Positions 1 through 64,000 of a DNA stretch of 64,000 nt are shown here, in pieces. A program made the position numbers and the translations under genes. Source of the DNA: Desulfobacula toluolica Tol2 (GTDB lineage: Bacteria > Desulfobacterota > Desulfobacteria > Desulfobacterales > Desulfobacteraceae); contig NC_018645.1 of the NCBI RefSeq assembly GCF_000307105.1, forward strand, positions 1,686,578-1,750,577, in the 5' to 3' direction. The notes below the pieces were generated by a model. It was not told the DNA's origin. It saw only the letters and a program-made list of their open reading frames with translations, and made no database searches. Each line of letters opens with the position of its first letter. The stretch's first letter is position 1.

Positions 1-169
1 TGATGGAAATGATCGTCACCCTGTTGGAAAGTTTCTCGATTTTCAAGGTGTTGATTTCTTCGTGATGTGTTGATGCAGGAATTTGTCCGCCCGTGTGTTT
101 GGGAAGTTCCTCCTCATCGTCAAAATTCAGGTTATCAGGTCTGAAATCTTTTAAATTCATTGAACCCAT
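1..169 (-). CDS. Partial hypothetical protein, N-terminal part only
   Basis: The first 56 or so codons of a leftward gene that runs off the left edge. The visible peptide begins MGSMNLKDFRPDNL and is hydrophilic and acidic (DDEEELPKH), then turns hydrophobic at the edge (VTIISI), which could be the start of a membrane helix. Two in-frame ATGs (codons 1 and 4) lie close together and neither has a good ribosome site. It begins 48 bp after the guaA stop on the same strand, so cotranscription with guaA is likely. I do not recognise the family. Confidence 0.5.
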   Translation of the reverse strand, partial: MGSMNLKDFRPDNLNFDDEEELPKHTGGQIPASTHHEEINTLKIEKLSNRVTIISI

Positions 170-217
170 TATTATATTTTTTTTGGCAACTTGATTGCAA
201 TGGCCGTTACTGGTATT

Positions 218-1747
218 TTATTCCCATTCAATTGTTCCGGGAGGTTTTGATGTTATATCAAAAACAACCCTGTTAATATTTTCAACTTCATTGATAATCC
301 TGTTGGAAATTTTACCCAAAAGATCATGGGGCAATTTTGCCCAGTCAGCCGTCATGGCATCATTGCTGGTGACAGCTCTGATAGCAATGCAATTTGCAAA
401 GGTTCTTTTGTCTCCCATTACTCCCACGCTTTTTATTGGCAGCAGAACTGCAAAAGATTGCCATAATTTTCTGTAAAGCCCGGCTTCTTTGATTTCTTCA
501 AGTAAAATGGCATCGGCCTCTCTTAGAATTTCAAGTCGAGAAGCAGTGATTTCTCCCATGATCCTTATGGCAAGACCAGGCCCTGGAAAGGGTTGACGCC
601 ATACAAGATCCTCATTGATGCCAAGCTCTGAACCTAATTTTCTGACTTCATCTTTGAACAGCAGTTGCAAAGGTTCAATTAATTTGAGTTTCATTTTTTC
701 CGGCAGACCACCGACATTATGATGAGATTTGATGATGGATGTGGGACCGCCAAAGGCTGATTTGGATTCAATAATGTCAGGATACAAAGTTCCCTGACCG
801 AGAAACTCTGCTCCGTCTATCTTGTTGGCTTGGGCGTCAAATACATCTATAAATAGATTTCCTATGATTTTGCGTTTCTTTTCAGGATCGGTTACGCCTT
901 CTAATGCAGTTAGAAATTTTTCTTTTGCATTTACAAATTTGATGTTCAGATCAAGTCCGGCTGTCAGGTTTTTTTCAAGCCCCTCTTTTTCACCTTTTCG
1001 TAAGAGTCCATTGTCCACAAAGATGCAAAACAAATTCTTGCCGATTGCTTTATGAATAAGGGTTGCAGCAACGGATGAATCCACACCGCCTGAAAGCCCC
1101 ATGATCACTTTTTTGTCTCCAACAGCTTCTTTAATCTGGGAAATGGCACCATCGCAAAATGATTTCATATTCCAGTTTTCCCGGCACTTGCAGACATCAA
1201 ATAAAAAATGACGGATCATGAGGGTTCCGTTTTTAGAGTGTTCCACCTCAGGATGAAATTGAAGACCGTAAAAGTTTTTTTCATGATTTGCAATGGCTGC
1301 GATAGCCGTATTTTGAGTTGAAGCGGTAATAACAAAATTTTTTGGCAGTTTAATGGCGGAATCGCCATGGCTCATCCAGCATTGGAAGCCTGTTTCCATG
1401 TCTTTGAATAAAGGGGCAGGCTCTTTTATATCAAGGCTTGCAAAGCCATATTCCCGTTTTGTTGCTTTTTTGATTTTACCGCCGAGCGTATGTACCATAA
1501 AATGCATCCCATAGCAGATGCCAAGGATGGGGATTTCAAGATCAAAAATGGATTTATCAATTTTAGGACTGTCTTGTTCATATATGCTTGAAGGGCCTCC
1601 GGAAAGAATAATGCCTTGGGGATTAAGTTCCTTTATTCTGGCAACTGAAATATCTGACGGCTCTACCTGGCAATAAACGTTATTTTCTCGAACTCTTCTT
1701 GCGATAAGCTGGTTGAATTGAGAACCAAAATCAATAACAATGATCAT
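218..1747 (-). CDS. guaA: GMP synthase (glutamine-hydrolysing)
   Basis: Makes GMP from XMP, ATP and glutamine in the cytoplasm, the last step of guanine nucleotide synthesis. The 509 residues are full length. The N-terminal class I glutamine amidotransferase carries the nucleophile Cys78 in GICYG and the His165/Glu167 pair in QFHPE. The ATP pyrophosphatase P-loop SGGVDSS is at 219-225, and the protein ends with the conserved PPGTIEWE dimerisation tail. The ATG is preceded by AGGAAAA at suitable spacing. The box TATTATAGGAAA (minus strand) occurs twice, 32 bp apart, in the leader. A copy of the window's dispersed structured repeat lies about 100 bp upstream in sense orientation. It is divergent from efp. 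The assignment is secure. Confidence 0.97.
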   Translation of the reverse strand: MIIVIDFGSQFNQLIARRVRENNVYCQVEPSDISVARIKELNPQGIILSGGPSSIYEQDSPKIDKSIFDLEIPILGICYGMHFMVHTLGGKIKKATKREYGFASLDIKEPAPLFKDMETGFQCWMSHGDSAIKLPKNFVITASTQNTAIAAIANHEKNFYGLQFHPEVEHSKNGTLMIRHFLFDVCKCRENWNMKSFCDGAISQIKEAVGDKKVIMGLSGGVDSSVAATLIHKAIGKNLFCIFVDNGLLRKGEKEGLEKNLTAGLDLNIKFVNAKEKFLTALEGVTDPEKKRKIIGNLFIDVFDAQANKIDGAEFLGQGTLYPDIIESKSAFGGPTSIIKSHHNVGGLPEKMKLKLIEPLQLLFKDEVRKLGSELGINEDLVWRQPFPGPGLAIRIMGEITASRLEILREADAILLEEIKEAGLYRKLWQSFAVLLPIKSVGVMGDKRTFANCIAIRAVTSNDAMTADWAKLPHDLLGKISNRIINEVENINRVVFDITSKPPGTIEWE

Positions 1748-1753
1748 ATAAAT

Positions 1754-1797
1754 TTTCCTATAATAATATTTTCTAAAACATTATATTTCCTATAATA
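1754..1797 (-). repeat. Duplicated 12-bp box in the guaA leader
   Basis: TTTCCTATAATA occurs at 1754-1765 and again at 1786-1797, a 32-bp period of about three helical turns. Read toward guaA, the proximal copy supplies the ribosome site (TATAGGAAAA). The distal copy has no evident role and may be an operator or a simple duplication. Confidence 0.4.
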
Positions 1798-1854
1798 CCG
1801 ATAAAAAAGCAAGTTGTTTTTATCCGGAGGTTGCCAATTTACACTTAATGTGAT

Positions 1855-1944
1855 TAACTGCCACGGGCAGACTTGGTATTTCACCTTAAGCTTTGCCGCA
1901 ACAAAATATGAAGGTCTTTATTTGGATTTTTCAAAATTTTCATA
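1855..1944 (-). repeat. Dispersed structured element, copy A (guaA leader)
   Basis: Most diverged copy of a four-member intergenic family. Read on the minus strand it has ATGAA...TTCAT, the shared word AAATCCAAA in the loop, a T-rich linker, then GCGGCAAAG and, about 35 nt later, CTGCCCGTGGCAGTTA. The last word is identical to that in copy C and nearly so in copy B. It lies in the guaA-efp intergenic space, in sense with guaA. Confidence 0.7.
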
Positions 1945-2003
1945 TAAAAGAGAGATCTGTGATAAAGTCTGTTATGTTTGAAAGATAAATTTAGGAGCAT
2001 TAC

Positions 2004-2567
2004 ATGTATTTAGCAAGTGATTTGAGAAAGGGTTTAAAGTTTGAAATAGACGGAGAACCTTATGTTATTATTGGCTTTGAATTTAAAAAACCCGGAAAAG
2101 GGCAATCCCTGTATAAATGCAAATTAAAAAATATGATTACAGGGTCCCAGTTTGAACGAACCTATAGATCCGGTGATAAATTCAAAAAAGCGGATCTTGA
2201 AGAACAGGAAATGGAATATCTGTATTCGGATAAGGACAGCTACTGCTTTATGAATACATCCAATTATGAACAGCATTTTTTGACAAAAGATCAATTAGGG
2301 GATGCAATAGATCTGCTAAAGGACAATACGCTTTGTACAATCCTTTTGTATAACGGACTTCCCATTGGCATAACATTGCCCAATTTTATCAACCTGGAAG
2401 TGATCAAGTCAGAACCATGGGCAAAAGGAGATACTGCCACCGGAAGCACCAAGCCCGCTATACTTGAAACAGGGTTTGAAGTCCAGGTGCCGCCTTTTAT
2501 AGAACAAGGACAGATGATCAAAATTGATACCAGAACCCGCGAGTATGTAGAACGGGTTAATGAATAA
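2004..2567 (+). CDS. efp: Elongation factor P
   Basis: Binds the ribosome between the P and E sites and relieves stalling at polyproline stretches. It has 187 residues, the normal length, with the KOW-like N-terminal domain and two OB-type domains. The modifiable tip loop reads KKPGKGQ with the conserved lysine at residue 32. No epmA/epmB modification gene is visible in this window. The start follows TTAGGAGC at good spacing. It is monocistronic here, divergent from guaA and convergent with topA. The assignment is secure. Confidence 0.97.
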   Translation: MYLASDLRKGLKFEIDGEPYVIIGFEFKKPGKGQSLYKCKLKNMITGSQFERTYRSGDKFKKADLEEQEMEYLYSDKDSYCFMNTSNYEQHFLTKDQLGDAIDLLKDNTLCTILLYNGLPIGITLPNFINLEVIKSEPWAKGDTATGSTKPAILETGFEVQVPPFIEQGQMIKIDTRTREYVERVNE

Positions 2568-2605
2568 TATGGTTTAAAAGTTTTCTATCCGGAGAATCTG
2601 TATTG

Positions 2606-2633
2606 TGATGGTATTTCATTCGACATACCATCA
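2606..2633. other. Perfect hairpin between convergent efp and topA
   Basis: GATGGTAT at 2607-2614 pairs with ATACCATC at 2625-2632 around a 10-nt loop, with one further flanking A-T pair. Neither strand has a following T run, so it is not a clear intrinsic terminator, although its position between convergent genes fits transcription ending. Confidence 0.4.
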
Positions 2634-2708
2634 TTTGATACGCTCCACCATATGACACAGTAATTGTTAAACAATTAAAAGCTGGCAGATAATCGGGACG
2701 GATTTTTT

Positions 2709-4976
2709 TTACTGATGCTCTTTGAACCCACACTTTTTATCCGGGCATTTTAAGAATTTTCCTTCCTTTTTGGTCTCTTTTTCAACAAGATAGGGGGAAC
2801 TGCAATCCGGACAAGCTCTATCAATTGGTTTGTCCCAGGATGCAAATGTGCAATCCGGGTATTTTGAGCAGCCGAAAAAGATTTTCCCTCTTTTTGTCTT
2901 TTTTTCTAAAATTGTTCCTGAGCAATCTGCTTTTGGACATTTTACCCCGATATCCTTACTGCTGTATTCACCGTTGACGGACTCAGTATGCTTACAGTCC
3001 GGGTATCCGGTGCAGGCGAGAAAGAGACCGAAACGGCCGTCTTTTTGAACCATGGGTTTGCCGCATTTGATGCAATCTTTGACTTTTGTATTGTCAACAA
3101 TTTTTTCAACAATTGAAATATTGCCTTTTTCATCCCGAAGATAATTGCTGGTAAAAGAACAGTCCGGATATCCCGTACATGCAAGAAAATGGCCGTTTCT
3201 GCCGATTTTTATATTCAATTGCTTCCCGCAGGACGGACAGACCAGGCCGGTCTCAACTCCGACGCCTTTTAAGCTGATCATGTTTTCACTTGCAGCATCC
3301 AGATATTTTTTAAAAGATGCATAAAAATCAGTTAAAAGCTGCACTTCTTCCAGGTTGCCGGTTTCAACATCGTCAAGATTTGTTTCCATCTGGGCTGTAA
3401 ATGAGATGTTTAAAATATTTGGAAAAGAAGCTACCAATAGGTCATTCACAATAAATCCAAGCTCACTGGGCGCAAAATATCGATTTACAAGATCAACATA
3501 TCCTTTGTCCCTAATCACTGACAGGATGGATGCATAGGTACTGGGTCGTCCGATTCCGTTTTTTTCAAGCTCTTTGACAAGTGATGCCTCGGAAAACCTT
3601 GGCGGAGGCTTTGTAAAATGCTGTTTTGGAAAAATTTCCAGTGTTTTTAAAACAGTTCCTTCTTTGGCATCAGGTAAAGCCTGTATATCTTTTTCTTTTG
3701 ATTCATTATTTGGGGAATAAAGACTCATGAATCCTAAGAATCTAACTGTTGAACCGCTGACAGAAAACATGTATTTATCCGTTGCCTTAATCAGAATTGT
3801 TTTCTGGTCAATGATGGCCTGTGCCATTTGAGATGCAACAAATCGTTTCCATATCAGATCATAGAGCTTAAACTGGTCTGGAGACAGAAAATTTTTTATT
3901 TTTTCAGGTGAGTGAAACACAGATGTCGGGCGAATGGCTTCATGGGCATCTTGAACCTTGTTCTTGTTTTTGAAGAATCTGGGGGTGCTTAATGCAAATT
4001 CATCTCCTATTGTTTGTGCAATAAAGGCTTGTGCCTCCCGGGCTGCATCAGGAGCAATTCTGGTTGAATCCGTACGCATATAGGTGATGAGACCTTCGGG
4101 GCCTCCTGTTCCTATTTCAATGCCTTCATAAAGCTGCTGTGCAACAATCATGGTTTTTTTTGCGGAAAACCTTAGCCGATTGATTGCATCCTGTTGAAGT
4201 TTACTGGTGATAAAAGGAGGTGACGGGTTCCGTTTAATAGTTTTGGTTTTTATTTCATGAATAACAAATTGCGCAGCTTTAAGATCTTTTAAAATACCTG
4301 AAGCCTGTTTTTCGTTGGTAACCTTGGCCTTTTTATTGTTAATCTTAATGAGGGCAGCATTAAACTTAGGAGGGGATTGTGAAAGAAGGTCGGCTGTGAT
4401 CGTCCAGAACTCTTCCGGAATAAATTTTCGAATTTCCCTTTCCCTGTCACAGATAATTTTAACGGCAACAGATTGAACCCTTCCTGCACTTAAGCCTCTC
4501 TGGACTTTTTGCCATAATAAAGGGGAAATCTGATATCCAACCAGACGGTCCAGTTTTCTTCTTGCCTGCTGGGCATCATATTTATTGGCATCCGGTATCA
4601 GGGTCTTTTGTAATGCCTCTTGAATTCCCTTTTTGGTTAATTCATGAATAAGAACACGATGAAAAATCCGGTCTTTTTTCTTTAAAATATCCATAATATG
4701 GAATGCAATGGCTTCACCCTCGCGATCCGGATCAGGTGCAAGATAAATTTCTTTGGCATCTTTGGCCAATTTCTTCAGATTGGAAATAACTTTGGATTTG
4801 TCTTTTATGTTAACATATTCTGCCTGAAAATTTTTTTCAATATCAATACCAAGGGTTTTAACAGGAAGATCCCTTATGTGGCCGGCACTTGCAGCAACAT
4901 TAAATTCCTTTCCAACATATTTTTTTAATGTTTTGATTTTTGTTGGGGACTCGACGATGATTAGGGGTTTTGTCAA
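2709..4976 (-). CDS. topA: DNA topoisomerase I (type IA)
   Basis: Relaxes negatively supercoiled DNA by cutting one strand. The 755-residue protein has an N-terminal Toprim domain (IIVESPTK; acidic motif DPDREGE at 82-88), the catalytic tyrosine Tyr299 in ITYMRTDSTR, and four C-terminal zinc ribbons, each with four cysteines (two with the signature CTGYPDC). The start is TTG, supported by GGAGG seven bases upstream. The first bases, TTGA, overlap the TGA stop of dprA, so the pair is translationally coupled. The gene closes a long leftward run that begins at rng. The assignment is secure. Confidence 0.97.
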   Translation of the reverse strand: MTKPLIIVESPTKIKTLKKYVGKEFNVAASAGHIRDLPVKTLGIDIEKNFQAEYVNIKDKSKVISNLKKLAKDAKEIYLAPDPDREGEAIAFHIMDILKKKDRIFHRVLIHELTKKGIQEALQKTLIPDANKYDAQQARRKLDRLVGYQISPLLWQKVQRGLSAGRVQSVAVKIICDREREIRKFIPEEFWTITADLLSQSPPKFNAALIKINNKKAKVTNEKQASGILKDLKAAQFVIHEIKTKTIKRNPSPPFITSKLQQDAINRLRFSAKKTMIVAQQLYEGIEIGTGGPEGLITYMRTDSTRIAPDAAREAQAFIAQTIGDEFALSTPRFFKNKNKVQDAHEAIRPTSVFHSPEKIKNFLSPDQFKLYDLIWKRFVASQMAQAIIDQKTILIKATDKYMFSVSGSTVRFLGFMSLYSPNNESKEKDIQALPDAKEGTVLKTLEIFPKQHFTKPPPRFSEASLVKELEKNGIGRPSTYASILSVIRDKGYVDLVNRYFAPSELGFIVNDLLVASFPNILNISFTAQMETNLDDVETGNLEEVQLLTDFYASFKKYLDAASENMISLKGVGVETGLVCPSCGKQLNIKIGRNGHFLACTGYPDCSFTSNYLRDEKGNISIVEKIVDNTKVKDCIKCGKPMVQKDGRFGLFLACTGYPDCKHTESVNGEYSSKDIGVKCPKADCSGTILEKKTKRGKIFFGCSKYPDCTFASWDKPIDRACPDCSSPYLVEKETKKEGKFLKCPDKKCGFKEHQ

Positions 4977-6052
4977 TGGTATTCCTCCGAGATCGAATAA
5001 TAATTACCCTGATGGCGCATCACTGTGCCTTGCAGTTCCAAATCAATTAATTGGGATGTAACCTGCGAACTTGTCATCCCGCTTTTTTCGATTAACACAT
5101 CAATATGTACAGGGTAAGGGTCAAGAAAATTCATAATTAAAGATTTATTTTGTTTACAACTTTTATAATCAGTTGATTTTTGTTTTTGTAAAGGAGCCGC
5201 TTGAAAGTTTTCTTTTTCTTCATGAATAAAATGATGAAGTTCATCCATAATATCATTTTCATTTTCAACCAGCCTTGCACCTTGCTTGAGCAGAGAATGG
5301 GTGCCCTCGCTTTTTTTTGATTTTATACTTCCCGGAACTGCAAATACCTCTCGATTATATTCCGTGGCCAGTCGGGCAGTGATCAGAGATCCACTTTTTT
5401 TGGCTGCTTCAACAACAATACTTCCACAGGATAAACCTGCAATGATACGGTTTCGAGTGGGGAAATTTGATGGATATGGCTCTGTATTCAGTTTGAATTC
5501 TGAAAAAACAGTGCCGTTTTCCGCAATAGCCTGAAACAGACTTTTATTCTCCCTGGGATATATTTTATTCAATCCTGATCCCAATACGGCAATGGTCTTT
5601 CCCTTTGCTCTTAACGCACCTTTATGTGCCATGGAATCAATTCCTCTTGCAAGGCCGCTGACAATCTGAAATCCTTTTCCGGCAAGATTATATGCAAAAT
5701 TTTCAGATGCGCTTAACCCATAGCCGGTTGCAGCTCTTGAGCCGATAATGGATATACAAGGAGAGCTGTTATCGAGTTTGCCCACATATGTCAAAAAAGG
5801 CGGCGGATCAGGGATTTGTTTGAGCAACACAGGATATTCGCAATCCGTTAAAGTTACAATGTTAATATTTTTGTTTAAAACAATTTCCAATTCTTTTTTT
5901 GCCCGGTACACAAATGCTTTATGATTGACGATGTTGTCTCTTACTTTTGCAGAAAGTCTGTTAACCTTTCCAAGCTGATGTTCGGATGTTTTTAAAACGA
6001 TTTCGGGTGATCCAAATTGATCTATTAATCTTTTATACATTATATTGCCCAA
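4973..6052 (-). CDS. dprA: DNA-processing protein DprA; true start probably further upstream
   Basis: Loads RecA on incoming single-stranded DNA in natural transformation. The body of the protein shows the Rossmann-like fold with GSRAATGYG, the SGLARGIDSMAHKGAL stretch, FPTRNRIIAGLS and a C-terminal winged-helix domain. The coordinates use an in-frame TTG with no ribosome site. Translation continues open upstream for 25 codons with a plausible DprA N-terminus (KYLPWFTLREIPFLGNIMYK), but that stretch has no ATG, GTG or TTG. GGAG lies seven bases before an ATA codon at 6125-6127, overlapping the cpoB stop, so an unusual ATA start or a base change in the start codon is possible. It overlaps topA by 4 bp. 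Confidence 0.88.
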   Translation of the reverse strand: MGNIMYKRLIDQFGSPEIVLKTSEHQLGKVNRLSAKVRDNIVNHKAFVYRAKKELEIVLNKNINIVTLTDCEYPVLLKQIPDPPPFLTYVGKLDNSSPCISIIGSRAATGYGLSASENFAYNLAGKGFQIVSGLARGIDSMAHKGALRAKGKTIAVLGSGLNKIYPRENKSLFQAIAENGTVFSEFKLNTEPYPSNFPTRNRIIAGLSCGSIVVEAAKKSGSLITARLATEYNREVFAVPGSIKSKKSEGTHSLLKQGARLVENENDIMDELHHFIHEEKENFQAAPLQKQKSTDYKSCKQNKSLIMNFLDPYPVHIDVLIEKSGMTSSQVTSQLIDLELQGTVMRHQGNYYSISEEYH

Positions 6053-6123
6053 AAACGGGATTTCCCGCAGCGTAAACCAAGGCAGATATTTTTCAAAAGA
6101 ATTATTTTTTCGTAAAAAGGATA

Positions 6124-6822
6124 TTATTCAAAATCTCCAAGTTTTTTCTGAGCTTTTTCCGCAGCCGGTGAAAAAGGATATTGTTTTAATACTTGTTTTA
6201 AATAGTGGTTTGCCCGGTTGAAATCATCCAGCAACAAATATGAATAGCCTGTTTTTAATATGGCATCAGGCACTTTTTCCGATTTGGGATATTTTATTTC
6301 CAGGTCTTTGAATACCTCAATTGCCTTTTTATAATCTTTCAGAGAATAATGACATTCACCAAGCCAATAAACACAATTGTCTGCCAGACTGTTTTGAGGA
6401 TAATGTTTAATAAATTCGGAGAACAAGCCGGCAGCCTTTGAAAAATTGTTTTCAAGCAAAAGATTTCTTGCTTTTTTGTATAAATCAGCCGGTTTGAGGG
6501 CCTCAATTTTATACTGGATAGGGGCTGCAGGCTGTGGGGTTTTTTCAAGAAATGCAATTTTTGTCTCCAGGGTTGAGATGATATCCTGAAGTGTTTGTAT
6601 AATGGTATTATTTTTTTCTATTTGATATTTTAAAGTTGCCTGATCCTGCTTTATACCGGTAAGCTCAGATTCCAATTCCACAAGCTTTGTGTGACATAAA
6701 GTCTCTTCTTTGTCGTTTCCTGCGGGCGTTTTAACAGAATGCATCGCACCGCAGGAAACAAAGAAAAACGACAGGATAAGAAAATAAACAGGTTTATACA
6801 ATCGTTTTTTTAAACAGGGCAT
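6124..6822 (-). CDS. cpoB: Tol-Pal system protein YbgF/CpoB-like lipoprotein
   Basis: Periplasmic protein of the Tol-Pal cell envelope system. The 232 residues begin with a lipoprotein signal ending in FVSCG. An alpha-helical coiled-coil region (about 45-95) and three TPR-like repeats to the end follow (for example DNCVYWLGECHYSLKDYKK). I chose the ATG at 6820-6822, which follows AAAGGT and avoids overlap with secF; a longer frame to 6897 would run into secF and bury the signal peptide. No tolQRAB or pal is in the window. The family is clear from signal, coiled coil and TPR order; the exact role is inferred. Confidence 0.85.
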   Translation of the reverse strand: MPCLKKRLYKPVYFLILSFFFVSCGAMHSVKTPAGNDKEETLCHTKLVELESELTGIKQDQATLKYQIEKNNTIIQTLQDIISTLETKIAFLEKTPQPAAPIQYKIEALKPADLYKKARNLLLENNFSKAAGLFSEFIKHYPQNSLADNCVYWLGECHYSLKDYKKAIEVFKDLEIKYPKSEKVPDAILKTGYSYLLLDDFNRANHYLKQVLKQYPFSPAAEKAQKKLGDFE

Positions 6823-6826
6823 TTCA

Positions 6827-7858
6827 CTACCTTTTGTTGGTCGCAAGAACAATGGGGGATGCCACAAATATGGAAGAATAGGTGCCGATAAGAACACCGA
6901 TAATCATGGCAAATGCAAAATTATGAATAATTTCTCCACCCAGAAAATAAAGGGCCAAAAGAACGATCAGTGTTGTTACTGATGTTAAAATCGTCCTTGA
7001 AAGGGTTTCATTGATGCTTCTATTAAACAATAAAGGCAGTGATTCAGTTGTTTTAGCTCCTTTTACATTTTCCCTGATCCGGTCAAAGACAATAATGGTA
7101 TCATTTAATGAATATCCAATAATGGTTAAGAGTGCCGCAATAATCGGTAATGAAAAATCCAGGTTTAACATCGAAAAGATTCCCACGGTGATCAATACAT
7201 CATGCAAAAGCGCAACAATAGCACCCATGGCATATTTGAGGTGCAACATCCAAAACAATACCAGTGTTACAACCAGGGCTGCCGTGATCAGAACAACCAT
7301 GCTTACATTAAATACGGACAGAAAATATACCGCAGTCATAAGAGAACCCGCTGTTACACCCGATAACATCCATTTTAGCTCAAACCTGCCTGAAATATAT
7401 ATGGTGATAAACAGCAGGGAATAAAAAATGGCTAACAGCGCTTTTTTCCTTAAATCCTGCCCGACCTGGGGGCCGACCATTTCCACTCTTCGGATTTCAG
7501 GAGCAACTCCTGTGGATGCTTTGACAGCTTCAATCACGGATTGAGACAAGCCTTTACTGGTCATTTCCAGGTTGCTGGTTCTAACCAAAAATTCATGGTC
7601 CTGGGGCTGTCCGAAATTTTGTACCGAAGCATCGTTAAAGCCTATATCGGATAGGGCTGATCGTATTTTTCCAACAGGAACCTGTTCTGAAAATTTTAGT
7701 TGAATTAAGGTTCCGCCAACAAAATCGACACCATAGTTAGGCCCTTTATTAATGATGAGAGACCCGATGCTCAAGAGGATAAGGATGGTTGATAAAACAA
7801 ATCCGATTTTATGTTTACCAATAAAGTCTATATTGATATCAGACTTGATAATTTGCAT
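6827..7858 (-). CDS. secF: Protein translocase subunit SecF
   Basis: Inner-membrane partner of SecD that uses the proton gradient to help pull secreted proteins through SecYEG. The 343 residues have the first membrane helix at about 17-36 (IGFVLSTILILLSIGSLII), a periplasmic domain starting GVDFVGGT, and the C-terminal block of five helices with the RND-type stretch IGYSLNDTIIVFDRIREN. The ATG start is 12 bp after secD stops, and the stop is 4 bp before cpoB. The gene order yajC-secD-secF is the classic one. Confidence 0.97.
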   Translation of the reverse strand: MQIIKSDINIDFIGKHKIGFVLSTILILLSIGSLIINKGPNYGVDFVGGTLIQLKFSEQVPVGKIRSALSDIGFNDASVQNFGQPQDHEFLVRTSNLEMTSKGLSQSVIEAVKASTGVAPEIRRVEMVGPQVGQDLRKKALLAIFYSLLFITIYISGRFELKWMLSGVTAGSLMTAVYFLSVFNVSMVVLITAALVVTLVLFWMLHLKYAMGAIVALLHDVLITVGIFSMLNLDFSLPIIAALLTIIGYSLNDTIIVFDRIRENVKGAKTTESLPLLFNRSINETLSRTILTSVTTLIVLLALYFLGGEIIHNFAFAMIIGVLIGTYSSIFVASPIVLATNKR

Positions 7859-7870
7859 TATGTATTCCCT

Positions 7871-9442
7871 TTATATGCTTAGTTTTGACGACTGTTTGTT
7901 TTTAAGAATAAAATCAAAAATATTTTTTGAGAGAACCAGCGCTGTAAAAAGGCTTGCAATAATACCAAGGCAAAGGGTAACGGCAAAACCTTTGATCGGA
8001 CCTGTACCAAACTGGTAAAGAACCAGGGCGGCAATAAAAGTGGTCACGTTGGCATCGAGAATCGTCAGGGTTGCTCTGTCAAACCCTGCATGAACGGATG
8101 CCAGGGCGGTTTTTCCGGATCGCAGCTCTTCTCTGATTCTTTCAAAAATAATCACATTGGCATCAACAGCCATGCCGATCGTAAGAATTATGCCTGCTAT
8201 TCCTGGCAGAGTCAGTGTGGCCTGGAATGCGGCAAGGCCGCCACCGATAAGAACAATATTAATAATCAGTGCCAGATCGGCAATCAAGCCTGCACCCTTA
8301 TAGTAGATGCTCATGAACAGTACCACAAGAAGTCCGCCCACAAGCATTGAAATAAGACCCATTCGGATGGAATCAGCACCCAGTGTGGGACCAACGGTTC
8401 GTTCTTCAATAATTTTAACAGGTGCCGGCAAAGAACCGGCTCTCAGTGCAATGGCCAGATCTTTTGCCTCATTCAATGTAAAACTACCTGTTATTGTGGC
8501 TTTGCCCCCGGCAATTCTGTCCTGGATGACCGGAGCTGAATAAACTGATTTATCAAGAACTATGGCAAGACGTTTGTGGATATTTTCCCCGGTTATCCGG
8601 TCAAAAATCCTTGCTCCTTTTCGATTAAACTCAATGCCTACCAAGGGTTGTTGAAATTGATCAAACTCAACTCTGGCATTGGTTAGGAGGCTTCCATCAA
8701 GAAGGACTCTTTTTTTGATTAAAAAAGGAATTTTAGTTGATGTGCCGGAATTTGAATTGATTTTATGCTGATACAGTATTTCATCTCCAACCGGAGGGGT
8801 TCCATTGATGGCCAGATCAACATCAGCTTCATCATCAACCAGCTGGAATGTTAATTGGGCTGTTTTTCCGATCAGCCCTTTTGCCCTTTCCGGATCTTTA
8901 ATGCCCGGCAGCTGTAAAAGGATTCTGTTCCCGCCCTGTATCCGGATATCAGGCTCACTTACACCAAACTCATCTATCCTGTTACGGATGGTTTCAAGAG
9001 CCTGTTCTGTTGCCATTTTTTTGATGTTTTCAATATCTTTTTCCGGCAAGGCTAATTTATAGGAAATATTGTTATTTTCCTTTTGAGGTTTCTGGATGAT
9101 CAGATTGTCAAAACTTTTTGAAAGAACGTTTTCAATGCTGGATTTGTCTTCGCTCCCTTGAAATTTTGCAAGAATGGAATTGTCGTTCAGACGTGAAACA
9201 CCAATGTGTTTCACCCCCTCGCTTCTAAGTTCTTTTTTAATCTCCTGTATTGTTCTTTCCACCTCTGCTTCAACTGCTTTGATATTCTGGACTTCAAGTA
9301 CAAGATGCATCCCTCCTTGAAGATCCAGCCCCAAATTGATTTTTTTATGGGGCCAGCAATCAAGGAATGTGGGAAGCAAACAGACAACAGCCGCTAAAAC
9401 AACACATAGAATAAATACAGTTTTAAAGGTAAATGGTTTCAA
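7871..9442 (-). CDS. secD: Protein translocase subunit SecD
   Basis: Works with SecF in the late steps of protein export. The 523-residue protein has an N-terminal membrane helix, the conserved GLDLQGGMHLVLEV start of the periplasmic P1 domain, and the C-terminal helical bundle with GMAVDANVIIFERIREEL, which holds the proton-path acidic residue. The start codon is TTG with AGGAG eight bases upstream, so TTG is credible. It lies 20 bp after yajC and 12 bp before secF in the same leftward operon. Confidence 0.97.
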   Translation of the reverse strand: MKPFTFKTVFILCVVLAAVVCLLPTFLDCWPHKKINLGLDLQGGMHLVLEVQNIKAVEAEVERTIQEIKKELRSEGVKHIGVSRLNDNSILAKFQGSEDKSSIENVLSKSFDNLIIQKPQKENNNISYKLALPEKDIENIKKMATEQALETIRNRIDEFGVSEPDIRIQGGNRILLQLPGIKDPERAKGLIGKTAQLTFQLVDDEADVDLAINGTPPVGDEILYQHKINSNSGTSTKIPFLIKKRVLLDGSLLTNARVEFDQFQQPLVGIEFNRKGARIFDRITGENIHKRLAIVLDKSVYSAPVIQDRIAGGKATITGSFTLNEAKDLAIALRAGSLPAPVKIIEERTVGPTLGADSIRMGLISMLVGGLLVVLFMSIYYKGAGLIADLALIINIVLIGGGLAAFQATLTLPGIAGIILTIGMAVDANVIIFERIREELRSGKTALASVHAGFDRATLTILDANVTTFIAALVLYQFGTGPIKGFAVTLCLGIIASLFTALVLSKNIFDFILKNKQSSKLSI

Positions 9443-9462
9443 TCTAATTGCTCCTAATGGAA

Positions 9463-9813
9463 TTATTTTTTCTTTTTATCATCTTTACGGACAGCATCTG
9501 TATCAGAAATTACCGCTGCAACATTTCCACGGGAAATTTTAATTTTTACCTTTTCAGCGATTTCAAGACCAATGGTTGTATCATCCAAGCTTTGGATAGT
9601 TCCATAGATGCCGCCGGATGTTACAATCCGAATGCCTTTTTTTAAATTGGATATCATTTCCTTATGTTCTTTGGCTTTTTTCTGCTGTGGCCGAATCAAA
9701 AGAAAATAAAAAATTGCAAATAAAATAATAATGGGTAAAAAGCCTGCTATTCCACCTGCCTGTCCACCCGCTTGCCCGCCTGCCTGTCCCATTGCATATG
9801 CTGTACTAATCAA
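9463..9813 (-). CDS. yajC: Preprotein translocase subunit YajC
   Basis: Small inner-membrane accessory protein of the SecDF complex. It has 116 residues with one membrane helix (about 24-41, FLPIIILFAIFYFLLIRPQ) and the family motif RPQQKKAKEH, followed by a cytoplasmic beta domain. The N-terminus carries a short Gly-rich repeat (GQAGG three times). The start is TTG, backed by a very strong AAGGAGG seven bases upstream. It heads the yajC-secD-secF trio. Confidence 0.95.
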   Translation of the reverse strand: MISTAYAMGQAGGQAGGQAGGIAGFLPIIILFAIFYFLLIRPQQKKAKEHKEMISNLKKGIRIVTSGGIYGTIQSLDDTTIGLEIAEKVKIKISRGNVAAVISDTDAVRKDDKKKK

Positions 9814-9849
9814 AATAAATCCTCCTTAGAATAAATAAAATATATAAAT

Positions 9850-10671
9850 TTATATTTTTTTTGCAGGAATCCAGATTGTTTTTCCGTCAAACTGGATTCT
9901 GTCTATATTATGATAGTTAATTTCCTGAAGAAGTGAGAAAACTTCATCCACATTGTAAACGACAATCTTGCTTAGCGGTTCAATAATATCAATATTTGAA
10001 TCCACTTTTTTTTCAATAAGATTATATATGATTACAAGTGTTTCGGAAAATTTTAAAATTTTTCCAACCCCTGAGCTTTTCCCTTGATCAATGGGTTCAT
10101 CGGCTCTGGGTGTAACATGTATACCGTGATGGCCGTAAAATTCTTTTAAAATATTAAAATGAATATTCCATATGTTATCGCCGGGTTGAACCACATAAAT
10201 TCCATAGGGTTTTATCTTTTGAGGCAAAATAGCTCCGGAGTCATAAATTTTTTCTTCAAAAACTTCTCCGTCTTTTATAAAGGCATTTTCTAAAATATCT
10301 CTCATAGAGATTTGAACGTCACCAATTTTGAAGCTTTCATCAGAATTGACAATCATATCAAGGCTTTTTTTAATGCCCAGGCCCTCTTTGCGTGATACCA
10401 TGAGTTGCTTTAAGGTTTTGTCCTTTTGAAGATTATTATAATCAAGGGTCGGCATAATGATAATGTCACCTTTAACGGCTTTGTTTTTATTGCCCGTAAT
10501 GTCCTTTTTGTTGATTCCCTGTTTTTGTGACATTACAATTTTACCTTTTGATGCTGGTAAATCCTTTTCCTGAAGTTTGGTAAAATACAGGGCGGTCAAA
10601 AAAAACACCCCGCATAAAATTACGGCAATAGTTATTAATCCGCTTCTTTTTCCATTCTTTTGCAGGCTCAT
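9850..10671 (-). CDS. Single-pass membrane protein with LysM-like motif
   Basis: A 273-residue protein with a short basic cytoplasmic start, one membrane helix at about 13-31 (ITIAVILCGVFFLTALYF) and a mostly polar extracytoplasmic part. Residues near 165 read YVVQPGDNIWNIHF, which has the shape of a LysM peptidoglycan-binding repeat (YxVxxGDxxWxI). The rest is unrecognised. AAGGAAG precedes the ATG. It lies between rng and yajC on the same strand, 36 bp before yajC. A cell-wall-anchored structural or secretion-related role is only inference. Confidence 0.65.
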   Translation of the reverse strand: MSLQKNGKRSGLITIAVILCGVFFLTALYFTKLQEKDLPASKGKIVMSQKQGINKKDITGNKNKAVKGDIIIMPTLDYNNLQKDKTLKQLMVSRKEGLGIKKSLDMIVNSDESFKIGDVQISMRDILENAFIKDGEVFEEKIYDSGAILPQKIKPYGIYVVQPGDNIWNIHFNILKEFYGHHGIHVTPRADEPIDQGKSSGVGKILKFSETLVIIYNLIEKKVDSNIDIIEPLSKIVVYNVDEVFSLLQEINYHNIDRIQFDGKTIWIPAKKI

Positions 10672-10743
10672 GGATCCAGCTTCCTTCTTAAGATTGAAAT
10701 TGTTTCAGATACACAATAGAACCCTTTATGTCAAGAAAGGTCT

Positions 10744-12216
10744 TCAATTGTTATGGGGAATGATAATGATTTTGTTTTCCCCCGAAACCATATTTGGATC
10801 ACCCTCAATCGTAATGAAAACAGATTTTTTCGATTCAATTTCAGTGAGTTCAGCTCTTTTTTTGTTCAACAGATAACCTGCCACATCATTGGGTAAAACT
10901 CCTGTTGCTTCCTTGATTCCGGGTTTTAATGTCCTGAGCTTCAACTGCCTTAAAAATGCCAGACCCTGGGTTTCTACTGAAGGCGTCTGGCCCCTGCCTT
11001 TACAATGCCTGCAGGTTTCATAGCTTCCAAAAGTGATTGAATGCCGGATTCTTTGCCGTGACATTTCCAGTAAACCAAATTTTGTGATGCCCCCTACTTT
11101 TGTTTTAGCCTTGTCGGATTTTAAGTTTTTTTTCAGTGTTTTGGTGATTTCAGCCTTATGGCGGCTCTCTTTCATGTCTATGAAATCAACCACAATCAGA
11201 CCGCCCATATCGCGCAGCCTCAATTGCCGGGCCACTTCCTCGCATGCTTCAAGATTGGTATGAAAAGCGGTTTCTTCTATGTTTTTCTTTTTGGTGGATT
11301 TTCCTGAATTAACATCAATGGAAACAAGGGCTTCTGTTTGTTCAATGACCAGAAACCCCCCGGATTTGAGGGTTACCTCCCTTTTATAAATAGAGGCAAT
11401 CTGATCTTCAAGCTGATATTTGGTAAATATGGGTTTTTCGCCCTTGAACTGCTTGACTATTTTTTTTTGTTTGGGAGCGATAACCCCAATGAAATCTTTT
11501 ACCTCTTTAAAAATTTCAGGGCTGTCGATGAGAATTTCTTTAATATCCGATGTTAAATAATCTCTTAAGGATCGAACGGCAAGTGTTTGCTCTTTATAAA
11601 GCAACGAAGGGGCAGGGCTTTTGATTGAAGTTTTGTCAATATTATTCCATACTCGCATCAGGTATTTTAAATCAGCCGTCAGCATGGTTTTCGTGGCGTT
11701 TTTTCCGGCAGTCCTGACAATCATGCCGAATCCTGAAGGAATATCCATTTTTTTTATGATACCGACAAGTCTCTTTCGCTCATCCTCATCACTGATTTTC
11801 CGGGACACCCCTTTTGTTGAATTGCCCGGCATCAGAACAGATAATCTTCCGGGCAGGGAGATGAAGGTTGTCAGCATGGCCCCTTTTTGGCTTATGGGAT
11901 CTTTTGTAACTTGAACAATCAGTTCCTGGCCCTTTTTGATAAGTTTAAACAGGGCCTTTTCACCAGCTTCAACATCCTGAAAATAGTCTTTATGGATTTC
12001 GTTTTTTTGAAGAAAACCATTCTTAGGTTCGCCATAATCCACAAACACCGCCTGAAGGCTGGGTTCGACTCTTGTGACAATCCCTTTGTAAATATTGCCC
12101 TGTGTGACCTGTTTTGCAGTGGTTTCAATGTGAAATTCTTCAAGTTTGTTATCTTTTAGCGCAACAATTCTGTTTTCATCAGAATCTAAAGCATTGATCA
12201 GAATTTTTTGTGTCAT
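10744..12216 (-). CDS. rng: Ribonuclease G (Rne/Rng family)
   Basis: Single-strand endoribonuclease involved in 5' end maturation of rRNA and in mRNA decay. It has 490 residues, the RNase G length, lacking the long C-terminal scaffold of RNase E. The N-terminus carries an S1-type RNA-binding domain (about 36-125). The catalytic aspartates lie in SIDVNSGKS and VVDFIDMK, and the zinc-link cysteines in CRHCKGRG. It is first in the leftward run toward secDF; the upstream 260 bp (12217-12475) is AT-rich with no gene and probably holds its promoter. Confidence 0.95.
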   Translation of the reverse strand: MTQKILINALDSDENRIVALKDNKLEEFHIETTAKQVTQGNIYKGIVTRVEPSLQAVFVDYGEPKNGFLQKNEIHKDYFQDVEAGEKALFKLIKKGQELIVQVTKDPISQKGAMLTTFISLPGRLSVLMPGNSTKGVSRKISDEDERKRLVGIIKKMDIPSGFGMIVRTAGKNATKTMLTADLKYLMRVWNNIDKTSIKSPAPSLLYKEQTLAVRSLRDYLTSDIKEILIDSPEIFKEVKDFIGVIAPKQKKIVKQFKGEKPIFTKYQLEDQIASIYKREVTLKSGGFLVIEQTEALVSIDVNSGKSTKKKNIEETAFHTNLEACEEVARQLRLRDMGGLIVVDFIDMKESRHKAEITKTLKKNLKSDKAKTKVGGITKFGLLEMSRQRIRHSITFGSYETCRHCKGRGQTPSVETQGLAFLRQLKLRTLKPGIKEATGVLPNDVAGYLLNKKRAELTEIESKKSVFITIEGDPNMVSGENKIIIIPHNN

Positions 12217-12475
12217 TAATTTTTCTCTTGAATAGTGTTTTTATTCTTTGTTAGTTGTGAATTTCATTAAAATTATTGAGTTTTTAACTAATAAATTGAA
12301 CGAATCAAGTCAAATTTTTTATTTCTTTGATAGACTTTATTTGTTTTCATCAAGATATCTTTATTTTATTTGCTTATCAAGGATTTACCTTGGGTTTTAA
12401 CGTTTTAAACGGTTTTATCAGTATTTTTTAATGTCTGATTGTTAAATTCAATAAAGCAAAAATAGTATTGAATGT

Positions 12476-13858
12476 TCAATGATTTTTTTTTTGCTTAAGG
12501 ATATCAAAATAGGTAAGTATGCGTTCAACATATTGAATCGGCTCCCAACCTCTTGCATAACCATATTGGGTTTTTGCATAATATTTTGATTTTGACAATA
12601 ATGGCAGGACTGCTTTTAAATTATGCCATCTTGTTCCATCCAACCCCATGTCTTCGGCAATCTGTACGGCATCCATCACATGTCCATATCCGACATTATA
12701 GCTGGCCAGAGCAAACAGCATTCTTTCATACTCATCCTCAAGATGATCAAAGCGTTTAGCCATTTTATCAAGATATTTTATCCCGGCCTTAATGCTTTGT
12801 GCCGGTATTAGACGATTTTCAATCCCCATTTCTTCTGCTGTAGCCGTTGTAACCTGCATCAACCCCCTGACATTTGTAAAGCTTATTGCATTTGGATTGA
12901 AATGGGATTCCTGGTAAATGGCTGCTGCCAAAAGTTTCCAGTCAAAATCATATTTCATGGATTCTTCCATAATTATTTTTTTGTATTTTGGCAGCCGGGT
13001 TTTGATTCGATGATGAAATATTTTCAAGTCAAACAGGTCTGTATTTTCAATATTGGAATAATATTTATCTTTTATTCGGTTTAAGATTCCGGTTTCATTT
13101 GCATACAAGAAGAATTTATTCATCTGCTCCAGCAGTTGTGAATCATTCTTGTTAACCGCCCAGGCAAGATATTCTTTTTCCTGAACCGGAATCCCGATTC
13201 GGATATCCGGATAATATCTTTGATTTAGATATGCCATTGTATCGTAGGTGACTGTAAATTTGATTTCCTGGTTGGAAACCATTTGGATTAAGTCTTCTGT
13301 CGGGATATTATCATGAAGAATATAGTTTAAGTCAATGCCTGAATTTTTAATTTCCTCCAGCCTGGCATGATAAGATGTGCCGCGAGGAACATCTATTGTT
13401 TGAAAGTTAAGGTCTTCAATATTCTTTGGCCCGAAAACCAGTTTGTGATGAACAATATGCTGTTGAACGGTCATATAAGGAATTGAAAAATTGACATCCT
13501 CAAGCCTTTTTTTTGTTATGGCAAGTCCGGCTGCGATAAAATCTCCTTTTCCCTGTTCAAGATAAGAAAACATATTATTCCGTCCAGGGGTAACAATATC
13601 AAGATCAACATTAAGGAAATCGGCAAATTCTCTGGCAAGATCGTATTCAAATCCTGTGAGCCTGTTATTATACCAGTAACAGGTTTTTATGGAGTTGGTG
13701 GAGATAAATCGCAGAACGCGGTTTTTTTTGATTCTTTCCAGATGGCTTAAATTCAGATCGATTTCCCTGTTATGAATCAATGCAGAAAAAAAAACAAAAA
13801 AAAATGTCAACACCAGGAGGTGAATTAAAATAAAATACTGCAAATAAAATTTTTTCAT
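12476..13858 (-). CDS. mltF: Membrane-bound lytic murein transglycosylase F
   Basis: Cleaves peptidoglycan between MurNAc and GlcNAc at the envelope. The 460 residues carry an N-terminal membrane anchor or signal (about 8-26), a family 3 solute-binding-like domain (about 45-275, with GFEYDLAREFADFL), and a C-terminal SLT domain. The catalytic glutamate is Glu317 in IYQESHFNPNA, followed by RGLMQVT and ALASYNVGYGHV. This two-domain order is the MltF pattern. It starts 3 bp after parC stops, so it is probably cotranscribed with parE-parC. Confidence 0.92.
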   Translation of the reverse strand: MKKFYLQYFILIHLLVLTFFFVFFSALIHNREIDLNLSHLERIKKNRVLRFISTNSIKTCYWYNNRLTGFEYDLAREFADFLNVDLDIVTPGRNNMFSYLEQGKGDFIAAGLAITKKRLEDVNFSIPYMTVQQHIVHHKLVFGPKNIEDLNFQTIDVPRGTSYHARLEEIKNSGIDLNYILHDNIPTEDLIQMVSNQEIKFTVTYDTMAYLNQRYYPDIRIGIPVQEKEYLAWAVNKNDSQLLEQMNKFFLYANETGILNRIKDKYYSNIENTDLFDLKIFHHRIKTRLPKYKKIIMEESMKYDFDWKLLAAAIYQESHFNPNAISFTNVRGLMQVTTATAEEMGIENRLIPAQSIKAGIKYLDKMAKRFDHLEDEYERMLFALASYNVGYGHVMDAVQIAEDMGLDGTRWHNLKAVLPLLSKSKYYAKTQYGYARGWEPIQYVERILTYFDILKQKKNH

Positions 13859-13861
13859 CTT

Positions 13862-16135
13862 TTACTCGTCAACAGGGTTAATCGGTATTATTTCCACCCG
13901 ATCGACATTTTGGTATCCACGGGGAAGCTTTTTTCCCCTCTGTCCCCTGCTTCCTGTATAATCTTTTTGATTCCCGGGGGTTAATTTCAGGAAGTGCTTG
14001 CCGGAATAAATTATAATATTAGATTCTGACGGCACAATTTTAAGGATCTTGAGCCTTTCAGGGGGTGTTGAGTTTAAGTTCTTTTTAGATATGGAAATAA
14101 TTTTATTGCCCTGTCCTTTTTTCAGGTTTGGCAGTTGGCTTAATGTAAATATCAATAATCGGCCTTGAGATGAAAACGCAGCAATGCTGTCTTTTTCACG
14201 ATCAACAATATTTTCAGGATTTAATAATTCATGATTTTCTTTTAAATTGATTACAGCTTTGCCGTTTTTATAATTGGTCAAAAAATCGGTAAATTTTATG
14301 ATAAATCCGTAACCATTATCGGAAGCGACCAGAAAATAATCGTTACTTGCTCCTGACAGCATGAATTTGATATGTGCATTGGGTGCAATTGACAATTGAC
14401 CTGTTAATGGCTCGCCATTTCCCCGTGCAGAAGGAAGTGAATGGGAAAACAGCATATAGCTTCTGCCGGTATTGTCCAGAAAAATAATGGGTTTGTCGCT
14501 CCTGGTTCTTAAACAATCCATAAGCGAATCTCCTGATTTGAATTTAACCGTTTCAGGATTTATCTCATGCCCTTTGGCCGATCTAATCCAGCCGTTTTTT
14601 GATAAAATAATGGTGACCGGTTCAATGTCCATTAAATCGGTAACAGAAAATTTTTCCGCTTCTTTGCGTTTTTGCAAGGGAGATCGTCTTTTATCTCCAT
14701 AATTTTTTGCATCTGCTTTTATTTCTTCTTTGATATAGGATTTGAATGTTTTTTCACACCCAAGGATTTTTTCAAGCTCTTTTCTTTGGGATTCCAGGTC
14801 TTTGAGTTCTGATTTGATTTTAATTTCTTCTAATCTGGCCAGCTGGCGAAGCCTGATTTCCAGAATTGCAGCAGCTTGGATTTGAGTTAATGAAAAGGCC
14901 TTTATCAAATCTTTTTTTGGATGATCAGAATTTCTGATAATATTAATCACTTCATCAATATTTAAAAAAGCGGTGAGCAATCCCTCTAAAATATGGAGCC
15001 GGTCTAAAATTTTTTCCAACCGGAAGTTTATTTTTTTTCTTACTGTTTCTGCTCTGAATTCAAGCCATTCCGTCAATATTTCAAGCAGGTTTTTAACCTT
15101 GGGCCTGCCGTCGATTCCAATCAGGTTCATGTTGAAAGAGTAAGACTTTTCAAGATCGGTTGTTGCAAACAAATGATCTGTCAACGCGTTCAGATCCAGA
15201 TTTTTTGATCTTGGAATAACAACCAGCCGTGTGGGCTCTTCATGGTCTGATTCATCTCGTATGTCGCTTATCATTGGCAGTTTTTTTGCTTCCATCTGAG
15301 CTGCAATCTGTTCATATATTTTTTCCGTGGAAGCATGATGGGGCAGGGCTGTGTAGATTATTTCCGAATCTTCCACATGAAATACGGCACGCATCTTTAT
15401 CCGGCCGGCTCCTGTCCTGTAGCTTTCTATTATCTCCTCAGAGGGAGTGATGATCTCAGCGTCCGTTGGAAAGTCGGGGCCTTTGATGTATTTGCAGATT
15501 TGATCAAGATCCGCGTTTTCATTATCAATTAAATGTATCAAGGCCTTTGCCACTTCCCTCAGGTTATGGGGAAGAAGACTGGTTGCCATTCCCACGGCAA
15601 TACCGGTTGAGCCGTTCAGTAAAATATTGGGAAGGCGTGCAGGAAGAATTTTGGGTTCATTGAGAGTTCCGTCAAAATTCGGTGACCAGTCCACAGTACC
15701 CTGATCCAGTTCTTGAAGAAAAATTTGTGCATATTGTGACAGACGAGATTCCGTATACCTCATGGCTGCAAAAGATTTGGGATCATTGGGATCACCCCAG
15801 TTTCCCTGGCCGTCCACCAAAGGATATCTTAAGGAAAAAGGTTGTGCCAGGTGAACCATGGCTTCATAGCAGGCCGTATCTCCGTGAGGGTGAAATTTAC
15901 CCAGCACATCTCCCACGGTTCTGGCTGATTTTTTAAATTTTGCTGATGACGATAATCCCAGTTGACTCATGGCATATACAATTCTTCGCTGCACCGGTTT
16001 TAAACCGTCACCGATATGGGGCAGGGCACGATCTAGAATAACATACATTGAATAGTTCAAATACGCTTTTTCGGCAAAATCCTGGAAAGGTATTTTTTCA
16101 TAATCATCAATGGCTGACGGAAGCGTATCTTTCAT
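13862..16135 (-). CDS. parC: DNA topoisomerase IV subunit A
   Basis: Cutting subunit of the type IIA topoisomerase that unlinks daughter chromosomes. It has 757 residues, with the breakage-reunion core near the N-terminus ([25 protein letters not shown]) and the active tyrosine in [10 protein letters not shown]. The C-terminal beta-pinwheel is short and ParC-like, and I see no GyrA box. The start overlaps the parE stop by one base (TAATG). The pairing with parE directly upstream supports topo IV rather than gyrase. Confidence 0.92.
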
Positions 16136-18075
16136 TACTCAATCTCTTTTATGTTGCCGTTGGTTTCTATCCAGGTTTTTCTGTCTTTTGCTCTTTTTTT
16201 ACCCAAAAGCATATCCATGACCTCGTAGACCTCTTTTAGTGATTCTTTACAACTGCCGTTTACAGACAACCGGACAAGTCTCCTGGAATCCGGTGAAATG
16301 GTTGTCTCTTTGAGTTGTGCCGGATTCATTTCACCCAGCCCTTTAAACCGTTGGATATTTATCTTGCCATGTTTTTTGCGCCGGTCTATTCGTTTGATAA
16401 TATTGTTTTTTTCCGAGTCGTCCAATGCGTAAAAAACTTCTTTGCCCACGTCAATTCTGTATAATGGGGGCATGGCAATATAAACATGACCCTGGCTTAC
16501 AACTTTTGGAAAATGTTTTAAAAACAGTGCGCATACCAGCGTTGCAATATGCAATCCATCTGAGTCGGCATCCGCCAGGATGCATATTTTATTGTACCGG
16601 AGTTTTGAAATGTCATCAGAACCGGGTATGACGCCTAAAACCTGTGAAATATTCCGGATTTCCATTGATTCAACAATGGCGGAAGATTCCATATCCCATG
16701 TGTTTAAAATTTTACCGCGTAACGGCATAATGGCTTGAAACCGCCTGTCTCTTGCCTGTTTTGCCGAGCCGCCCGCAGAATCTCCCTCCACAAAAAACAA
16801 TTCACGCCTTTCTTGATCAACACTCGAACAGTCTGATAATTTGGCCGGAAGGGTAGTGCCGTTTGATGACCTTTTTTTAGTCACTTTATTGGCTTTTTTA
16901 ATTCGGTTTTTTGCATTTTCAATGGCAAAATTTGCCAGTTTTTCACCTTGTTCAATATTTTGATTCAGCCATAAACTAAAGGCATCCCTGACCTGAATAT
17001 TCACCAGATTGGCACAATGACGCGAAGACAGTCTCTCTTTTGTCTGTCCGGAAAATTGAGCGTCGCTAAGTTTGACGGACAGGATATAACCGATTTTATT
17101 CCAGATATCTTCAGGTGCCAGGTATAAACCCTTGGGCAAAAGATTTTGAAACTTGCAAAATTCTTTTACAGATTCTAAAAGACCAGATCTGAAACCGTTT
17201 ACATGGGTTCCGCCTAATCGTGTAGGAATAAGGTTGACATAGCTTTCTTCAGGGTTTGGGCCGGTGTCCATGGTCCAGTTAACCGCCCATATGAGTTGAA
17301 GATCATCTCCTTTAATATCTCCTGAAAAAGGAGATGAGAATATGCATTTTTTTTCTTTTAAATTTTCACTGAGATAATCATCAATTCCATGATCATATTT
17401 CCAGGTTTCTTTTTCACCAGATGTTTCATCATAAAAACTTGTGACAAGCCCTTTACAGAGAATGGCTTTTGATTTCAAGGCAGTTTTTAAAGCTGTTTTT
17501 GAAAATAAAGGGATATCAAAATAAGACATGTCAGGGTAAAATTGAAGAGATGTTCCGGATTCTTTTTTGTCGATTTCTTTGACAATTGTCAGCTCTTCGG
17601 TTTTAAAGCCGTTTTTAAAACCAATACAATATTCTTTTCCATCCCTTTTAATATGGATTGTTAAATTTGTTGACAATGCATTGACAACAGACACCCCAAC
17701 ACCATGCAGACCGCCTGAATAGCTATAGTCTTTATTGGAAAATTTTGCGCCTGCATGAAGTTTTGACATGATTAATTCCACCCCGGAGACTTTTTCTTCA
17801 GGATGAATATCCACAGGCATCCCGCGCCCGTTATCCGAAACAATAAGGGATTGATCTGTCTTTAACACCACATCAATCCGGTCGGCATATCCTGCAATGG
17901 CTTCATCCACACCGTTATCAATAACTTCAAATGCCAGGTGATCCGGGCTTGAAGTGTCAGTGTACATACCCGGTCTTCTTTTGACCGGATCAAGCCCTTT
18001 TAAGACTTCAATTGATTCGGCAGTATAGGCCGCAGCATTTTTTTTATTTTCTGTGTTAAGTTCAAATAATTTCAT
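16135..18075 (-). CDS. parE: DNA topoisomerase IV subunit B
   Basis: ATPase subunit of topoisomerase IV. The 646 residues have the GHKL ATP site ([44 protein letters not shown]), the transducer domain and the Toprim domain ([30 protein letters not shown]). The gene has no clear ribosome site. Its ATG is the last three bases of a 19-bp unit repeated three times in tandem, so two further ATGs lie 19 and 38 bp upstream. The outermost opens a 13-codon frame whose TGA overlaps the parE ATG. It is divergent from the adenylate cyclase gene. Confidence 0.94.
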
Positions 18076-18129
18076 AAATGATTCTGTTGTGCATAAATGA
18101 TTCTGTTGTGCATAAATGATTCTGTTGTG
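18073..18129 (-). repeat. Three perfect tandem 19-bp repeats at the parE start
   Basis: On the minus strand the unit CACAACAGAATCATTTATG is present three times without a mismatch, and the last ATG is the parE start codon. A 19-bp period shifts the frame at each copy. The first ATG (18111-18113) starts [13 protein letters not shown] and stops at a TGA overlapping the parE ATG; the second stops after ten codons. Confidence 0.95.
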
Positions 18130-18217
18130 GTATAAAGTTAAGCAGCTGTAATTTTTTTAAACATATCCTATAGCATTTTTATTTATAAATGTAAAAAATG
18201 GAAAGACTATATTCATC

Positions 18218-21200
18218 ATGGATGCTGTACTCAAAGATTTTGATTTCAATATGTTTGAAGCCCAATGGAAAAAATTATCTGAAGAAAAACAAACTATTAT
18301 TGTCGAAATAGCAGAGCAGTTGGATCCAGCAGATGCAATTATAGCGGTTTTAGCAGGAATCACATCCTATCATTTTCATTTGAGGAACAATGCAAAGAGG
18401 AGCCTTGAGACCATTCAACATAAAATTCATGCTCTTTTAGCAGATCCATCAGATAAAGAGGGATTCTTGCAGGGCATGAAAGCATCCGCTTCAGTTTGTG
18501 CAAGGATCTGTGCTTATATTCGTCCCGGCCTGCACTTTAATGAACTCAGTTATTTTTTTACAAAATTGCTTGAATTTGAAGGTAAAGGGGCTTTTTTTGC
18601 TTACAGGCTTGTTTACAGGGGGCTTGTCTGCGTAAGTGACATGGAAAAAATCATTTCCAATGTTTCTGAGCATATGAAGCTTGCTTTTGTGGATCAATAT
18701 ATTCAAACCAGCCCAAGTGCCAGGTTAAAATTCGGATTGTCATTTAAAGGCATTTTAAGATCAATTCAGCATAGAAAGGCGGTTGTGGAATTTTATGCCG
18801 GCCTTTTTGACCGGAGAAGGGATGCAGACCCTATTTTATACAATATTAATGCCGGGTTAAGAGATCCGGATAAAATCATTTTCAATGAGATACAATCTCA
18901 GTCACCTGATATAAAAATTATGGGACTCAAAGCACTCTCCATGATGGTTAAAAAAATTTCCCCGGTTTTATTGATCAACATCTTGAAAGCAGATACCAAT
19001 GAAAACGTAAGGCTTGTAATCTATAAAATCATTGAAAATTCTTCAAAGGGGATGTATCCGGAGCTTTTTTGTCCGATTTTGGAAATTTTTTATGAGAGTG
19101 ATTTGCCGGAAGCCTTTGCCGCTTTCAAAGCGCTGCTTGTATCGGGAAAACTGCCGCCTTATGCCTTGATTGAACTTGTAAAGAAAAAATATCCCGCACT
19201 GATGCCGGTGATCATGATTGAAATATCAGAGTTGTCAAAAATTTCTTTTTTCATTATTCAGGATATTGCTTTGAATAAAGAAAAATATTTAAACGAGAAT
19301 TTTGATGTGAATCTTGCCTGTGTTCTGGGGATGATCAAAAAACGGCCGGAAAGGGTTGTCAATATATTAAACCGATATGGTATTGATTCCAAAGATTCTT
19401 TAAGATCGGATGTTGTCCAATTCATAGAAAAAATAAAACAGTTTCTCCATCTGGAAAAAAAAAGTATTGAAACTGAATTTGATTCTATCATCAGTTTGGC
19501 CAAAAAGAATTCAAAAACAAACAGGGGTTTTATACAAAAATTTTTTTTAAGCCCAAGTGAAAAAAAGATAGAAGCTCTTAAAAAGAATACTTTGCTGAAG
19601 TCGATTGATTTTAAAGATGAAGTAATACAAAATATCGACCTGTCTTGTTGTTCTTTTTTTTCCGTCTCTCTTTTCTTTTGTAAATGTAATATTCGTAATT
19701 GTGATTTTTCCAGGGCATCTTTTTTCAAGGCATTTTTTAAAAAAAGCCTTTTTTACAATGTTGATATGCACGAAACGGAATTTGACCGGGTTAATTTTGA
19801 TGACACCGTTTTTATAAATGTTAATGCACAGAACGCAACATTTAAGAATTGCAGTTTTCAAAATGTTTCTGTTTTTAATTGTAATTTTAATTGTGCGGAT
19901 ATGACGGATGCATCATTTTTGAATGCTGTTATCTCAAAAACCTCTTTTAACCGGACAAAAATTGCTGGTGCCTGTTTTGCTCATTCAAGAATTTCTGCAG
20001 TATCCTTCGTAGATTCAAACATTGAACAGGCTGATTTTTCAAATGTCTCTGCAAGGTTTTGCAGATTTCCTTCCGGTGCAGGGCTAATCGTTAAAACCCA
20101 AGATATGGATTATAATGCCAGAGAATTTCAAGTTTCTTTAAACGATATGCCAAAAATGGATAAAACCACGGTGGCTCAAATAAATATTTTGATTTTCAGT
20201 GAATTTATTCATTATGGTGAGAAAAAGTTTTTGAAACAAAATCAACTAAGCCTGCTGACAGCGTTTGATATTTTTAAGACCAAGCAAGCGGATTTATTTC
20301 AAATCATACCTTTTTTGCTTCATGAACATATTGAGTTTCAAGGCGTTTCAGGCATCAGTGATAAAACACCCCGTGGTATCTGCGATTATGTGCCGAGTTT
20401 TGAAACCCAAGAAGTTTTAAAAAAATATATAAGCATAGATAACATACCTGTCAGGCGGTGTAAAAATCATGCAATTGAAGGACTTTTTACCATTGGAAGC
20501 ATAGGGTCTATTGCCCAGACCTCAGAATCGGATATTGATTACTGGATCTGTATTAATGAGGATAACTTCACTGAAAAAGAACTTGATCTTTTAAAAAAGA
20601 AACTGAAAACAATCGAACATCTGGCCCTGTACGAATTTGACACTACGGTCATGTTTTTTCTGGTGGATATTATAAAAACAAAACATAATGATTTCGGGGA
20701 ATCAACATTTGAAAGCTCCGGTTCTGCCCAGACAAGACTTTTAAAAGAAGAATTTTACAGGACAATGATTTATGTTGCGGGGAAAATACCTCTTTGGTCT
20801 GTATTACCTACTGCAATCAGTATTAATTATTATAATACTATTTTAAATGAAATCTCAAATTTTTCAAAGTTTGTAAGATATATGGACTTAGGTGATATCC
20901 ATGCCATATCAACAAACGAATATTTTGGCGCGTCCATCTGGCAGATGTTTAAATGGCTGAAAAGCCCGTTTAAATCCGTGATCAAAATAGCTCTTCTTGA
21001 AAAATATATTTATGAGTATGGTAAAGAATCATTGCTTTGCAATAAGTATAAGGATGAATGGATGAATTCCGGCATCCATTTGCAGCTTGCCCAGAATGAT
21101 GCTTATTATATTTTGTTAAAGAATTTGATAAATTATTATCAGACAGCAAAAGATGAGTACTCGGTTAACCTTATGCTGACCTGTTTTTTCCTTAAGCTCG

Positions 21201-22087
21201 GCATTTCAAAAGAAGAGCAAATTGATAATACTGTGTTTGGCCTTAGAAAAATACTGCTGGAAAAATGTCTGATAAAATGGAGCTGGAAAAAAAATAAGAT
21301 ATTTTATATCGGAGGTTTCAAAACATGGCCTTATAGCGATATTGTAAAACTTTCGAACAGCATTAAAAAGTATATGAAAAAAAAACATGCAACAGTAAAA
21401 ACATTGTTTCAAGGCATGTTTCATGATCGGTCAAGAATCAGCCCTGAAGACCGGATAGTACTTGAGAGAAGGGTGAGTATTGAATTTTCAAAACAACCGG
21501 GCAAGGTTGATAAGATCCTTCTCATATCACAAAATGACAGGCATTTTCAGGGCTTGCATCTCAAATATATCAAAAGAAATGATACGATCGGGACTTGGGA
21601 GCTATTTAATAAAAATAAAAAATCGGTTTATCATAATGAAGAGTCTTTGATTAAAGCAAAAACCATTGAAGAAATTGGTGCATGGTTGATTAACAATAAC
21701 CTTTATAAAGAAACTGCTGTCGTTAATTTAATCCCTAATCCTACCTATGCAAGCTTTAATGATATCCGCAAACTTTATAAAACCATGTATGATTTTTTCA
21801 GTCCTGTATACAAAAAAGTCATCACTTTTGATCAGCTGTCGGAGGAAAAGGAAGTGATATACCTGTTTGTATCCATAAATTTTTATTCCCCTAGACAGCA
21901 ACAAAAGATAACTGAATATACGGCAGTTTATTTGAATTCATGGGGAGAAATATTTTGTAAATCATTTTATTCGGATCATGGTTTTTCAACAATGGAAGAA
22001 ACAAAAAAAGATCTCATGAACAGAATCGGCTTGGAAAGATTACCGGAAAATACAGTCTTTTATTTTTCAAAAGGAGCTGTAAGATAG
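18218..22087 (+). CDS. Class I adenylate cyclase fused to pentapeptide repeats
   Basis: A 1289-residue soluble protein. Residues 1-450 are alpha-helical and partly HEAT-like. Residues about 462-620 are a pentapeptide-repeat run (NCDFSRASF, NCNFNCADMTDASF). From about 690 onward the sequence matches the catalytic part of enterobacterial CyaA: IGSIGSIAQTSESDIDYW at 759-776 with the acidic pair Asp772/Asp774, GSAQTRLLKEEFYRT, and NEYFGASIWQMFKWLKSP. The last 250 residues are not recognised. It probably makes cyclic AMP from ATP; the N-terminal parts would be sensory or docking modules, which is inference. The ATG has only a weak GGAAAG upstream. It is divergent from parE and convergent with the LOG-family gene. 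Confidence 0.85.
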   Translation: MDAVLKDFDFNMFEAQWKKLSEEKQTIIVEIAEQLDPADAIIAVLAGITSYHFHLRNNAKRSLETIQHKIHALLADPSDKEGFLQGMKASASVCARICAYIRPGLHFNELSYFFTKLLEFEGKGAFFAYRLVYRGLVCVSDMEKIISNVSEHMKLAFVDQYIQTSPSARLKFGLSFKGILRSIQHRKAVVEFYAGLFDRRRDADPILYNINAGLRDPDKIIFNEIQSQSPDIKIMGLKALSMMVKKISPVLLINILKADTNENVRLVIYKIIENSSKGMYPELFCPILEIFYESDLPEAFAAFKALLVSGKLPPYALIELVKKKYPALMPVIMIEISELSKISFFIIQDIALNKEKYLNENFDVNLACVLGMIKKRPERVVNILNRYGIDSKDSLRSDVVQFIEKIKQFLHLEKKSIETEFDSIISLAKKNSKTNRGFIQKFFLSPSEKKIEALKKNTLLKSIDFKDEVIQNIDLSCCSFFSVSLFFCKCNIRNCDFSRASFFKAFFKKSLFYNVDMHETEFDRVNFDDTVFINVNAQNATFKNCSFQNVSVFNCNFNCADMTDASFLNAVISKTSFNRTKIAGACFAHSRISAVSFVDSNIEQADFSNVSARFCRFPSGAGLIVKTQDMDYNAREFQVSLNDMPKMDKTTVAQINILIFSEFIHYGEKKFLKQNQLSLLTAFDIFKTKQADLFQIIPFLLHEHIEFQGVSGISDKTPRGICDYVPSFETQEVLKKYISIDNIPVRRCKNHAIEGLFTIGSIGSIAQTSESDIDYWICINEDNFTEKELDLLKKKLKTIEHLALYEFDTTVMFFLVDIIKTKHNDFGESTFESSGSAQTRLLKEEFYRTMIYVAGKIPLWSVLPTAISINYYNTILNEISNFSKFVRYMDLGDIHAISTNEYFGASIWQMFKWLKSPFKSVIKIALLEKYIYEYGKESLLCNKYKDEWMNSGIHLQLAQNDAYYILLKNLINYYQTAKDEYSVNLMLTCFFLKLGISKEEQIDNTVFGLRKILLEKCLIKWSWKKNKIFYIGGFKTWPYSDIVKLSNSIKKYMKKKHATVKTLFQGMFHDRSRISPEDRIVLERRVSIEFSKQPGKVDKILLISQNDRHFQGLHLKYIKRNDTIGTWELFNKNKKSVYHNEESLIKAKTIEEIGAWLINNNLYKETAVVNLIPNPTYASFNDIRKLYKTMYDFFSPVYKKVITFDQLSEEKEVIYLFVSINFYSPRQQQKITEYTAVYLNSWGEIFCKSFYSDHGFSTMEETKKDLMNRIGLERLPENTVFYFSKGAVR

Positions 22088-22103
22088 GATTAAGATGGGG
22101 AAA

Positions 22104-22129
22104 GGGGAACAGATTTAAAATTTGTCCCC
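22104..22129. repeat. REP-like palindrome between convergent genes
   Basis: GGGGAACAGATTT and AAATTTGTCCCC form a stem of about ten pairs with one bulged A. The GGGGACAGATTT-type palindrome resembles bacterial REP sequences associated with RAYT transposases. No RAYT gene is in the window. It may end transcription of both neighbours. Confidence 0.5.
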
Positions 22130-22151
22130 CCTCTGTCATATAACATGCATG

Positions 22152-22826
22152 CTATATTATTGGTTCTTGATTAAAATCCACAACCACCTTGACGATTTCA
22201 TCCGGATCATCAAGGAGGTGAAAAAGGTTGAGATCTTTTTTTGAGATCATATTTTCTTTTAAAAGCTTGTCCTTTACCCATTGGATAAGACCTTCCCAGT
22301 ACTCGGTGCCCACAAGGATAATAGGGAATTTCCTGATCCGCTGAGTTTGAATCAGTGTTATTGTTTCAAACAATTCATCAAGGGTTCCAAAACCGCCCGG
22401 CAGAATGATATAGGCCTGGGCATATTTTAAAAACATCACTTTTCTTACAAAAAAATATTTAAATTCAATTTGAGTTGTTGCATATGGATTGGGTTTTTGT
22501 TCAAAGGGAAGAGTGATATTCAAGCCGATCGAATCTGCATTTTCTGTTGCCGCGCCCTTGTTGGCCGCCTCCATAATCCCACCCCCACCGCCGGTAATAA
22601 CCGAATATCCGTTTTTAGCAAATACTGCGGCCAGGTTTTCGGCTTTTTTATAATACGGGTGGTCGCAATCGGTTCTGGCAGATCCGAAAATAGATACTGC
22701 AGGTCCTATATCATGCAGCGAGTCAATTCCTTCAACAAATTCCCCCATAATTTTAAACAAACGCCAGGATTCGCCTGTTTTAAAATCATTAATGGGGTAT
22801 TTTCCGTTAACAGGGTATTTTTCCAT
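22152..22826 (-). CDS. LOG family protein (TIGR00730, Rossmann fold)
   Basis: A 224-residue cytoplasmic protein of the LOG/YgdH family, whose members hydrolyse purine or cytokinin nucleoside 5'-monophosphates to base and ribose phosphate. The nucleotide site GGGGGIMEAANKGA and the catalytic motif LPGGFGTLDELFETIT are both present, with VSIFGSART before them. I use the ATG at 22824-22826; an in-frame TTG would add 23 residues but has a poorer context. The true substrate in bacteria such as this one is uncertain. It stands alone, convergent with the cyclase and divergent from ptsH. Confidence 0.88.
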   Translation of the reverse strand: MEKYPVNGKYPINDFKTGESWRLFKIMGEFVEGIDSLHDIGPAVSIFGSARTDCDHPYYKKAENLAAVFAKNGYSVITGGGGGIMEAANKGAATENADSIGLNITLPFEQKPNPYATTQIEFKYFFVRKVMFLKYAQAYIILPGGFGTLDELFETITLIQTQRIRKFPIILVGTEYWEGLIQWVKDKLLKENMISKKDLNLFHLLDDPDEIVKVVVDFNQEPII

Positions 22827-23035
22827 TTTGATAATTCCAATAACTTCTTTGTCTTTAAATCCAATTGTATTGTGGGAACTGGTAAACTTAAACAATATGT
22901 GCTATTTTAACCTTTAAATCAAGGGCCTATCATATATAAATTTAACTGTCAATTATAAGCCTTTTCCCTTACATTGACATTTTAAGGGGAAAGATATAAT
23001 AAAAAAGAAAATTTTTTTTCAAAGAAAGAACAATA

Positions 23036-23317
23036 TTGAAGAATAGTGAAATAATTACTCGTAAAACATTGGTTAAAAATGAACTTGGAATGCACGCAAG
23101 ACCCGCATCCAAAATCGCACAAATGGCTGAGCTGGCTCAATCCGACATTTGGCTTTGTGCAAACTCAACAAAGGTTGATGCAACAAGTATCATTGATATA
23201 TTAACCCTGTGTGCTGTGAAAGGAACCCGGATTGTGATTGAAATCGAAAATCAGGAAGATATGGTGATTCTTGATCGGATTGTTGATTTTTTTGAAACCG
23301 GTTTTGGAGAAATATAA
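23036..23317 (+). CDS. ptsH: Phosphocarrier protein HPr
   Basis: Receives phosphate from enzyme I on a histidine. It has 93 residues, with the phosphorylated His20 in LGMHARPASK and a serine at 51 (DATSIIDIL) where HPr kinase acts in other bacteria. The only in-frame start is TTG, preceded by a purine-rich AAAGAAAG. It is followed 3 bp later by ptsI. No sugar-specific EII gene is visible, so the pair may serve a regulatory or mannose-type PTS elsewhere in the genome. Confidence 0.93.
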   Translation: MKNSEIITRKTLVKNELGMHARPASKIAQMAELAQSDIWLCANSTKVDATSIIDILTLCAVKGTRIVIEIENQEDMVILDRIVDFFETGFGEI

Positions 23318-23320
23318 AAG

Positions 23321-25096
23321 ATGGTCATTTCAAAGTCACGTCAGATAATTATAAAAGGAATCAGCGGGTCACCCGGTATCTGCATCGGTAAGGCATATAT
23401 CGTTGACAAAGAAGGTGTCAACCTCATTAAGCGGTATCCAGTAAGTGACGCACTGGTGCCAAAAGAGATAGACCGGTTCAAGCAGGCTGTTTTAAAAGCA
23501 AAAAACGACCATGCCAAGATCATTGAGGCCCTTGATGATGATATTGGTGAAAATTTGAATATCCTTGAAACACATATGGTTCTGTTTAAGGATAAAATGC
23601 TGTATGGCAAAACCATTGATATTATTACCAGTGAAAAGATCAATGCGGAATGGGCCTTGAGAAAAGTATCAAGAAAAGTCAAAGCCATGTTTCAGCAGAT
23701 TGATGACAAATATCTGCAGGCCAGGGTAAATGATATTGTTCAGGTTTCAGACAAGATTATGTCATATTTGATTGGTGCCCAGGACATTAAGATTTCCGAT
23801 ATAAACAAGCGTGTGATTATTGTTGCACATGATTTGTCTCCTGCGGATGCCAGTCAGATACAGCTTGAGAGAATAAAAGGGTTTGTTACCGACCGTGGCG
23901 GAAAAGATTCTCATACAAGTATTGTTGCCAAATCATTAAAAATTCCTTCTGTGCTGGGACTGGGCCGGGCAACAATCAATGTTAAAAATGATGATATTTT
24001 AATTGTTGACGGTTCTTCCGGAACTTTGATCATAAACCCGGATGAAGACACTCTTTTTGAATATGAAGCCCGCCTGGCAAGGTTTGAAGAATACAGGGCA
24101 GGTTTGGAAAGAGAGAGTCATCTTCCGGCTGTCACTAAAGACGGATTTTTTTTAAACCTTATGGCCAACATTGAGCTTGTAGAAGAAGTTGTTGCAGTCA
24201 AAGACTACGGGGCAATAGACATAGGTCTTTTCCGGACCGAATTTTTATACCTTGATTTAAAAAGGTTCCCGACCGAGGATGAACTCTTATGTAAATACAA
24301 GGAACTTGTCGAATTAATGAGTCCGCAGAGCGTAACCATCCGGACACTTGATATTAATGGAGACAAGGTTAATCCATATTTATCAACGGTTGAAGAGGCT
24401 AACCCTTCTTTAGGGTTGCGGGCAGTAAGGTTCTGTCTTGAGAATGAGGATATCTTTATTACGCAGTTGAAAGCCATTTTAAGGGCGGCAGCCTTTGGAA
24501 ATATCAAATTGCTGATTCCGATGATTTCTTGTGTCGAAGAAATTATTCAGGTCAAACAGGTTATCAATAAAGCAATCCTTGAACTTGACCATGAAGATAA
24601 AATTTTTAATAAGGATATTCCTCTTGGCATTATGATTGAGGTGCCGTCTGCAGTCATTATGGCTGAACACCTTGCCGATCATGTAGATTTTTTCAGCATT
24701 GGAACAAATGATCTGATTCAATATTCCATGGCGATCGACAGGCGCAACAGGCGGGTAGCGCATCTATACCAGGCATTGAATCCGGCGGTGTTAAAAATGA
24801 TTAAAATGACCTATGACGCTGCAAAGAAAAAAGGTATAGATCTGGTAATGTGTGGAGAGATGGCAGGTGATCCAATTAATCTGCCTGTTCTTGTGGGTAT
24901 GGGATTGTCAAATTTTTCCATGAACCCTGCTTCCATTCCGGCAGTTAAAAAATTGATTCGTGAACTTGATGCACAAAAGGCTGAAAAGAACGTAAAAGAA
25001 ATTATGAAATTCAATACTGTGCAAGAAATATCGGATTTTATTTTAAAGGAATATAAAGATATCCTCCCTTTTCGAGAGACGGATGAAAACCTATGA
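23321..25096 (+). CDS. ptsI: Phosphoenolpyruvate-protein phosphotransferase (enzyme I)
   Basis: Transfers phosphate from PEP to HPr. It has 591 residues: N-terminal HPr-binding helices, the swivelling phosphohistidine domain with His198 in GGKDSHTSIVAKS, and the C-terminal PEP barrel with LFRTEFLYLD, the stretch FFSIGTNDLIQYSMAIDR and VMCGEMAGDP. There is no GAF domain, so it is ordinary enzyme I rather than the PtsP form. GGAG from the end of ptsH serves the ATG. The last 4 bp (ATGA) overlap smpB. Confidence 0.95.
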   Translation: MVISKSRQIIIKGISGSPGICIGKAYIVDKEGVNLIKRYPVSDALVPKEIDRFKQAVLKAKNDHAKIIEALDDDIGENLNILETHMVLFKDKMLYGKTIDIITSEKINAEWALRKVSRKVKAMFQQIDDKYLQARVNDIVQVSDKIMSYLIGAQDIKISDINKRVIIVAHDLSPADASQIQLERIKGFVTDRGGKDSHTSIVAKSLKIPSVLGLGRATINVKNDDILIVDGSSGTLIINPDEDTLFEYEARLARFEEYRAGLERESHLPAVTKDGFFLNLMANIELVEEVVAVKDYGAIDIGLFRTEFLYLDLKRFPTEDELLCKYKELVELMSPQSVTIRTLDINGDKVNPYLSTVEEANPSLGLRAVRFCLENEDIFITQLKAILRAAAFGNIKLLIPMISCVEEIIQVKQVINKAILELDHEDKIFNKDIPLGIMIEVPSAVIMAEHLADHVDFFSIGTNDLIQYSMAIDRRNRRVAHLYQALNPAVLKMIKMTYDAAKKKGIDLVMCGEMAGDPINLPVLVGMGLSNFSMNPASIPAVKKLIRELDAQKAEKNVKEIMKFNTVQEISDFILKEYKDILPFRETDENL

Positions 25097-25557
25097 ACTC
25101 AGAATATATTAAACTCATTGCAACCAATAAAAAAGCCCGGCACAACTATTCCATTGAATCAGAATATGAAGCGGGAATCGTTCTGGTCGGGACTGAAGTT
25201 AAATCTATCCGGGAAGGACGAGTCAGTTTTCAGGATGCGTACGCAGATATTAAAAATGGTGAAATTTTTTTAAGACAATTACATATCTCACCATACAAAT
25301 ATGCATACTACAGCAACCATGAATCATTGAGAACGCGAAAGTTGCTGCTTCATGGATATGAGATTAGAAAACTTTGGTCAAAAATTAAAGAAAAGGGATA
25401 TACCCTGGTCCCGTTGAAGATATATTTTAAAAACGATAAAATTAAGGTTCTCATTGGTCTTGGCCGAGGCAAAAAATTATTTGACAAGCGGGAAAGCATC
25501 AAGAAAAAAGATATGAAGCGAGATCTTGACAGGGAAAGAAAAAAAGAATCCTTTTAG
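25093..25557 (+). CDS. smpB: SsrA-binding protein SmpB
   Basis: Binds tmRNA and delivers it to stalled ribosomes for trans-translation. The 154 residues show NKKARHNYSIESEYEAGI, LVGTEVKSIREGRVSFQDAY and the basic C-terminal tail (KKLFDKRESIKKKDMKRDL) that enters the empty mRNA channel. The start overlaps the ptsI stop by 4 bp. Its RNA partner ssrA is 7.8 kb away on the opposite strand, and the island between them may have separated a once closer pair. Confidence 0.96.
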   Translation: MNSEYIKLIATNKKARHNYSIESEYEAGIVLVGTEVKSIREGRVSFQDAYADIKNGEIFLRQLHISPYKYAYYSNHESLRTRKLLLHGYEIRKLWSKIKEKGYTLVPLKIYFKNDKIKVLIGLGRGKKLFDKRESIKKKDMKRDLDRERKKESF

Positions 25558-25729
25558 CAAAGAAACCCTGTGCCATAGCAAAGTTGCTCAGGATTATTTC
25601 CAGGACAGAAGGGGAGTCGGCAAGCTGCTACAGCTTTAAAAAACGGATAAAAGATAAAAAATGATGCAAAAAGGCAGTATTGTTTTAAAGATATTTTTTT
25701 GTATAACTACTTGAATTTGCGAATAAAAA

Positions 25730-25743
25730 TGGTGGAGGCGGCG
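25730..25743 (-). repeat. att-like duplicate of the ssrA 3' end
   Basis: Read on the minus strand it is CGCCGCCTCCACCA, identical to the last 14 bases of ssrA with the encoded CCA. The flanking sequence differs at once on both sides, as expected at a recombination core. Confidence 0.5.
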
Positions 25744-26049
25744 TCCATCCAAAAGGTTGATAATTACCTTTGAAAACAAATAGTTAAAAACTATATTCGA
25801 TTAAAATACCGTCAAGTTTTTTTTATTCTAAATGATTTTATGTTAAGGTTTTAGCTCAAAAATAGACATAAAACTCTCCTCAATTTTATTCACCTCCAGA
25901 AAAGACTTCGTAGATTAATTAAAAACAGGGCCTCCACCATCAACCTTGCAAAAAAAAATTGAAGACTAAGGGATAGTCCGGGGTGTTTTTGATCTCGGAA
26001 TCCCTTCTTAATAGGCAGAACAAGTCCGGGTTATCCAAATATTTTCAGT

Positions 26050-26163
26050 ATGAAAAAAAATAAACTTTTATATACAATTTTTGAAAATGAATTTCATGGC
26101 TGGAAATTAAAAATTGGAGATACCAGATATTGTGGTGAGCGTTTCTATAAAAAAAAATCATGA
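26050..26163 (+). CDS. Possible 37-residue small protein or coding fossil
   Basis: ATG to TGA frame reading MKKNKLLYTIFENEF and later GWKLKIGDTRYCGERF. The composition looks protein-like rather than random, but no ribosome site precedes it and it lies in a decayed region, so it may be the tail of a lost gene. I do not recognise it. Confidence 0.2.
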   Translation: MKKNKLLYTIFENEFHGWKLKIGDTRYCGERFYKKKS

Positions 26164-26416
26164 CTTCACGTTAGAGTACTCAGTCCCACCTTGAATAAGG
26201 GACTCGGAATAAAATAATCACCCCAGTTGTTTTAGCCAAAAGATAACAACCTTTTTTGATTTTGGCTACAATTACAGCTTGGATTTACCAATCCAAATAG
26301 AATGGTACGTTTTATTGTTTCCAAGCCCCTAAAAGCACCAAATAATAAAGCAAGCACTCTTTTCCTATCCTTGAAGCTCTCTATTCAACTAAATATTTAT
26401 TCAAAAAATTAAAATA

Positions 26417-26451
26417 AAAAAACCTATTTTTTTTCAAAAATAGGTTTTTTT
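26417..26451. terminator. Strong bidirectional intrinsic terminator
   Basis: AAACCTATTTT pairs with AAAATAGGTTT around a short T-rich loop. It is followed by a run of seven Ts on the plus strand and preceded by A-rich sequence, so it can act on both strands. It isolates the binding-protein fossil from upstream transcription. Confidence 0.8.
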
Positions 26452-26518
26452 AACGATTTACATGTGAAACTTGGAGTGATATAAAAATTAAAATTCTCAA
26501 TTCTAAAGGAGATTTCCG

Positions 26519-27450
26519 ATGCTCACTATTAACATATTAGGGTTTTCTCCTTTATATGCTTTCAGGAAAATATCGCTACTCTTGTTTTTACTGTTTTTCA
26601 CACTTTTCTTTTCTCCAACATGTTTGTATTGCGAAACAAACGATTTAAAAAGAATGACTGCAGAACAAACGGTCATTAAAAAAAAGCGGCTTCAAACCAT
26701 TATCGTGGATAATTATTATCCATATAGTTTTGTAAATGAAGCAGGACAACTGGATGGTTTCAGCGTTGATCTGATTAAAGCCGTAATCAAGGCCATGTAC
26801 CTGGAACTTGATATCCAGGTTGATGATTGGGATAAAGCTCAAGACAGTCTGAAAATCGGGGCAATTGATCTTCTGCCCATGATGGCCTATTCCAAGGTCA
26901 GGGATCAATATTTTGATTTCTCAGTGCCTCATACCATTGCCTTTGATGCTTTTTTTACAAGAAAAAATACAAAAAAATAGAGTTCGCAAATGATTTTTAC
27001 AACCAAACCATTATCATTATGAAACAGGACCAGGCCCATAATTATCTACAGTCTATTGATTTCATATCACCACCAACTGATCCTGATTGAAAGCATACCC
27101 GAGGCACTTAAACTGCTGTCGTCCGGATAGGGTGGGTCGCCTTTATTCCTAAGGTAGTGGGGCTTGTCTCTATTAAGAAAATGGATTTAACCAATCTTGA
27201 AATATCACCGATTTTCATACATGATTACAACAGGCCTTTTAGTTTTGCAGTTACAGAAGGGAACCAGATGCTTTTGGGACTGCTAATCCAGGGATTGTTC
27301 ATGGTTAAAGAAACAGGCCAGTACCGAACTATATTCAAAAAATGGTTTAGGACTTATGACCCTGCCGAGATGTCTAATAGTTCAGATCCTGAAATATTTT
27401 ATCTGTTGGGTGGTTGGTTTTATATTACTTTGCGGCGTATTGGTATTATG
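26519..27450 (+). pseudogene. Frameshifted family 3 solute-binding protein gene (sensor kinase fossil)
   Basis: A strong AAAGGAGA precedes the ATG. The first 153 codons give a signal peptide and the start of an SBP family 3 domain (DNYYPYSFVNEAGQLDGFSVDLIK, quoted in part: PYSFVNEAGQLDGFSVDL). After the TAG at 26978 the homology continues in other frames: NQTIIIMKQDQAHNYLQ, then LIESIPEALKLLSSG, then VAFIPKVVGLVSIKKM through IFKKWF, ending in a membrane helix. At least three lesions are needed to explain this. The downstream half is lost where it meets the 3' end of the opposite-strand kinase. The layout resembles the N-terminus of an SBP-type hybrid kinase like the split gene nearby. Confidence 0.8.
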
Positions 27451-27464
27451 GTCCCTTTCCTTTT

Positions 27465-29597
27465 CTACTTAACCAGAACGTCACGCATCTTTTTCGAAAG
27501 ATCTTTCATCATAATCGGCTTAAATAAAAACCCTTTAATACCAACGGACAGCACCTTTTCTTCAGAAAATTTTTCACTATAGCCTGTGCAAAGCAATATT
27601 GGAATATCAGGACGTATTTTTATCAGCTCAGCCGATAGCTTATTTCCAGGCATAGCCGGCATAGCCATATCAGTGATGACCAAGTCAAATTTATCAGGGG
27701 TACTCCTGAAAGTTTCAAGGGCTTCAATACTGCTGGTGTGTGGCGTAATATGATAGCCCCAACGCTCCAACATCCGTTTTTCCATTTTAATAATACTTTC
27801 TTCATCATCTACAAGCAAAATTTGTTCAGTCCCTCTTCGAAATGGTTCTTCAGCTTGGCTTTTCTGATCTTCAGAAACATTTTTTTCTACTGGAAAATAG
27901 AGATTGAACTGTGTGCCTTTACCCAACTTACTATAAACTTGTATTGCACCCCCCATGCTCGTTACAATACCATGCACAACAGAAAGCCCCATCCCGGTAC
28001 CCTTGCCCTCTTTTTTAGTGGTAAAAAAAGGATCGAAAATTTTTTCTTTCACATCTTTATCAATCCCTATGCCGGTATCTGCCACTACCAAATGGGCATA
28101 ATTACCGGGCTTCATATCGGGATTGATCAAATCAGGTTCTCCAAGTTCAACTTCTTTAAGGCTTGCCGTTAATGTGCCACCGTCATCTTCCATGGCATGA
28201 AAAGCGTTTATTGCCAGGTTCATAATGATCTGGTGAATTTGTATGGGGTCAGCGTTTATTGCACTGCATTCAGTGTCTATATTTTGATTGATATCAATGG
28301 TGGTTGATATTGTAGATCTTATCATTTTTAGCGCTTCTCTAAAAATTGGCTGTATCTTTATCCGTTTTATTTCATTTTTTTGTTGTCTTGAGAATGCAAG
28401 AATTTGTTGGACCAGTTCCCTGGCTCTCAAACCAGCAGTGTAAATTTCATTAAGGCTGTCCCTGTATGGACTGTCTTCAAGAAAATCCTCTATTAGCATC
28501 TCCGTATGACCTACAATGGGGAAAAGAATGTTGTTAAAATCATGGGCAATACCTCCAGCCAAAGTGCCGATCGATTCCATTTTCTGAGCTTGTTGGAGTT
28601 GTGTTTCGATTTTATTTTTTTCAGTTACATCCCGAAATACCAATACAACACCAATAATTTCACTGTTTATATTAAAAATGGGAGCGCCGCTGTTGGCAAT
28701 CATTCGCTCTGTACCGTCTCTTGCAATGAGATTTGTGTAATTGGAAGGCTCTACAACGGATTTTGCTTTTAGCACTTTTTCAACCGTATTTTCGCATTGT
28801 TGTCCGGTTTTCACATTTATGATGTTAAAGACATCCTTGATATCCCTTTCGTAAGCCTCAACTTGAGTCCAACCGGTAAGTTTTTCAGCTATTTTGTTGA
28901 TCAGCGTAATCCGACCTTTTGTATCTGTGGTTATAACCCCATCACCTATGGAACGTAATGTAACCAGCAGGCGTTCTTTTTCTTGGGAAAGTGCTATTTC
29001 GGTTTTTTTTAGTTCGGTAACATCCCGGTACACAACACATACTGAAGACACAGCTTCATTTAAAGCGTATATGGGGGAAATAATTGAATCGGTATAGTAA
29101 AGACGCCCCATCATTTCTTGTTCGTCTTGCACTCTCAGCACTTTACCTGTTTCAAATACTTTGTCAATGCGGCTCATCCAAAGAGTCATAAAATAAGGAG
29201 TTTGCCCCAATCCATCTCTGATGTTCCTGCCTATGACCTTGTCTGGCGTAGTCCCGAAATGATCAATCGCCGACTGGTTAGCGTAGAGATAGTTGTAGTC
29301 TTTGTCCCAAATCAAAACACAATCTTTCGCCGAATCAAATGCAGCCCGGAAACGTCCCTCACTTTCACGCAGGGCCTCTTCAGCCTGTTCGCGTTCAGCT
29401 ATTTCGGTTTTCAACTGAACGTTTGCTGAATTAAGCTTTTCTGTTCGCAATTTAACCTGTCTTTTCAGGCCTTTGTTCAAAATAAGGATTGTAATACTCG
29501 ATGATCCAGTTTTTAAAAATTGACATAGAATTGCAATGTCAGTTATTATCTCCATATTAACGACAAGCCTTATATTTGAGAGATGGTGATGGTTCAT
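27465..29597 (-). pseudogene. 3' part of a hybrid sensor kinase split by an IS element
   Basis: Carries coiled coil (LKRQVKLRTEKLNSAN), PAS, PAS, a histidine kinase core (GTLAGGIAHDFNNILFP, EKIFDPFFTTKKEGKGTGM) and a C-terminal receiver with the acceptor Asp in LVITDMAMPAMPG. The open frame begins at 29597 but its first 34 residues come from the IS end; native sequence starts at about 29495. Joined to the frame at 31182-32080 it would give an SBP3-TM-PAS-PAS-HK-REC protein of about 970 residues. The kinase core is closely similar to the intact kinase at 43450-45903. Without its sensor half it is probably non-functional, unless it is expressed from the IS. Confidence 0.8.
29488..29495 (+). repeat. 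Target-site duplication, left copy
   Basis: ATTGTAAT directly abuts the left IS end and matches 31182-31189 on the far side. Removing the IS and one copy restores an unbroken reading frame (AIITILILNKG) across the junction. Confidence 0.75.
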
Positions 29598-31008
29598 GTC
29601 TCCCCCATGGCCTTAGATTCATATGTTTGGTTGAATCGTTTGATTTGACAAAATGCTCTTTTAAAAATACCGAGATTTTTTTAAAGTAAGATTCTGGGTT
29701 GTCGCTATATATAATTTCTTCAACAAAGGATAAGATGCTGTCAATCTTGATGATTTCACATAGGCTGCCAACAGTCTTTGCGGGCAGTTTGTTGTTTATT
29801 GAGGCCATCTGGTCAGGATGAAGCAGGAGACAGTGATCAACCAGCAGGCTCAAGGTCAAACTTCTGTAAGACCCATCTTCACCCGGTTGTTTGGTCAGTT
29901 TTCCCCATCCTTCATTCGCCTTATGGTCTTGAATAAAAACCTCTACTAACCATCGGAGAGTATAGACTTCTGTTATATCAATATTTTGCCATGTTAAATC
30001 CGTAGCAACAAGATATCGATATTCCTTTTCTCCTTTATATTTCAACGCAATAACAAATCTTCTTTTGTCGTGGGCACAGACATACATTCTGGCACAGCTA
30101 ATATACACTTTAACCTCCTTACCACCGCGTACACATAATGTTTGTTCAACCGGCTGACAATGTTCAAAATATTCTTTCACTGATTTTTTTTTATTTTTGA
30201 TCAAGATGTTTTGATTGTTTCTTAATTGGCTGACTATTTGAGATGTCCCTGTAATTTCTGATGCCTTGTCCATAAAAATGGCATTGCCATATAGGGCATC
30301 AGCAACAACTGCTTCTATCTTTATAGCCGGATGTTTTTTTACAAATGTCTCCAGCAGTTCATTGGCAATCATCGTAATGGTAGGGTATGCTTCGGATCTT
30401 GCAGGTTCTTTGGGACGTTCTGATTTTGGGACTCCAGCTTTTTTTAGCCTTTTATCCTCTTTGGACCACTTACTTATCTCAGGATCAGGAATATGAAAAG
30501 CGTAGCCTATTGGAACCGTTATTTTGGGGGTTATCAAAGTCAAAAACACCAGACCTTGGCCCATGCAAAATCCACCTGTCGATTTGTCTTTTATTTTATG
30601 GACACCAAAGATTTTAGTCGTACATTTGCTGCGTTTTTTGTCTGAATCATCAATACTTATAACCCCTTTCGTAATGCCATAAGTTTGAAAAACAATACTG
30701 AGGCTGAAATGGAATAGATGTTCCCAAGCAATTTTAGAATTCCGAAACATCCAGGAAAGAGCATTCTTTTTATACTGTCCCACACTAATACGAGAGAAGG
30801 CCGACCAATTAATGCTGTTTGTCAAAATTATTCCGGTAATGCAGAAGCCCAGCCAAAGCTTTTGAGTTCTACTTAACGACATTCCAGGAGAATGTTGGAT
30901 TAATGCAGCATTTAATAAATCGGTATAATTCTCAACAAATGGCAACATCTTTTTTATTAACATTTCCGCCTCATCATACATAATCAGTGAAGCGGTTGCA
31001 TATATCAA
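29557..31008 (-). CDS. IS4-family transposase
   Basis: DDE transposase of 483 residues, or 474 if the ATG at 30979-30981 is used instead of the TTG at 31006-31008. The acidic residues lie in ISIDDSD, VVADALYGN and the IS4 signature YTLRWLVEVFIQDHK, which fits Y-(2)-R-(3)-E-(6)-K exactly. No frameshift or stop is seen, so the enzyme could be active. It fills the element between two matching inverted repeats. Family membership is firm; I cannot name the subgroup. Confidence 0.92.
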   Translation of the reverse strand: MIYATASLIMYDEAEMLIKKMLPFVENYTDLLNAALIQHSPGMSLSRTQKLWLGFCITGIILTNSINWSAFSRISVGQYKKNALSWMFRNSKIAWEHLFHFSLSIVFQTYGITKGVISIDDSDKKRSKCTTKIFGVHKIKDKSTGGFCMGQGLVFLTLITPKITVPIGYAFHIPDPEISKWSKEDKRLKKAGVPKSERPKEPARSEAYPTITMIANELLETFVKKHPAIKIEAVVADALYGNAIFMDKASEITGTSQIVSQLRNNQNILIKNKKKSVKEYFEHCQPVEQTLCVRGGKEVKVYISCARMYVCAHDKRRFVIALKYKGEKEYRYLVATDLTWQNIDITEVYTLRWLVEVFIQDHKANEGWGKLTKQPGEDGSYRSLTLSLLVDHCLLLHPDQMASINNKLPAKTVGSLCEIIKIDSILSFVEEIIYSDNPESYFKKISVFLKEHFVKSNDSTKHMNLRPWGRHEPSPSLKYKACR

Positions 31009-31155
31009 ATCATCTCTTGTGTTTAAATGATTTTTATTTTATTTTGTCCATTGAGGCTGGCCATCCGATGGGTGAGATACTTCCTGTAAGGTTGTATTAT
31101 AACATCGACTTGACCAGCCTTTTCATTTTTAATCTGGATTTACCATTCCAAATAA

Positions 31156-31174
31156 AAAAACTGGATCATCGAGT
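31156..31174 (-). repeat. Right terminal inverted repeat of the IS
   Basis: Perfect 19-base complement of the left end at 29496-29514. Confidence 0.9.
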
Positions 31175-32080
31175 AATAATAATTGTAATAATTGCTCCGA
31201 AAATGCTTCCAGATACAATCCAAAAACGCCTGTTTTTATAGAAAGGTTTATATTCCAATCCCAAGGAAATCCAATTTCGGTAAATAGCGTCTTTTTCAGC
31301 CTGAGTGATAAGAGCAAGCCCCTTTTCAAGTATCCTATTCAGAAGCGGCAAATCCTTTCTTGATGCAAAGCAAAGTGCATTTGTATAATCCGCATATCCT
31401 GCAACACGAAGGTTTGTTATCCCGTGTTTTTCAATAAAATATGATGCAGCAGCCAGATTGACAACCGCCGCGTCGACGTTTTTTGTGGCAGTTTCAAGCA
31501 AACAACCGGTTTCTTCTTTAAAAATGACAAGGTGCAAATAACTATAATTGTTTTTTATGAAATCCGTAATTGCATATCCTTTTGAAACGGCAATCTTCAT
31601 ATTTCGCATATTCTCTAGTGCCAAAAAACCTTTTTGCTCTTTTCTGACAATAATCACATTTGGAATCTCTATGTAGGGTTTTGTAAAGAGTACATATTTA
31701 GATCGTTCCGGATTTTTTTGCATTTCGCAAATTACTTCAATCTCATTATTTTGTAACTTCTTGATGATATTTGTCCAGGTATCTAACTTGTCCAGCTTGA
31801 ATTTAAAGTGAAGTTTTTGTTCGATGAGCCTGTAATAATCAACAGCAATTCCAATAGGGTAGTTATTTATATCTGTATCGATAATAGGCGGCCAGCCTTT
31901 TTCATTATTAATGGTTATCTGTCCGGCATGCTGCATTAACCATGCTCTCTCCTCATGTGTCAGGGGGTCCTTGGTTCCACACCCGATCAAAAAAGGAAGC
32001 CCTATAAACAGAAAAGCGCAGATTACCAATAAAATCCCCATGTAATTACCGGGACAAACGTACTTTCTGAATTTATACAT
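31166..32080 (-). pseudogene. 5' part of the IS-split kinase: family 3 binding-protein sensor
   Basis: The open frame of 304 residues begins with a lipoprotein-like signal (LPFLIGCGTKDP) and continues as a family 3 solute-binding domain (ERAWLMQHAGQITINNEKGWPP, in part HAGQITINNEKGWPPIIDTD; NVIIVRKEQKGF; MKIAVSKGYAITDF). It ends in a membrane helix (FWIVSGSIFGAIITI). The last five codons and the stop are IS sequence; native sequence ends at about 31182. It is the sensory half of the kinase whose catalytic half is at 27465-29495. As it stands it could make a membrane-tethered binding domain with no output. Confidence 0.8.
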
Positions 32081-32261
32081 AAATTACCAATGATTATTTT
32101 TGAATTAAGACAAAATGCTTCCATACTAATTTCCTGTGACGATTGTATGTCAAACAAATAACGGAGCCGTTCAAAATATTAACATATCTTGTCAAACTAT
32201 AGCTCCTGAAAAATAAAACCTTGAGTATCAAGTCTTTACTGTTTATTAAATGACAGACCTT

Positions 32262-32447
32262 TCAGATTTTGTATATCTGATTTTGTTTGTGACTCCAAGC
32301 CAAATAATGTTTAGGATCTGCGGCTAACCGGATGCCAAAAAAAATAGATCTTTGCCACAGCTTTTCATCCGGTTCGTCCGCATATTTTGTATAATTTAAA
32401 TATCTAACCGCATATCACTCAGGATTGAAAGAATATGCGATAAGCAT
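32262..32447 (-). pseudogene. Short coding-like frame with an internal TGA
   Basis: From ATG 32445-32447 the frame reads MLIAYSFNPE, TGA, then YAVRYLNYTKYADEP and on through WQRSIFFGIRLAADPKHYLA to a TGA at 32262. The composition is convincingly protein-like for 50 residues. No ribosome site and no hairpin suited to selenocysteine insertion follow the first TGA, so a decayed gene is most likely. It fills part of the 400-bp gap 32081-32480, which otherwise shows no feature. Family not recognised. Confidence 0.25.
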
Positions 32448-32480
32448 AGTTAAAAATCTTTTAAAATCTAAACTTATTCG

Positions 32481-33026
32481 TTAGATCTGCTTTTTTTCTA
32501 TTTCTTTTAATAAATCAATAATATCTGGCACACCAAAGAATGTGCCAAAGCAATCAGTACCGTAAAGTGGATTTCTGCTACCTTTCAAATTGTGATCTAT
32601 GGATGCTTTTTTCCAATACGTGGGTGATGAAGGTTCTTTGGGGAAAAAATTAAACTTGTTTTGATGAGAACTTGCATTCCTTATGTGTCTAAATAGTTCA
32701 AATTCCGGCGACTTGTCATTTCTCTCTTTCACTGCTTCATATGCTGTGTTAGCCAGCATACAGCAGCAAACATTAATGTAATTGTCAAAAGTAAAATTCC
32801 CCTTTTGGATGTTTAAAACAACATCGTGAGGGTAAAAGTGCCTTGGTTTAACCCACTTACCTTCCATGCTAACCCAATCTTTTTCTTTTAAATTAATCAA
32901 TTTATCGTTGTTTAAAATAAAGGAAACCGTTGATAATGATGTCATAAAACTCATGACCATTTCAAAAAAAGGTAAACCTTGCTTGAACTGTATATGATCA
33001 TATTCTTGCATTAGCTTTTTGTTCAT
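32481..33026 (-). CDS. HEPN-like protein of unknown function
   Basis: A 181-residue soluble protein. The stretch ELFRHIRNASSHQNKFNF contains R-N-A-S-S-H, the Rx4H motif of HEPN domains, many of which are RNases in toxin-antitoxin or defence systems. Upstream it reads VNVCCCMLANTAYEAVKE-like helices (actual: NVCCCMLANTAYEAVKERN). No antitoxin partner is evident next to it. It sits between the split kinase and ssrA inside the proposed island, so a defence or abortive role is possible but is inference. The family assignment rests mainly on this motif. Confidence 0.55.
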   Translation of the reverse strand: MNKKLMQEYDHIQFKQGLPFFEMVMSFMTSLSTVSFILNNDKLINLKEKDWVSMEGKWVKPRHFYPHDVVLNIQKGNFTFDNYINVCCCMLANTAYEAVKERNDKSPEFELFRHIRNASSHQNKFNFFPKEPSSPTYWKKASIDHNLKGSRNPLYGTDCFGTFFGVPDIIDLLKEIEKKQI

Positions 33027-33368
33027 AGATCTATGAAATGATTATACTGGTCTGTTTATCATGTAAATTTGAATGATGTTTTAAAATCAGTTCCAATAAA
33101 GGCATACACGATTAATTTGAAATTTGCCAGATAATTTTTACTCATATTATCGTTAATGGCTATTGCTCAAATTTTCATCATGATTAAAACTCAAGGATGA
33201 TTGCATTGAATGTTAAAATTTTCAATCAAGTGAAAATTTATTCTGAAATAAAACAAGAATTGAATTGTAAAAAATGCCGAAAAACAGGCAAAACCATTTT
33301 GCACATGTTTTGCACATGCAAAATAGCAGGTTTTGAAATTGTAAGTTATTGATTTTATAGATATTTGT
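33027..33368. other. Gap downstream of ssrA
   Basis: 342 bp without a gene. TTTTGCACATG occurs twice in direct tandem at about 33297-33318, and a TGCC/GGCA hairpin followed by Ts on the minus strand (about 33270-33290) may end the ssrA transcript. Nothing else stands out. Confidence 0.4.
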
Positions 33369-33726
33369 TGGTGGAGGCGGCGGGAGTTGAACCCGCGTCC
33401 GAAAACAATCAACCTAGGCTTCTACATACTTATCTCAAAATTTATATTTGTTGTAATGTCTCCTTTGAGATGGATACAAAACAATATAGTCTGAAAAGTT
33501 TAACTTTTAAGGTTCAGACGCCCTTAAAAAGCGGTCTTGCAAAGTCGACGCCCTGACCTGAGATCTGCAAGAAGGATTTCAGGAGGACGGAAGCTGCCTT
33601 AAGCAGCTACAGCGTAATTATAATCATCTGCGATTATGTTTAATGCTTTGCCAATTTTACGAGCTGACAAAAAACTCGGTATGCTACCATGGGCCTCAAA
33701 ATCTCCGTCGAAGCCATTTCGCCCCC
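33369..33726 (-). ncRNA. ssrA: Transfer-messenger RNA (tmRNA)
   Basis: Rescues stalled ribosomes with SmpB. The 5' end GGGGGCGAAATGGCTTCGAC pairs as an alanyl-tRNA-like acceptor stem with the 3' end (CGCCTCC then ACCA). The T arm reads GGGTTCAACTCCC-like sequence and the CCA is encoded. The tag frame on the minus strand runs from 33631 to 33599: GCA GAT GAT TAT AAT TAC GCT GTA GCT GCT TAA, giving the peptide ADDYNYAVAA after the charged alanine. It is a one-piece tmRNA of about 358 nt. The 3' terminus is the presumed integration site of the neighbouring island. Confidence 0.96.
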
Positions 33727-33752
33727 AAATTGTAAAAGATCAATTGTTTTTA

Positions 33753-33781
33753 AGAATAAGCTTAAATGCCTAAAAAGTCAA
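33753..33781 (-). promoter_or_regulatory. Sigma-70 type promoter of ssrA
   Basis: On the minus strand, TTGACT (33776-33781) and TATTCT (33753-33758) are 17 bp apart. The -10 box is 26 bp before the mature tmRNA 5' end, which implies a short precursor leader. Confidence 0.65.
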
Positions 33782-33884
33782 TGTTTAACTCGATGTTTGA
33801 CAAGGATAACGCATGTGAATATTCTAAATCCCCTTTATATGATCATAAGGTTGCTGCTAAAAAACGTAATCCCCTCCATTTTTG

Positions 33885-34159
33885 AACAGCCAAAACCCAA
33901 TTACTTTTTGAAGAACTTCGAGAAAAGCTGAACAAATATAAACTAAAGCCAGGGTTTGCCATTGAACAGCACTTGGCAAAGAATCTGCTCTGCGTGGCTT
34001 ATACTTTAGTCACCAATAGACTGGAAGATGCTTTATCAATCAAAGAAGCCATATTGGCAAATAAAAATCAGTACAAAATTGTAACAAATATGCATCAAAA
34101 TCAAAAAAATCTATTGACATTTTTAAGATTGGTTGATAGATTTATTGGGTTAACTTTAT
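33885..34159 (+). pseudogene. Coding-like remnant before tRNA-Lys
   Basis: An open frame without a start codon follows a TGA and reads LLFEELREKLNKYKLKPGFA, then IEQHLAKNLLCVAYTLVTNR and LEDALSIKEAI, running into the tRNA gene. The amphipathic helical look suggests the tail of a lost gene left by an insertion near the tRNA. I do not recognise it, and chance in AT-rich DNA is possible. Confidence 0.25.
34114..34142 (+). promoter_or_regulatory. Probable promoter of tRNA-Lys
   Basis: TTGACA at 34114-34119 is followed, 17 bp later, by TAGATT at 34137-34142. The tRNA begins 17 bp after the -10 box. Confidence 0.55.
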
Positions 34160-34235
34160 GGGCCGTTAGCTCAACTGGTAGAGCAACTGACTCTTAATCA
34201 GTAGGTCCCGGGTTCGACTCCCTGACGGCCCACCA
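34160..34235 (+). tRNA. tRNA-Lys (anticodon CTT)
   Basis: 76 nt with encoded CCA. The acceptor stem is GGGCCGT/ACGGCCC; the anticodon arm is ACTGA-CTCTTAA-TCAGT with anticodon CTT; the T loop is GGTTCGACTCC-like. All arms pair. It decodes AAG. Confidence 0.97.
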
Positions 34236-34249
34236 TAAAAAAAACAAAC

Positions 34250-34287
34250 AAAGGTTTTCAGCTTTTTTGGGGTTGAAAACCTTTTTG
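34250..34287 (+). terminator. Intrinsic terminator after tRNA-Lys
   Basis: AAAGGTTTTCA and TGAAAACCTTT form a perfect 11-bp stem around a 13-nt loop, followed by TTGTTTT. Confidence 0.85.
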
Positions 34288-34454
34288 TTTTGGTTGTGCA
34301 TAGGTTGCACTATTCTATTTCTTATCATCTAAAACATCAGCTCAGTATCCATGATTAAATAATATCCAAATATGGTATCATGCAGAACATTATGCCTTGA
34401 TGAAGCAAAAAAGAAATTTAGAACCCTCTAAATTTTTTGAGCTTTAAAAAAAAT

Positions 34455-34733
34455 ATGAGAAGTCAGTTTGATAAATATTTGCCGCAATGGAACTGTGTTG
34501 CTGTTTCTGAGGCAATTGGAGTTTCAGCGGTTATTTATAATCCGCGTTCCTTAAAAAAGCCTTGAGGCAGCGGCAGAGGGTCTGTCATGGCATGTGAAAA
34601 TATTGGAAGCATAAATATCGAGTGTTTGCTTAATGGTGAGGATTGGATTGTAAGGTGTTTGAATCTGGTAAAACTCTGGAAAATTTTGTTTGCCAGTATT
34701 TTTTTTGAGTACCAGACGAGTATTTTTAAATAA
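34455..34733 (+). pseudogene. 92-codon frame with one in-frame TGA
   Basis: From the ATG the frame gives MRSQFDKYLPQWNCVAVSEA through SLKKP, then TGA at 34563-34565, then stays open for 55 codons (GSGRGSVMACENIGSINIEC and on) to TAA. Just after the TGA, GGCAGA-GGG-TCTGTC can fold into a small hairpin whose loop region reads GGGTCTG, reminiscent of bacterial selenocysteine insertion elements. No ribosome site precedes the ATG. It is either a decayed gene or, less likely, a selenoprotein. It occupies most of the gap 34288-34746. Confidence 0.25.
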
Positions 34734-34746
34734 GTTTGTAGGTATT

Positions 34747-35355
34747 TTATTGGAAGATCTCAACATTTCCAGCACCGTAACGGATAATTTCCGGTACGTC
34801 ATCAATTAAAGAAATTACGCTTGAAGGAGACCCCGGCACAGAACCCCCATCAATAACTATATCAATGGTGGTTGCAAAATAATCATGAAGCAGTGACGGG
34901 TCATCAAAAACCTTTCCATCCGGTCGGGTGGCACTGGTTGAAATGATAGGGTGGCCAAGTTCATTGGCCAGTGCCAGTGCGATTTTATTATCAGGAACCC
35001 TTATTCCTGCTGTTCTCCGTTTGGTCAGCATTATCTTGGGAACCAGTTTGGAGCCGGACAGAACAAATGTATACGGTCCCGGCAATAACCTTTTCATATT
35101 TCTATATGCAAAATTGGATACTTTGGCATATTTGGAGATATCTTTTAAATCAGGACAGATAAAACTAAAGGGTTTGTTTTTATTGCGTTGCTTTATGGTG
35201 TAAATTTTTTCAATGGCTTTTTTGTTCATAATATCACATCCGATACCATAAAATGTATCTGTGGGATATGCGATAATCCCGCCTTTTTTAATAATATCTA
35301 CTACCCTTGAGATCTGTCGCTCCTGTGGATTGTCTGGATTGATTTTTAACAGCAT
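34747..35355 (-). CDS. tsaC: L-threonylcarbamoyladenylate synthase
   Basis: Makes threonylcarbamoyl-AMP from threonine, bicarbonate and ATP for the t6A37 modification of tRNAs reading ANN codons. The 202-residue protein has the YrdC/Sua5 fold with GGIIAYPTDTFYGIGCD, IKQRNKNKPFSF, LLPGPYTFVL and ISTSATRPDG. It lacks the C-terminal Sua5 domain, so it is the short TsaC type. I chose the ATG at 35353-35355; an in-frame TTG at 35398 would add 15 residues. It lies downstream of the HD-domain gene on the same strand. Confidence 0.93.
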   Translation of the reverse strand: MLLKINPDNPQERQISRVVDIIKKGGIIAYPTDTFYGIGCDIMNKKAIEKIYTIKQRNKNKPFSFICPDLKDISKYAKVSNFAYRNMKRLLPGPYTFVLSGSKLVPKIMLTKRRTAGIRVPDNKIALALANELGHPIISTSATRPDGKVFDDPSLLHDYFATTIDIVIDGGSVPGSPSSVISLIDDVPEIIRYGAGNVEIFQ

Positions 35356-35440
35356 GCGTTCTTTTTTGTCCTGTTTTCCTTTGAATTGGTTTTCAATCAA
35401 ATAAACTTATAAAAATTGCCAGAAAGAAAAGATATCACAT

Positions 35441-36013
35441 TTATTTAAAATATTCATCTTTTTTGATTTCTTCCGTTATACAGCCTGATAATTGGTTGGG
35501 TGTTATATTGAGATGAAAGAATATTTTTTTTTCCAGATTTATTGTATTGGTCCACATTATTTGAATACGATCTTTAAAACTTTTTTTTGTTCCATATTTA
35601 ACCTTGATATATTCAAGTCTTTTGTCCAGGGATACTACTTTGTCATGCAATACCCGTTTGTCAGAATAATTGACTATTTCCTGCACCGTCACAGGCGAAT
35701 CGTTTTCATAAGAGTCCAAAATAACGTGTTGACGTATGATATCACCTATTTCCGGATATCCTAATTCGGTTAACATCCGGCCGCCGGTTTCAGAATGGCG
35801 CTCTTTTGTATCAAAACTTCTGGTTTTTGTTATGTCGTGGAGCAATGCTGCGGAAATTGCCAACCTGGTGTCAAGATCAGGAGAGGTTTTTTTAAGCTTT
35901 ATACATAGAAATCGGGCCACATTGGAAACCATTATAGAATGGTCAATGATATGGTCCATCATATCCATTTTCTCTATCAGCTTAAAACATTCTTTTTGGG
36001 ACGGTATGTTCAT
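35441..36013 (-). CDS. HD-domain phosphohydrolase-like protein
   Basis: A 190-residue soluble protein with an N-terminal HD domain: first His in DHSIMVSNVARFL, the HD pair in SAALLHDITKTRSF, further metal ligands in RHSETGG and IIRQHVILD, and a late Asp in VNYSDKRV. These metal-dependent hydrolases act on nucleotides or related phosphoesters; the substrate here is unknown. It is 41 bp before the longest possible tsaC frame on the same strand, so the two may be cotranscribed. A copy of the structured repeat lies just upstream on the opposite strand. Confidence 0.8.
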   Translation of the reverse strand: MNIPSQKECFKLIEKMDMMDHIIDHSIMVSNVARFLCIKLKKTSPDLDTRLAISAALLHDITKTRSFDTKERHSETGGRMLTELGYPEIGDIIRQHVILDSYENDSPVTVQEIVNYSDKRVLHDKVVSLDKRLEYIKVKYGTKKSFKDRIQIMWTNTINLEKKIFFHLNITPNQLSGCITEEIKKDEYFK

Positions 36014-36035
36014 AGGCCAATCTCTTAATTTTTAA

Positions 36036-36140
36036 ATGAAAGTCTTCAAAAATCCAAACAGCGACTTTCATGCTTTATTGTGGGCAAACCAAAAAGACCA
36101 GATCGTTGTAAAAAATTGTCAAGTATGCCCGTGGCAGTTA
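36036..36140 (+). repeat. Dispersed structured element, copy B
   Basis: ATGAAAGTC pairs perfectly with GACTTTCAT (9 bp) around a loop with AAATCCAAACAG. After a T-rich linker come TGTGGGCAAAC and, 35-40 nt later, TATGCCCGTGGCAGTTA. GGGCA can pair with TGCCC, or TGCC can pair with the following GGCA. It lies between the HD-domain gene and the binding-protein gene. The rest of the gap to 36465 is AT-rich with a TGATCTTT/AAAGATCA hairpin at 36393-36417. Confidence 0.85.
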
Positions 36141-36465
36141 TTCAAAGGGTTAAAATTATACTATTTACCGCTAATATAGGAAAGGTTTTTTTTAGTGTGT
36201 TGTTTTTTTGGCGTCATGTCTCTTGAAAATCAATTTGTTTTGCAACACAAGATGGTGTATGTTGAATTTATAGAAATTGTCCTGAATACCTAAGCTTATT
36301 GCCTTTTTAAAAAATAAAATTCTGTATTGTTCAGCCGTGTTTTTGTTTTTCTTGTTCAGATGTCAAAATAATAATTCAGGTGTTTTTTTGGTTGATCTTT
36401 GTTGAAAGAAAAGATCAGTTTGTTTGTGGCGAAAATCACCAGCCTGGGAAAATAGGGAGGAGATG

Positions 36466-37770
36466 ATGACGAGATGTCAAAGGTCATTGCGGAGGTTGTC
36501 ATTGATATTCTCATTAGCACTTTCAGTTGTTTTTTTGTGGTCTGTAAACGGGTATGCCTACGACAAAATAGTTAAAATAGGTTTGAATTATCCACGAACC
36601 GGCCCATACTCAGTTCAGGGCCTTGATCAGATCAGGGCCACAGAACTTGCTGTGAATGAAATAAACTCAAACGGCGGTATCCTGGAAAAAAAGGTGAAAG
36701 TGGTCTGGCGCGATTCCCAATCAAGGGTTGATACAACAATTTCAAATGTCACGGACTTGATTGATAATGAGCAGGTAAAGATGGTTTTTGGAGGCTCTGC
36801 CAGCAATGTTGCCCTGGCAGCCAGCCGATTGTGCCAGGAAAAAAGGATCATCTTTTTTGGCACTTTGACCTATTCAACAGCAACAACAGGAACACATGCC
36901 CATCGCCATACATTCCGCGAATGCTATAATGCATGGATGGGAGCCAAGGCCATTGGCAGTTATCTTAAAAAGCATTTTCCTGCAAAACAAAAAAAATATT
37001 TTTACATCACAGCAGATTACACATGGGGAGACACAACAGAATCTTCTGTAAGACATTTTACAGGAACCAAAGACAAAGAGAGACACAAAGGCATAAAAAT
37101 ATCCTTTCCTGATGCAACAGAAAAAGAATTTAGAAAAGCAATCCTGTTTGCAGGGATGTTGAAACCGGACGTCCTGGTACTGGTTCTTTTTGGAAGGAAT
37201 ATGAGTACGGCAATCAGGCAGGTAAAAATTCTCGGACTTGAAAAGAAAATTCAAATTATCGTTCCAAATCTTACCCTTGGGATGGCACAAGATGGTGGAC
37301 CAAGAGTTATGGAAGGGGTTATCGGAACGCTTGCCTGGTGCTGGCAAGTGCCGTATCTTTATGATTATCCAAAAGGAAAAAAATTTGTTGAATCATTTGT
37401 CAAAAGGTATAATAGATATCCGTCCACATCCGGGGCTTGTGCTTATACAATTTTATATCAATACAAGCAAGCAGTTGAAAGAGCTGGTTCCTTTGATTCT
37501 TCCGCAGTGATCAGAAGCCTTGAAGGCCACAATTATGTTTCGTTAAAAGATGAACAAATGTGGCGGAAGTTTGACCACCAGTCGGTGCAGAGTGTGTTCA
37601 CTGTAAAATGCAAACCTGAAATTGATGTCATAAAAGACAGGTTTCATCTGGATTATTTTGAAATTATTGAAAAAATGACAGGAGAAGAAGCTGTCCGCAC
37701 GCGAGAAGAATGGAATGCTTTGCGCCTGAATTCAGGCATGCCAATTGATTTGGAAAAACTGCCTGATTGA
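36466..37770 (+). CDS. LivK-type periplasmic binding protein (Peripla_BP_6)
   Basis: A 434-residue exported protein with signal peptide RLSLIFSLALSVVFLWSVNGYA and mature start YDKIVKIGLNYPRTGPYSVQG (quoted in part), typical of branched-chain amino acid, amide or urea ABC binding proteins. The motif LAVNEINSNGGI and the hinge stretch VKMVFGGSASNVAL follow. GGGAGG five bases before the second of two adjacent ATGs sets the start at 36466. No ABC permease or ATPase genes follow; instead a large sensor kinase begins 118 bp later. It is therefore more likely a ligand sensor for that kinase than a transport protein. Confidence 0.85.
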   Translation: MTRCQRSLRRLSLIFSLALSVVFLWSVNGYAYDKIVKIGLNYPRTGPYSVQGLDQIRATELAVNEINSNGGILEKKVKVVWRDSQSRVDTTISNVTDLIDNEQVKMVFGGSASNVALAASRLCQEKRIIFFGTLTYSTATTGTHAHRHTFRECYNAWMGAKAIGSYLKKHFPAKQKKYFYITADYTWGDTTESSVRHFTGTKDKERHKGIKISFPDATEKEFRKAILFAGMLKPDVLVLVLFGRNMSTAIRQVKILGLEKKIQIIVPNLTLGMAQDGGPRVMEGVIGTLAWCWQVPYLYDYPKGKKFVESFVKRYNRYPSTSGACAYTILYQYKQAVERAGSFDSSAVIRSLEGHNYVSLKDEQMWRKFDHQSVQSVFTVKCKPEIDVIKDRFHLDYFEIIEKMTGEEAVRTREEWNALRLNSGMPIDLEKLPD

Positions 37771-37772
37771 GC

Positions 37773-37814
37773 AAACCGAATTGATTAAACCGAACTGAAC
37801 AAACCGAATTAACT
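37773..37814 (+). repeat. Three 14-bp tandem direct repeats
   Basis: AAACCGAATTGATT, AAACCGAACTGAAC and AAACCGAATTAACT lie head to tail directly after the binding-protein stop codon. The first seven or eight bases are constant. They could be a regulator site or a replication-slippage product. Confidence 0.8.
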
Positions 37815-37888
37815 AAAAAGGTATGGCGGTTCATATGGTTTGTTGTGCTGTATGATAACATGCGGAACACAAGGATAAGGTGAAGGCA

Positions 37889-40800
37889 ATGAATATTGGA
37901 ACTTTTTTTAAAGGAACCATAAGATCCAAGATCTTTATCGGTTTTTTTATTGCAGTAATTCCCATGATAATCATAGTTTTTATTAATTATTACCCTACCC
38001 GTGAGAATACGATTCAGACTGCATGCCGACTGATGGCGCTTTCCGCTCAAAACTGTTCCGAAAGACTGAACGCATATTTTAATGCCAGGGGAAGAGTTTT
38101 TATCAACTGGACTGAAGATGATGTGTTCGGCATGGCAATTGAATTTAACACCATCATAGAGTTGAAAGAGTATTTTTCCTCTTTGATGAAAAATTATCCT
38201 GAATTCTTGTTGCTTTTGTTTACAGATGAAAATGGAAAAGTTCTTGAGGCAGCTTTTCGCGAAGATACGGAACTTATGGATATTAAAACCTTAAAAGGAA
38301 CCATTGTCACACAGACTGCTCAATTAAAAGAGGGCAATGATCACAGTGTGTCTCTTGTGAAAAACGATTTCGTAAAAAAAAACGGTTGGCAGAATTCATA
38401 TACCGCTCTTTATAGTTTTAAAACACGAGATTCTTCAGGCAGGCAGAATGGATTTTTTCTTGCATACCTTGACTGGTCAATAATCCAGGGAATGATTGAC
38501 CAGTTGTATGTTCAGATGATTCAAAACAGATTTAAAAGCAGTCATATTGCTATGATTGACGCGAACACTCAAATCATTATCAGTCATTCAGTCAAAGAAT
38601 TTTTAAATCGCAGACTTTCACCTGACAGATCTCTTGAAAAAATCAAGCCTGCAAAAGACAAAAAGGCTGTAAAAATTTCAACTGAACGTGGTGTGGAATA
38701 TGTTATATCAAAGCCGCTGATTATGGCATCAACTTTTTTGACCTTGAAAAAAACAGGGGATTTTAAACCGGATATTTATCTTGCTGTTTTTGTAGCGCAA
38801 AAGGATATTCTTTCAAGTTTTCGTAAGATTGTGGGTTTTGCTGTTGCTGTCGCAGGTATCGGCTGCAGTGTTATCTTTTTGATCTGTTTTATTCTTGCTC
38901 AATCCATTACCAGCTCAACAAGAGAGCTTGTTCGCGTTCTTGAAGCTTCTGAGAGAGGGGATATGGACGTAAGAGCAGGTTTGACTTCAAAAGATGAGAT
39001 CGGTTTTTTAGCAGAACGGTTTAATGCCATGCTGGAGCAGATCAACGAGTCATCCAGTATCCTTAAAAAAAGCGAGTCAAAGTATCGGTTGATCTTTAAT
39101 AATTTGCAGAATGCCATAAATAAAAAAGAGTTTTCATTCAGATTTACACCTGATTCAAACAAAGATGATCTGGTCGTATCCATGAACAAGATGCTTGCAA
39201 CCCTTGAAAAAGCGGATACTGAAACAAGCAGTCAGGACTGGCTGAAAACAGGCCAGGCAAACCTTAACAACACTATAAGCGGAGAAAGAAATCTGACAAC
39301 CCTTTGTCAAAAAGCAATCACATGTATTGCCAAATATGTCGGCGCTCAAGTGGCTACTTTTTTTGTCAGGGATACTGAAAAAGAGGAATTTGTTCTTATA
39401 ACAAATTATGCCTTCAGACAAAGAAAAGGTTTTATGAACCGGTTTAAACCTGGTGAGGGTCTTACCGGGCAGGCGGCATTGGAAAAACAGCGAATTCTTT
39501 TTACTGAAGTGCCAAATGATTATATGAAAATTGAATCTTCTCTTGGAGCTGCAGTGCCAAAAAACATTCTGGTTCTGCCTCTTATATTTGAACAGGATGT
39601 CAAGGGAGTGATTGAAATAGGTATGGTCTCATCTTTTACAAAACTTCAGATCGATTTTATTGAACTTGCGGGTGATATTCTGGCAGTTGCATTAAATACA
39701 GCCATGTTTAATGAAAAGCTTGAAGAGTTGTTGGAGCAAACAAAACAACAGTCTTTGGAGCTTCAGGAACAACAAGAGGAGCTAAAGGCGGCAAATGAAG
39801 AACTTGAAGAACAGACCGTTATTTTAAAAAAATCAGAATCAAAACTGCAACTCCAGCAGGAGGAGTTACAGGCCAGTAATGAAGAACTTGAAGAAAAAAC
39901 TGAAATTCTTGAAGCCCAGAAAAATGAGATAGAAAAAAAGAATACCTCCCTTAAGATAAAGCAAAGAGAGGTTGAAGAAAAAGCAGAACAGCTGGAACTT
40001 GCCACCCGGTATAAATCCCAATTTCTTGCCAATATGTCCCACGAGCTTAGAACACCGCTCAACAGTCTATTGATTCTTGCCAATATGCTTGCGGAAAATG
40101 AAGATCAAAACCTCACAGCAGAACAGGTTGAATCCGCCAGATCCATTCACAGAAGCGGACAGAACCTTTTACGCCTGATCAATGACATCCTTGACCTTTC
40201 AAAAATTGAGGCTGGAAAAATTGATATTAATATCTCAAAAATCAGCGTTGAGAGCCTTGGTGCCAATTGCAAAACAGAGTTTATGCACATGGCAAAAGCA
40301 AAAGGGATCGAGTTTAAACTGGATTTAAAACAAAATTTGCCAAAAACAATTACCACAGATGAACTCAAGCTGAACCAGATCATCAGAAACCTTATGGGAA
40401 ATGCCGTTAAATTTACTGAAAAAGGGTCTGTTGCACTTATTATTTCCCGGCCTGATCCTGATGTGAAATTTGACGCAAAAGATCGGGACAGAAAAAAAAC
40501 AATAGCCATTTGTGTTGCCGACACAGGCCCTGGAATACCACATGGTCAACTGCAGCTCATTTTTGAGGCGTTTAAACAGGTTGACGGAACCATTAGCAGA
40601 CGCTATGGCGGAACAGGTCTTGGACTGTCCATATCCCGTGAGCTTGCCATTCTCATAGGAGGCGAACTTAAAGTCAGGAGTACGCCCGGCAAGGGGTCTT
40701 TTTTCACCCTTTATATTCCTGAAATTTATGCGGATGAAAAAATTGCTTTACCGCCTGAAAAGAAAAAAACAAAAGAACTTAAAACAATTTCTGAAAAAAA

Positions 40801-42019
40801 AGAGAGCCAAAAAGAAATTTTGGTGACACAAGAGGCATACTTCCCTGGCAAAACCATGCTGATTATTGAAGATGATAATGAATTTTCCGCTATACTGGCC
40901 GCTTTTTTCCAAAAAAACGGTTATGAAAGTATTATTGCATCAGACGGCGAAACAGGGATTAAATTTGTAATCGAACATCAACCCACTGCCATCATACTTG
41001 ATATAGGGCTTCCCGGTATTGACGGATGGGCGGTTTTAAGTGAACTCAAGAATAATCCGGCCACACGGCATATCCCCGTGCATATCATGTCGGCTTTTGA
41101 TAATACACGGCAGGGGCTTGAAAAAGGGGCTGTGGGATACCTTACCAAGCCTGTTGATACCAGGGGCCTTCAAAAAGCGCTCAACAGGATTGAAAGTGTC
41201 CTGGCAAGCGATGTCAAAGAACTTCTTATTGTTGAAGACGACAAAGAGCTTAAAATGAGCATCCTCAAGCTCATGAAAACCAATGACATCAATGCAGTTG
41301 CCGTTGAAACCGGGAACAAGGCCCTTGGGCTGTTAAAAAAACAGAAATTTGACTGTATGATTCTGGATCTGGGGCTTCCCGATATCACAGGGTTTGAATT
41401 GCTGGACATCATCAATACCGATCCTGTTGTGCAAAAAATTCCAGTGATAATCTATACGGGTCGTGACTTAAGCCGCGAAGAGACACAAAAACTTGAAAGA
41501 TATTCTTCCAGCATTGTTTTGAAAAGTGCCGTGTCCATGGAAAGACTTCTGGATGAAACAGCCCTTTTCATGCACCGTGTGGAAAAGGATATGCCGGAAA
41601 ATCATAAGAAAATAATACAAAGCTTAAGAGAGCGTGAATCCATACTGCCAGGAAAAAAAGTTTTACTGGTGGATGATGATATGCGAAATGCCTTTGCGCT
41701 CAACAAGTTTTTAAAATCCAAAGGCATGGATGTCGTGATTGCAGATAATGGGCAAAAAGCTCTTGATATCCTTGATCAAGGCATAAAACCGGATATTATT
41801 CTGATGGATATTATGATGCCGGTGATGGATGGTTATCAAACCATGAAAAAAATCAGAAAACAAAAGGAATTTAAGAGCCTGCCCATCCTTGCCTTAACTG
41901 CAAAAGCAATGGAATCGGATCGAGAGGAATGCATCAAATGCGGGGCAAACGATTATCTGTCCAAACCTATTGACACGTCAAAATTGCTGACCATGCTCAG
42001 AATATGGCTTTATTCGTAG
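37889..42019 (+). CDS. Hybrid sensor histidine kinase with three receiver domains
   Basis: 1376 residues. Order: membrane helix (about 15-34), extracytoplasmic Cache-like sensor to about 315, second helix (316-337), HAMP (337-390), short PAS-like stretch, GAF (about 469-600), a long Glu/Gln-rich coiled coil (605-705), HisKA with His718 in NMSHELRTPLN, HATPase (NAVKFTEKG, DTGPGIP, GGTGLGLSIS), then three receivers with acceptors Asp1038 (LDIGLPG), Asp1160 (LDLGLPD) and Asp1307 (MDIMMPVMDG). I prefer the ATG at 37889 with AAGG eight bases upstream over a GTG at 37880. CheR and CheB genes follow directly, suggesting a kinase subject to adaptation. It is inferred to take its signal from the binding protein upstream. 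Confidence 0.93.
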   Translation: MNIGTFFKGTIRSKIFIGFFIAVIPMIIIVFINYYPTRENTIQTACRLMALSAQNCSERLNAYFNARGRVFINWTEDDVFGMAIEFNTIIELKEYFSSLMKNYPEFLLLLFTDENGKVLEAAFREDTELMDIKTLKGTIVTQTAQLKEGNDHSVSLVKNDFVKKNGWQNSYTALYSFKTRDSSGRQNGFFLAYLDWSIIQGMIDQLYVQMIQNRFKSSHIAMIDANTQIIISHSVKEFLNRRLSPDRSLEKIKPAKDKKAVKISTERGVEYVISKPLIMASTFLTLKKTGDFKPDIYLAVFVAQKDILSSFRKIVGFAVAVAGIGCSVIFLICFILAQSITSSTRELVRVLEASERGDMDVRAGLTSKDEIGFLAERFNAMLEQINESSSILKKSESKYRLIFNNLQNAINKKEFSFRFTPDSNKDDLVVSMNKMLATLEKADTETSSQDWLKTGQANLNNTISGERNLTTLCQKAITCIAKYVGAQVATFFVRDTEKEEFVLITNYAFRQRKGFMNRFKPGEGLTGQAALEKQRILFTEVPNDYMKIESSLGAAVPKNILVLPLIFEQDVKGVIEIGMVSSFTKLQIDFIELAGDILAVALNTAMFNEKLEELLEQTKQQSLELQEQQEELKAANEELEEQTVILKKSESKLQLQQEELQASNEELEEKTEILEAQKNEIEKKNTSLKIKQREVEEKAEQLELATRYKSQFLANMSHELRTPLNSLLILANMLAENEDQNLTAEQVESARSIHRSGQNLLRLINDILDLSKIEAGKIDINISKISVESLGANCKTEFMHMAKAKGIEFKLDLKQNLPKTITTDELKLNQIIRNLMGNAVKFTEKGSVALIISRPDPDVKFDAKDRDRKKTIAICVADTGPGIPHGQLQLIFEAFKQVDGTISRRYGGTGLGLSISRELAILIGGELKVRSTPGKGSFFTLYIPEIYADEKIALPPEKKKTKELKTISEKKESQKEILVTQEAYFPGKTMLIIEDDNEFSAILAAFFQKNGYESIIASDGETGIKFVIEHQPTAIILDIGLPGIDGWAVLSELKNNPATRHIPVHIMSAFDNTRQGLEKGAVGYLTKPVDTRGLQKALNRIESVLASDVKELLIVEDDKELKMSILKLMKTNDINAVAVETGNKALGLLKKQKFDCMILDLGLPDITGFELLDIINTDPVVQKIPVIIYTGRDLSREETQKLERYSSSIVLKSAVSMERLLDETALFMHRVEKDMPENHKKIIQSLRERESILPGKKVLLVDDDMRNAFALNKFLKSKGMDVVIADNGQKALDILDQGIKPDIILMDIMMPVMDGYQTMKKIRKQKEFKSLPILALTAKAMESDREECIKCGANDYLSKPIDTSKLLTMLRIWLYS

Positions 42020-42039
42020 ACTTGGGTGGTGTGAATTAT

Positions 42040-42879
42040 ATGGATAATGAAGAGATAGAAATAAAGGTTCTCATGGAGGCTGTACGGCTCAGATACGGTT
42101 ATGATTTCAGCCAGTATGCAGGTGCATCCCTTACAAGAAGAGTAAAAAAATGCATGTCTGATGCAGGAGTTAAAAACATTTCAGACATGATCCCTCATAT
42201 TATTCATGACAAGAGGTTTTTCAGTTCTTTTTTGTATAATCTTTCCGTAAATGTCACTGAAATGTTCCGTGATCCAAAATTTTTTTTATCTTTAAGAACA
42301 AAGGTGATGCCATATCTTAAGACCTTTCCCTTTATCAAGGTCTGGTCAGTGGGAGTTTCCACGGGTGAAGAGGTATACTCGCTGGCAATTGTACTCAAAG
42401 AGGAAGGCTTGTATGAAAAATCCCTGATATATGCAACTGATTTTAACGATATAGTACTTAAAACAGCACAAAAGGGAATATATTCAGGTGATGATATAAA
42501 AAAAAGCACCCTGAACTACCAGAGAGCAGGCGGTAAAAAGTCGTTTGGAACGTATTATCATGCGGATTATGATTCCGTTATTATTGACAGATCCCTTAAG
42601 AAAAATATTGTTTTTGCAAACTATAATCTTGCAACCGATAATGTATTCGGGGAGATGAACCTGATTTTTTGTAGAAATGTATTGATCTATTTTAACAAAG
42701 ACCTGCAGGAAAGGGTGTTAAAACTTTTTAAAACAAGTCTTTGCAATCATGGGTTTCTCTGTTTGGGAAGCCGTGAAACCATTGATTTTTCAGATATCTC
42801 ATATTTTTTTGTGCCTGTTGTTAAAAAACAAAGGATTTTTCAAAAAAAAATAAAAACCTGTCCGGGAGAAAAAAGATGA
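42040..42879 (+). CDS. cheR: CheR-type protein glutamate methyltransferase
   Basis: Methylates glutamates on chemoreceptor-like proteins using SAM. The 279-residue protein has the N-terminal helical CheR domain (YGYDFSQYAGASLTRRVKK) and the SAM domain with WSVGVSTGEEVYSLAIVL, then FCRNVLIYFN. A motility-type methyl-accepting protein is not in the window, so the substrate may be the upstream kinase or a partner elsewhere. I use the ATG at 42040 with GGTGG upstream; a frame from 42004 would overlap the kinase end. It overlaps the CheB gene by 4 bp (ATGA). Confidence 0.9.
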   Translation: MDNEEIEIKVLMEAVRLRYGYDFSQYAGASLTRRVKKCMSDAGVKNISDMIPHIIHDKRFFSSFLYNLSVNVTEMFRDPKFFLSLRTKVMPYLKTFPFIKVWSVGVSTGEEVYSLAIVLKEEGLYEKSLIYATDFNDIVLKTAQKGIYSGDDIKKSTLNYQRAGGKKSFGTYYHADYDSVIIDRSLKKNIVFANYNLATDNVFGEMNLIFCRNVLIYFNKDLQERVLKLFKTSLCNHGFLCLGSRETIDFSDISYFFVPVVKKQRIFQKKIKTCPGEKR

Positions 42880-43469
42880 AATTTGATTTTCATGCCGTGG
42901 TTATGGGAGTGTCAGCAGGTGGTTTTAAGGCACTTAATATCCTGCTTCCCATGTTTCCAAAAAATTTTTCCTGTCCTGTGATCATTGTTCACCATGGAAT
43001 GCCGGCAGGCGATGATTTTTTTGTGAACTCACTGAACACAATGTCTAAACTTATTATTAAAGAGGCAGAGGATAAGGAACAATTAAAAACCGGAAAAATT
43101 TATATTGCTCCAGGTAATTATCATCTTCTTGTTGAAAAAGATTACACTCTTTCCCTGTCAGTGGACAAACCTGTGTGTTATGCAAGGCCTTCGATTGATG
43201 TTTTGTTTGAAACGGCAGCCCGGGCTTTTGGCCCTCATCTGATAGGAATCATTCTTACAGGTGCAAGTTGTGACGGCAGTAACGGCATCAGGATCATAAA
43301 AGCAAACAAAGGGCTGACAATAGCACAGGACCCGAACACGGCAGAGGTGAATCTGATGCCTGGTTCGGCAATTGCAACACAGTGTGTTGATTTTATTTTA
43401 TCCCTGGAAGATATCCCTTCTTTCATAACCGGTTTATTGGAGGATGATCATGAAGGATGCAAGTCATAG
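42876..43469 (+). CDS. cheB: Stand-alone CheB methylesterase domain
   Basis: Removes methyl groups placed by CheR. It is only 197 residues: the catalytic domain without the usual N-terminal receiver. The catalytic triad is visible as Ser13 in MGVSAGGF, His39 or His40 in IIVHHGMP and the Asp in TGASCDGSNGI. PSIDVLFETAARAFG and AQDPNTAEVNLMPG are also typical. Without a receiver its activity must be controlled through protein contact, perhaps with the receiver of the next protein, whose gene it overlaps by 20 bp. The coupling to cheR by ATGA overlap supports joint function. Confidence 0.9.
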   Translation: MKFDFHAVVMGVSAGGFKALNILLPMFPKNFSCPVIIVHHGMPAGDDFFVNSLNTMSKLIIKEAEDKEQLKTGKIYIAPGNYHLLVEKDYTLSLSVDKPVCYARPSIDVLFETAARAFGPHLIGIILTGASCDGSNGIRIIKANKGLTIAQDPNTAEVNLMPGSAIATQCVDFILSLEDIPSFITGLLEDDHEGCKS

Positions 43470-45903
43470 ACCTAAAATACTTATCGTGGATGATAATCCT
43501 GAAAATCTTTTTGTTCTTGAAAAGATACTTAAAAAGCTTGATGCCGATATCATAAGGGCTGTTTCCGGCAATGACGCTCTTTCAACCACTCTTTATAATG
43601 AATTTGCCCTGATTATTTTAGATGTTCAAATGCCTGAAATGAACGGTTATGAAGTAGCGGAAATTTTAAAAGATGACGAGCGCACTGAAAATATTCCCAT
43701 TATTTTTGTCACTGCAATTGACAGGGACAATGCCAAAGAGATCAAAGGATACAGCAAAGGAGCTGTTGATTTTATATTTAAACCGCTGGATGAATTTATT
43801 CTGATGAGCAAGGTAAGAGTATTTCTGGAGATCTATAAAATGAAAAGCGGGCTTGAACAGCTTGTGAGGGAAAGAACCTTGGAACTTGAGAGGGCAAACG
43901 CCCATCTTTCAGACAATAATGCCAGGCTCAGAAAAATTGTTGAAACAACACAGGGGTTGACAGGTTGTATTGAAATCAGTTCTTTCGGACCTAAGCTGCT
44001 TGAGGAATTTGCAAGTCACATGACCGCTTCAGGCGGAAGTCTCTATTTTGTAGAAGAGGACGGTCTGCGGCTTTTGCATTGCCTTGATCCGGGCCATGCC
44101 CCTGATTATTTATCGTTTCCTTTGGATGAGTTTTCGATTTTAAGGCAGGTTCTGGAAAGCGGAAAGCCTTCTCTTGTGGATGATGTTGCAAAAAATGATA
44201 CCATAAAGTCCAGTGGCTGGGGCGGATATCTGGATGGTTCACTTCTGGTTTTTCCGATTCTTGGAACTTCCCGGAAGGTGTCCGGGGTTTTGACCCTTCA
44301 CAGTAAAACCCAACCGCCATTTACCGAACAGGATAAGGAAATCGGCATCATACTGGCCTCGTACAGCTGTGAAACCATGCGTGCGGTAGAAGCGTTTGAA
44401 GCATTGCAAAAAAGCGAAAGACAATACAGAACCCTGTTTGAGAAAACAAACGATGCTATTTTTATTGCAGAAAGAGCCACGGGCCGTTACACAGATGCCA
44501 ATAAAGCCGCTCTTGATCTTACCGGACGAACATTGGATGAGCTAAAGCAGATGACCACCCGTGATATTACATCAAAGGATGCAGATAATCTGCTTGCCGC
44601 TATTTCCGAATCCTGTGAAGTCAGGGAGCTTGGAAGGGTCACCTATTACCGGCCGGATGGTACATGCAGGATTGCCAAGCTGAGCAGCGTTCCTTTAAAT
44701 ACCAAATATGTGATCGGTATTGCACGAGATATTACCCATGACCTGGAAGTGGAAAAACAGCTTCGCCAGGCCTATAAAATGGAGGCCATCGGCACCCTGG
44801 CCGGGGGGATAGCCCATGATTTCAACAATATACTGTTCCCGATTATCGGTTATACTGAAATGCTGCAGCAGGATATCCCTGAAAACAGTCCGTTTCGTGA
44901 TAGTCTGGATAAAATTTATTCCGGTGGCATGCGGGCTAAGGATCTGGTGAAACAGATCCTTACATTTTCCCGTCAAAGGAGTGGTAAATTGAAATTGATG
45001 AAGATGCAGCCTATTATAAAAGAAGCATTAAAATTGATCAGATCGACAATTCCCACAACAATTGAAATCAAACAGGATATTAATACTGATTGTGGTGAAG
45101 TCAAAGCTGATCCGACTCAGATTCATCAAATTGTGATGAATCTTGCGACAAACGCTTATCACGCCATGGAGACGACCGGTGGAGAGATGAACGTAAACTT
45201 GAATCAAATTCAATTGAGCAATCAGGATGTGCTGAGTTTGGATATAAAACCGGGGCTTTACGCCTGCTTGACAATTGCCGATACCGGCACAGGTATGAAT
45301 AAAGATTTGATAGAAAAAATCTTTGATCCGTTTTTTACCACCAAGAAAAAAGGGAAGGGCACAGGAATGGGACTTTCTGTCGTGCATGGTATTGTTAAAA
45401 GCATGGAAGGCTCCATACGGGTTGACAGCATGCCTGGCAAAGGTACTCAATTTTACGTTTATCTGCCGATATTTAAGAAGTTTTATAAAGAACAGCCTGT
45501 TCAAAATAACAGTCCAATAAAAAAAGGGAATGAAAAAATTCTGCTTGTAGATGATGAAAAAGATATTGTTACAATGGAAAAACAGATGCTGGAACGGTTG
45601 GGTTATCAAGTTGTTTCAAGGACCAACAGTATTGAAGCTCTTGAAATTTTTCGTGCCGATCCCGATAAATTTGATATGGTTATAACTGATATGGCTATGC
45701 CCAATATGCCAGGAGATAAATTATCGGCGCAGTTGATAAAAATAAACCCTGATATTCCGATATTGCTTTGCACCGGGTTCAGCGAAGCCATTTCTAAAGA
45801 AAAAGCAGCGGCTCTGGGAATTAAGGGTTTTTTAATGAAACCGATTGTAATGAAGGATTTTGCCGATAAAATACGTGAGGTGCTGAAGAAAAATTTAAAA
45901 TAA
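43450..45903 (+). CDS. REC-GAF-PAS-histidine kinase-REC hybrid protein
   Basis: 817 residues and cytoplasmic, with no membrane helix. The N-terminal receiver has Asp58 (ILDVQMPEMNG). A coiled coil, GAF (about 160-310) and PAS (about 320-435) follow, then a kinase core with His456 in GTLAGGIAHDFNNIL, GKGTGMGLSVVHG, and a C-terminal receiver with Asp747 (VITDMAMPNMPG). GGAGG lies six bases before the ATG at 43450; the ATG at 43444 is too close to it. It is the last gene of the binding protein-kinase-cheR-cheB block and probably receives phosphate from the membrane kinase. Its core is a paralogue of the IS-split kinase at 27465. Confidence 0.92.
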   Translation: MKDASHRPKILIVDDNPENLFVLEKILKKLDADIIRAVSGNDALSTTLYNEFALIILDVQMPEMNGYEVAEILKDDERTENIPIIFVTAIDRDNAKEIKGYSKGAVDFIFKPLDEFILMSKVRVFLEIYKMKSGLEQLVRERTLELERANAHLSDNNARLRKIVETTQGLTGCIEISSFGPKLLEEFASHMTASGGSLYFVEEDGLRLLHCLDPGHAPDYLSFPLDEFSILRQVLESGKPSLVDDVAKNDTIKSSGWGGYLDGSLLVFPILGTSRKVSGVLTLHSKTQPPFTEQDKEIGIILASYSCETMRAVEAFEALQKSERQYRTLFEKTNDAIFIAERATGRYTDANKAALDLTGRTLDELKQMTTRDITSKDADNLLAAISESCEVRELGRVTYYRPDGTCRIAKLSSVPLNTKYVIGIARDITHDLEVEKQLRQAYKMEAIGTLAGGIAHDFNNILFPIIGYTEMLQQDIPENSPFRDSLDKIYSGGMRAKDLVKQILTFSRQRSGKLKLMKMQPIIKEALKLIRSTIPTTIEIKQDINTDCGEVKADPTQIHQIVMNLATNAYHAMETTGGEMNVNLNQIQLSNQDVLSLDIKPGLYACLTIADTGTGMNKDLIEKIFDPFFTTKKKGKGTGMGLSVVHGIVKSMEGSIRVDSMPGKGTQFYVYLPIFKKFYKEQPVQNNSPIKKGNEKILLVDDEKDIVTMEKQMLERLGYQVVSRTNSIEALEIFRADPDKFDMVITDMAMPNMPGDKLSAQLIKINPDIPILLCTGFSEAISKEKAAALGIKGFLMKPIVMKDFADKIREVLKKNLK

Positions 45904-45960
45904 TAAAATTTTATTGAAGTTATAGTTTTATTGAAGTTATACTTCTCACTGGTATTTTAT

Positions 45961-46048
45961 ATGAAAGTCTTATCAAATCCAAACAGTGACTTTCATGTTT
46001 TTTTGTGGGCAAACATGGGTGAAAGACTAATACTGCCCGTGGCAGTTA
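45961..46048 (+). repeat. Dispersed structured element, copy C
   Basis: ATGAAAGTC/GACTTTCAT 9-bp hairpin with AAATCCAAACAG in the loop, followed by ATGTTTTTTTG, then GTGGGCAAAC and CTGCCCGTGGCAGTTA. This is the best-preserved copy. The first hairpin plus T run resembles an intrinsic terminator for the kinase operon. It ends 37 bp before the next start codon. Confidence 0.85.
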
Positions 46049-46085
46049 TAGAAAAAAATTCTTATAAGGCAGTGATACTATTAAA

Positions 46086-46904
46086 ATGTTGAAAAAAATA
46101 ATTTCAGGCGGACAAACCGGTGCGGACAGGGCGGCATTAGATTTTGCCATTAAATTCAATATTGAACATGGCGGGTGGATTCCAAAGGGCAGAATAACCG
46201 AACAAGGGCCTTTGCCAATGAAATATCAATTGGTTGAAATGGAGACCACTGATTACCGGGAAAGAACAAAACAAAATATTATTGATTCCCATGGGACAGT
46301 TATTATTTCACGGGGGAATCTTTCCGGCGGATCAAAGTTGACACAGACCTATGCAAACGTTCTTGGTAAACCCAATTGTTATATCGATCTTTTAAAGACA
46401 GATGAATTTGAGGCTGCCATGATTTTAAAATCATTTATAATGGAAAATAAAATTCGGATTTTGAATGTTGCAGGCCCCAGGTTAAGCTATCACCCCTGGA
46501 TATACAAGGATGTAAAAACTGTTCTTGAGGTCACTTTGTACCTTGTTTTTTCAGACATAGATCAGGACAATGGCATCTACGACTGCATTCCTTGTGGCCC
46601 GGCTAAAGAGAGTTTCCCTCAAACCATTGAAGAGGCTGTTGTCATGTTTTGTGACGACCTGCCGCTCAAGACCCGGATATTTATTGCAAAATTTGATTGT
46701 CAAAAGATCCATATGCTGTATTTTACCCTGCTGGACTATTTAAGGCATAAAATGGGATTTGACAGTGGAAATCAGGAACTTTTAAACGATTGTTGTTCCA
46801 AGACAGAGGATAATACCTGTACCATTGAAGATGCTGTTATGGAAATTTTAAAACGGTTTAAGAAATATCTTGAAACAGACCATATATTAAGAGTAGTTAA
46901 ATGA
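46086..46904 (+). CDS. YpsA/molybdenum-carrier-like nucleotide-binding protein
   Basis: 272 residues. The N-terminal 150 match the putative molybdenum carrier/cpYpsA family with a Rossmann-like SLOG fold: IISGGQTGADRAALDFAIK, GGWIPKGRITEQGPLP, TVIISRGNLSGGSKLT and NVAGPRLSYHP. Residues 155-272 form an extra helical domain I do not recognise. Family members bind nucleotides or, in one case, molybdenum cofactor; the function here is open. No ribosome site is evident before the ATG. The stop overlaps the rhomboid start by 4 bp. A structured repeat copy immediately precedes the gene. Confidence 0.8.
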   Translation: MLKKIISGGQTGADRAALDFAIKFNIEHGGWIPKGRITEQGPLPMKYQLVEMETTDYRERTKQNIIDSHGTVIISRGNLSGGSKLTQTYANVLGKPNCYIDLLKTDEFEAAMILKSFIMENKIRILNVAGPRLSYHPWIYKDVKTVLEVTLYLVFSDIDQDNGIYDCIPCGPAKESFPQTIEEAVVMFCDDLPLKTRIFIAKFDCQKIHMLYFTLLDYLRHKMGFDSGNQELLNDCCSKTEDNTCTIEDAVMEILKRFKKYLETDHILRVVK

Positions 46905-47875
46905 TACCTATTCGGGATAATCAGCCATCCAATTGTTTTCCTGTCGTGACATATCTTCTCATGGGCATTAACTTGTCGGTATTCTTGCTGCAACTTCAAA
47001 TCGGGCTGGATAATGAGGCATTTTTTTATGTTTACGGATTGGTTCCGGCTAAATATACGGTACATGAAGTATCAAGGCATTTTTCAACGGCCAATCAATT
47101 TTTTTCTTTTTTTTCTTATATGTTTTTACATGGCGGGTTTTTCCATTTTATTGGGAATATGTGGTTTTTATATATTTTCGGGGACAATGTTGAAGAATAT
47201 TTCGGATCATTAAGATTTATAGGGTTTTATTTGATTTGCGGCATTATTTCAGGATTTTTCCATTTTTTTTTAAACCCTGTATCCGTGGTGCCGACAATTG
47301 GCGCAAGCGGTGCTATTGCCGGTGTTATGGGGGCTTATTTTCTGCTGTATCCAAAATCACGGATTTTAACAGTGATTCCAATTATCATTATTCCCTGGTT
47401 TGTTGAAATTCCCGCCTTTCTTTTTCTGGGAGTCTGGTTTTTAATCCAGTTTTTCAATGCAGCCGGCAGCAGTGCCGGATCGGGTATTGCCTGGTGGGCA
47501 CATATTGGAGGATTTGTTGCAGGGCTTTTATTGGTTAAGGTTAACAAAACACTGCCTCAAACAGGCACCAGAGAAAAAATCAGTCAATTTACCGCTAAAA
47601 AGCGAACCCCAAAGCTTCAAATGATTGTTACATCAAACACGCCGGACAGCTCGGATCTTTTTGGAGATATTGAAATCACATCCATTGAAGCCATTACCGG
47701 TGTCAATAAAATGGTGACGATTCCATGGGGATTTTATAAACCCCTTTACAAGGTCAGGATTCCTCCCGGAGTGAAACACGGAACCCGTTTACGGCTTTCC
47801 GGAATGGGAAGGGTTTTTCCAGGCGGTATCAAAGGGGATATGTATCTTACAGTGAATATCAAAAATGTTTTTTAA
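46901..47875 (+). CDS. Rhomboid intramembrane protease with DnaJ-like C-terminal domain
   Basis: 324 residues. Residues 1-215 form a six-helix rhomboid with the catalytic Ser136 in TIGASGAIAGVMG and His201 in WWAHIGGF, plus the oxyanion-side HGGFFHFIGNMWFL. After a linker, residues about 250-324 (ITGVNKMVTIPWGFYKPLYK, RIPPGVKHGTRLRLSGMGR, FPGGIKGDMYLTV) match the substrate-binding C-terminal fold of DnaJ/CbpA. No J domain is present. The cytoplasmic chaperone-like tail may present substrates to the protease, which is inference. It overlaps the gene before it by 4 bp and ydbH by 11 bp. Confidence 0.88.
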   Translation: MIPIRDNQPSNCFPVVTYLLMGINLSVFLLQLQIGLDNEAFFYVYGLVPAKYTVHEVSRHFSTANQFFSFFSYMFLHGGFFHFIGNMWFLYIFGDNVEEYFGSLRFIGFYLICGIISGFFHFFLNPVSVVPTIGASGAIAGVMGAYFLLYPKSRILTVIPIIIIPWFVEIPAFLFLGVWFLIQFFNAAGSSAGSGIAWWAHIGGFVAGLLLVKVNKTLPQTGTREKISQFTAKKRTPKLQMIVTSNTPDSSDLFGDIEITSIEAITGVNKMVTIPWGFYKPLYKVRIPPGVKHGTRLRLSGMGRVFPGGIKGDMYLTVNIKNVF

Positions 47876-50435
47876 AAAAGCTATAAAAATCGTTTTTTTT
47901 CTCTTCCTGGGTTTTTTTATGGTTTTGTTTTTTGTTTTCCTCAATCTTCCCCATATTGTGGAACCCAAAATCAAAGAAAAATTGCAGCAGGTTTTAAATT
48001 CCAAGGATATAGAATTTGATATACAAAAAATAGGCTTTTCAAATACTGTTATTTCCAAAATTCGCATAGGCAAAGGGATTTTTATTGATTTGCTTAATAT
48101 TGATTATGGATTTTATGATTATGATATCAAATATTTGCCTGGTATTAATTTGCCGTCCATTCATTTGAGTGAAATGACCGTATCGGGATTAAATGTTCAT
48201 GCAAGTCTTGATGATAATAATCAGTTTGAAATTCATGGATTTACGATTCCCGGCACATCAAAAGATCAAACCAGACAGCCGGATACATCGTTGCTGTCTT
48301 TTCTGCCAAAAAAAATTGTCTTGCAGAATGCTAAAATTATTTTACACGCATTTGATGATGAGTTCTTGATTCCGTTTGATGTGTTGTCCAACCTGAGCGC
48401 AACAGATGAAAAAATATTTGTCCGGGCCTTATTATATCCTTTTGGCGAAAAACTCAATATTCGTATTACATATGATTTGCATAAGGGGGTTGAGTTTTTA
48501 AAACTTGAAGGAAAATCATTTGACTTAGAACATATGAACACATTGCTCTCCCAAAAAACAAAAGGTGTTCAATTAAAAGGTCCGGTTGATTTTAACCTGG
48601 TATCATCTTCACTTCAAAAGAAATGGGATATGCATATTTCCCAAGTTGTTGTCGGGCAACCTGTTGAGATGTCTGTTGCTGATGTTGCCGCCACTTTTTT
48701 GATTGACAATAAAAAAATAAGTGCGGGTGGCACTTTTAACATCGCCTGGCCTATGCTGCCGCTAACCCGGATGCAATACGCTGTGACAATTGATTTGAAA
48801 AAAGATCATAAATTTGATGTGACACTTGAAAACAGTAAAATACAACATTGTGAATTTGCACATGGATCAACTCTTGTGGATATCAAACAGCCTGAATTTA
48901 AAGCCGGGTTCAGTGGTACGCAGTCAAAAGGGAAGGGTAAAATAAGCCTTGATTTGAAACAAGGCCGCATTCAAAATCAAAAACAGGAACTTGCTTTTGC
49001 CGATACAAAACTATCGTTGGATATTGATGTTGATCTTACAGGTAAAGGAAAAGGTTTAAGTTCAAAATGGATGCTTGCAGCAAACAAGGTCAAAATCAAA
49101 TCGGATTTGGTGCAATCAGCCTTTCCTTTGGCAGAGGGGTCAGGAGTGTTCTTTTTTGACAGGAACAACATTCCTTCCGGTAATATGATATTAAAGGCTT
49201 CCAAAGGCAACCTGAGATCTTCAAAGTTCAATATCAAAGCTTCGGGGATTGATTTTAAAATTCCGATCCATTATCCCAATACCGGTAAAAGGTCGTATGG
49301 AACATATTTTATTCCGGCAATTTCATACAATAACCAGCATAACTTCAGCACAAGAGGTAGAATTTTTCAAACCGATTCAAAAGAGTTCCGTGTCAGCGGA
49401 GGGCTTGATTTTAAGACAGTGAAGGATGTAACAGCTCAATTCAGCTCAATTATCGGGTTTGAAAAAGGGCTTTGGGCATCCCTGGATTTTAAAACAAATC
49501 CTGTTAAGTTAACTTATGAGGATATTAAAAAATTGATTCCTCAAAAGCTTGATTCCGCCGATATTGAAATAACGGCCTGGGCCAATGGAAAGGCTGATTA
49601 TAGTCATCATCAATTAAACACATCCATGCAGGTGAACATAAATGATGGTAAAATACATATGCCGGATATGAACTTTACTGCAACAGGCATCAATACCACA
49701 GTGGATTTCAATGATCTGCTGGTGCCGGAAACTGTTCCGGGTCAGATGTTAACCATTGATTCAATTGAAGTGAACAAGATCAAAATAGCGGATGCAAAAA
49801 TTCGATTCAGTCTGGAAGATGCCAGCTCTTTGCTCATTGAAAACATCCGGTTCAAGTGGTGTAACGGCCTTGTTTCATCGGAATCCATAAGGTTTCCCCA
49901 GAAAAACAATGCCTATTTTCTAACCCTTTATTGTGATCGCCTGGAATTGACACAGCTGTTAAAACAGATGGGCTTGTTTAATTCCCAGGGAACCGGCACA
50001 TTAAATGGACGAATTCCCGTGATTTATTCTGACGGGAATATTGCATTTGACAATGGGTTTTTATTCTCAACTCCGGGAAGTGGGGGAAAGGTGATGATTG
50101 AGAATGCCGGCAGGATTACAGCGGGTATTCCAATGGACAGTCCGCAGTTTGTGCAACTCGATATTGCTCAGGAAGCTTTGAAGGATTTTGATTATAAATG
50201 GGCAAAACTTATATTTAATTCATTTGAAGACATGCTTTATGTGAATATGGAGCTTGATGGAAAACCGTCGAAACTATTACCCTTTGAATATCGAAAAGAG
50301 TTGGGAGGATTTATCCGGGTGGATGCATCAAGTCCTGGATCAAGTTTCCAGGGAATAAAACTGGATGTGAATTTAAATCTTCCCTTTAATGAAGTGATGA
50401 AATTTGGTAATAAATTAAAATCAATCCTAAATTAA
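47865..50435 (+). CDS. ydbH: YdbH-like AsmA-superfamily intermembrane transport protein
   Basis: 856 residues: one N-terminal membrane helix (about 7-26, VFFLFLGFFMVLFFVFLNL) and a very long periplasmic beta-rich body, as in YdbH, TamB and YhdP, which form hydrophobic bridges carrying phospholipids from inner to outer membrane. The C-terminus (FNGRIPVIYSDG-like TLNGRIPVIYSDGNIAFDNG and AQEALKDFDYKWAKLIFN) is the conserved YdbH part. The assignment gains strongly from the next two genes, ynbE and ydbL, in the same order as in Escherichia coli. It overlaps the rhomboid gene by 11 bp. Confidence 0.85.
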   Translation: MFFKKAIKIVFFLFLGFFMVLFFVFLNLPHIVEPKIKEKLQQVLNSKDIEFDIQKIGFSNTVISKIRIGKGIFIDLLNIDYGFYDYDIKYLPGINLPSIHLSEMTVSGLNVHASLDDNNQFEIHGFTIPGTSKDQTRQPDTSLLSFLPKKIVLQNAKIILHAFDDEFLIPFDVLSNLSATDEKIFVRALLYPFGEKLNIRITYDLHKGVEFLKLEGKSFDLEHMNTLLSQKTKGVQLKGPVDFNLVSSSLQKKWDMHISQVVVGQPVEMSVADVAATFLIDNKKISAGGTFNIAWPMLPLTRMQYAVTIDLKKDHKFDVTLENSKIQHCEFAHGSTLVDIKQPEFKAGFSGTQSKGKGKISLDLKQGRIQNQKQELAFADTKLSLDIDVDLTGKGKGLSSKWMLAANKVKIKSDLVQSAFPLAEGSGVFFFDRNNIPSGNMILKASKGNLRSSKFNIKASGIDFKIPIHYPNTGKRSYGTYFIPAISYNNQHNFSTRGRIFQTDSKEFRVSGGLDFKTVKDVTAQFSSIIGFEKGLWASLDFKTNPVKLTYEDIKKLIPQKLDSADIEITAWANGKADYSHHQLNTSMQVNINDGKIHMPDMNFTATGINTTVDFNDLLVPETVPGQMLTIDSIEVNKIKIADAKIRFSLEDASSLLIENIRFKWCNGLVSSESIRFPQKNNAYFLTLYCDRLELTQLLKQMGLFNSQGTGTLNGRIPVIYSDGNIAFDNGFLFSTPGSGGKVMIENAGRITAGIPMDSPQFVQLDIAQEALKDFDYKWAKLIFNSFEDMLYVNMELDGKPSKLLPFEYRKELGGFIRVDASSPGSSFQGIKLDVNLNLPFNEVMKFGNKLKSILN

Positions 50436-50449
50436 AAAAAGGAGAGCGT

Positions 50450-50650
50450 ATGTCCGGAAAAGTTTTTTTCATGGCATTGTTCATTGTTCTTTTTGCCTTT
50501 GCAGGATGTCAGTCAAGCCATGAAATTGAGGTGAAGCCTGTTGAAATCAAGCCCATTCACATTACCATTGATGTGAATGTCAGGGTTGAAAAAGCCCTTG
50601 ATGACTTTTTCGATGACCTTGAAGCGGCTGAAGATGAAATAAAAGAATAG
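50450..50650 (+). CDS. ynbE: YnbE-like outer-membrane lipoprotein
   Basis: 66 residues with a lipoprotein signal ending in LFAFAGCQSS, then a short beta-prone stretch (EVKPVEIKPIHITIDVNVRV) that is the YnbE signature. In E. coli the lipoprotein pairs with YdbH to complete its beta structure at the outer membrane. The strong AAGGAGAG before the ATG and tight spacing to ydbH (14 bp) and ydbL (8 bp) show an operon. Confidence 0.85.
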   Translation: MSGKVFFMALFIVLFAFAGCQSSHEIEVKPVEIKPIHITIDVNVRVEKALDDFFDDLEAAEDEIKE

Positions 50651-50658
50651 GAGAAAGT

Positions 50659-51030
50659 ATGAATATGCGCAATATTTTAAAAATATATGTTTTACTGATG
50701 GTCTGCTTTTTTATATCATTCCAGGTTGCCTTTGCAGCCGGCATTAAAGAAAGAATGAAACAGCGGCTGCCTGCAATTACAGGTTTGAAAGCAAAAGGCA
50801 TTATAGGAGAAGATAACAGAGGCTATCTTGGATTTGTCACCGCTGCCAGGGAACTGGAAGATGTTATTGCCGCTGAAAATCAAGACAGGAAAGCCATTTA
50901 CACTCACTTTGCAAAACAGCAGAATACTTCACTGGAAGTTGTTGAAAAAATTCAGGCCAAGCGAAAAGCAGAAAAGGCAGACCCGGGAGAATTTTTTCAA
51001 AATCCTGATGGGTCATGGCAAAAAAAGTGA
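50659..51030 (+). CDS. ydbL: YdbL family protein (DUF1318)
   Basis: 123 residues with a cleavable signal (LKIYVLLMVCFFISFQVAFA) and a mature DUF1318 domain (GIKERMKQRLPAITGLKAKG, IIGEDNRGYLGF, FFQNPDGSWQKK). YdbL is a periplasmic partner that modulates YdbH-YnbE assembly. TAGGAGAAAG precedes the ATG. It is the last gene of the ydbH-ynbE-ydbL unit and converges on a sensor kinase gene. Confidence 0.85.
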   Translation: MNMRNILKIYVLLMVCFFISFQVAFAAGIKERMKQRLPAITGLKAKGIIGEDNRGYLGFVTAARELEDVIAAENQDRKAIYTHFAKQQNTSLEVVEKIQAKRKAEKADPGEFFQNPDGSWQKK

Positions 51031-51117
51031 TTTCAACAATAATTTTGATGATCCGGAATTTTGATGATCTGAAAGAAGTGTTTTGAAAAGCTGAGTATTT
51101 AAGATTGAAGTTCCTGG

Positions 51118-53469
51118 CTATATTGGCAGGCGGATTATAAATTTGGCCCCGGAACCGGGTGTGGATTCCACACTCATTTCTCCTGCATGGTTTTCAGTGA
51201 TGATAAAATAGGATACGGACAGCCCAAGGCCTGTGCCGATCCCCACAGGTTTGGTGGTGTAAAATGGTTCAAACACCCGTTTGCGGGTCTTTTCATCCAT
51301 TCCAGGGCCGTTGTCCTGTATTGTCATGGAAACCATTTTTCGCTTTTTTTCAAAATGTGTTTGGACAATAAACAAAGGGTTTGGGGTTTGATTCTCCTGC
51401 ATTGCCTGCGCACCGTTGCGCAGGATATTGAGAAGAACCTGCTGGATTTTTGCCCGTTCACAGGGGACAGGTGGTACAGTGTCATCATACTCTTTTTTAA
51501 TCTCAATCATTTTAAAATCATAATGTTTTTTTAAATCAAACTCAGTGGCTGCAAGCTCCAGGGTTCTGTCTATGAGTTCCGAAAGAGAATATGACGATAC
51601 CAGTGTGTCGCTTTTCCTGGCAAAACTTAGCATGTTATTGACAATAGTTGCCATTCGTGCGCCGGATTCGTTAATGGTTTTGATCATGCGCAGGATGCCT
51701 CTTTTTTTCATAAAAGCCTTGATATCATTCATATTAATACCTATCTCTTCTGCCGCACGCATATTGGCCGGTATCTCAATATTGGTAAGGCGTTTGCTCA
51801 TTACATCTGCGGTCTGCATCATACCTGCCAGGGGATTATTGATCTCGTGGGCCATGCCTGCGGCAAGTCCGCCTACGGAGAGCATTTTTTCCGATTGCAC
51901 AATCATCTCCCGGGTTTTTTTACGTTCATTAATATCCCTGACAACTGACAGCATCCTTTCTTTATTACCGATTTTTGAAAACTTGAGATTTATTTCCGTC
52001 CAGAATATGTCTCCATTTTTTTTCTTTGCCTGCCATTCAAATATATGCGATCCTTCCTCCACTGCCTTTTTTGTTTTTTCATCAATACCTTTCTGATCAT
52101 AGGGAGGAATTCCTGAACTTATATCTGTAGCAGTGCATTTCAATAGTTCTTGTTTTTCATAGCCAAACATAGTCAATCCAGACATGTTTACATCAAAAAA
52201 CCTGTTTTTTTCATTGTCTAATATAAATAAGGCATCACTGGTGGCGTTGAATATTTCCCGGTAATTGCGCTCACTTTTTGCAAGTGCTGATTCTGCGCGC
52301 TTTTGATCTGTGATATTGCGGGTTATCCCAAGAATGCTTGCAGGTTGCAGGTGTAAGTCAGGTAAAAATTTTATATTAATGCTGGTCCAGATTGTTGTAC
52401 CGTCTTTGCGGTATTGTTCTATTTCAAATATGGTGGACTCCCAGCCATCAGGATCACCTGATTCAATGCTTTTCAGTTTTTTTTGATGCAGTTTTGTTGC
52501 CTTTTTGAATGAGTCTGGAGGCATTATGTCCTTTATCGGCATTTTCATTGCTTCCTCAACTGTATATCCATTTTGTTGCTGGATTGAAGGACTTATATAG
52601 GTGAAAACAAGGTTCATATCCATTGTCCATATTACGTCTGAAACGTTTTCTGCGATTAATCGGTAACGCTTTTCTGCTTTCTCTTTTTCCCTTGTTCGGT
52701 CTATGATGGATGAAATCATCCGCTCAAAAGCAATGGACATCACTCCTATTTCATCTTTTGTTATTGAGTTGTTGTATTTTTTTATATTGTCAAAAAGAGT
52801 CGGCAAGGCGTCATGCCCATAATTTTTCATTATATTGCTGACTTTAATAATGGGCATTACAATCCATTTGTTGGTAAAACAATAAAAAACAAGACTGGTG
52901 AGGGCAATGGCAATGATAAAGGAACCGAGAAAATACAGAATATTTTTTTCAAGTTGTGTTTGAAGATATTCTTTTGTAACTCCTATTCGTATAAGCCCTA
53001 TATGGCGGTCTTTAATATTTAAATGGGTGATCAGTTCATAAAAATTTTTATTTATCTGCAGCTTGGAAAGGTTTTGATTTCTGGACAGGTGGACTATTTT
53101 TTCGATATCCAGGTGATGCGCCGGAATGTTGCCGACGCAAGCTATTATATTTGCTGTGTCATCATATATCTCAATATAAACAATTTCTTGATTCTTTTTA
53201 TACAATGTTTCAATGGCAGGGTTAATTCTATCGTATGCAATTGTGCTTACAACGGGATCAATACATGAAATTTCCAAAAGATCATGTATTAAAATGGATT
53301 TTTTTAACAAACTATTGTCGGAATCATTTTTTTCAATAAAGTAATATGAAATTATTATAATAAGGAATAAAACAGTTGTTGAAAAAAGGTGTAAGATTAA
53401 GATTTTATCAAACAGACCTGTACCTCGTTTAAACATTCTATTTTGCGTAACCCATTTATCTTGTTTCAT
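51118..53469 (-). CDS. Membrane sensor histidine kinase (HAMP-PAS-PAS-HK)
   Basis: 783 residues. Order: membrane helix (about 23-44), extracytoplasmic sensor of about 130 residues, second helix (about 175-198), HAMP-like linker (to about 265), two PAS domains, HisKA with His541 in AAGMAHEINNPLAGMMQ, and HATPase (NILRNGAQAM, DNGPGMDEKTR, GTGLGLSVSYFI). No receiver, so a separate response regulator is needed; none is nearby. It starts 14 bp after a LivK-type binding-protein gene on the same strand, mirroring the pair at 36.5-42 kb, so the binding protein is probably its ligand sensor. The ATG lacks a strong ribosome site. Confidence 0.92.
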   Translation of the reverse strand: MKQDKWVTQNRMFKRGTGLFDKILILHLFSTTVLFLIIIISYYFIEKNDSDNSLLKKSILIHDLLEISCIDPVVSTIAYDRINPAIETLYKKNQEIVYIEIYDDTANIIACVGNIPAHHLDIEKIVHLSRNQNLSKLQINKNFYELITHLNIKDRHIGLIRIGVTKEYLQTQLEKNILYFLGSFIIAIALTSLVFYCFTNKWIVMPIIKVSNIMKNYGHDALPTLFDNIKKYNNSITKDEIGVMSIAFERMISSIIDRTREKEKAEKRYRLIAENVSDVIWTMDMNLVFTYISPSIQQQNGYTVEEAMKMPIKDIMPPDSFKKATKLHQKKLKSIESGDPDGWESTIFEIEQYRKDGTTIWTSINIKFLPDLHLQPASILGITRNITDQKRAESALAKSERNYREIFNATSDALFILDNEKNRFFDVNMSGLTMFGYEKQELLKCTATDISSGIPPYDQKGIDEKTKKAVEEGSHIFEWQAKKKNGDIFWTEINLKFSKIGNKERMLSVVRDINERKKTREMIVQSEKMLSVGGLAAGMAHEINNPLAGMMQTADVMSKRLTNIEIPANMRAAEEIGINMNDIKAFMKKRGILRMIKTINESGARMATIVNNMLSFARKSDTLVSSYSLSELIDRTLELAATEFDLKKHYDFKMIEIKKEYDDTVPPVPCERAKIQQVLLNILRNGAQAMQENQTPNPLFIVQTHFEKKRKMVSMTIQDNGPGMDEKTRKRVFEPFYTTKPVGIGTGLGLSVSYFIITENHAGEMSVESTPGSGAKFIIRLPI

Positions 53470-53483
53470 ATGAGCGGCTTTGT

Positions 53484-54782
53484 TTAATATTTGCTGTGAA
53501 GGGGATAATTAATGGTGCTTTCAGATGCTTGCGGGGGCCATATGGTTTTCATTTTGCCCTGTTGAATTTGCACAAGCGCCATTTGATGCCCGATATTCAT
53601 TCCCCTTGAATTATATTTTATCCGTCCGTAAAATATTTCCACATCCATATTTCTGATGTTGTTTATCAGTTCTTTTGAATTCAGGGCAGTACATTTTTCC
53701 AGGGCCAGCTGAAAAATAACTCCGCATGCACTTGATGTGGCATTCTGCTGGCTGGGCTGTCGGCCGTATTCGTCTTTAAATGCTTTCATATAATCCCTTG
53801 ACGTACCGAAAACAGGCCCTTTAAATGATTTTTGGGGAGCCCATTGTGCAATGCCTATCATCCCTTCTGAATCATCACCAACATCCTGAACATAATTTGT
53901 TTCAGAAGGCCCAATGGTCATGACAACTGCTTTTGGTTTCAGTTGTTTTATTTTTGACAATTGTTTGCTGAAGTTCACAGCGTCCTGATAATGGCTGGTT
54001 AATATTATAATATCAGGTTGTTTTGACGCCATTTCATGCAGATAGGGGGTGAAATTATCTGTTTGCTTGTCAATGATTTGATAATATACTTCTTGAATTT
54101 TTTGAGAGGCAGCCCATATTCGAACCCCTTTGGCCGCACTTCTGGTGAACAGCTTATCAGGCATTATCAGAGCATATGTTTTGGGAGCGGGTCTGACTTG
54201 TGACATCAGGTTGAAAAATTCTTTAAACCACCAGCTGGCTGAGGTTTGAGTTGCAAATGTGAAATGCTGGTTTTTAGTAAAAATAGAGTCTGACACACCT
54301 CCGGACGCTATCATGATGATACCGTTTTTTTCCGTTATTTGACTGGCGGCAAAATTAAAGTCACTGGAGAACGGCCCTAAAATAAAGTCAACCTTATCTT
54401 CTTTTATCAGCTTGGTTATATTTTTTTTTAAAGTTTCAATATTACTTTTATCATCATAAGATTTAATGTTTACCCGGTATGATCGGGCTCCAATTTTAAT
54501 ACCGCCGGCTTTATTTACATGCTCCTGCCAAAACATGTAACCTTGAATTACATTTTTACCTTCTACGGAAAACCGGCCTGTTTTTGAAATTGAAACACCA
54601 AAATTGATTGTTTTTCTGTCCAAAGGGTTTTGAAGTGGTGAAAGCCTGTCATCAGCAGAAAAGAAGGCATTGTGATATATTGCTCTGTTTTCGGTGGGAT
54701 CAGTTGTTTTTCGGCTTAAAAAAATAAGAGTGGAGCCCAGGGCTATGGCGATAAAGAATAAAAAAAATATTTTTTTTTGCAT
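53484..54782 (-). CDS. LivK-type periplasmic binding protein (Peripla_BP_6)
   Basis: 432 residues with a membrane anchor or signal (KKIFFLFFIAIALGSTLIFL), then INFGVSISKTGRFSVEGKNV, NKAGGIKIGARSYRVNIKSY and the hinge region FILGPFSSDFNFAAS. The ATG at 54780-54782 follows GGAGG at five or six bases, so a longer frame to 54911 is not the start. No cleavage site is evident, and the protein may stay tethered. No ABC transporter genes are linked; the partner is the histidine kinase 14 bp downstream. The ligand is unknown, probably an amino acid or small amide by family. Confidence 0.85.
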   Translation of the reverse strand: MQKKIFFLFFIAIALGSTLIFLSRKTTDPTENRAIYHNAFFSADDRLSPLQNPLDRKTINFGVSISKTGRFSVEGKNVIQGYMFWQEHVNKAGGIKIGARSYRVNIKSYDDKSNIETLKKNITKLIKEDKVDFILGPFSSDFNFAASQITEKNGIIMIASGGVSDSIFTKNQHFTFATQTSASWWFKEFFNLMSQVRPAPKTYALIMPDKLFTRSAAKGVRIWAASQKIQEVYYQIIDKQTDNFTPYLHEMASKQPDIIILTSHYQDAVNFSKQLSKIKQLKPKAVVMTIGPSETNYVQDVGDDSEGMIGIAQWAPQKSFKGPVFGTSRDYMKAFKDEYGRQPSQQNATSSACGVIFQLALEKCTALNSKELINNIRNMDVEIFYGRIKYNSRGMNIGHQMALVQIQQGKMKTIWPPQASESTINYPLHSKY

Positions 54783-54924
54783 TCGTGCCTCCAGAGAAAA
54801 TATTATTATGAATAACATTCCATGGCAACAGGGCTGGATATAATAATCAGTCCAGCTCAATAATGCAATGGAAGGATTATTTTTCCACGGAAAAGTGTGC
54901 TGGACTGACAATATTTTTGCTGAT

Positions 54925-56691
54925 TTATTTGTTTTTTGAACTTAACTCGGGAAAATCCCAGTAAAAATATTCGTTGGGGCTTGTTTCTTCTTTGTCTTCC
55001 AGTCGTGCGAGTTCCTGTTCTCTTAGCTCTATTCTTCTTATTTTACCGCTGATGGTCTTGGGAACCTCCGGAACAAATTCAATGATCCTGGGAATTTTGA
55101 ATTTGGCAAGAATTGCAATGGTATGTTTAAACAGATCCAGGGCCAGTTCCCTTGTAGGCTCAAATCCCTGATTCAGGATAACATAGGCTTTAACAAGCTG
55201 ATGCCTCTTTGGATCGGGTTTTCCGATAACAGCGGCCTCACCAATGGCCGGATGCTCAACCAGGGCGCTTTCAACCTCAAACGGACCCACACGGTAGTCC
55301 GAGGACTTGATCACATCGTCTGCCCGGCCTACAAACCACCAGTACCCGTCTGCATCAAATGAGGCGCGGTCCCCGGTATAGTAATAATCGTCAATAAACA
55401 CCTGATTCATTTTTTCAGGGCTTCCAATATATTCTGTAAACAGGCCTTTGGATTTGAATTTATCCAGTTTTACAACAATATGACCGGGCTCGTCAGGGGT
55501 TAAAATTTCATTTCCTTCATCATCAATCAGAGCAACATCATACATAAACGACGGATATCCGAATGATCCGTTACGCATTTTTCCTGTCATCCAGGGGGGA
55601 TTGCCGATCATTGCCGTAGATTCGGTCTGTCCGTAAAAATCACGGATTTCAGTGCCGGTGAATTTTTTCCACTGGATGATAACCTCTGGATTGAGGGGTT
55701 CTCCCGCACTGATGGACTGGCGCAGACAGGACAGATCATATGCTGATATATCCATATTAATGAACATTCTCCAGGCAGTTGGCGGCGCACAGAACGTGCT
55801 GACTTTGTTTGTTGCTATGGCTTCCAGATATTGATTTCCGTCAAGGGTTGTAAAATTAAACCCTGTTGCAGCCGCACCAACGTTCAGGGGGACAAAAAAA
55901 CTGCTCCATGCCCATTTTGCCCATCCTGGCGCACTGAGGTTGTGATGGATATCATCCGGTTTAACCCCGATCATTACGGATGTGGACAAATGCCCCACAG
56001 GATATGAGGTTGCACTGTGTCCAACCCGTTTGGGAAGTCCTGTGGTTCCGGAAGTAAAAAAACAGAACAAAAGATCATGGGCTTTGGTTTTTGCAGCCTC
56101 GGCTGTTGCTGATTCATTTTCAATGTCGGCATAACTAGTCCATCCCGGTTTGGTGCCAAGTACGATTTTTGTCTTGGGGGTGATCCCGGTTACGGTTAAA
56201 GCCTCATCCATTAAATCGGTAAAAGACTGATCAGAGATGATAACATCCGGTTCATAGGTTTCAAATCTGTATTGCAGTTCCCTCATGGTCATGGTCGTAG
56301 CCGTAGGCACTGAAACAAGCCCGCCTTTTATGCCGGCATAAGTTGCAAACCATGTTTCAGGGACAATGGGAACCATCATGTACATATTGTCGCTTTGCTT
56401 CACGCCTGCATTTCGAAGATAGTTAAGGCATTTGTTTCCGTTTGCTGAAAATTCTTTGTATGTATAGCGTTTTGTCTCTTTTGTAACAATATCCGTCCAG
56501 AGCAGTGCCAGGTTTTCTCCTCTTTCTTTGACATGTATATTATCAAAAACTTCTTCAACCCAATTAAAATATTCAGGGAACTCCATGAAATTTAATTTTT
56601 CAAAGAATGCTTTGGCAGCCTTTTCTTTTTGTTCATTGTCATCCATCTGATTGAGTTCCATGACCGCTCTGTAAAATTTTTTCATTTCCAT
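54925..56691 (-). CDS. AMP-forming acyl-CoA synthetase
   Basis: Activates a carboxylic acid to its CoA thioester through an acyl-AMP. The 588-residue protein has the adenylation P-loop FFTSGTTGLPKRVGHS, the A5 motif FYGQTESTAM, YYTGDRASFDADGYWWFVGR, and the A10 lysine in PKTISGKIRRIEL. Length and motif spacing resemble medium-chain or benzoate-type ligases. AGGAA stands six or seven bases before the ATG at 56689-56691. Substrate is not predictable; a role in fatty or aromatic acid oxidation fits this type of sulfate reducer. It lies upstream of the sensor pair on the same strand, 142 bp away. Confidence 0.9.
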   Translation of the reverse strand: MEMKKFYRAVMELNQMDDNEQKEKAAKAFFEKLNFMEFPEYFNWVEEVFDNIHVKERGENLALLWTDIVTKETKRYTYKEFSANGNKCLNYLRNAGVKQSDNMYMMVPIVPETWFATYAGIKGGLVSVPTATTMTMRELQYRFETYEPDVIISDQSFTDLMDEALTVTGITPKTKIVLGTKPGWTSYADIENESATAEAAKTKAHDLLFCFFTSGTTGLPKRVGHSATSYPVGHLSTSVMIGVKPDDIHHNLSAPGWAKWAWSSFFVPLNVGAAATGFNFTTLDGNQYLEAIATNKVSTFCAPPTAWRMFINMDISAYDLSCLRQSISAGEPLNPEVIIQWKKFTGTEIRDFYGQTESTAMIGNPPWMTGKMRNGSFGYPSFMYDVALIDDEGNEILTPDEPGHIVVKLDKFKSKGLFTEYIGSPEKMNQVFIDDYYYTGDRASFDADGYWWFVGRADDVIKSSDYRVGPFEVESALVEHPAIGEAAVIGKPDPKRHQLVKAYVILNQGFEPTRELALDLFKHTIAILAKFKIPRIIEFVPEVPKTISGKIRRIELREQELARLEDKEETSPNEYFYWDFPELSSKNK

Positions 56692-56785
56692 AAAATATTC
56701 CTGCAATTTTATTGTTTCTTTGTAAGATTAAAAATTTTTTCTTTATAGCATCTTTTTTAAAGGGTGTATTTAGCAAATTTACATT

Positions 56786-56968
56786 AACAGGGCTTTGTAG
56801 CCTTAAGAACAGAGGTTTGTTGTTTTATCCGTTGACATTTGGATCATGAAAGGATAAGTAAAGCCAACCTCAAGCAGAAGCTTGAAAAAATATTTTTTTT
56901 AATAAACAATTTAAACCATGAAGGTTGATTTATCGGCAGGATAATGCCGTCACCTTTATGGTTTTTTT
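56786..56968 (+). promoter_or_regulatory. Structured leader and attenuator-like terminator of the nickel operon
   Basis: Successive helices: GGCT/AGCC near 56791-56802; GAGGTT (56812-56817) with AACCTC (56866-56871), enclosing TTATCC/GGATAA; CAAGC/GCTTG (56871-56884). Then a 13-bp stem AAACCATGAAGGT (56913-56925) with ACCTTTATGGTTT (56952-56964), one G-U pair, containing an inner CGGCA/TGCCG hairpin and followed by a T run to 56968. The last stem is an intrinsic terminator 20 bp before nikK. This suggests control by premature termination, perhaps by a metal-sensing RNA or protein. No cobalamin box is present. Confidence 0.55.
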
Positions 56969-56987
56969 ATTTTTAAGGAGAGTTTAA

Positions 56988-57764
56988 ATGAAATTTTTAA
57001 ATGTGATTTGTTCAACTGTTTTAATGTTCTTTTTTTCTTTTGGATCGTCATATGCTCATTTTGGAATGGTTATACCGTCAGATAATATGGTCATGCAGGA
57101 TGATTCCAAGCAAGTTGATATCCAGCTGTCTTTTTCCCATCCCTTTGAAATAGTTGGAATGCCGCTGGTCAAGCCGGAAAAATTTTTTGTGGTCAAAGAT
57201 GGTAAACAACAGGATTTGAATGGAAAACTTCAAGCAATCAAAGTCATGGGACATGACGCCTGGAAGACCGGGTATGCCATAAAAAGACCAGGTGCCTATG
57301 CCTTTGTAATGGAGCCAAAACCCTATTGGGAACCGGCTGAAGATTGCTTTATTGTTCATTATACCAAAACCATTGTGGCAGCCTTTGGTGATGACGAAGG
57401 ATGGGACAGTGAACTTGGACTGAAAACTGAAATCGTGCCGTTGTCCAAGCCCTTTGGTCTGTATGCCGGAAACGTGTTTCAGGGGATTGTAAAGCTGGAT
57501 GGCAAAGTTGTTCCCTATGCAGAGGTTGAAGTGGAATATTATAATAAGGATAAAAAAGCCCATGCACCAACAGATTATATGGTGACTCAGGCCGTAAAAG
57601 CCGACGGCAACGGAGTGTTTACCTATGCCGCACCAATTGCCGGATGGTGGGGGTTTGCAGCGTTAAACACATCCGATGCAACAATGATGCAGGATAATCA
57701 GGAAAAAGATATAGAGTTGGGCGCGGTTTTATGGGTAAAATTTGAGAACTGGCAGGAAAAATAA
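56988..57764 (+). CDS. nikK: DUF4198 periplasmic nickel-uptake component NikK
   Basis: 258 residues with a signal peptide ending FGSSYA, so the mature protein starts [10 protein letters not shown] with a histidine at or near its N-terminus. The DUF4198 domain ([37 protein letters not shown]) is beta-rich and periplasmic. In comparative work on ECF metal transporters, such proteins accompany NikMQO as an extra component presumed to hand over Ni2+. AAGGAG precedes the ATG. It is followed 1 bp later by nikM and preceded by a structured leader. Confidence 0.85.
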
Positions 57765-57765
57765 G

Positions 57766-58371
57766 ATGCATATTTCAGAAGGCGTTCTTTCCGGTCCGGT
57801 ATTGGCTGCCGGTGCGGCAATAGCCATTGCCGGAACCGGTCTGGGACTGAAAAAAATCAATTACGACCGCATTGTTCATGTGGCTATTCTGGCCTCCTCC
57901 TTTTTTGTGGCATCACTGATCCATGTGAATATCGGACCGGCAAGCGCCCATCTGATCTTAAACGGAATTGTGGGATTGCTGCTTGGATTTGCAGCAATCC
58001 CGGCAATCCTGACGGCATTGCTGCTTCAGTCCATTCTTTTTCAATATGGCGGACTCACTGCACTAGGGGTTAATGTTGTGGTGATGGGTATGCCGGCCGT
58101 GCTGTCCCATTATCTTTTTTTGCCCCTGCTGGGAAAATCATCAAGGTTGACCTTTATTGCCGGATTTTGCGCAGGTTTTTTCTCCATATTGTTGTCATCT
58201 CTTTTGTTGGGCGGGGCTTTATGGTTCACGGATAAAAATTTTTTTGAAACCAGCCTGACCATTATCATGGCTCATGTTCCCGTCATGATCATCGAAGGAA
58301 TTGTAACAGGCTTTTGTGTGGCATTCCTTTTAAAAGTTTACCCTGAAATTATACCGTTGAAGAAAAAATGA
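57766..58371 (+). CDS. nikM: Nickel ECF transporter substrate-binding membrane protein NikM (CbiM family)
   Basis: 201 residues and six or so membrane helices. The start at 57766 gives MHISEGVLSGPVL: CbiM/NikM proteins bind the metal with their N-terminal amine and His2, so the true N-terminus must be here and not at the in-frame ATG 24 bp upstream. LIHVNIGPASAHLILNGIVG holds the other conserved histidines. The linked nikK and nikL genes favour nickel over cobalt. It overlaps nikL by 4 bp. Confidence 0.88.
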   Translation: MHISEGVLSGPVLAAGAAIAIAGTGLGLKKINYDRIVHVAILASSFFVASLIHVNIGPASAHLILNGIVGLLLGFAAIPAILTALLLQSILFQYGGLTALGVNVVVMGMPAVLSHYLFLPLLGKSSRLTFIAGFCAGFFSILLSSLLLGGALWFTDKNFFETSLTIIMAHVPVMIIEGIVTGFCVAFLLKVYPEIIPLKKK

Positions 58372-58844
58372 AATTAAAAAACACACTTATTCTAGCCCTT
58401 ATCTTAGCGATAATTCCTGCAAGCCGTGCCATTGCCCACAAGGTGATCATTTTTGCCTGGGTGGAGGATGGAATGATTCATACGGAGAGCAGTTTTGGCT
58501 CGAAAAGAAAGGCCAAAGACTGCACCATAACCGTTGTTGATGAAAATGACAGGGTTGTCCATACAGGACGGACAGATCAGGATGGAAACCATGTGTTCAA
58601 GATTCCTGAAAATGTTGATTCAGATCTTATTTTAAATCTTGATGCTGGAACCGGTCATAAGGGCCAGTGGCGACTGTCCAAAGATGAACTGGTTGCTGTT
58701 CCTTCACCTGTGGATATCCGGACAGCCATGGATGAAAAAGAAAAACTGGAACAAAATCCGTCTGTGTTTAAAATAATCGGTGGCATTGGCATTATCTTTT
58801 TGCTGGCTCTGGGTATAATGCTTTTAAAAAGGAAAGCATCCTGA
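58368..58844 (+). CDS. nikL: Nickel transporter accessory protein NikL
   Basis: 158 residues: signal peptide ending RAIAHKV, a small periplasmic beta domain (AHKVIIFAWVEDGMIHTESS, VVDENDRVVHTGRTDQDGNH) and a C-terminal membrane helix (IGGIGIIFLLALGIMLL). This topology and the AHKV start match NikL, which replaces CbiN/NikN in some nickel transporters. The start overlaps nikM by ATGA, and nikQ begins one base after the stop. Confidence 0.82.
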   Translation: MKLKNTLILALILAIIPASRAIAHKVIIFAWVEDGMIHTESSFGSKRKAKDCTITVVDENDRVVHTGRTDQDGNHVFKIPENVDSDLILNLDAGTGHKGQWRLSKDELVAVPSPVDIRTAMDEKEKLEQNPSVFKIIGGIGIIFLLALGIMLLKRKAS

Positions 58845-58845
58845 A

Positions 58846-59601
58846 ATGATAGAAGAAAAATTTGCATCAGGCCGGTCTTTTATCCACCGGCTGGATCCCA
58901 AAATACGCATCATTGCTTCGATTGTCTTGTCTGTTGCCACAGCTCTTTGTGATAATTTAAATCTTGCAATGATTTATTTTGGTATTTCAATGATTTTAAT
59001 TGCAATGGCAAGATTGAATCCGGTTGATGTTCTCAAACGGTTAAAACCCCTTTTCTGGTTTTTGTTGATGATCTGGATCATTCTTCCGCTAACCTTTGAC
59101 GGAGATCCCCTGTATCAATATTATGGCTTGAAAATAACACAACCCGGTGTTCTATTGTGCTGCAAGATAACCATCAAATCCATCACCATATTGCTTTTTT
59201 TTACAGCCCTTATTGCCACAATGACCATAGCTTCCCTTGGAAACGGACTTCATAGAATTCATGTGCCTGATAAGATGGTTTTTTTGATCCTGATGTCCTA
59301 CCGGTACATATCCGTTATTGAGGCGGAATACAGACGGCTTTTGCGGGCAGCTAAATTCAGGGGATTTCAACCCGGAACCAATCTGCATTCCTATAAAACA
59401 TTTGCTTATCTGGCCGGTATGCTTTTTGTCAGGGCATCTGTCAGAGCCCAGAGAGTTTATCAGGCCATGTTGTGCCGTGGATTCAATCAAAAATTTCATA
59501 CCCTTGACGTTTACCCGTCAAATAGATTAAACTCCAGCTTTTTAATAATTGTATCTGCGGCAAGCTTAAGTCTTGTCATAATTGAAATTATCTGGGTTTA
59601 A
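58846..59601 (+). CDS. nikQ: ECF transporter transmembrane component NikQ (CbiQ family)
   Basis: 251 residues with four or five membrane helices. It begins with the typical SFIHRLDPKIRIIASI and carries the coupling-helix motif RRLLRAAKFRGF followed by SVRAQRVYQAMLCRGF, the two Ala-Arg-Gly type signatures that dock on the ATPase. It transmits ATP hydrolysis to NikM. The position between nikL and nikO completes the transporter. Confidence 0.92.
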   Translation: MIEEKFASGRSFIHRLDPKIRIIASIVLSVATALCDNLNLAMIYFGISMILIAMARLNPVDVLKRLKPLFWFLLMIWIILPLTFDGDPLYQYYGLKITQPGVLLCCKITIKSITILLFFTALIATMTIASLGNGLHRIHVPDKMVFLILMSYRYISVIEAEYRRLLRAAKFRGFQPGTNLHSYKTFAYLAGMLFVRASVRAQRVYQAMLCRGFNQKFHTLDVYPSNRLNSSFLIIVSAASLSLVIIEIIWV

Positions 59602-59603
59602 CA

Positions 59604-60335
59604 GTGAATGACAATTCAAGCGTAATCAAGTTAGAAGACATTTGTTTTTTTTATCCCGGCTCAAATGAAAAAGTTTTGGATCATCTGAATCTTGAAATAA
59701 AAAAAGGTGACAGGATTGGAATGATGGCTCCCAACGGGTCAGGCAAAACAACTTTGCTGCATACGATCATGGGGCTTTGCAAACCTGATTCCGGAACAAT
59801 AACAGTGTTTGGTAATGTGTTAAAAAATGAAAAAGATTTTTTACCGGTTCGATCCAAAATAGGTTTATTGTTTCAGGATTCTGATGATCAATTGTTTTGT
59901 CCGACCGTGCTGGATGATGTGGCATTTGGGCCTTTAAACCTTGGCTTTTCACAACATGATGCAATTGAAATTGCAAGAAAAACCCTTGAAAGACTTGGAA
60001 TTCCGTCTTTTGAACAAAGCGTGACCCATCGGCTGTCCGGCGGACAAAAACGGCTTGTGGCACTGGCTGCAGTGCTTGCCATGGAACCTGAAATCCTGTT
60101 GCTTGATGAACCCACTGCCGGCCTGGACAATATGGTTCAAGAAAAATTAATCAACATTCTCAATGGTCTTGATATATCTTACTTTGTGATTTCACATGAG
60201 TTTGATTTTGTTAAAGCAGTGACAGATAAAATATATTCCATGGAAAACGGCAGAATTTTAACTGATGATAAAATTCACATCCATCGCCATGAGCATATTC
60301 ACAAGCACGGCAAACAACCTCATATTCATAAATGA
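59604..60335 (+). CDS. nikO: ECF transporter ATPase NikO with His-rich tail
   Basis: 243-residue ABC ATPase. Walker A is APNGSGKTTLLHT, the Q loop GLLFQDSDDQLFCPTV, the signature LSGGQKRLVALAAVLA, Walker B ILLLDEPTAGLD and the switch His in YFVISHEFDF. The start is GTG, 2 bp after nikQ. The last 19 or so residues are dominated by histidine (HIHRHEHIHKHGK), which could buffer or sense nickel at the cytoplasmic face and supports nickel as substrate. The stop codon lies within a perfect 15-bp inverted repeat. Confidence 0.92.
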   Translation: MNDNSSVIKLEDICFFYPGSNEKVLDHLNLEIKKGDRIGMMAPNGSGKTTLLHTIMGLCKPDSGTITVFGNVLKNEKDFLPVRSKIGLLFQDSDDQLFCPTVLDDVAFGPLNLGFSQHDAIEIARKTLERLGIPSFEQSVTHRLSGGQKRLVALAAVLAMEPEILLLDEPTAGLDNMVQEKLINILNGLDISYFVISHEFDFVKAVTDKIYSMENGRILTDDKIHIHRHEHIHKHGKQPHIHK

Positions 60336-60364
60336 TAATTAATTGGTTTAATTAATTATCATTT
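60330..60364. repeat. Perfect 15-bp inverted repeat over the nikO stop
   Basis: AAATGATAATTAATT at 60330-60344 and its exact complement at 60350-60364 around GGTTT. It is purely AT-rich in the stem and has no following T run, so it may be a protein-binding site or part of the operon end. Confidence 0.75.
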
Positions 60365-60365
60365 A

Positions 60366-60402
60366 CCATGAAGGAGTTGAAACTCATGAATGGCCTTTTT
60401 TT
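60366..60402 (+). terminator. Terminator of the nickel operon
   Basis: CCAT...ATGG encloses GAGTT/AACTC, followed by CC and seven Ts. It begins with ACCATGAAGG, the same word that opens the leader terminator at 56915. Confidence 0.6.
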
Positions 60403-60444
60403 ATTTGGAAGTATGATTTGATTTGAATCTAAAGCCGTGTCAGA

Positions 60445-60870
60445 TCAGACATTGGACAGAATAGCGGTAAGTTCTTTTTGAATGCAATAATAAATATCTT
60501 CATCACTGCCGTAAACATCAATAACATCTTTGTGATTAATGAGTTTTTCCACAATAAATGTTGTCAGGTAAAGGCAGGCAATATTGGGATTTGAAACAAG
60601 GGTTCTCAAAGGTGCAATCATGTAATCAATATCAAAATCCTCTGCTTTGCATAGCTTGTCAAGACATCTTGCCAGCTGGTTTTCAATGCTTGATTTTGAG
60701 ACGGTTTCAACCAGGCCGGTTTCTATAAGTTTCATGGACAGTTTATTGCTGAAAACATCTATGTTGTCCCGGATTGTGTTGATGGTTTTGATTCTTTCCC
60801 GTTCTTTGGAAGATTCGATCTTTGAAAGAAGCTTTGCTTCCCTGTTTCCGGTATAAAAAATTTTAGCCAT
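60445..60870 (-). CDS. Conserved hypothetical helical protein
   Basis: 141 residues, soluble, almost entirely alpha-helical by composition (EAKLLSKIESSKERERIKTI, FSNKLSMKLIETGLVETVSK), with a clustered Cys-poor core and an acidic end (DVYGSDEDIYYCIQKELTAI). A good ribosome site (AAGGAT) precedes the ATG. I do not recognise the family. It lies downstream of recJ on the same strand, separated by the fourth structured repeat, and converges on the nickel operon. HEAT-like or armadillo-like packing is possible but unproven. Confidence 0.65.
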   Translation of the reverse strand: MAKIFYTGNREAKLLSKIESSKERERIKTINTIRDNIDVFSNKLSMKLIETGLVETVSKSSIENQLARCLDKLCKAEDFDIDYMIAPLRTLVSNPNIACLYLTTFIVEKLINHKDVIDVYGSDEDIYYCIQKELTAILSNV

Positions 60871-60891
60871 AAAATTATCCTTAAATTTTAT

Positions 60892-60980
60892 AAGAAAGTC
60901 TTAAAAAAAATAACACAGAGACTTTCAATTTTTGTTGTGGGCAACGCTGAATAAAACAGCAAATCTGTCCTTGGCAATTA
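60892..60980 (+). repeat. Dispersed structured element, copy D
   Basis: GAAAGTC/GACTTTC hairpin with a diverged loop, T-rich linker, GTTGTGGGCAAC, then TCTGTCCTTGGCAATTA. The core word differs from the other copies, but GGGCA still pairs with TGTCC and TGTC with GGCA through G-U pairs. The next plus-strand gene is 2 kb away, so it is not an ordinary mRNA leader. Confidence 0.65.
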
Positions 60981-61048
60981 TAAAAAAAGTCGTAAAATGC
61001 CAATCTTTATTTATATAATAAAAACAGGGTATTTTTCAAGTAAAAAAT

Positions 61049-62758
61049 CTAAAGGTCTTCGATAATTATCTGGGCAGCGTGTGTTTTGAATTTATTGATT
61101 TTAATCTTAAAGGCAATCTTCGGGTAATAAACAGGCAGGTTATCAGGATCACTGATGTTAAAATGAAAAGCTTCAACCATATGTTGAGAAATTGAGCCTG
61201 CACTTTTAAGAACCATTTTTCTGTGGCTGTTTCCAATGAGATAAGAAGAGGCTACACAGATATCTTTACACATAAAAACCGGTTCAGGGTTGGCCATACC
61301 AAAAGGCCTTAATCTGTCCATCTCTTTGGCCAGATTAAAATTTATATCTTCAAAATCAAGAGTGGCATCAATGGTCTTTGATTTGTGAAAATCTTTTTCA
61401 GAATAAAAATTTTCCATATGCCGGTTCAAGCTTTGACACAATGCCTGTAAATTGCTTTTTTTAACCGTAAGGCCCGAAGCCATAGCATGGCCGCCAAATT
61501 TTTCAAGCAGGTGTTCGCTGTTTGTGAGTGCTTTGTGGATGTTGATATTATTGATGCTCCTGCCTGAACCAATGGCTTTTTCACCTGCGCTGGACAATAA
61601 AATTACCGGACAACAGTATTTTTTTGACAGTTTTGATGCGGCAATTCCCAGAACACTTGGGTCCCAGTGGTCATCCCATAAAAAGAGAAGCTTTTTATTC
61701 AGCAAGTCCGGTGTTTTTAACAGCCTGTGTTCTATTGTAAGGATAATTTCTTTTTCGATCTTTTGCCGTTTGAGATTTAACTGATCCAGAAGGGATGCTG
61801 TTTTCTCCGCATTGACAACATCTGTGCAGGTCAGCTGTGAAACACAGATTCTGGCATGAGATATCCTGCCTGCAGCATTAATTCTCGGGACAAGTTTAAA
61901 TGAAATATCATCTGAATCAATTTTTCCCAGATCAACCCGGCAGATATCAGCAAGAGATTTTAATCCAAGCCTTGTTCCCTGTTTGATTTTTTTTAGACCT
62001 GCAATGCAAAGAACACGGTTTTCATTGATTAATGGAACCATGTCCCCGATGCTTCCAATGGCAAACAGGTCAAGATAGTCTATGAGATTGGGTTCCTTGA
62101 TGTCTTCCCAGAACTCTTTGTCCCGTAAGAATTTTCTAAGTGCCATGACAAGAAAAAAGGCAACCCCCACACCGGCAAGATAGTCTAATCCAGACCTGCA
62201 GTCTTTTCTTTTAGGATCAACGACTGCCAGGGCAGCAGGCAGGTCAATCCCCGGCTCATGATGGTCGGTTACGATGACATCAATATCTTCAAGATTGGCT
62301 TTGATGACGGCTTCGTGACTGCTGACACCGCAATCAACCGTAATGATCAGGTCAATATCCTGATCCGATGCCATTTGAATATGATCTGTCTGAAGGCTGT
62401 AACCTTCTTTGATGCGATGCGGGATATACCATGACACATTGGCATCGCAATATTCAAAAAAATCACTGAGCAGGGCTGTAGAGGTCACGCCATCTGCATC
62501 AAAATCGCCGAAAATAAGAATCTTTTCTTTGTTTTCAATTGCAGTAAAAATTCGTTCTACTGCTTTGTCCATATCCTTTAAAAAAAAAGGATTGGTAAGA
62601 TTTTTAACATTGGGGTTTAAAAAGAAGTTCGCGTCTTCAATATTTGTGATTCCCCTGGCTGAAAGCATTTTTGCCAGAAGCGGGTGGCAGTTCAGACCTT
62701 TGGTTAATCGTTCGACTATTTCCTGGTCCGGTTCAAGATATTTGAGTATGGTATCCAT
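61049..62758 (-). CDS. recJ: Single-stranded-DNA-specific exonuclease RecJ
   Basis: 5'-3' exonuclease in recombination and mismatch repair. The 569 residues carry the DHH phosphoesterase motifs: ILIFGDFDADGVTSTALL, TVDCGVSSHEA, VTDHHEPG and DPKRKDCRSGLDYLAG. The DHHA1 motif GSGRSINNINIHKAL and the GGHAMASGLTVKKSN stretch follow. A C-terminal OB-like domain completes it. I use the ATG at 62756-62758; the frame extends 22 codons further upstream to 62824 but that part is not RecJ-like. The ribosome site is weak. It is divergent from the DUF4911-miaB pair. Confidence 0.93.
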   Translation of the reverse strand: MDTILKYLEPDQEIVERLTKGLNCHPLLAKMLSARGITNIEDANFFLNPNVKNLTNPFFLKDMDKAVERIFTAIENKEKILIFGDFDADGVTSTALLSDFFEYCDANVSWYIPHRIKEGYSLQTDHIQMASDQDIDLIITVDCGVSSHEAVIKANLEDIDVIVTDHHEPGIDLPAALAVVDPKRKDCRSGLDYLAGVGVAFFLVMALRKFLRDKEFWEDIKEPNLIDYLDLFAIGSIGDMVPLINENRVLCIAGLKKIKQGTRLGLKSLADICRVDLGKIDSDDISFKLVPRINAAGRISHARICVSQLTCTDVVNAEKTASLLDQLNLKRQKIEKEIILTIEHRLLKTPDLLNKKLLFLWDDHWDPSVLGIAASKLSKKYCCPVILLSSAGEKAIGSGRSINNINIHKALTNSEHLLEKFGGHAMASGLTVKKSNLQALCQSLNRHMENFYSEKDFHKSKTIDATLDFEDINFNLAKEMDRLRPFGMANPEPVFMCKDICVASSYLIGNSHRKMVLKSAGSISQHMVEAFHFNISDPDNLPVYYPKIAFKIKINKFKTHAAQIIIEDL

Positions 62759-62958
62759 GTTAATTAGAAAGAATTTATATAAGTAAACCATTATAAAGTC
62801 AATTTGATATAAAAATTTCATCAATTAATAAAGTTTAAAAATGAAACATTTAGTGGTATAGCGGTATCTAAACTTGATCTGGTTTGTATTAATTATGTTA
62901 AGTTCGTAAAAATAGTGATATATTAACAAGTTTTAAAAGAAAACAAGAGTGGAAAAAT

Positions 62959-63168
62959 ATGAAAACGGTTCATAAAGAGTATATAGTTGATAAAACCAAG
63001 ATAGGATTTATCCGGTTTATTTTAGAAGCCCATGAAGGTGTGGCTATTGCCACAACCCTGGATTCTCAAAAAGGTCATATCAGGCTTGCCATTGCACCTG
63101 ATCGCATGGAGTCTGCCCAAATGATCGTTGAAGATTTAAAAAAGGATTTTTTGTTTAATGAAGTATAG
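62959..63168 (+). CDS. DUF4911 domain protein
   Basis: 69 residues (VHKEYIVDKTKIGFIRFILE, EAHEGVAIATTLD, MIVEDLKKDFLFNEV), a small alpha/beta protein. Genes of this family often stand just before miaB in deltaproteobacteria, as here, where its end overlaps the miaB start by 11 bp. Function unknown; an accessory role in tRNA or metabolite sensing cannot be judged from sequence. GTGGAAA precedes the ATG. Confidence 0.75.
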   Translation: MKTVHKEYIVDKTKIGFIRFILEAHEGVAIATTLDSQKGHIRLAIAPDRMESAQMIVEDLKKDFLFNEV

Positions 63169-64000
63169 CGGATATGCGTATGTTTATACAATTGGCTGCC
63201 AGATGAATGTCTATGATTCTGAAAAATTAGCCTTGATACTTAGTTCTTACGGGTTTGAAAAAACCGATGATTTGGATAAAGCCGATATTGTGGTTTGCAA
63301 TACCTGTTCGATCCGGCACAAGGCAGAAGAAAAAGCATTTAGTTTTTTGGGCAGGTTTGCCAAAATCAAAAAGAAAAAACCCCATCTGATAACGGTCATG
63401 GCAGGATGTGTGGCCCAGCAGGAGGGCAAAAAAGCGTTTGAGCGGATTCCGCATCTTGATATAGTTTTAGGCACTCAGGCCTTTTCAAGGTTTGGCAAGC
63501 ATATTGATGCGGTTAAATCCGGTAAGTTGAGAGTAGTTGATATTGAAGACTCGTCCATGATTTATGAAGCCATGCCGGACAGCACCTGTTTTGATGAAAA
63601 TAAAATTTCCAGGTTTGTCACTATTATGCAGGGGTGTGAAAATTTTTGTACCTATTGTGTGGTTCCCTATGTCCGGGGCAGGGAAAGAAGCCGTGATCCG
63701 GAAAAAATAGTGGAAGAGATAACTTTGCTTGCCGAATCAGGTGTCAGGGAAGTCACCCTTTTGGGACAAAATGTCAATTCTTACGGACAAAAAGAAGGCA
63801 GGATCTCTTTTCCTCAACTTCTGGCCAGGATCAATGAAATCAAAGGAATTCATCGGATACGATTTGCCACGTCACACCCAAAGGATCTTTCCATGGACTT
63901 GATTTATGCAATCCGTGATCTTGATAAAGTTTGCAACCATCTTCATCTGCCTGTACAGTCGGGTTCAAATCAGGTTTTAAAAAAAATGAACCGGGGGTAT
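63158..64000 (+). CDS. miaB: tRNA-2-methylthio-N6-dimethylallyladenosine synthase MiaB, partial
   Basis: Adds the methylthio group to i6A37 of tRNAs. The first 281 residues are present and the 3' end lies outside the window. The N-terminal UPF0004 domain has the auxiliary cluster cysteines Cys14 (IGCQMN), Cys50 (CNTCSIR) and Cys84 (MAGCVAQQ). The radical SAM cluster is Cys160, Cys164 and Cys167 (GCENFCTYCVVPYVRGRERS). GREVTLLGQNVNSYG-like sequence and HLPVQSGS follow. NTCSIR with PYVRGRE indicates MiaB rather than MtaB or RimO. The start ATG overlaps the DUF4911 gene, so translation is coupled. Confidence 0.95.
   Translation, partial: MKYSGYAYVYTIGCQMNVYDSEKLALILSSYGFEKTDDLDKADIVVCNTCSIRHKAEEKAFSFLGRFAKIKKKKPHLITVMAGCVAQQEGKKAFERIPHLDIVLGTQAFSRFGKHIDAVKSGKLRVVDIEDSSMIYEAMPDSTCFDENKISRFVTIMQGCENFCTYCVVPYVRGRERSRDPEKIVEEITLLAESGVREVTLLGQNVNSYGQKEGRISFPQLLARINEIKGIHRIRFATSHPKDLSMDLIYAIRDLDKVCNHLHLPVQSGSNQVLKKMNRGY

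Follow-up and report, generated by a model that had tools for sequence, protein, structure and literature searches.

What are the hairpin-bearing segments that recur between genes in this part of the Desulfobacula toluolica Tol2 chromosome: RNA elements that act where they stand, or pieces of DNA that move? The window (the whole stretch of 64,000 nucleotides that was analysed, positions 1686578-1750577 of a single-contig genome of 5,197,905 bases, 5.2 Mb) holds four of them, which the first-pass annotation had described as a four-copy family with a common order of short words around a variable stretch, lying only between genes. All four were confirmed in the window sequence; in the coordinates given here, a unit's first base is the T of TATGAAAG, or what corresponds to it, and its last base the final A of GCAGTTA. 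The copy at 45960..46048 (plus strand, type A, 89 bp) is preceded by ATTTTA and followed by TAGAAA, and its model match covers genome positions 1732531-1732629. The three others are also of type A. A 90-bp element at 1855..1944 on the minus strand lies between the start of a guaA-like gene (minus) and an efp-like gene (plus), both names being judged by eye from translated starts. A 106-bp element with a long loop in its right-hand hairpin (H2) lies at 36035..36140 (plus) between ORFs 35441-36013 (minus) and 36424-37770 (plus), and a 90-bp element at 60891..60980 (plus) lies between ORF 60445-60870 (minus) and the stop of the recJ-like ORF 61049-62824 (minus). We hold with high confidence that these four repeats are copies of a mobile DNA element.

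The window copies belong to a large family of ordered units

The terminal 16-mer CTGCCCGTGGCAGTTA, with up to two mismatches, was found 157 times genome-wide against 5 times for a reversed control, so that the common word order reported earlier lies far beyond chance; an H1 (left-hand hairpin) 35-mer with up to three mismatches was found 94 times, and not once in the control. The sequence and structure model R1, built from 56 copies of this genome, gave at least 150 genome matches, the weakest of the 150 scored having E = 3.8e-8. The count of four had thus understated a family of more than 150 copies. Merging the 16-mer and R1 match lists gave 169 places, and both ends could be placed in 158 of these; the 11 places with one unclear end were dropped, two of which (731794 and 748900) are probably not elements.

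The type A unit extends from TATGAAAG to GCAGTTA over about 90 bases and carries no gene. Exactly 89 bp were measured in 97 of the 158 bounded copies, 88 bp in 15 and 90 bp in 17, and a further group of 101-112 bp mostly has a longer H2 loop. Many copies are open-frame by eye (MKVLKNPNSDFHVLLWANQ...); a coding peptide was nevertheless rejected, because lengths of 88, 89 and 90 bp break the frame. A sister type B, with different loop and stem sequences, was matched 45 times in 601 kb of sequence; by pattern, a B-type H1 precedes 25 of these matches, an A-type H1 6 and neither 14. The A-type units start with an A-type H1 in 143 of 158 cases and with a B-type H1 in 3, and some units join an H1 half of one type to an H2 half of another. 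Units also often abut head to tail, a unit-like start standing directly after 34 of the 158 copies and a unit-like end directly before 13. Outside the 169 places lie 13 H1 matches: among the 12 that were fetched, one has no H2 (L340) and one has a decayed H2, and the thirteenth carries a type B H2.

Two local variations were observed along the way. At L341, near position 5005609 of this genome, the H2 loop is expanded by a few tandem copies of AAATTTAAGCAAAAACCC, and at Desulfocicer loci such as L253, L262, L266 and L320 the unit TATACAATGCAGCCTCCAAGGCAAC... directly follows several elements as a further chain partner.

Two hairpins fill the unit and keep their pairing

When representative units were folded, two hairpins filled them: H1 at the left end (ATGAAAGTC/GACTTTCAT) and H2 at the right end (TGGGCA.../...TGCCCG, that is GTGGGCA...TGCCCGTGG). 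The words GTGGGCAAAC and CTGCCCGTGG, listed earlier as separate motifs, turned out to be the two sides of H2 and the variable stretch its loop, the order of the words being as described. In the 45960 copy, H1 occupies 45961..45996 (plus), with ATGAAAGTC at 45961-45969 and GACTTTCAT at 45988-45996 on either side of the loop; this hairpin is present in the RNA fold and absent from the DNA-parameter minimum-energy fold. The H2 region covers 46006..46045 (plus), GGGCA (46007-46011) standing opposite TGCCC (46034-46038). Overlapping it is an alternative hairpin on the same strand, CTGCC (46033-46037) with GGCAG (46041-46045), which also overlaps H2 in the family at large. The terminal TTA at 46046..46048 (plus) completes the right end GCAGTTA.

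Both stems occur in several versions: GTC/GAC, TAC/GTA, CTC/GAG, GAA/TTC and GAG/CTC for H1, and GGCA/TGCC, GCAG/CTGC, GGCG/CGCC, GCTG/CAGC and TCC/GGA for H2. The shuffle statistics given here ignore kinship among copies, and weight was put on the number of different stems. For pairs 7-10 of H1, rows from other species had 80 of 104 cells paired, where 2000 shuffles gave 54.0 on average and 67 at most (26 distinct rows, including one false match that was retained, with G-T allowed and the arms positioned blind to pairing, from anchors beyond the stem). When the 3' arm was shifted by 1 to 3 positions, 37-57 of 104 cells were paired, compared to 87 in register (26 rows starting ATG). With Watson-Crick pairs only, H1 reached 102/207 over all rows (mean 67.4, maximum 89) and 55/93 in Desulfocicer rows (mean 36.2, maximum 51), and there was no covariation excess in rows of its own genome (36/99 against 37.2). 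For H2, 168 of 272 Watson-Crick cells were paired over all rows against a mean of 103.8 and maximum of 126 (1000 shuffles), slid registers giving 62-98; own-genome rows gave 75/124 (mean 53.7, maximum 72), Desulfocicer rows 106/164 (mean 65.0, maximum 84) and the small remainder of rows 13/16 against 12.0, which is no excess. RNAalifold on 56 own copies predicted the CTGCC/GGCAG hairpin only and no compensatory pairs. Taken together, the row comparisons demonstrate that both predicted stems keep pairing while their sequence differs between subfamilies and species. The covariation envisaged by the first-pass annotation was accordingly seen between subfamilies and species in the shuffle tests, and was missing for H1 within the genome itself.

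Two occupied sites are empty in relatives

The region around the 1855-1944 copy (guaA-efp) was matched in all 23 same-genus relatives searched; the site was readable in 18 and empty in all 18, including four relatives (G001, G005, G013 and G017) that bear the element elsewhere. At this junction the relatives read CTTTA-ATCAT, against CTTTTA-element-ATCAC in this genome. The recJ-side site (60891-60980) was readable in 9 of the 10 relatives searched and empty in all nine. R1 found no copy over these 33 relative loci, its best two matches being at chance level (E 0.49 and 0.62). Since the sites are empty in relatives, the element is inserted, mobile DNA. The earlier description of a palindromic, structure-bearing repeat family rather than protein sites is borne out, pairing being kept across subfamilies, but a role as an RNA is not supported: the empty sites show mobile DNA.

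Homologous copies, as the earlier description had anticipated, were found elsewhere, in 11 of 22 same-genus relatives and in Desulfocicer vacuolatum, and in none of 15 genomes from other families of the order. Copy number is erratic, ranging from 0 to more than 150 within one genus. An exact pattern searched in 84,980 species genomes hit 79 stretches. Desulfocicer vacuolatum DSM 3385, the host of another large population, accounts for 67; the other 12 come from some five metagenome assemblies, assigned to Deltaproteobacteria or Desulfobacterales and in one case titled Desulfobacula. Viral contigs gave no match to the pattern. The Desulfocicer and G005 copies have their own stems and loops, which means that each host amplified its own subfamily separately.

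In one relative (L211 in G008) the guaA-efp region carries a different insertion of about 75 bp, a CAATTCTCAT...ATGAGAATTG palindrome with GATA on both sides. It is another MITE-like family in the genus.

The junctions are regular and lack inverted repeats

Among the 158 bounded copies, the left flank has T at positions -4, -3 and -2 in 141, 145 and 135 and A at -1 in 135. The whole TTTTA is present in 87 of 158 and TTTA in 113, in keeping with IS200/IS605-type insertion, which takes place 3' of a fixed target of four or five nucleotides. On the right, 127 copies end in TTA, and in 96 TTA stands on both sides. The two ends, TATGAAAG and GCAGTTA, do not form terminal inverted repeats. By eye, H1 starts one base from the left junction, which leaves no room for a guide tetranucleotide, and GTTG or TTGT stands before H2. 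An integron attC was considered and dropped; GTTAT is at odds with what we take to be the attC core site.

In the seven copies with a TCA left flank the right end is still TTA in five and CTA in two, and other non-TTA left triplets likewise bring no matching change on the right. This independence of the right end is evidence against duplication of the target. The two empty sites have TTTA or TTTTA, which is compatible with no duplication or with a 3-bp TTA duplication. Either there is no target duplication, or the duplication is the 3-bp TTA itself.

These junctions bear on two other routes of insertion. Movement in trans by another class of enzyme (a DDE transposase, or a serine or tyrosine recombinase), with the hairpins as binding sites, could draw on the TTA found on both sides, which could be a 3-bp duplication; empty sites and subfamilies prove mobility, not route, and the loci examined contained no Y1 partner that has such ends. 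However, terminal inverted repeats are absent, the right end does not mirror non-TTA left flanks, and the element ends in hairpins with covarying stems, so that we judge this route unlikely. A small structured RNA copied back by a reverse transcriptase and retroposed into T-rich sites would fit the two compact, RNA-like hairpins and the T-rich left flank. It would also fit copies whose left part is degraded or missing while the right end is intact (the left-arm motif is missing from 42 of 162 H2 rows in Desulfocicer and from 11 of 115 in the own genome). Yet most copies are of full length, L340 has H1 without H2, and the TTTTA and GTTA junctions are too regular for target-primed copying; retroposition thus appears very unlikely.

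Placement points to the target and possibly to selection, with no sign of regulation

With ORFs taken as 80 codons or more by a crude, purpose-made caller, 154 of the 169 copies fall outside ORFs; among the TTTTA sites of the same stretches that served as controls, 1103 of 4681 do so. The statement that copies lie only between genes thus holds for all four in the window and for most in the genome. In 29 of 154 copies the right-hand gene is convergent and has its TAA stop exactly at the terminal TTA, compared to 41 of 1103 controls (p = 1.6e-10), about six times the control odds. The stop codon survives insertion because target and element end both supply TTA, and we tentatively read the coincidence as purifying selection. 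Left-hand genes are antisense in 102 cases and sense in 50, which had seemed a regulatory orientation bias. This candidate was rejected, as control TTTTA sites alone account for it (647:348, p = 0.65). The orientation of neighbouring genes is as in controls, so no regulatory role is indicated, and a role as an RNA gains no support from it.

The intergenic placement, the coincidence with convergent stops and the covarying stems could also be taken to mean that the repeats are regulatory or stabilising RNA elements, or terminators, that function in 5' or 3' untranslated regions. Selection, however, drives any insertion out of genes likewise, and the left-gene orientation matches that of controls. 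Presence is moreover erratic, both tested sites are empty in all readable relatives, and Rfam has no match. We consider such a function distinctly unlikely, and return to the repeats as mobile DNA.

A weak bias was seen relative to replication, 99 of 169 copies being oriented with the fork (p = 0.031), with the fork origin set from GC skew, measured in the same stretches, and from three rRNA matches; copies so oriented have the direction expected of insertion into the lagging-strand template. The rRNA matches and GC skew put the origin near 4.75 Mb. The dnaA gene (G000:C1:2661950-2662432, 2.66 Mb) lies about 0.3 Mb from the terminus-like skew switch. There are eight Bac_DnaA-type matches besides it, six of 257 aa and two of 247 aa, with the same score and frame length within each group; these multicopy matches are presumably IS21-type helper ATPases.

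A candidate route of movement and the search for a mover

Hairpin ends without inverted repeats, a fixed left target and a single orientation are the features from which we infer, by analogy, that the element may be transposed in trans as a single strand. On one strand two hairpins would form and together span the whole element. A Y1/HUH transposase provided in trans would recognise both, would cut after the left-hand TTTTA and after the right-hand GTTA, and would move the element as single-stranded DNA, as in the end-only derivatives (PATEs) of IS200/IS605. Taken as a whole, the statement that a Y1/HUH transposase acting in trans moves this non-autonomous mobile element in single-stranded form has, in our estimation, an even chance of being correct.

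The genome itself encodes one intact RAYT-like Y1 protein (L010, 294 aa) and one broken IS200-type gene; within a palindrome, at a distance of about 250 bp from this broken gene, lies an element. Y1 matches were found in 16 of 24 genomes of the genus, unrelated to element number: the element-free G006 and G008 have 5 and 8, and the element-bearing G017 has one weak partial match. Searched with R1, 29 Y1 loci of the genus yielded no copy, and the terminal hairpins of 15 IS200-type loci differ by eye from the element ends. A parent IS, with tnpA and with ends like these, was found neither in the 29 Y1 loci, nor in the 15 loci read, nor at the 13 outside H1 matches, a search that took in part of the element-bearing genomes. 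In a check directed at Desulfocicer, gaps between neighbours of the same orientation (181 elements in 79 loci of several organisms) bear genes in 13 cases, none transposase-like by eye from the starts of their proteins. No mover was thus identified among the Y1 genes examined.

RAYT proteins call for separate consideration. Desulfocicer has four RAYT-like genes, one 70% identical to L010, and no IS200-type match. Such a pair of related proteins, together with the GTGG before the H2 stem in types A and B, might suggest REP elements in the strict sense, served here by L010. Several observations argue against this. The RAYT-like proteins adjoin other palindromes, not these elements: R1 had no match in the 3.3-kb RAYT loci L010, L330, L332 and L333, and at L331 one element lies about 1.2 kb off. 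The GTGG of types A and B, which lies across the foot of H2 and would fit the REP-type GT[AG]G, is GTGT in the TCC/GGA type, the unit consists of two unlike hairpins in fixed order, and G005, with 28 copies, has no match of RAYT length. REP elements served by L010 are therefore a highly improbable explanation.

Setting REP elements aside, one can go a step further and see a new class of mobile element in bacteria. Its unit would be geneless and made of two hairpins, H1 and H2 serving as modules that can be exchanged; its head-to-tail chains would grow by insertion after the TTA left at each unit's own end; it would have been amplified to more than 150 copies in Desulfobacteraceae; and its mover would not be among the Y1 transposases found beside such elements so far. 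We advance this broader proposal tentatively and consider it rather doubtful.

Comparison with known systems

Bacterial genomes are shaped by REPs and other short repeats without genes, and few of these have a known mode of spread. The present family suits tests of spread, with more than 150 copies whose ends are placed and empty sites in close relatives that can be dated; it also offers subfamilies with rebuilt stems and swaps of hairpin halves, and a cultured host of a second large population, Desulfocicer vacuolatum. It is a ready annotation target in Desulfobacteraceae. The earlier view that no named family has this arrangement agrees with Rfam 15, in which only tmRNA and tRNA match in the window, and which gave no match above gathering for the 45960 copy or in three Desulfocicer loci. 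A description of the element was not found in the literature searched, Desulfobacteraceae included.

IS200/IS605 and TnpA-REP systems have hairpin ends, no inverted repeats, a fixed left target and one orientation, according to three sources (PMC7290912, PMC6006769, PMC8266576). The closest resemblance is to PATEs, the end-only derivatives of IS200/IS605, which two of these (PMC7290912, PMC6006769) describe as short and geneless, bounded by hairpins on both sides, free of terminal inverted repeats and of demonstrable target duplication, and fixed in orientation to a short AT-rich left target. The present element differs from them in that no parent IS with its ends was found in the loci examined, in its copy number (more than 150 here, against one or few) and in its two unlike hairpins with exchangeable stems and its head-to-tail chains. 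Unlike IS200/IS605, it appears to have no space for a left guide tetranucleotide.

With REPs, REPINs and BIMEs it shares a high copy number, intergenic placement, a RAYT-like gene in the genome, species-specific stems with compensatory change and mosaics of unit types. A REP, however, is one palindrome of 20-40 bp with a GTAG or CGTC tag (PMC3733652), whereas the present element is an ordered two-hairpin unit of about 90 bp, arranged head to tail and not flanking the RAYT gene. Like classical MITEs, it is short, non-autonomous, present in many copies and polymorphic in insertion among species, but it is without terminal inverted repeats and without proven target-site duplication. It is of an ordinary kind, a short mobile repeat, in an unusual form: an ordered, modular, chain-forming two-hairpin unit.
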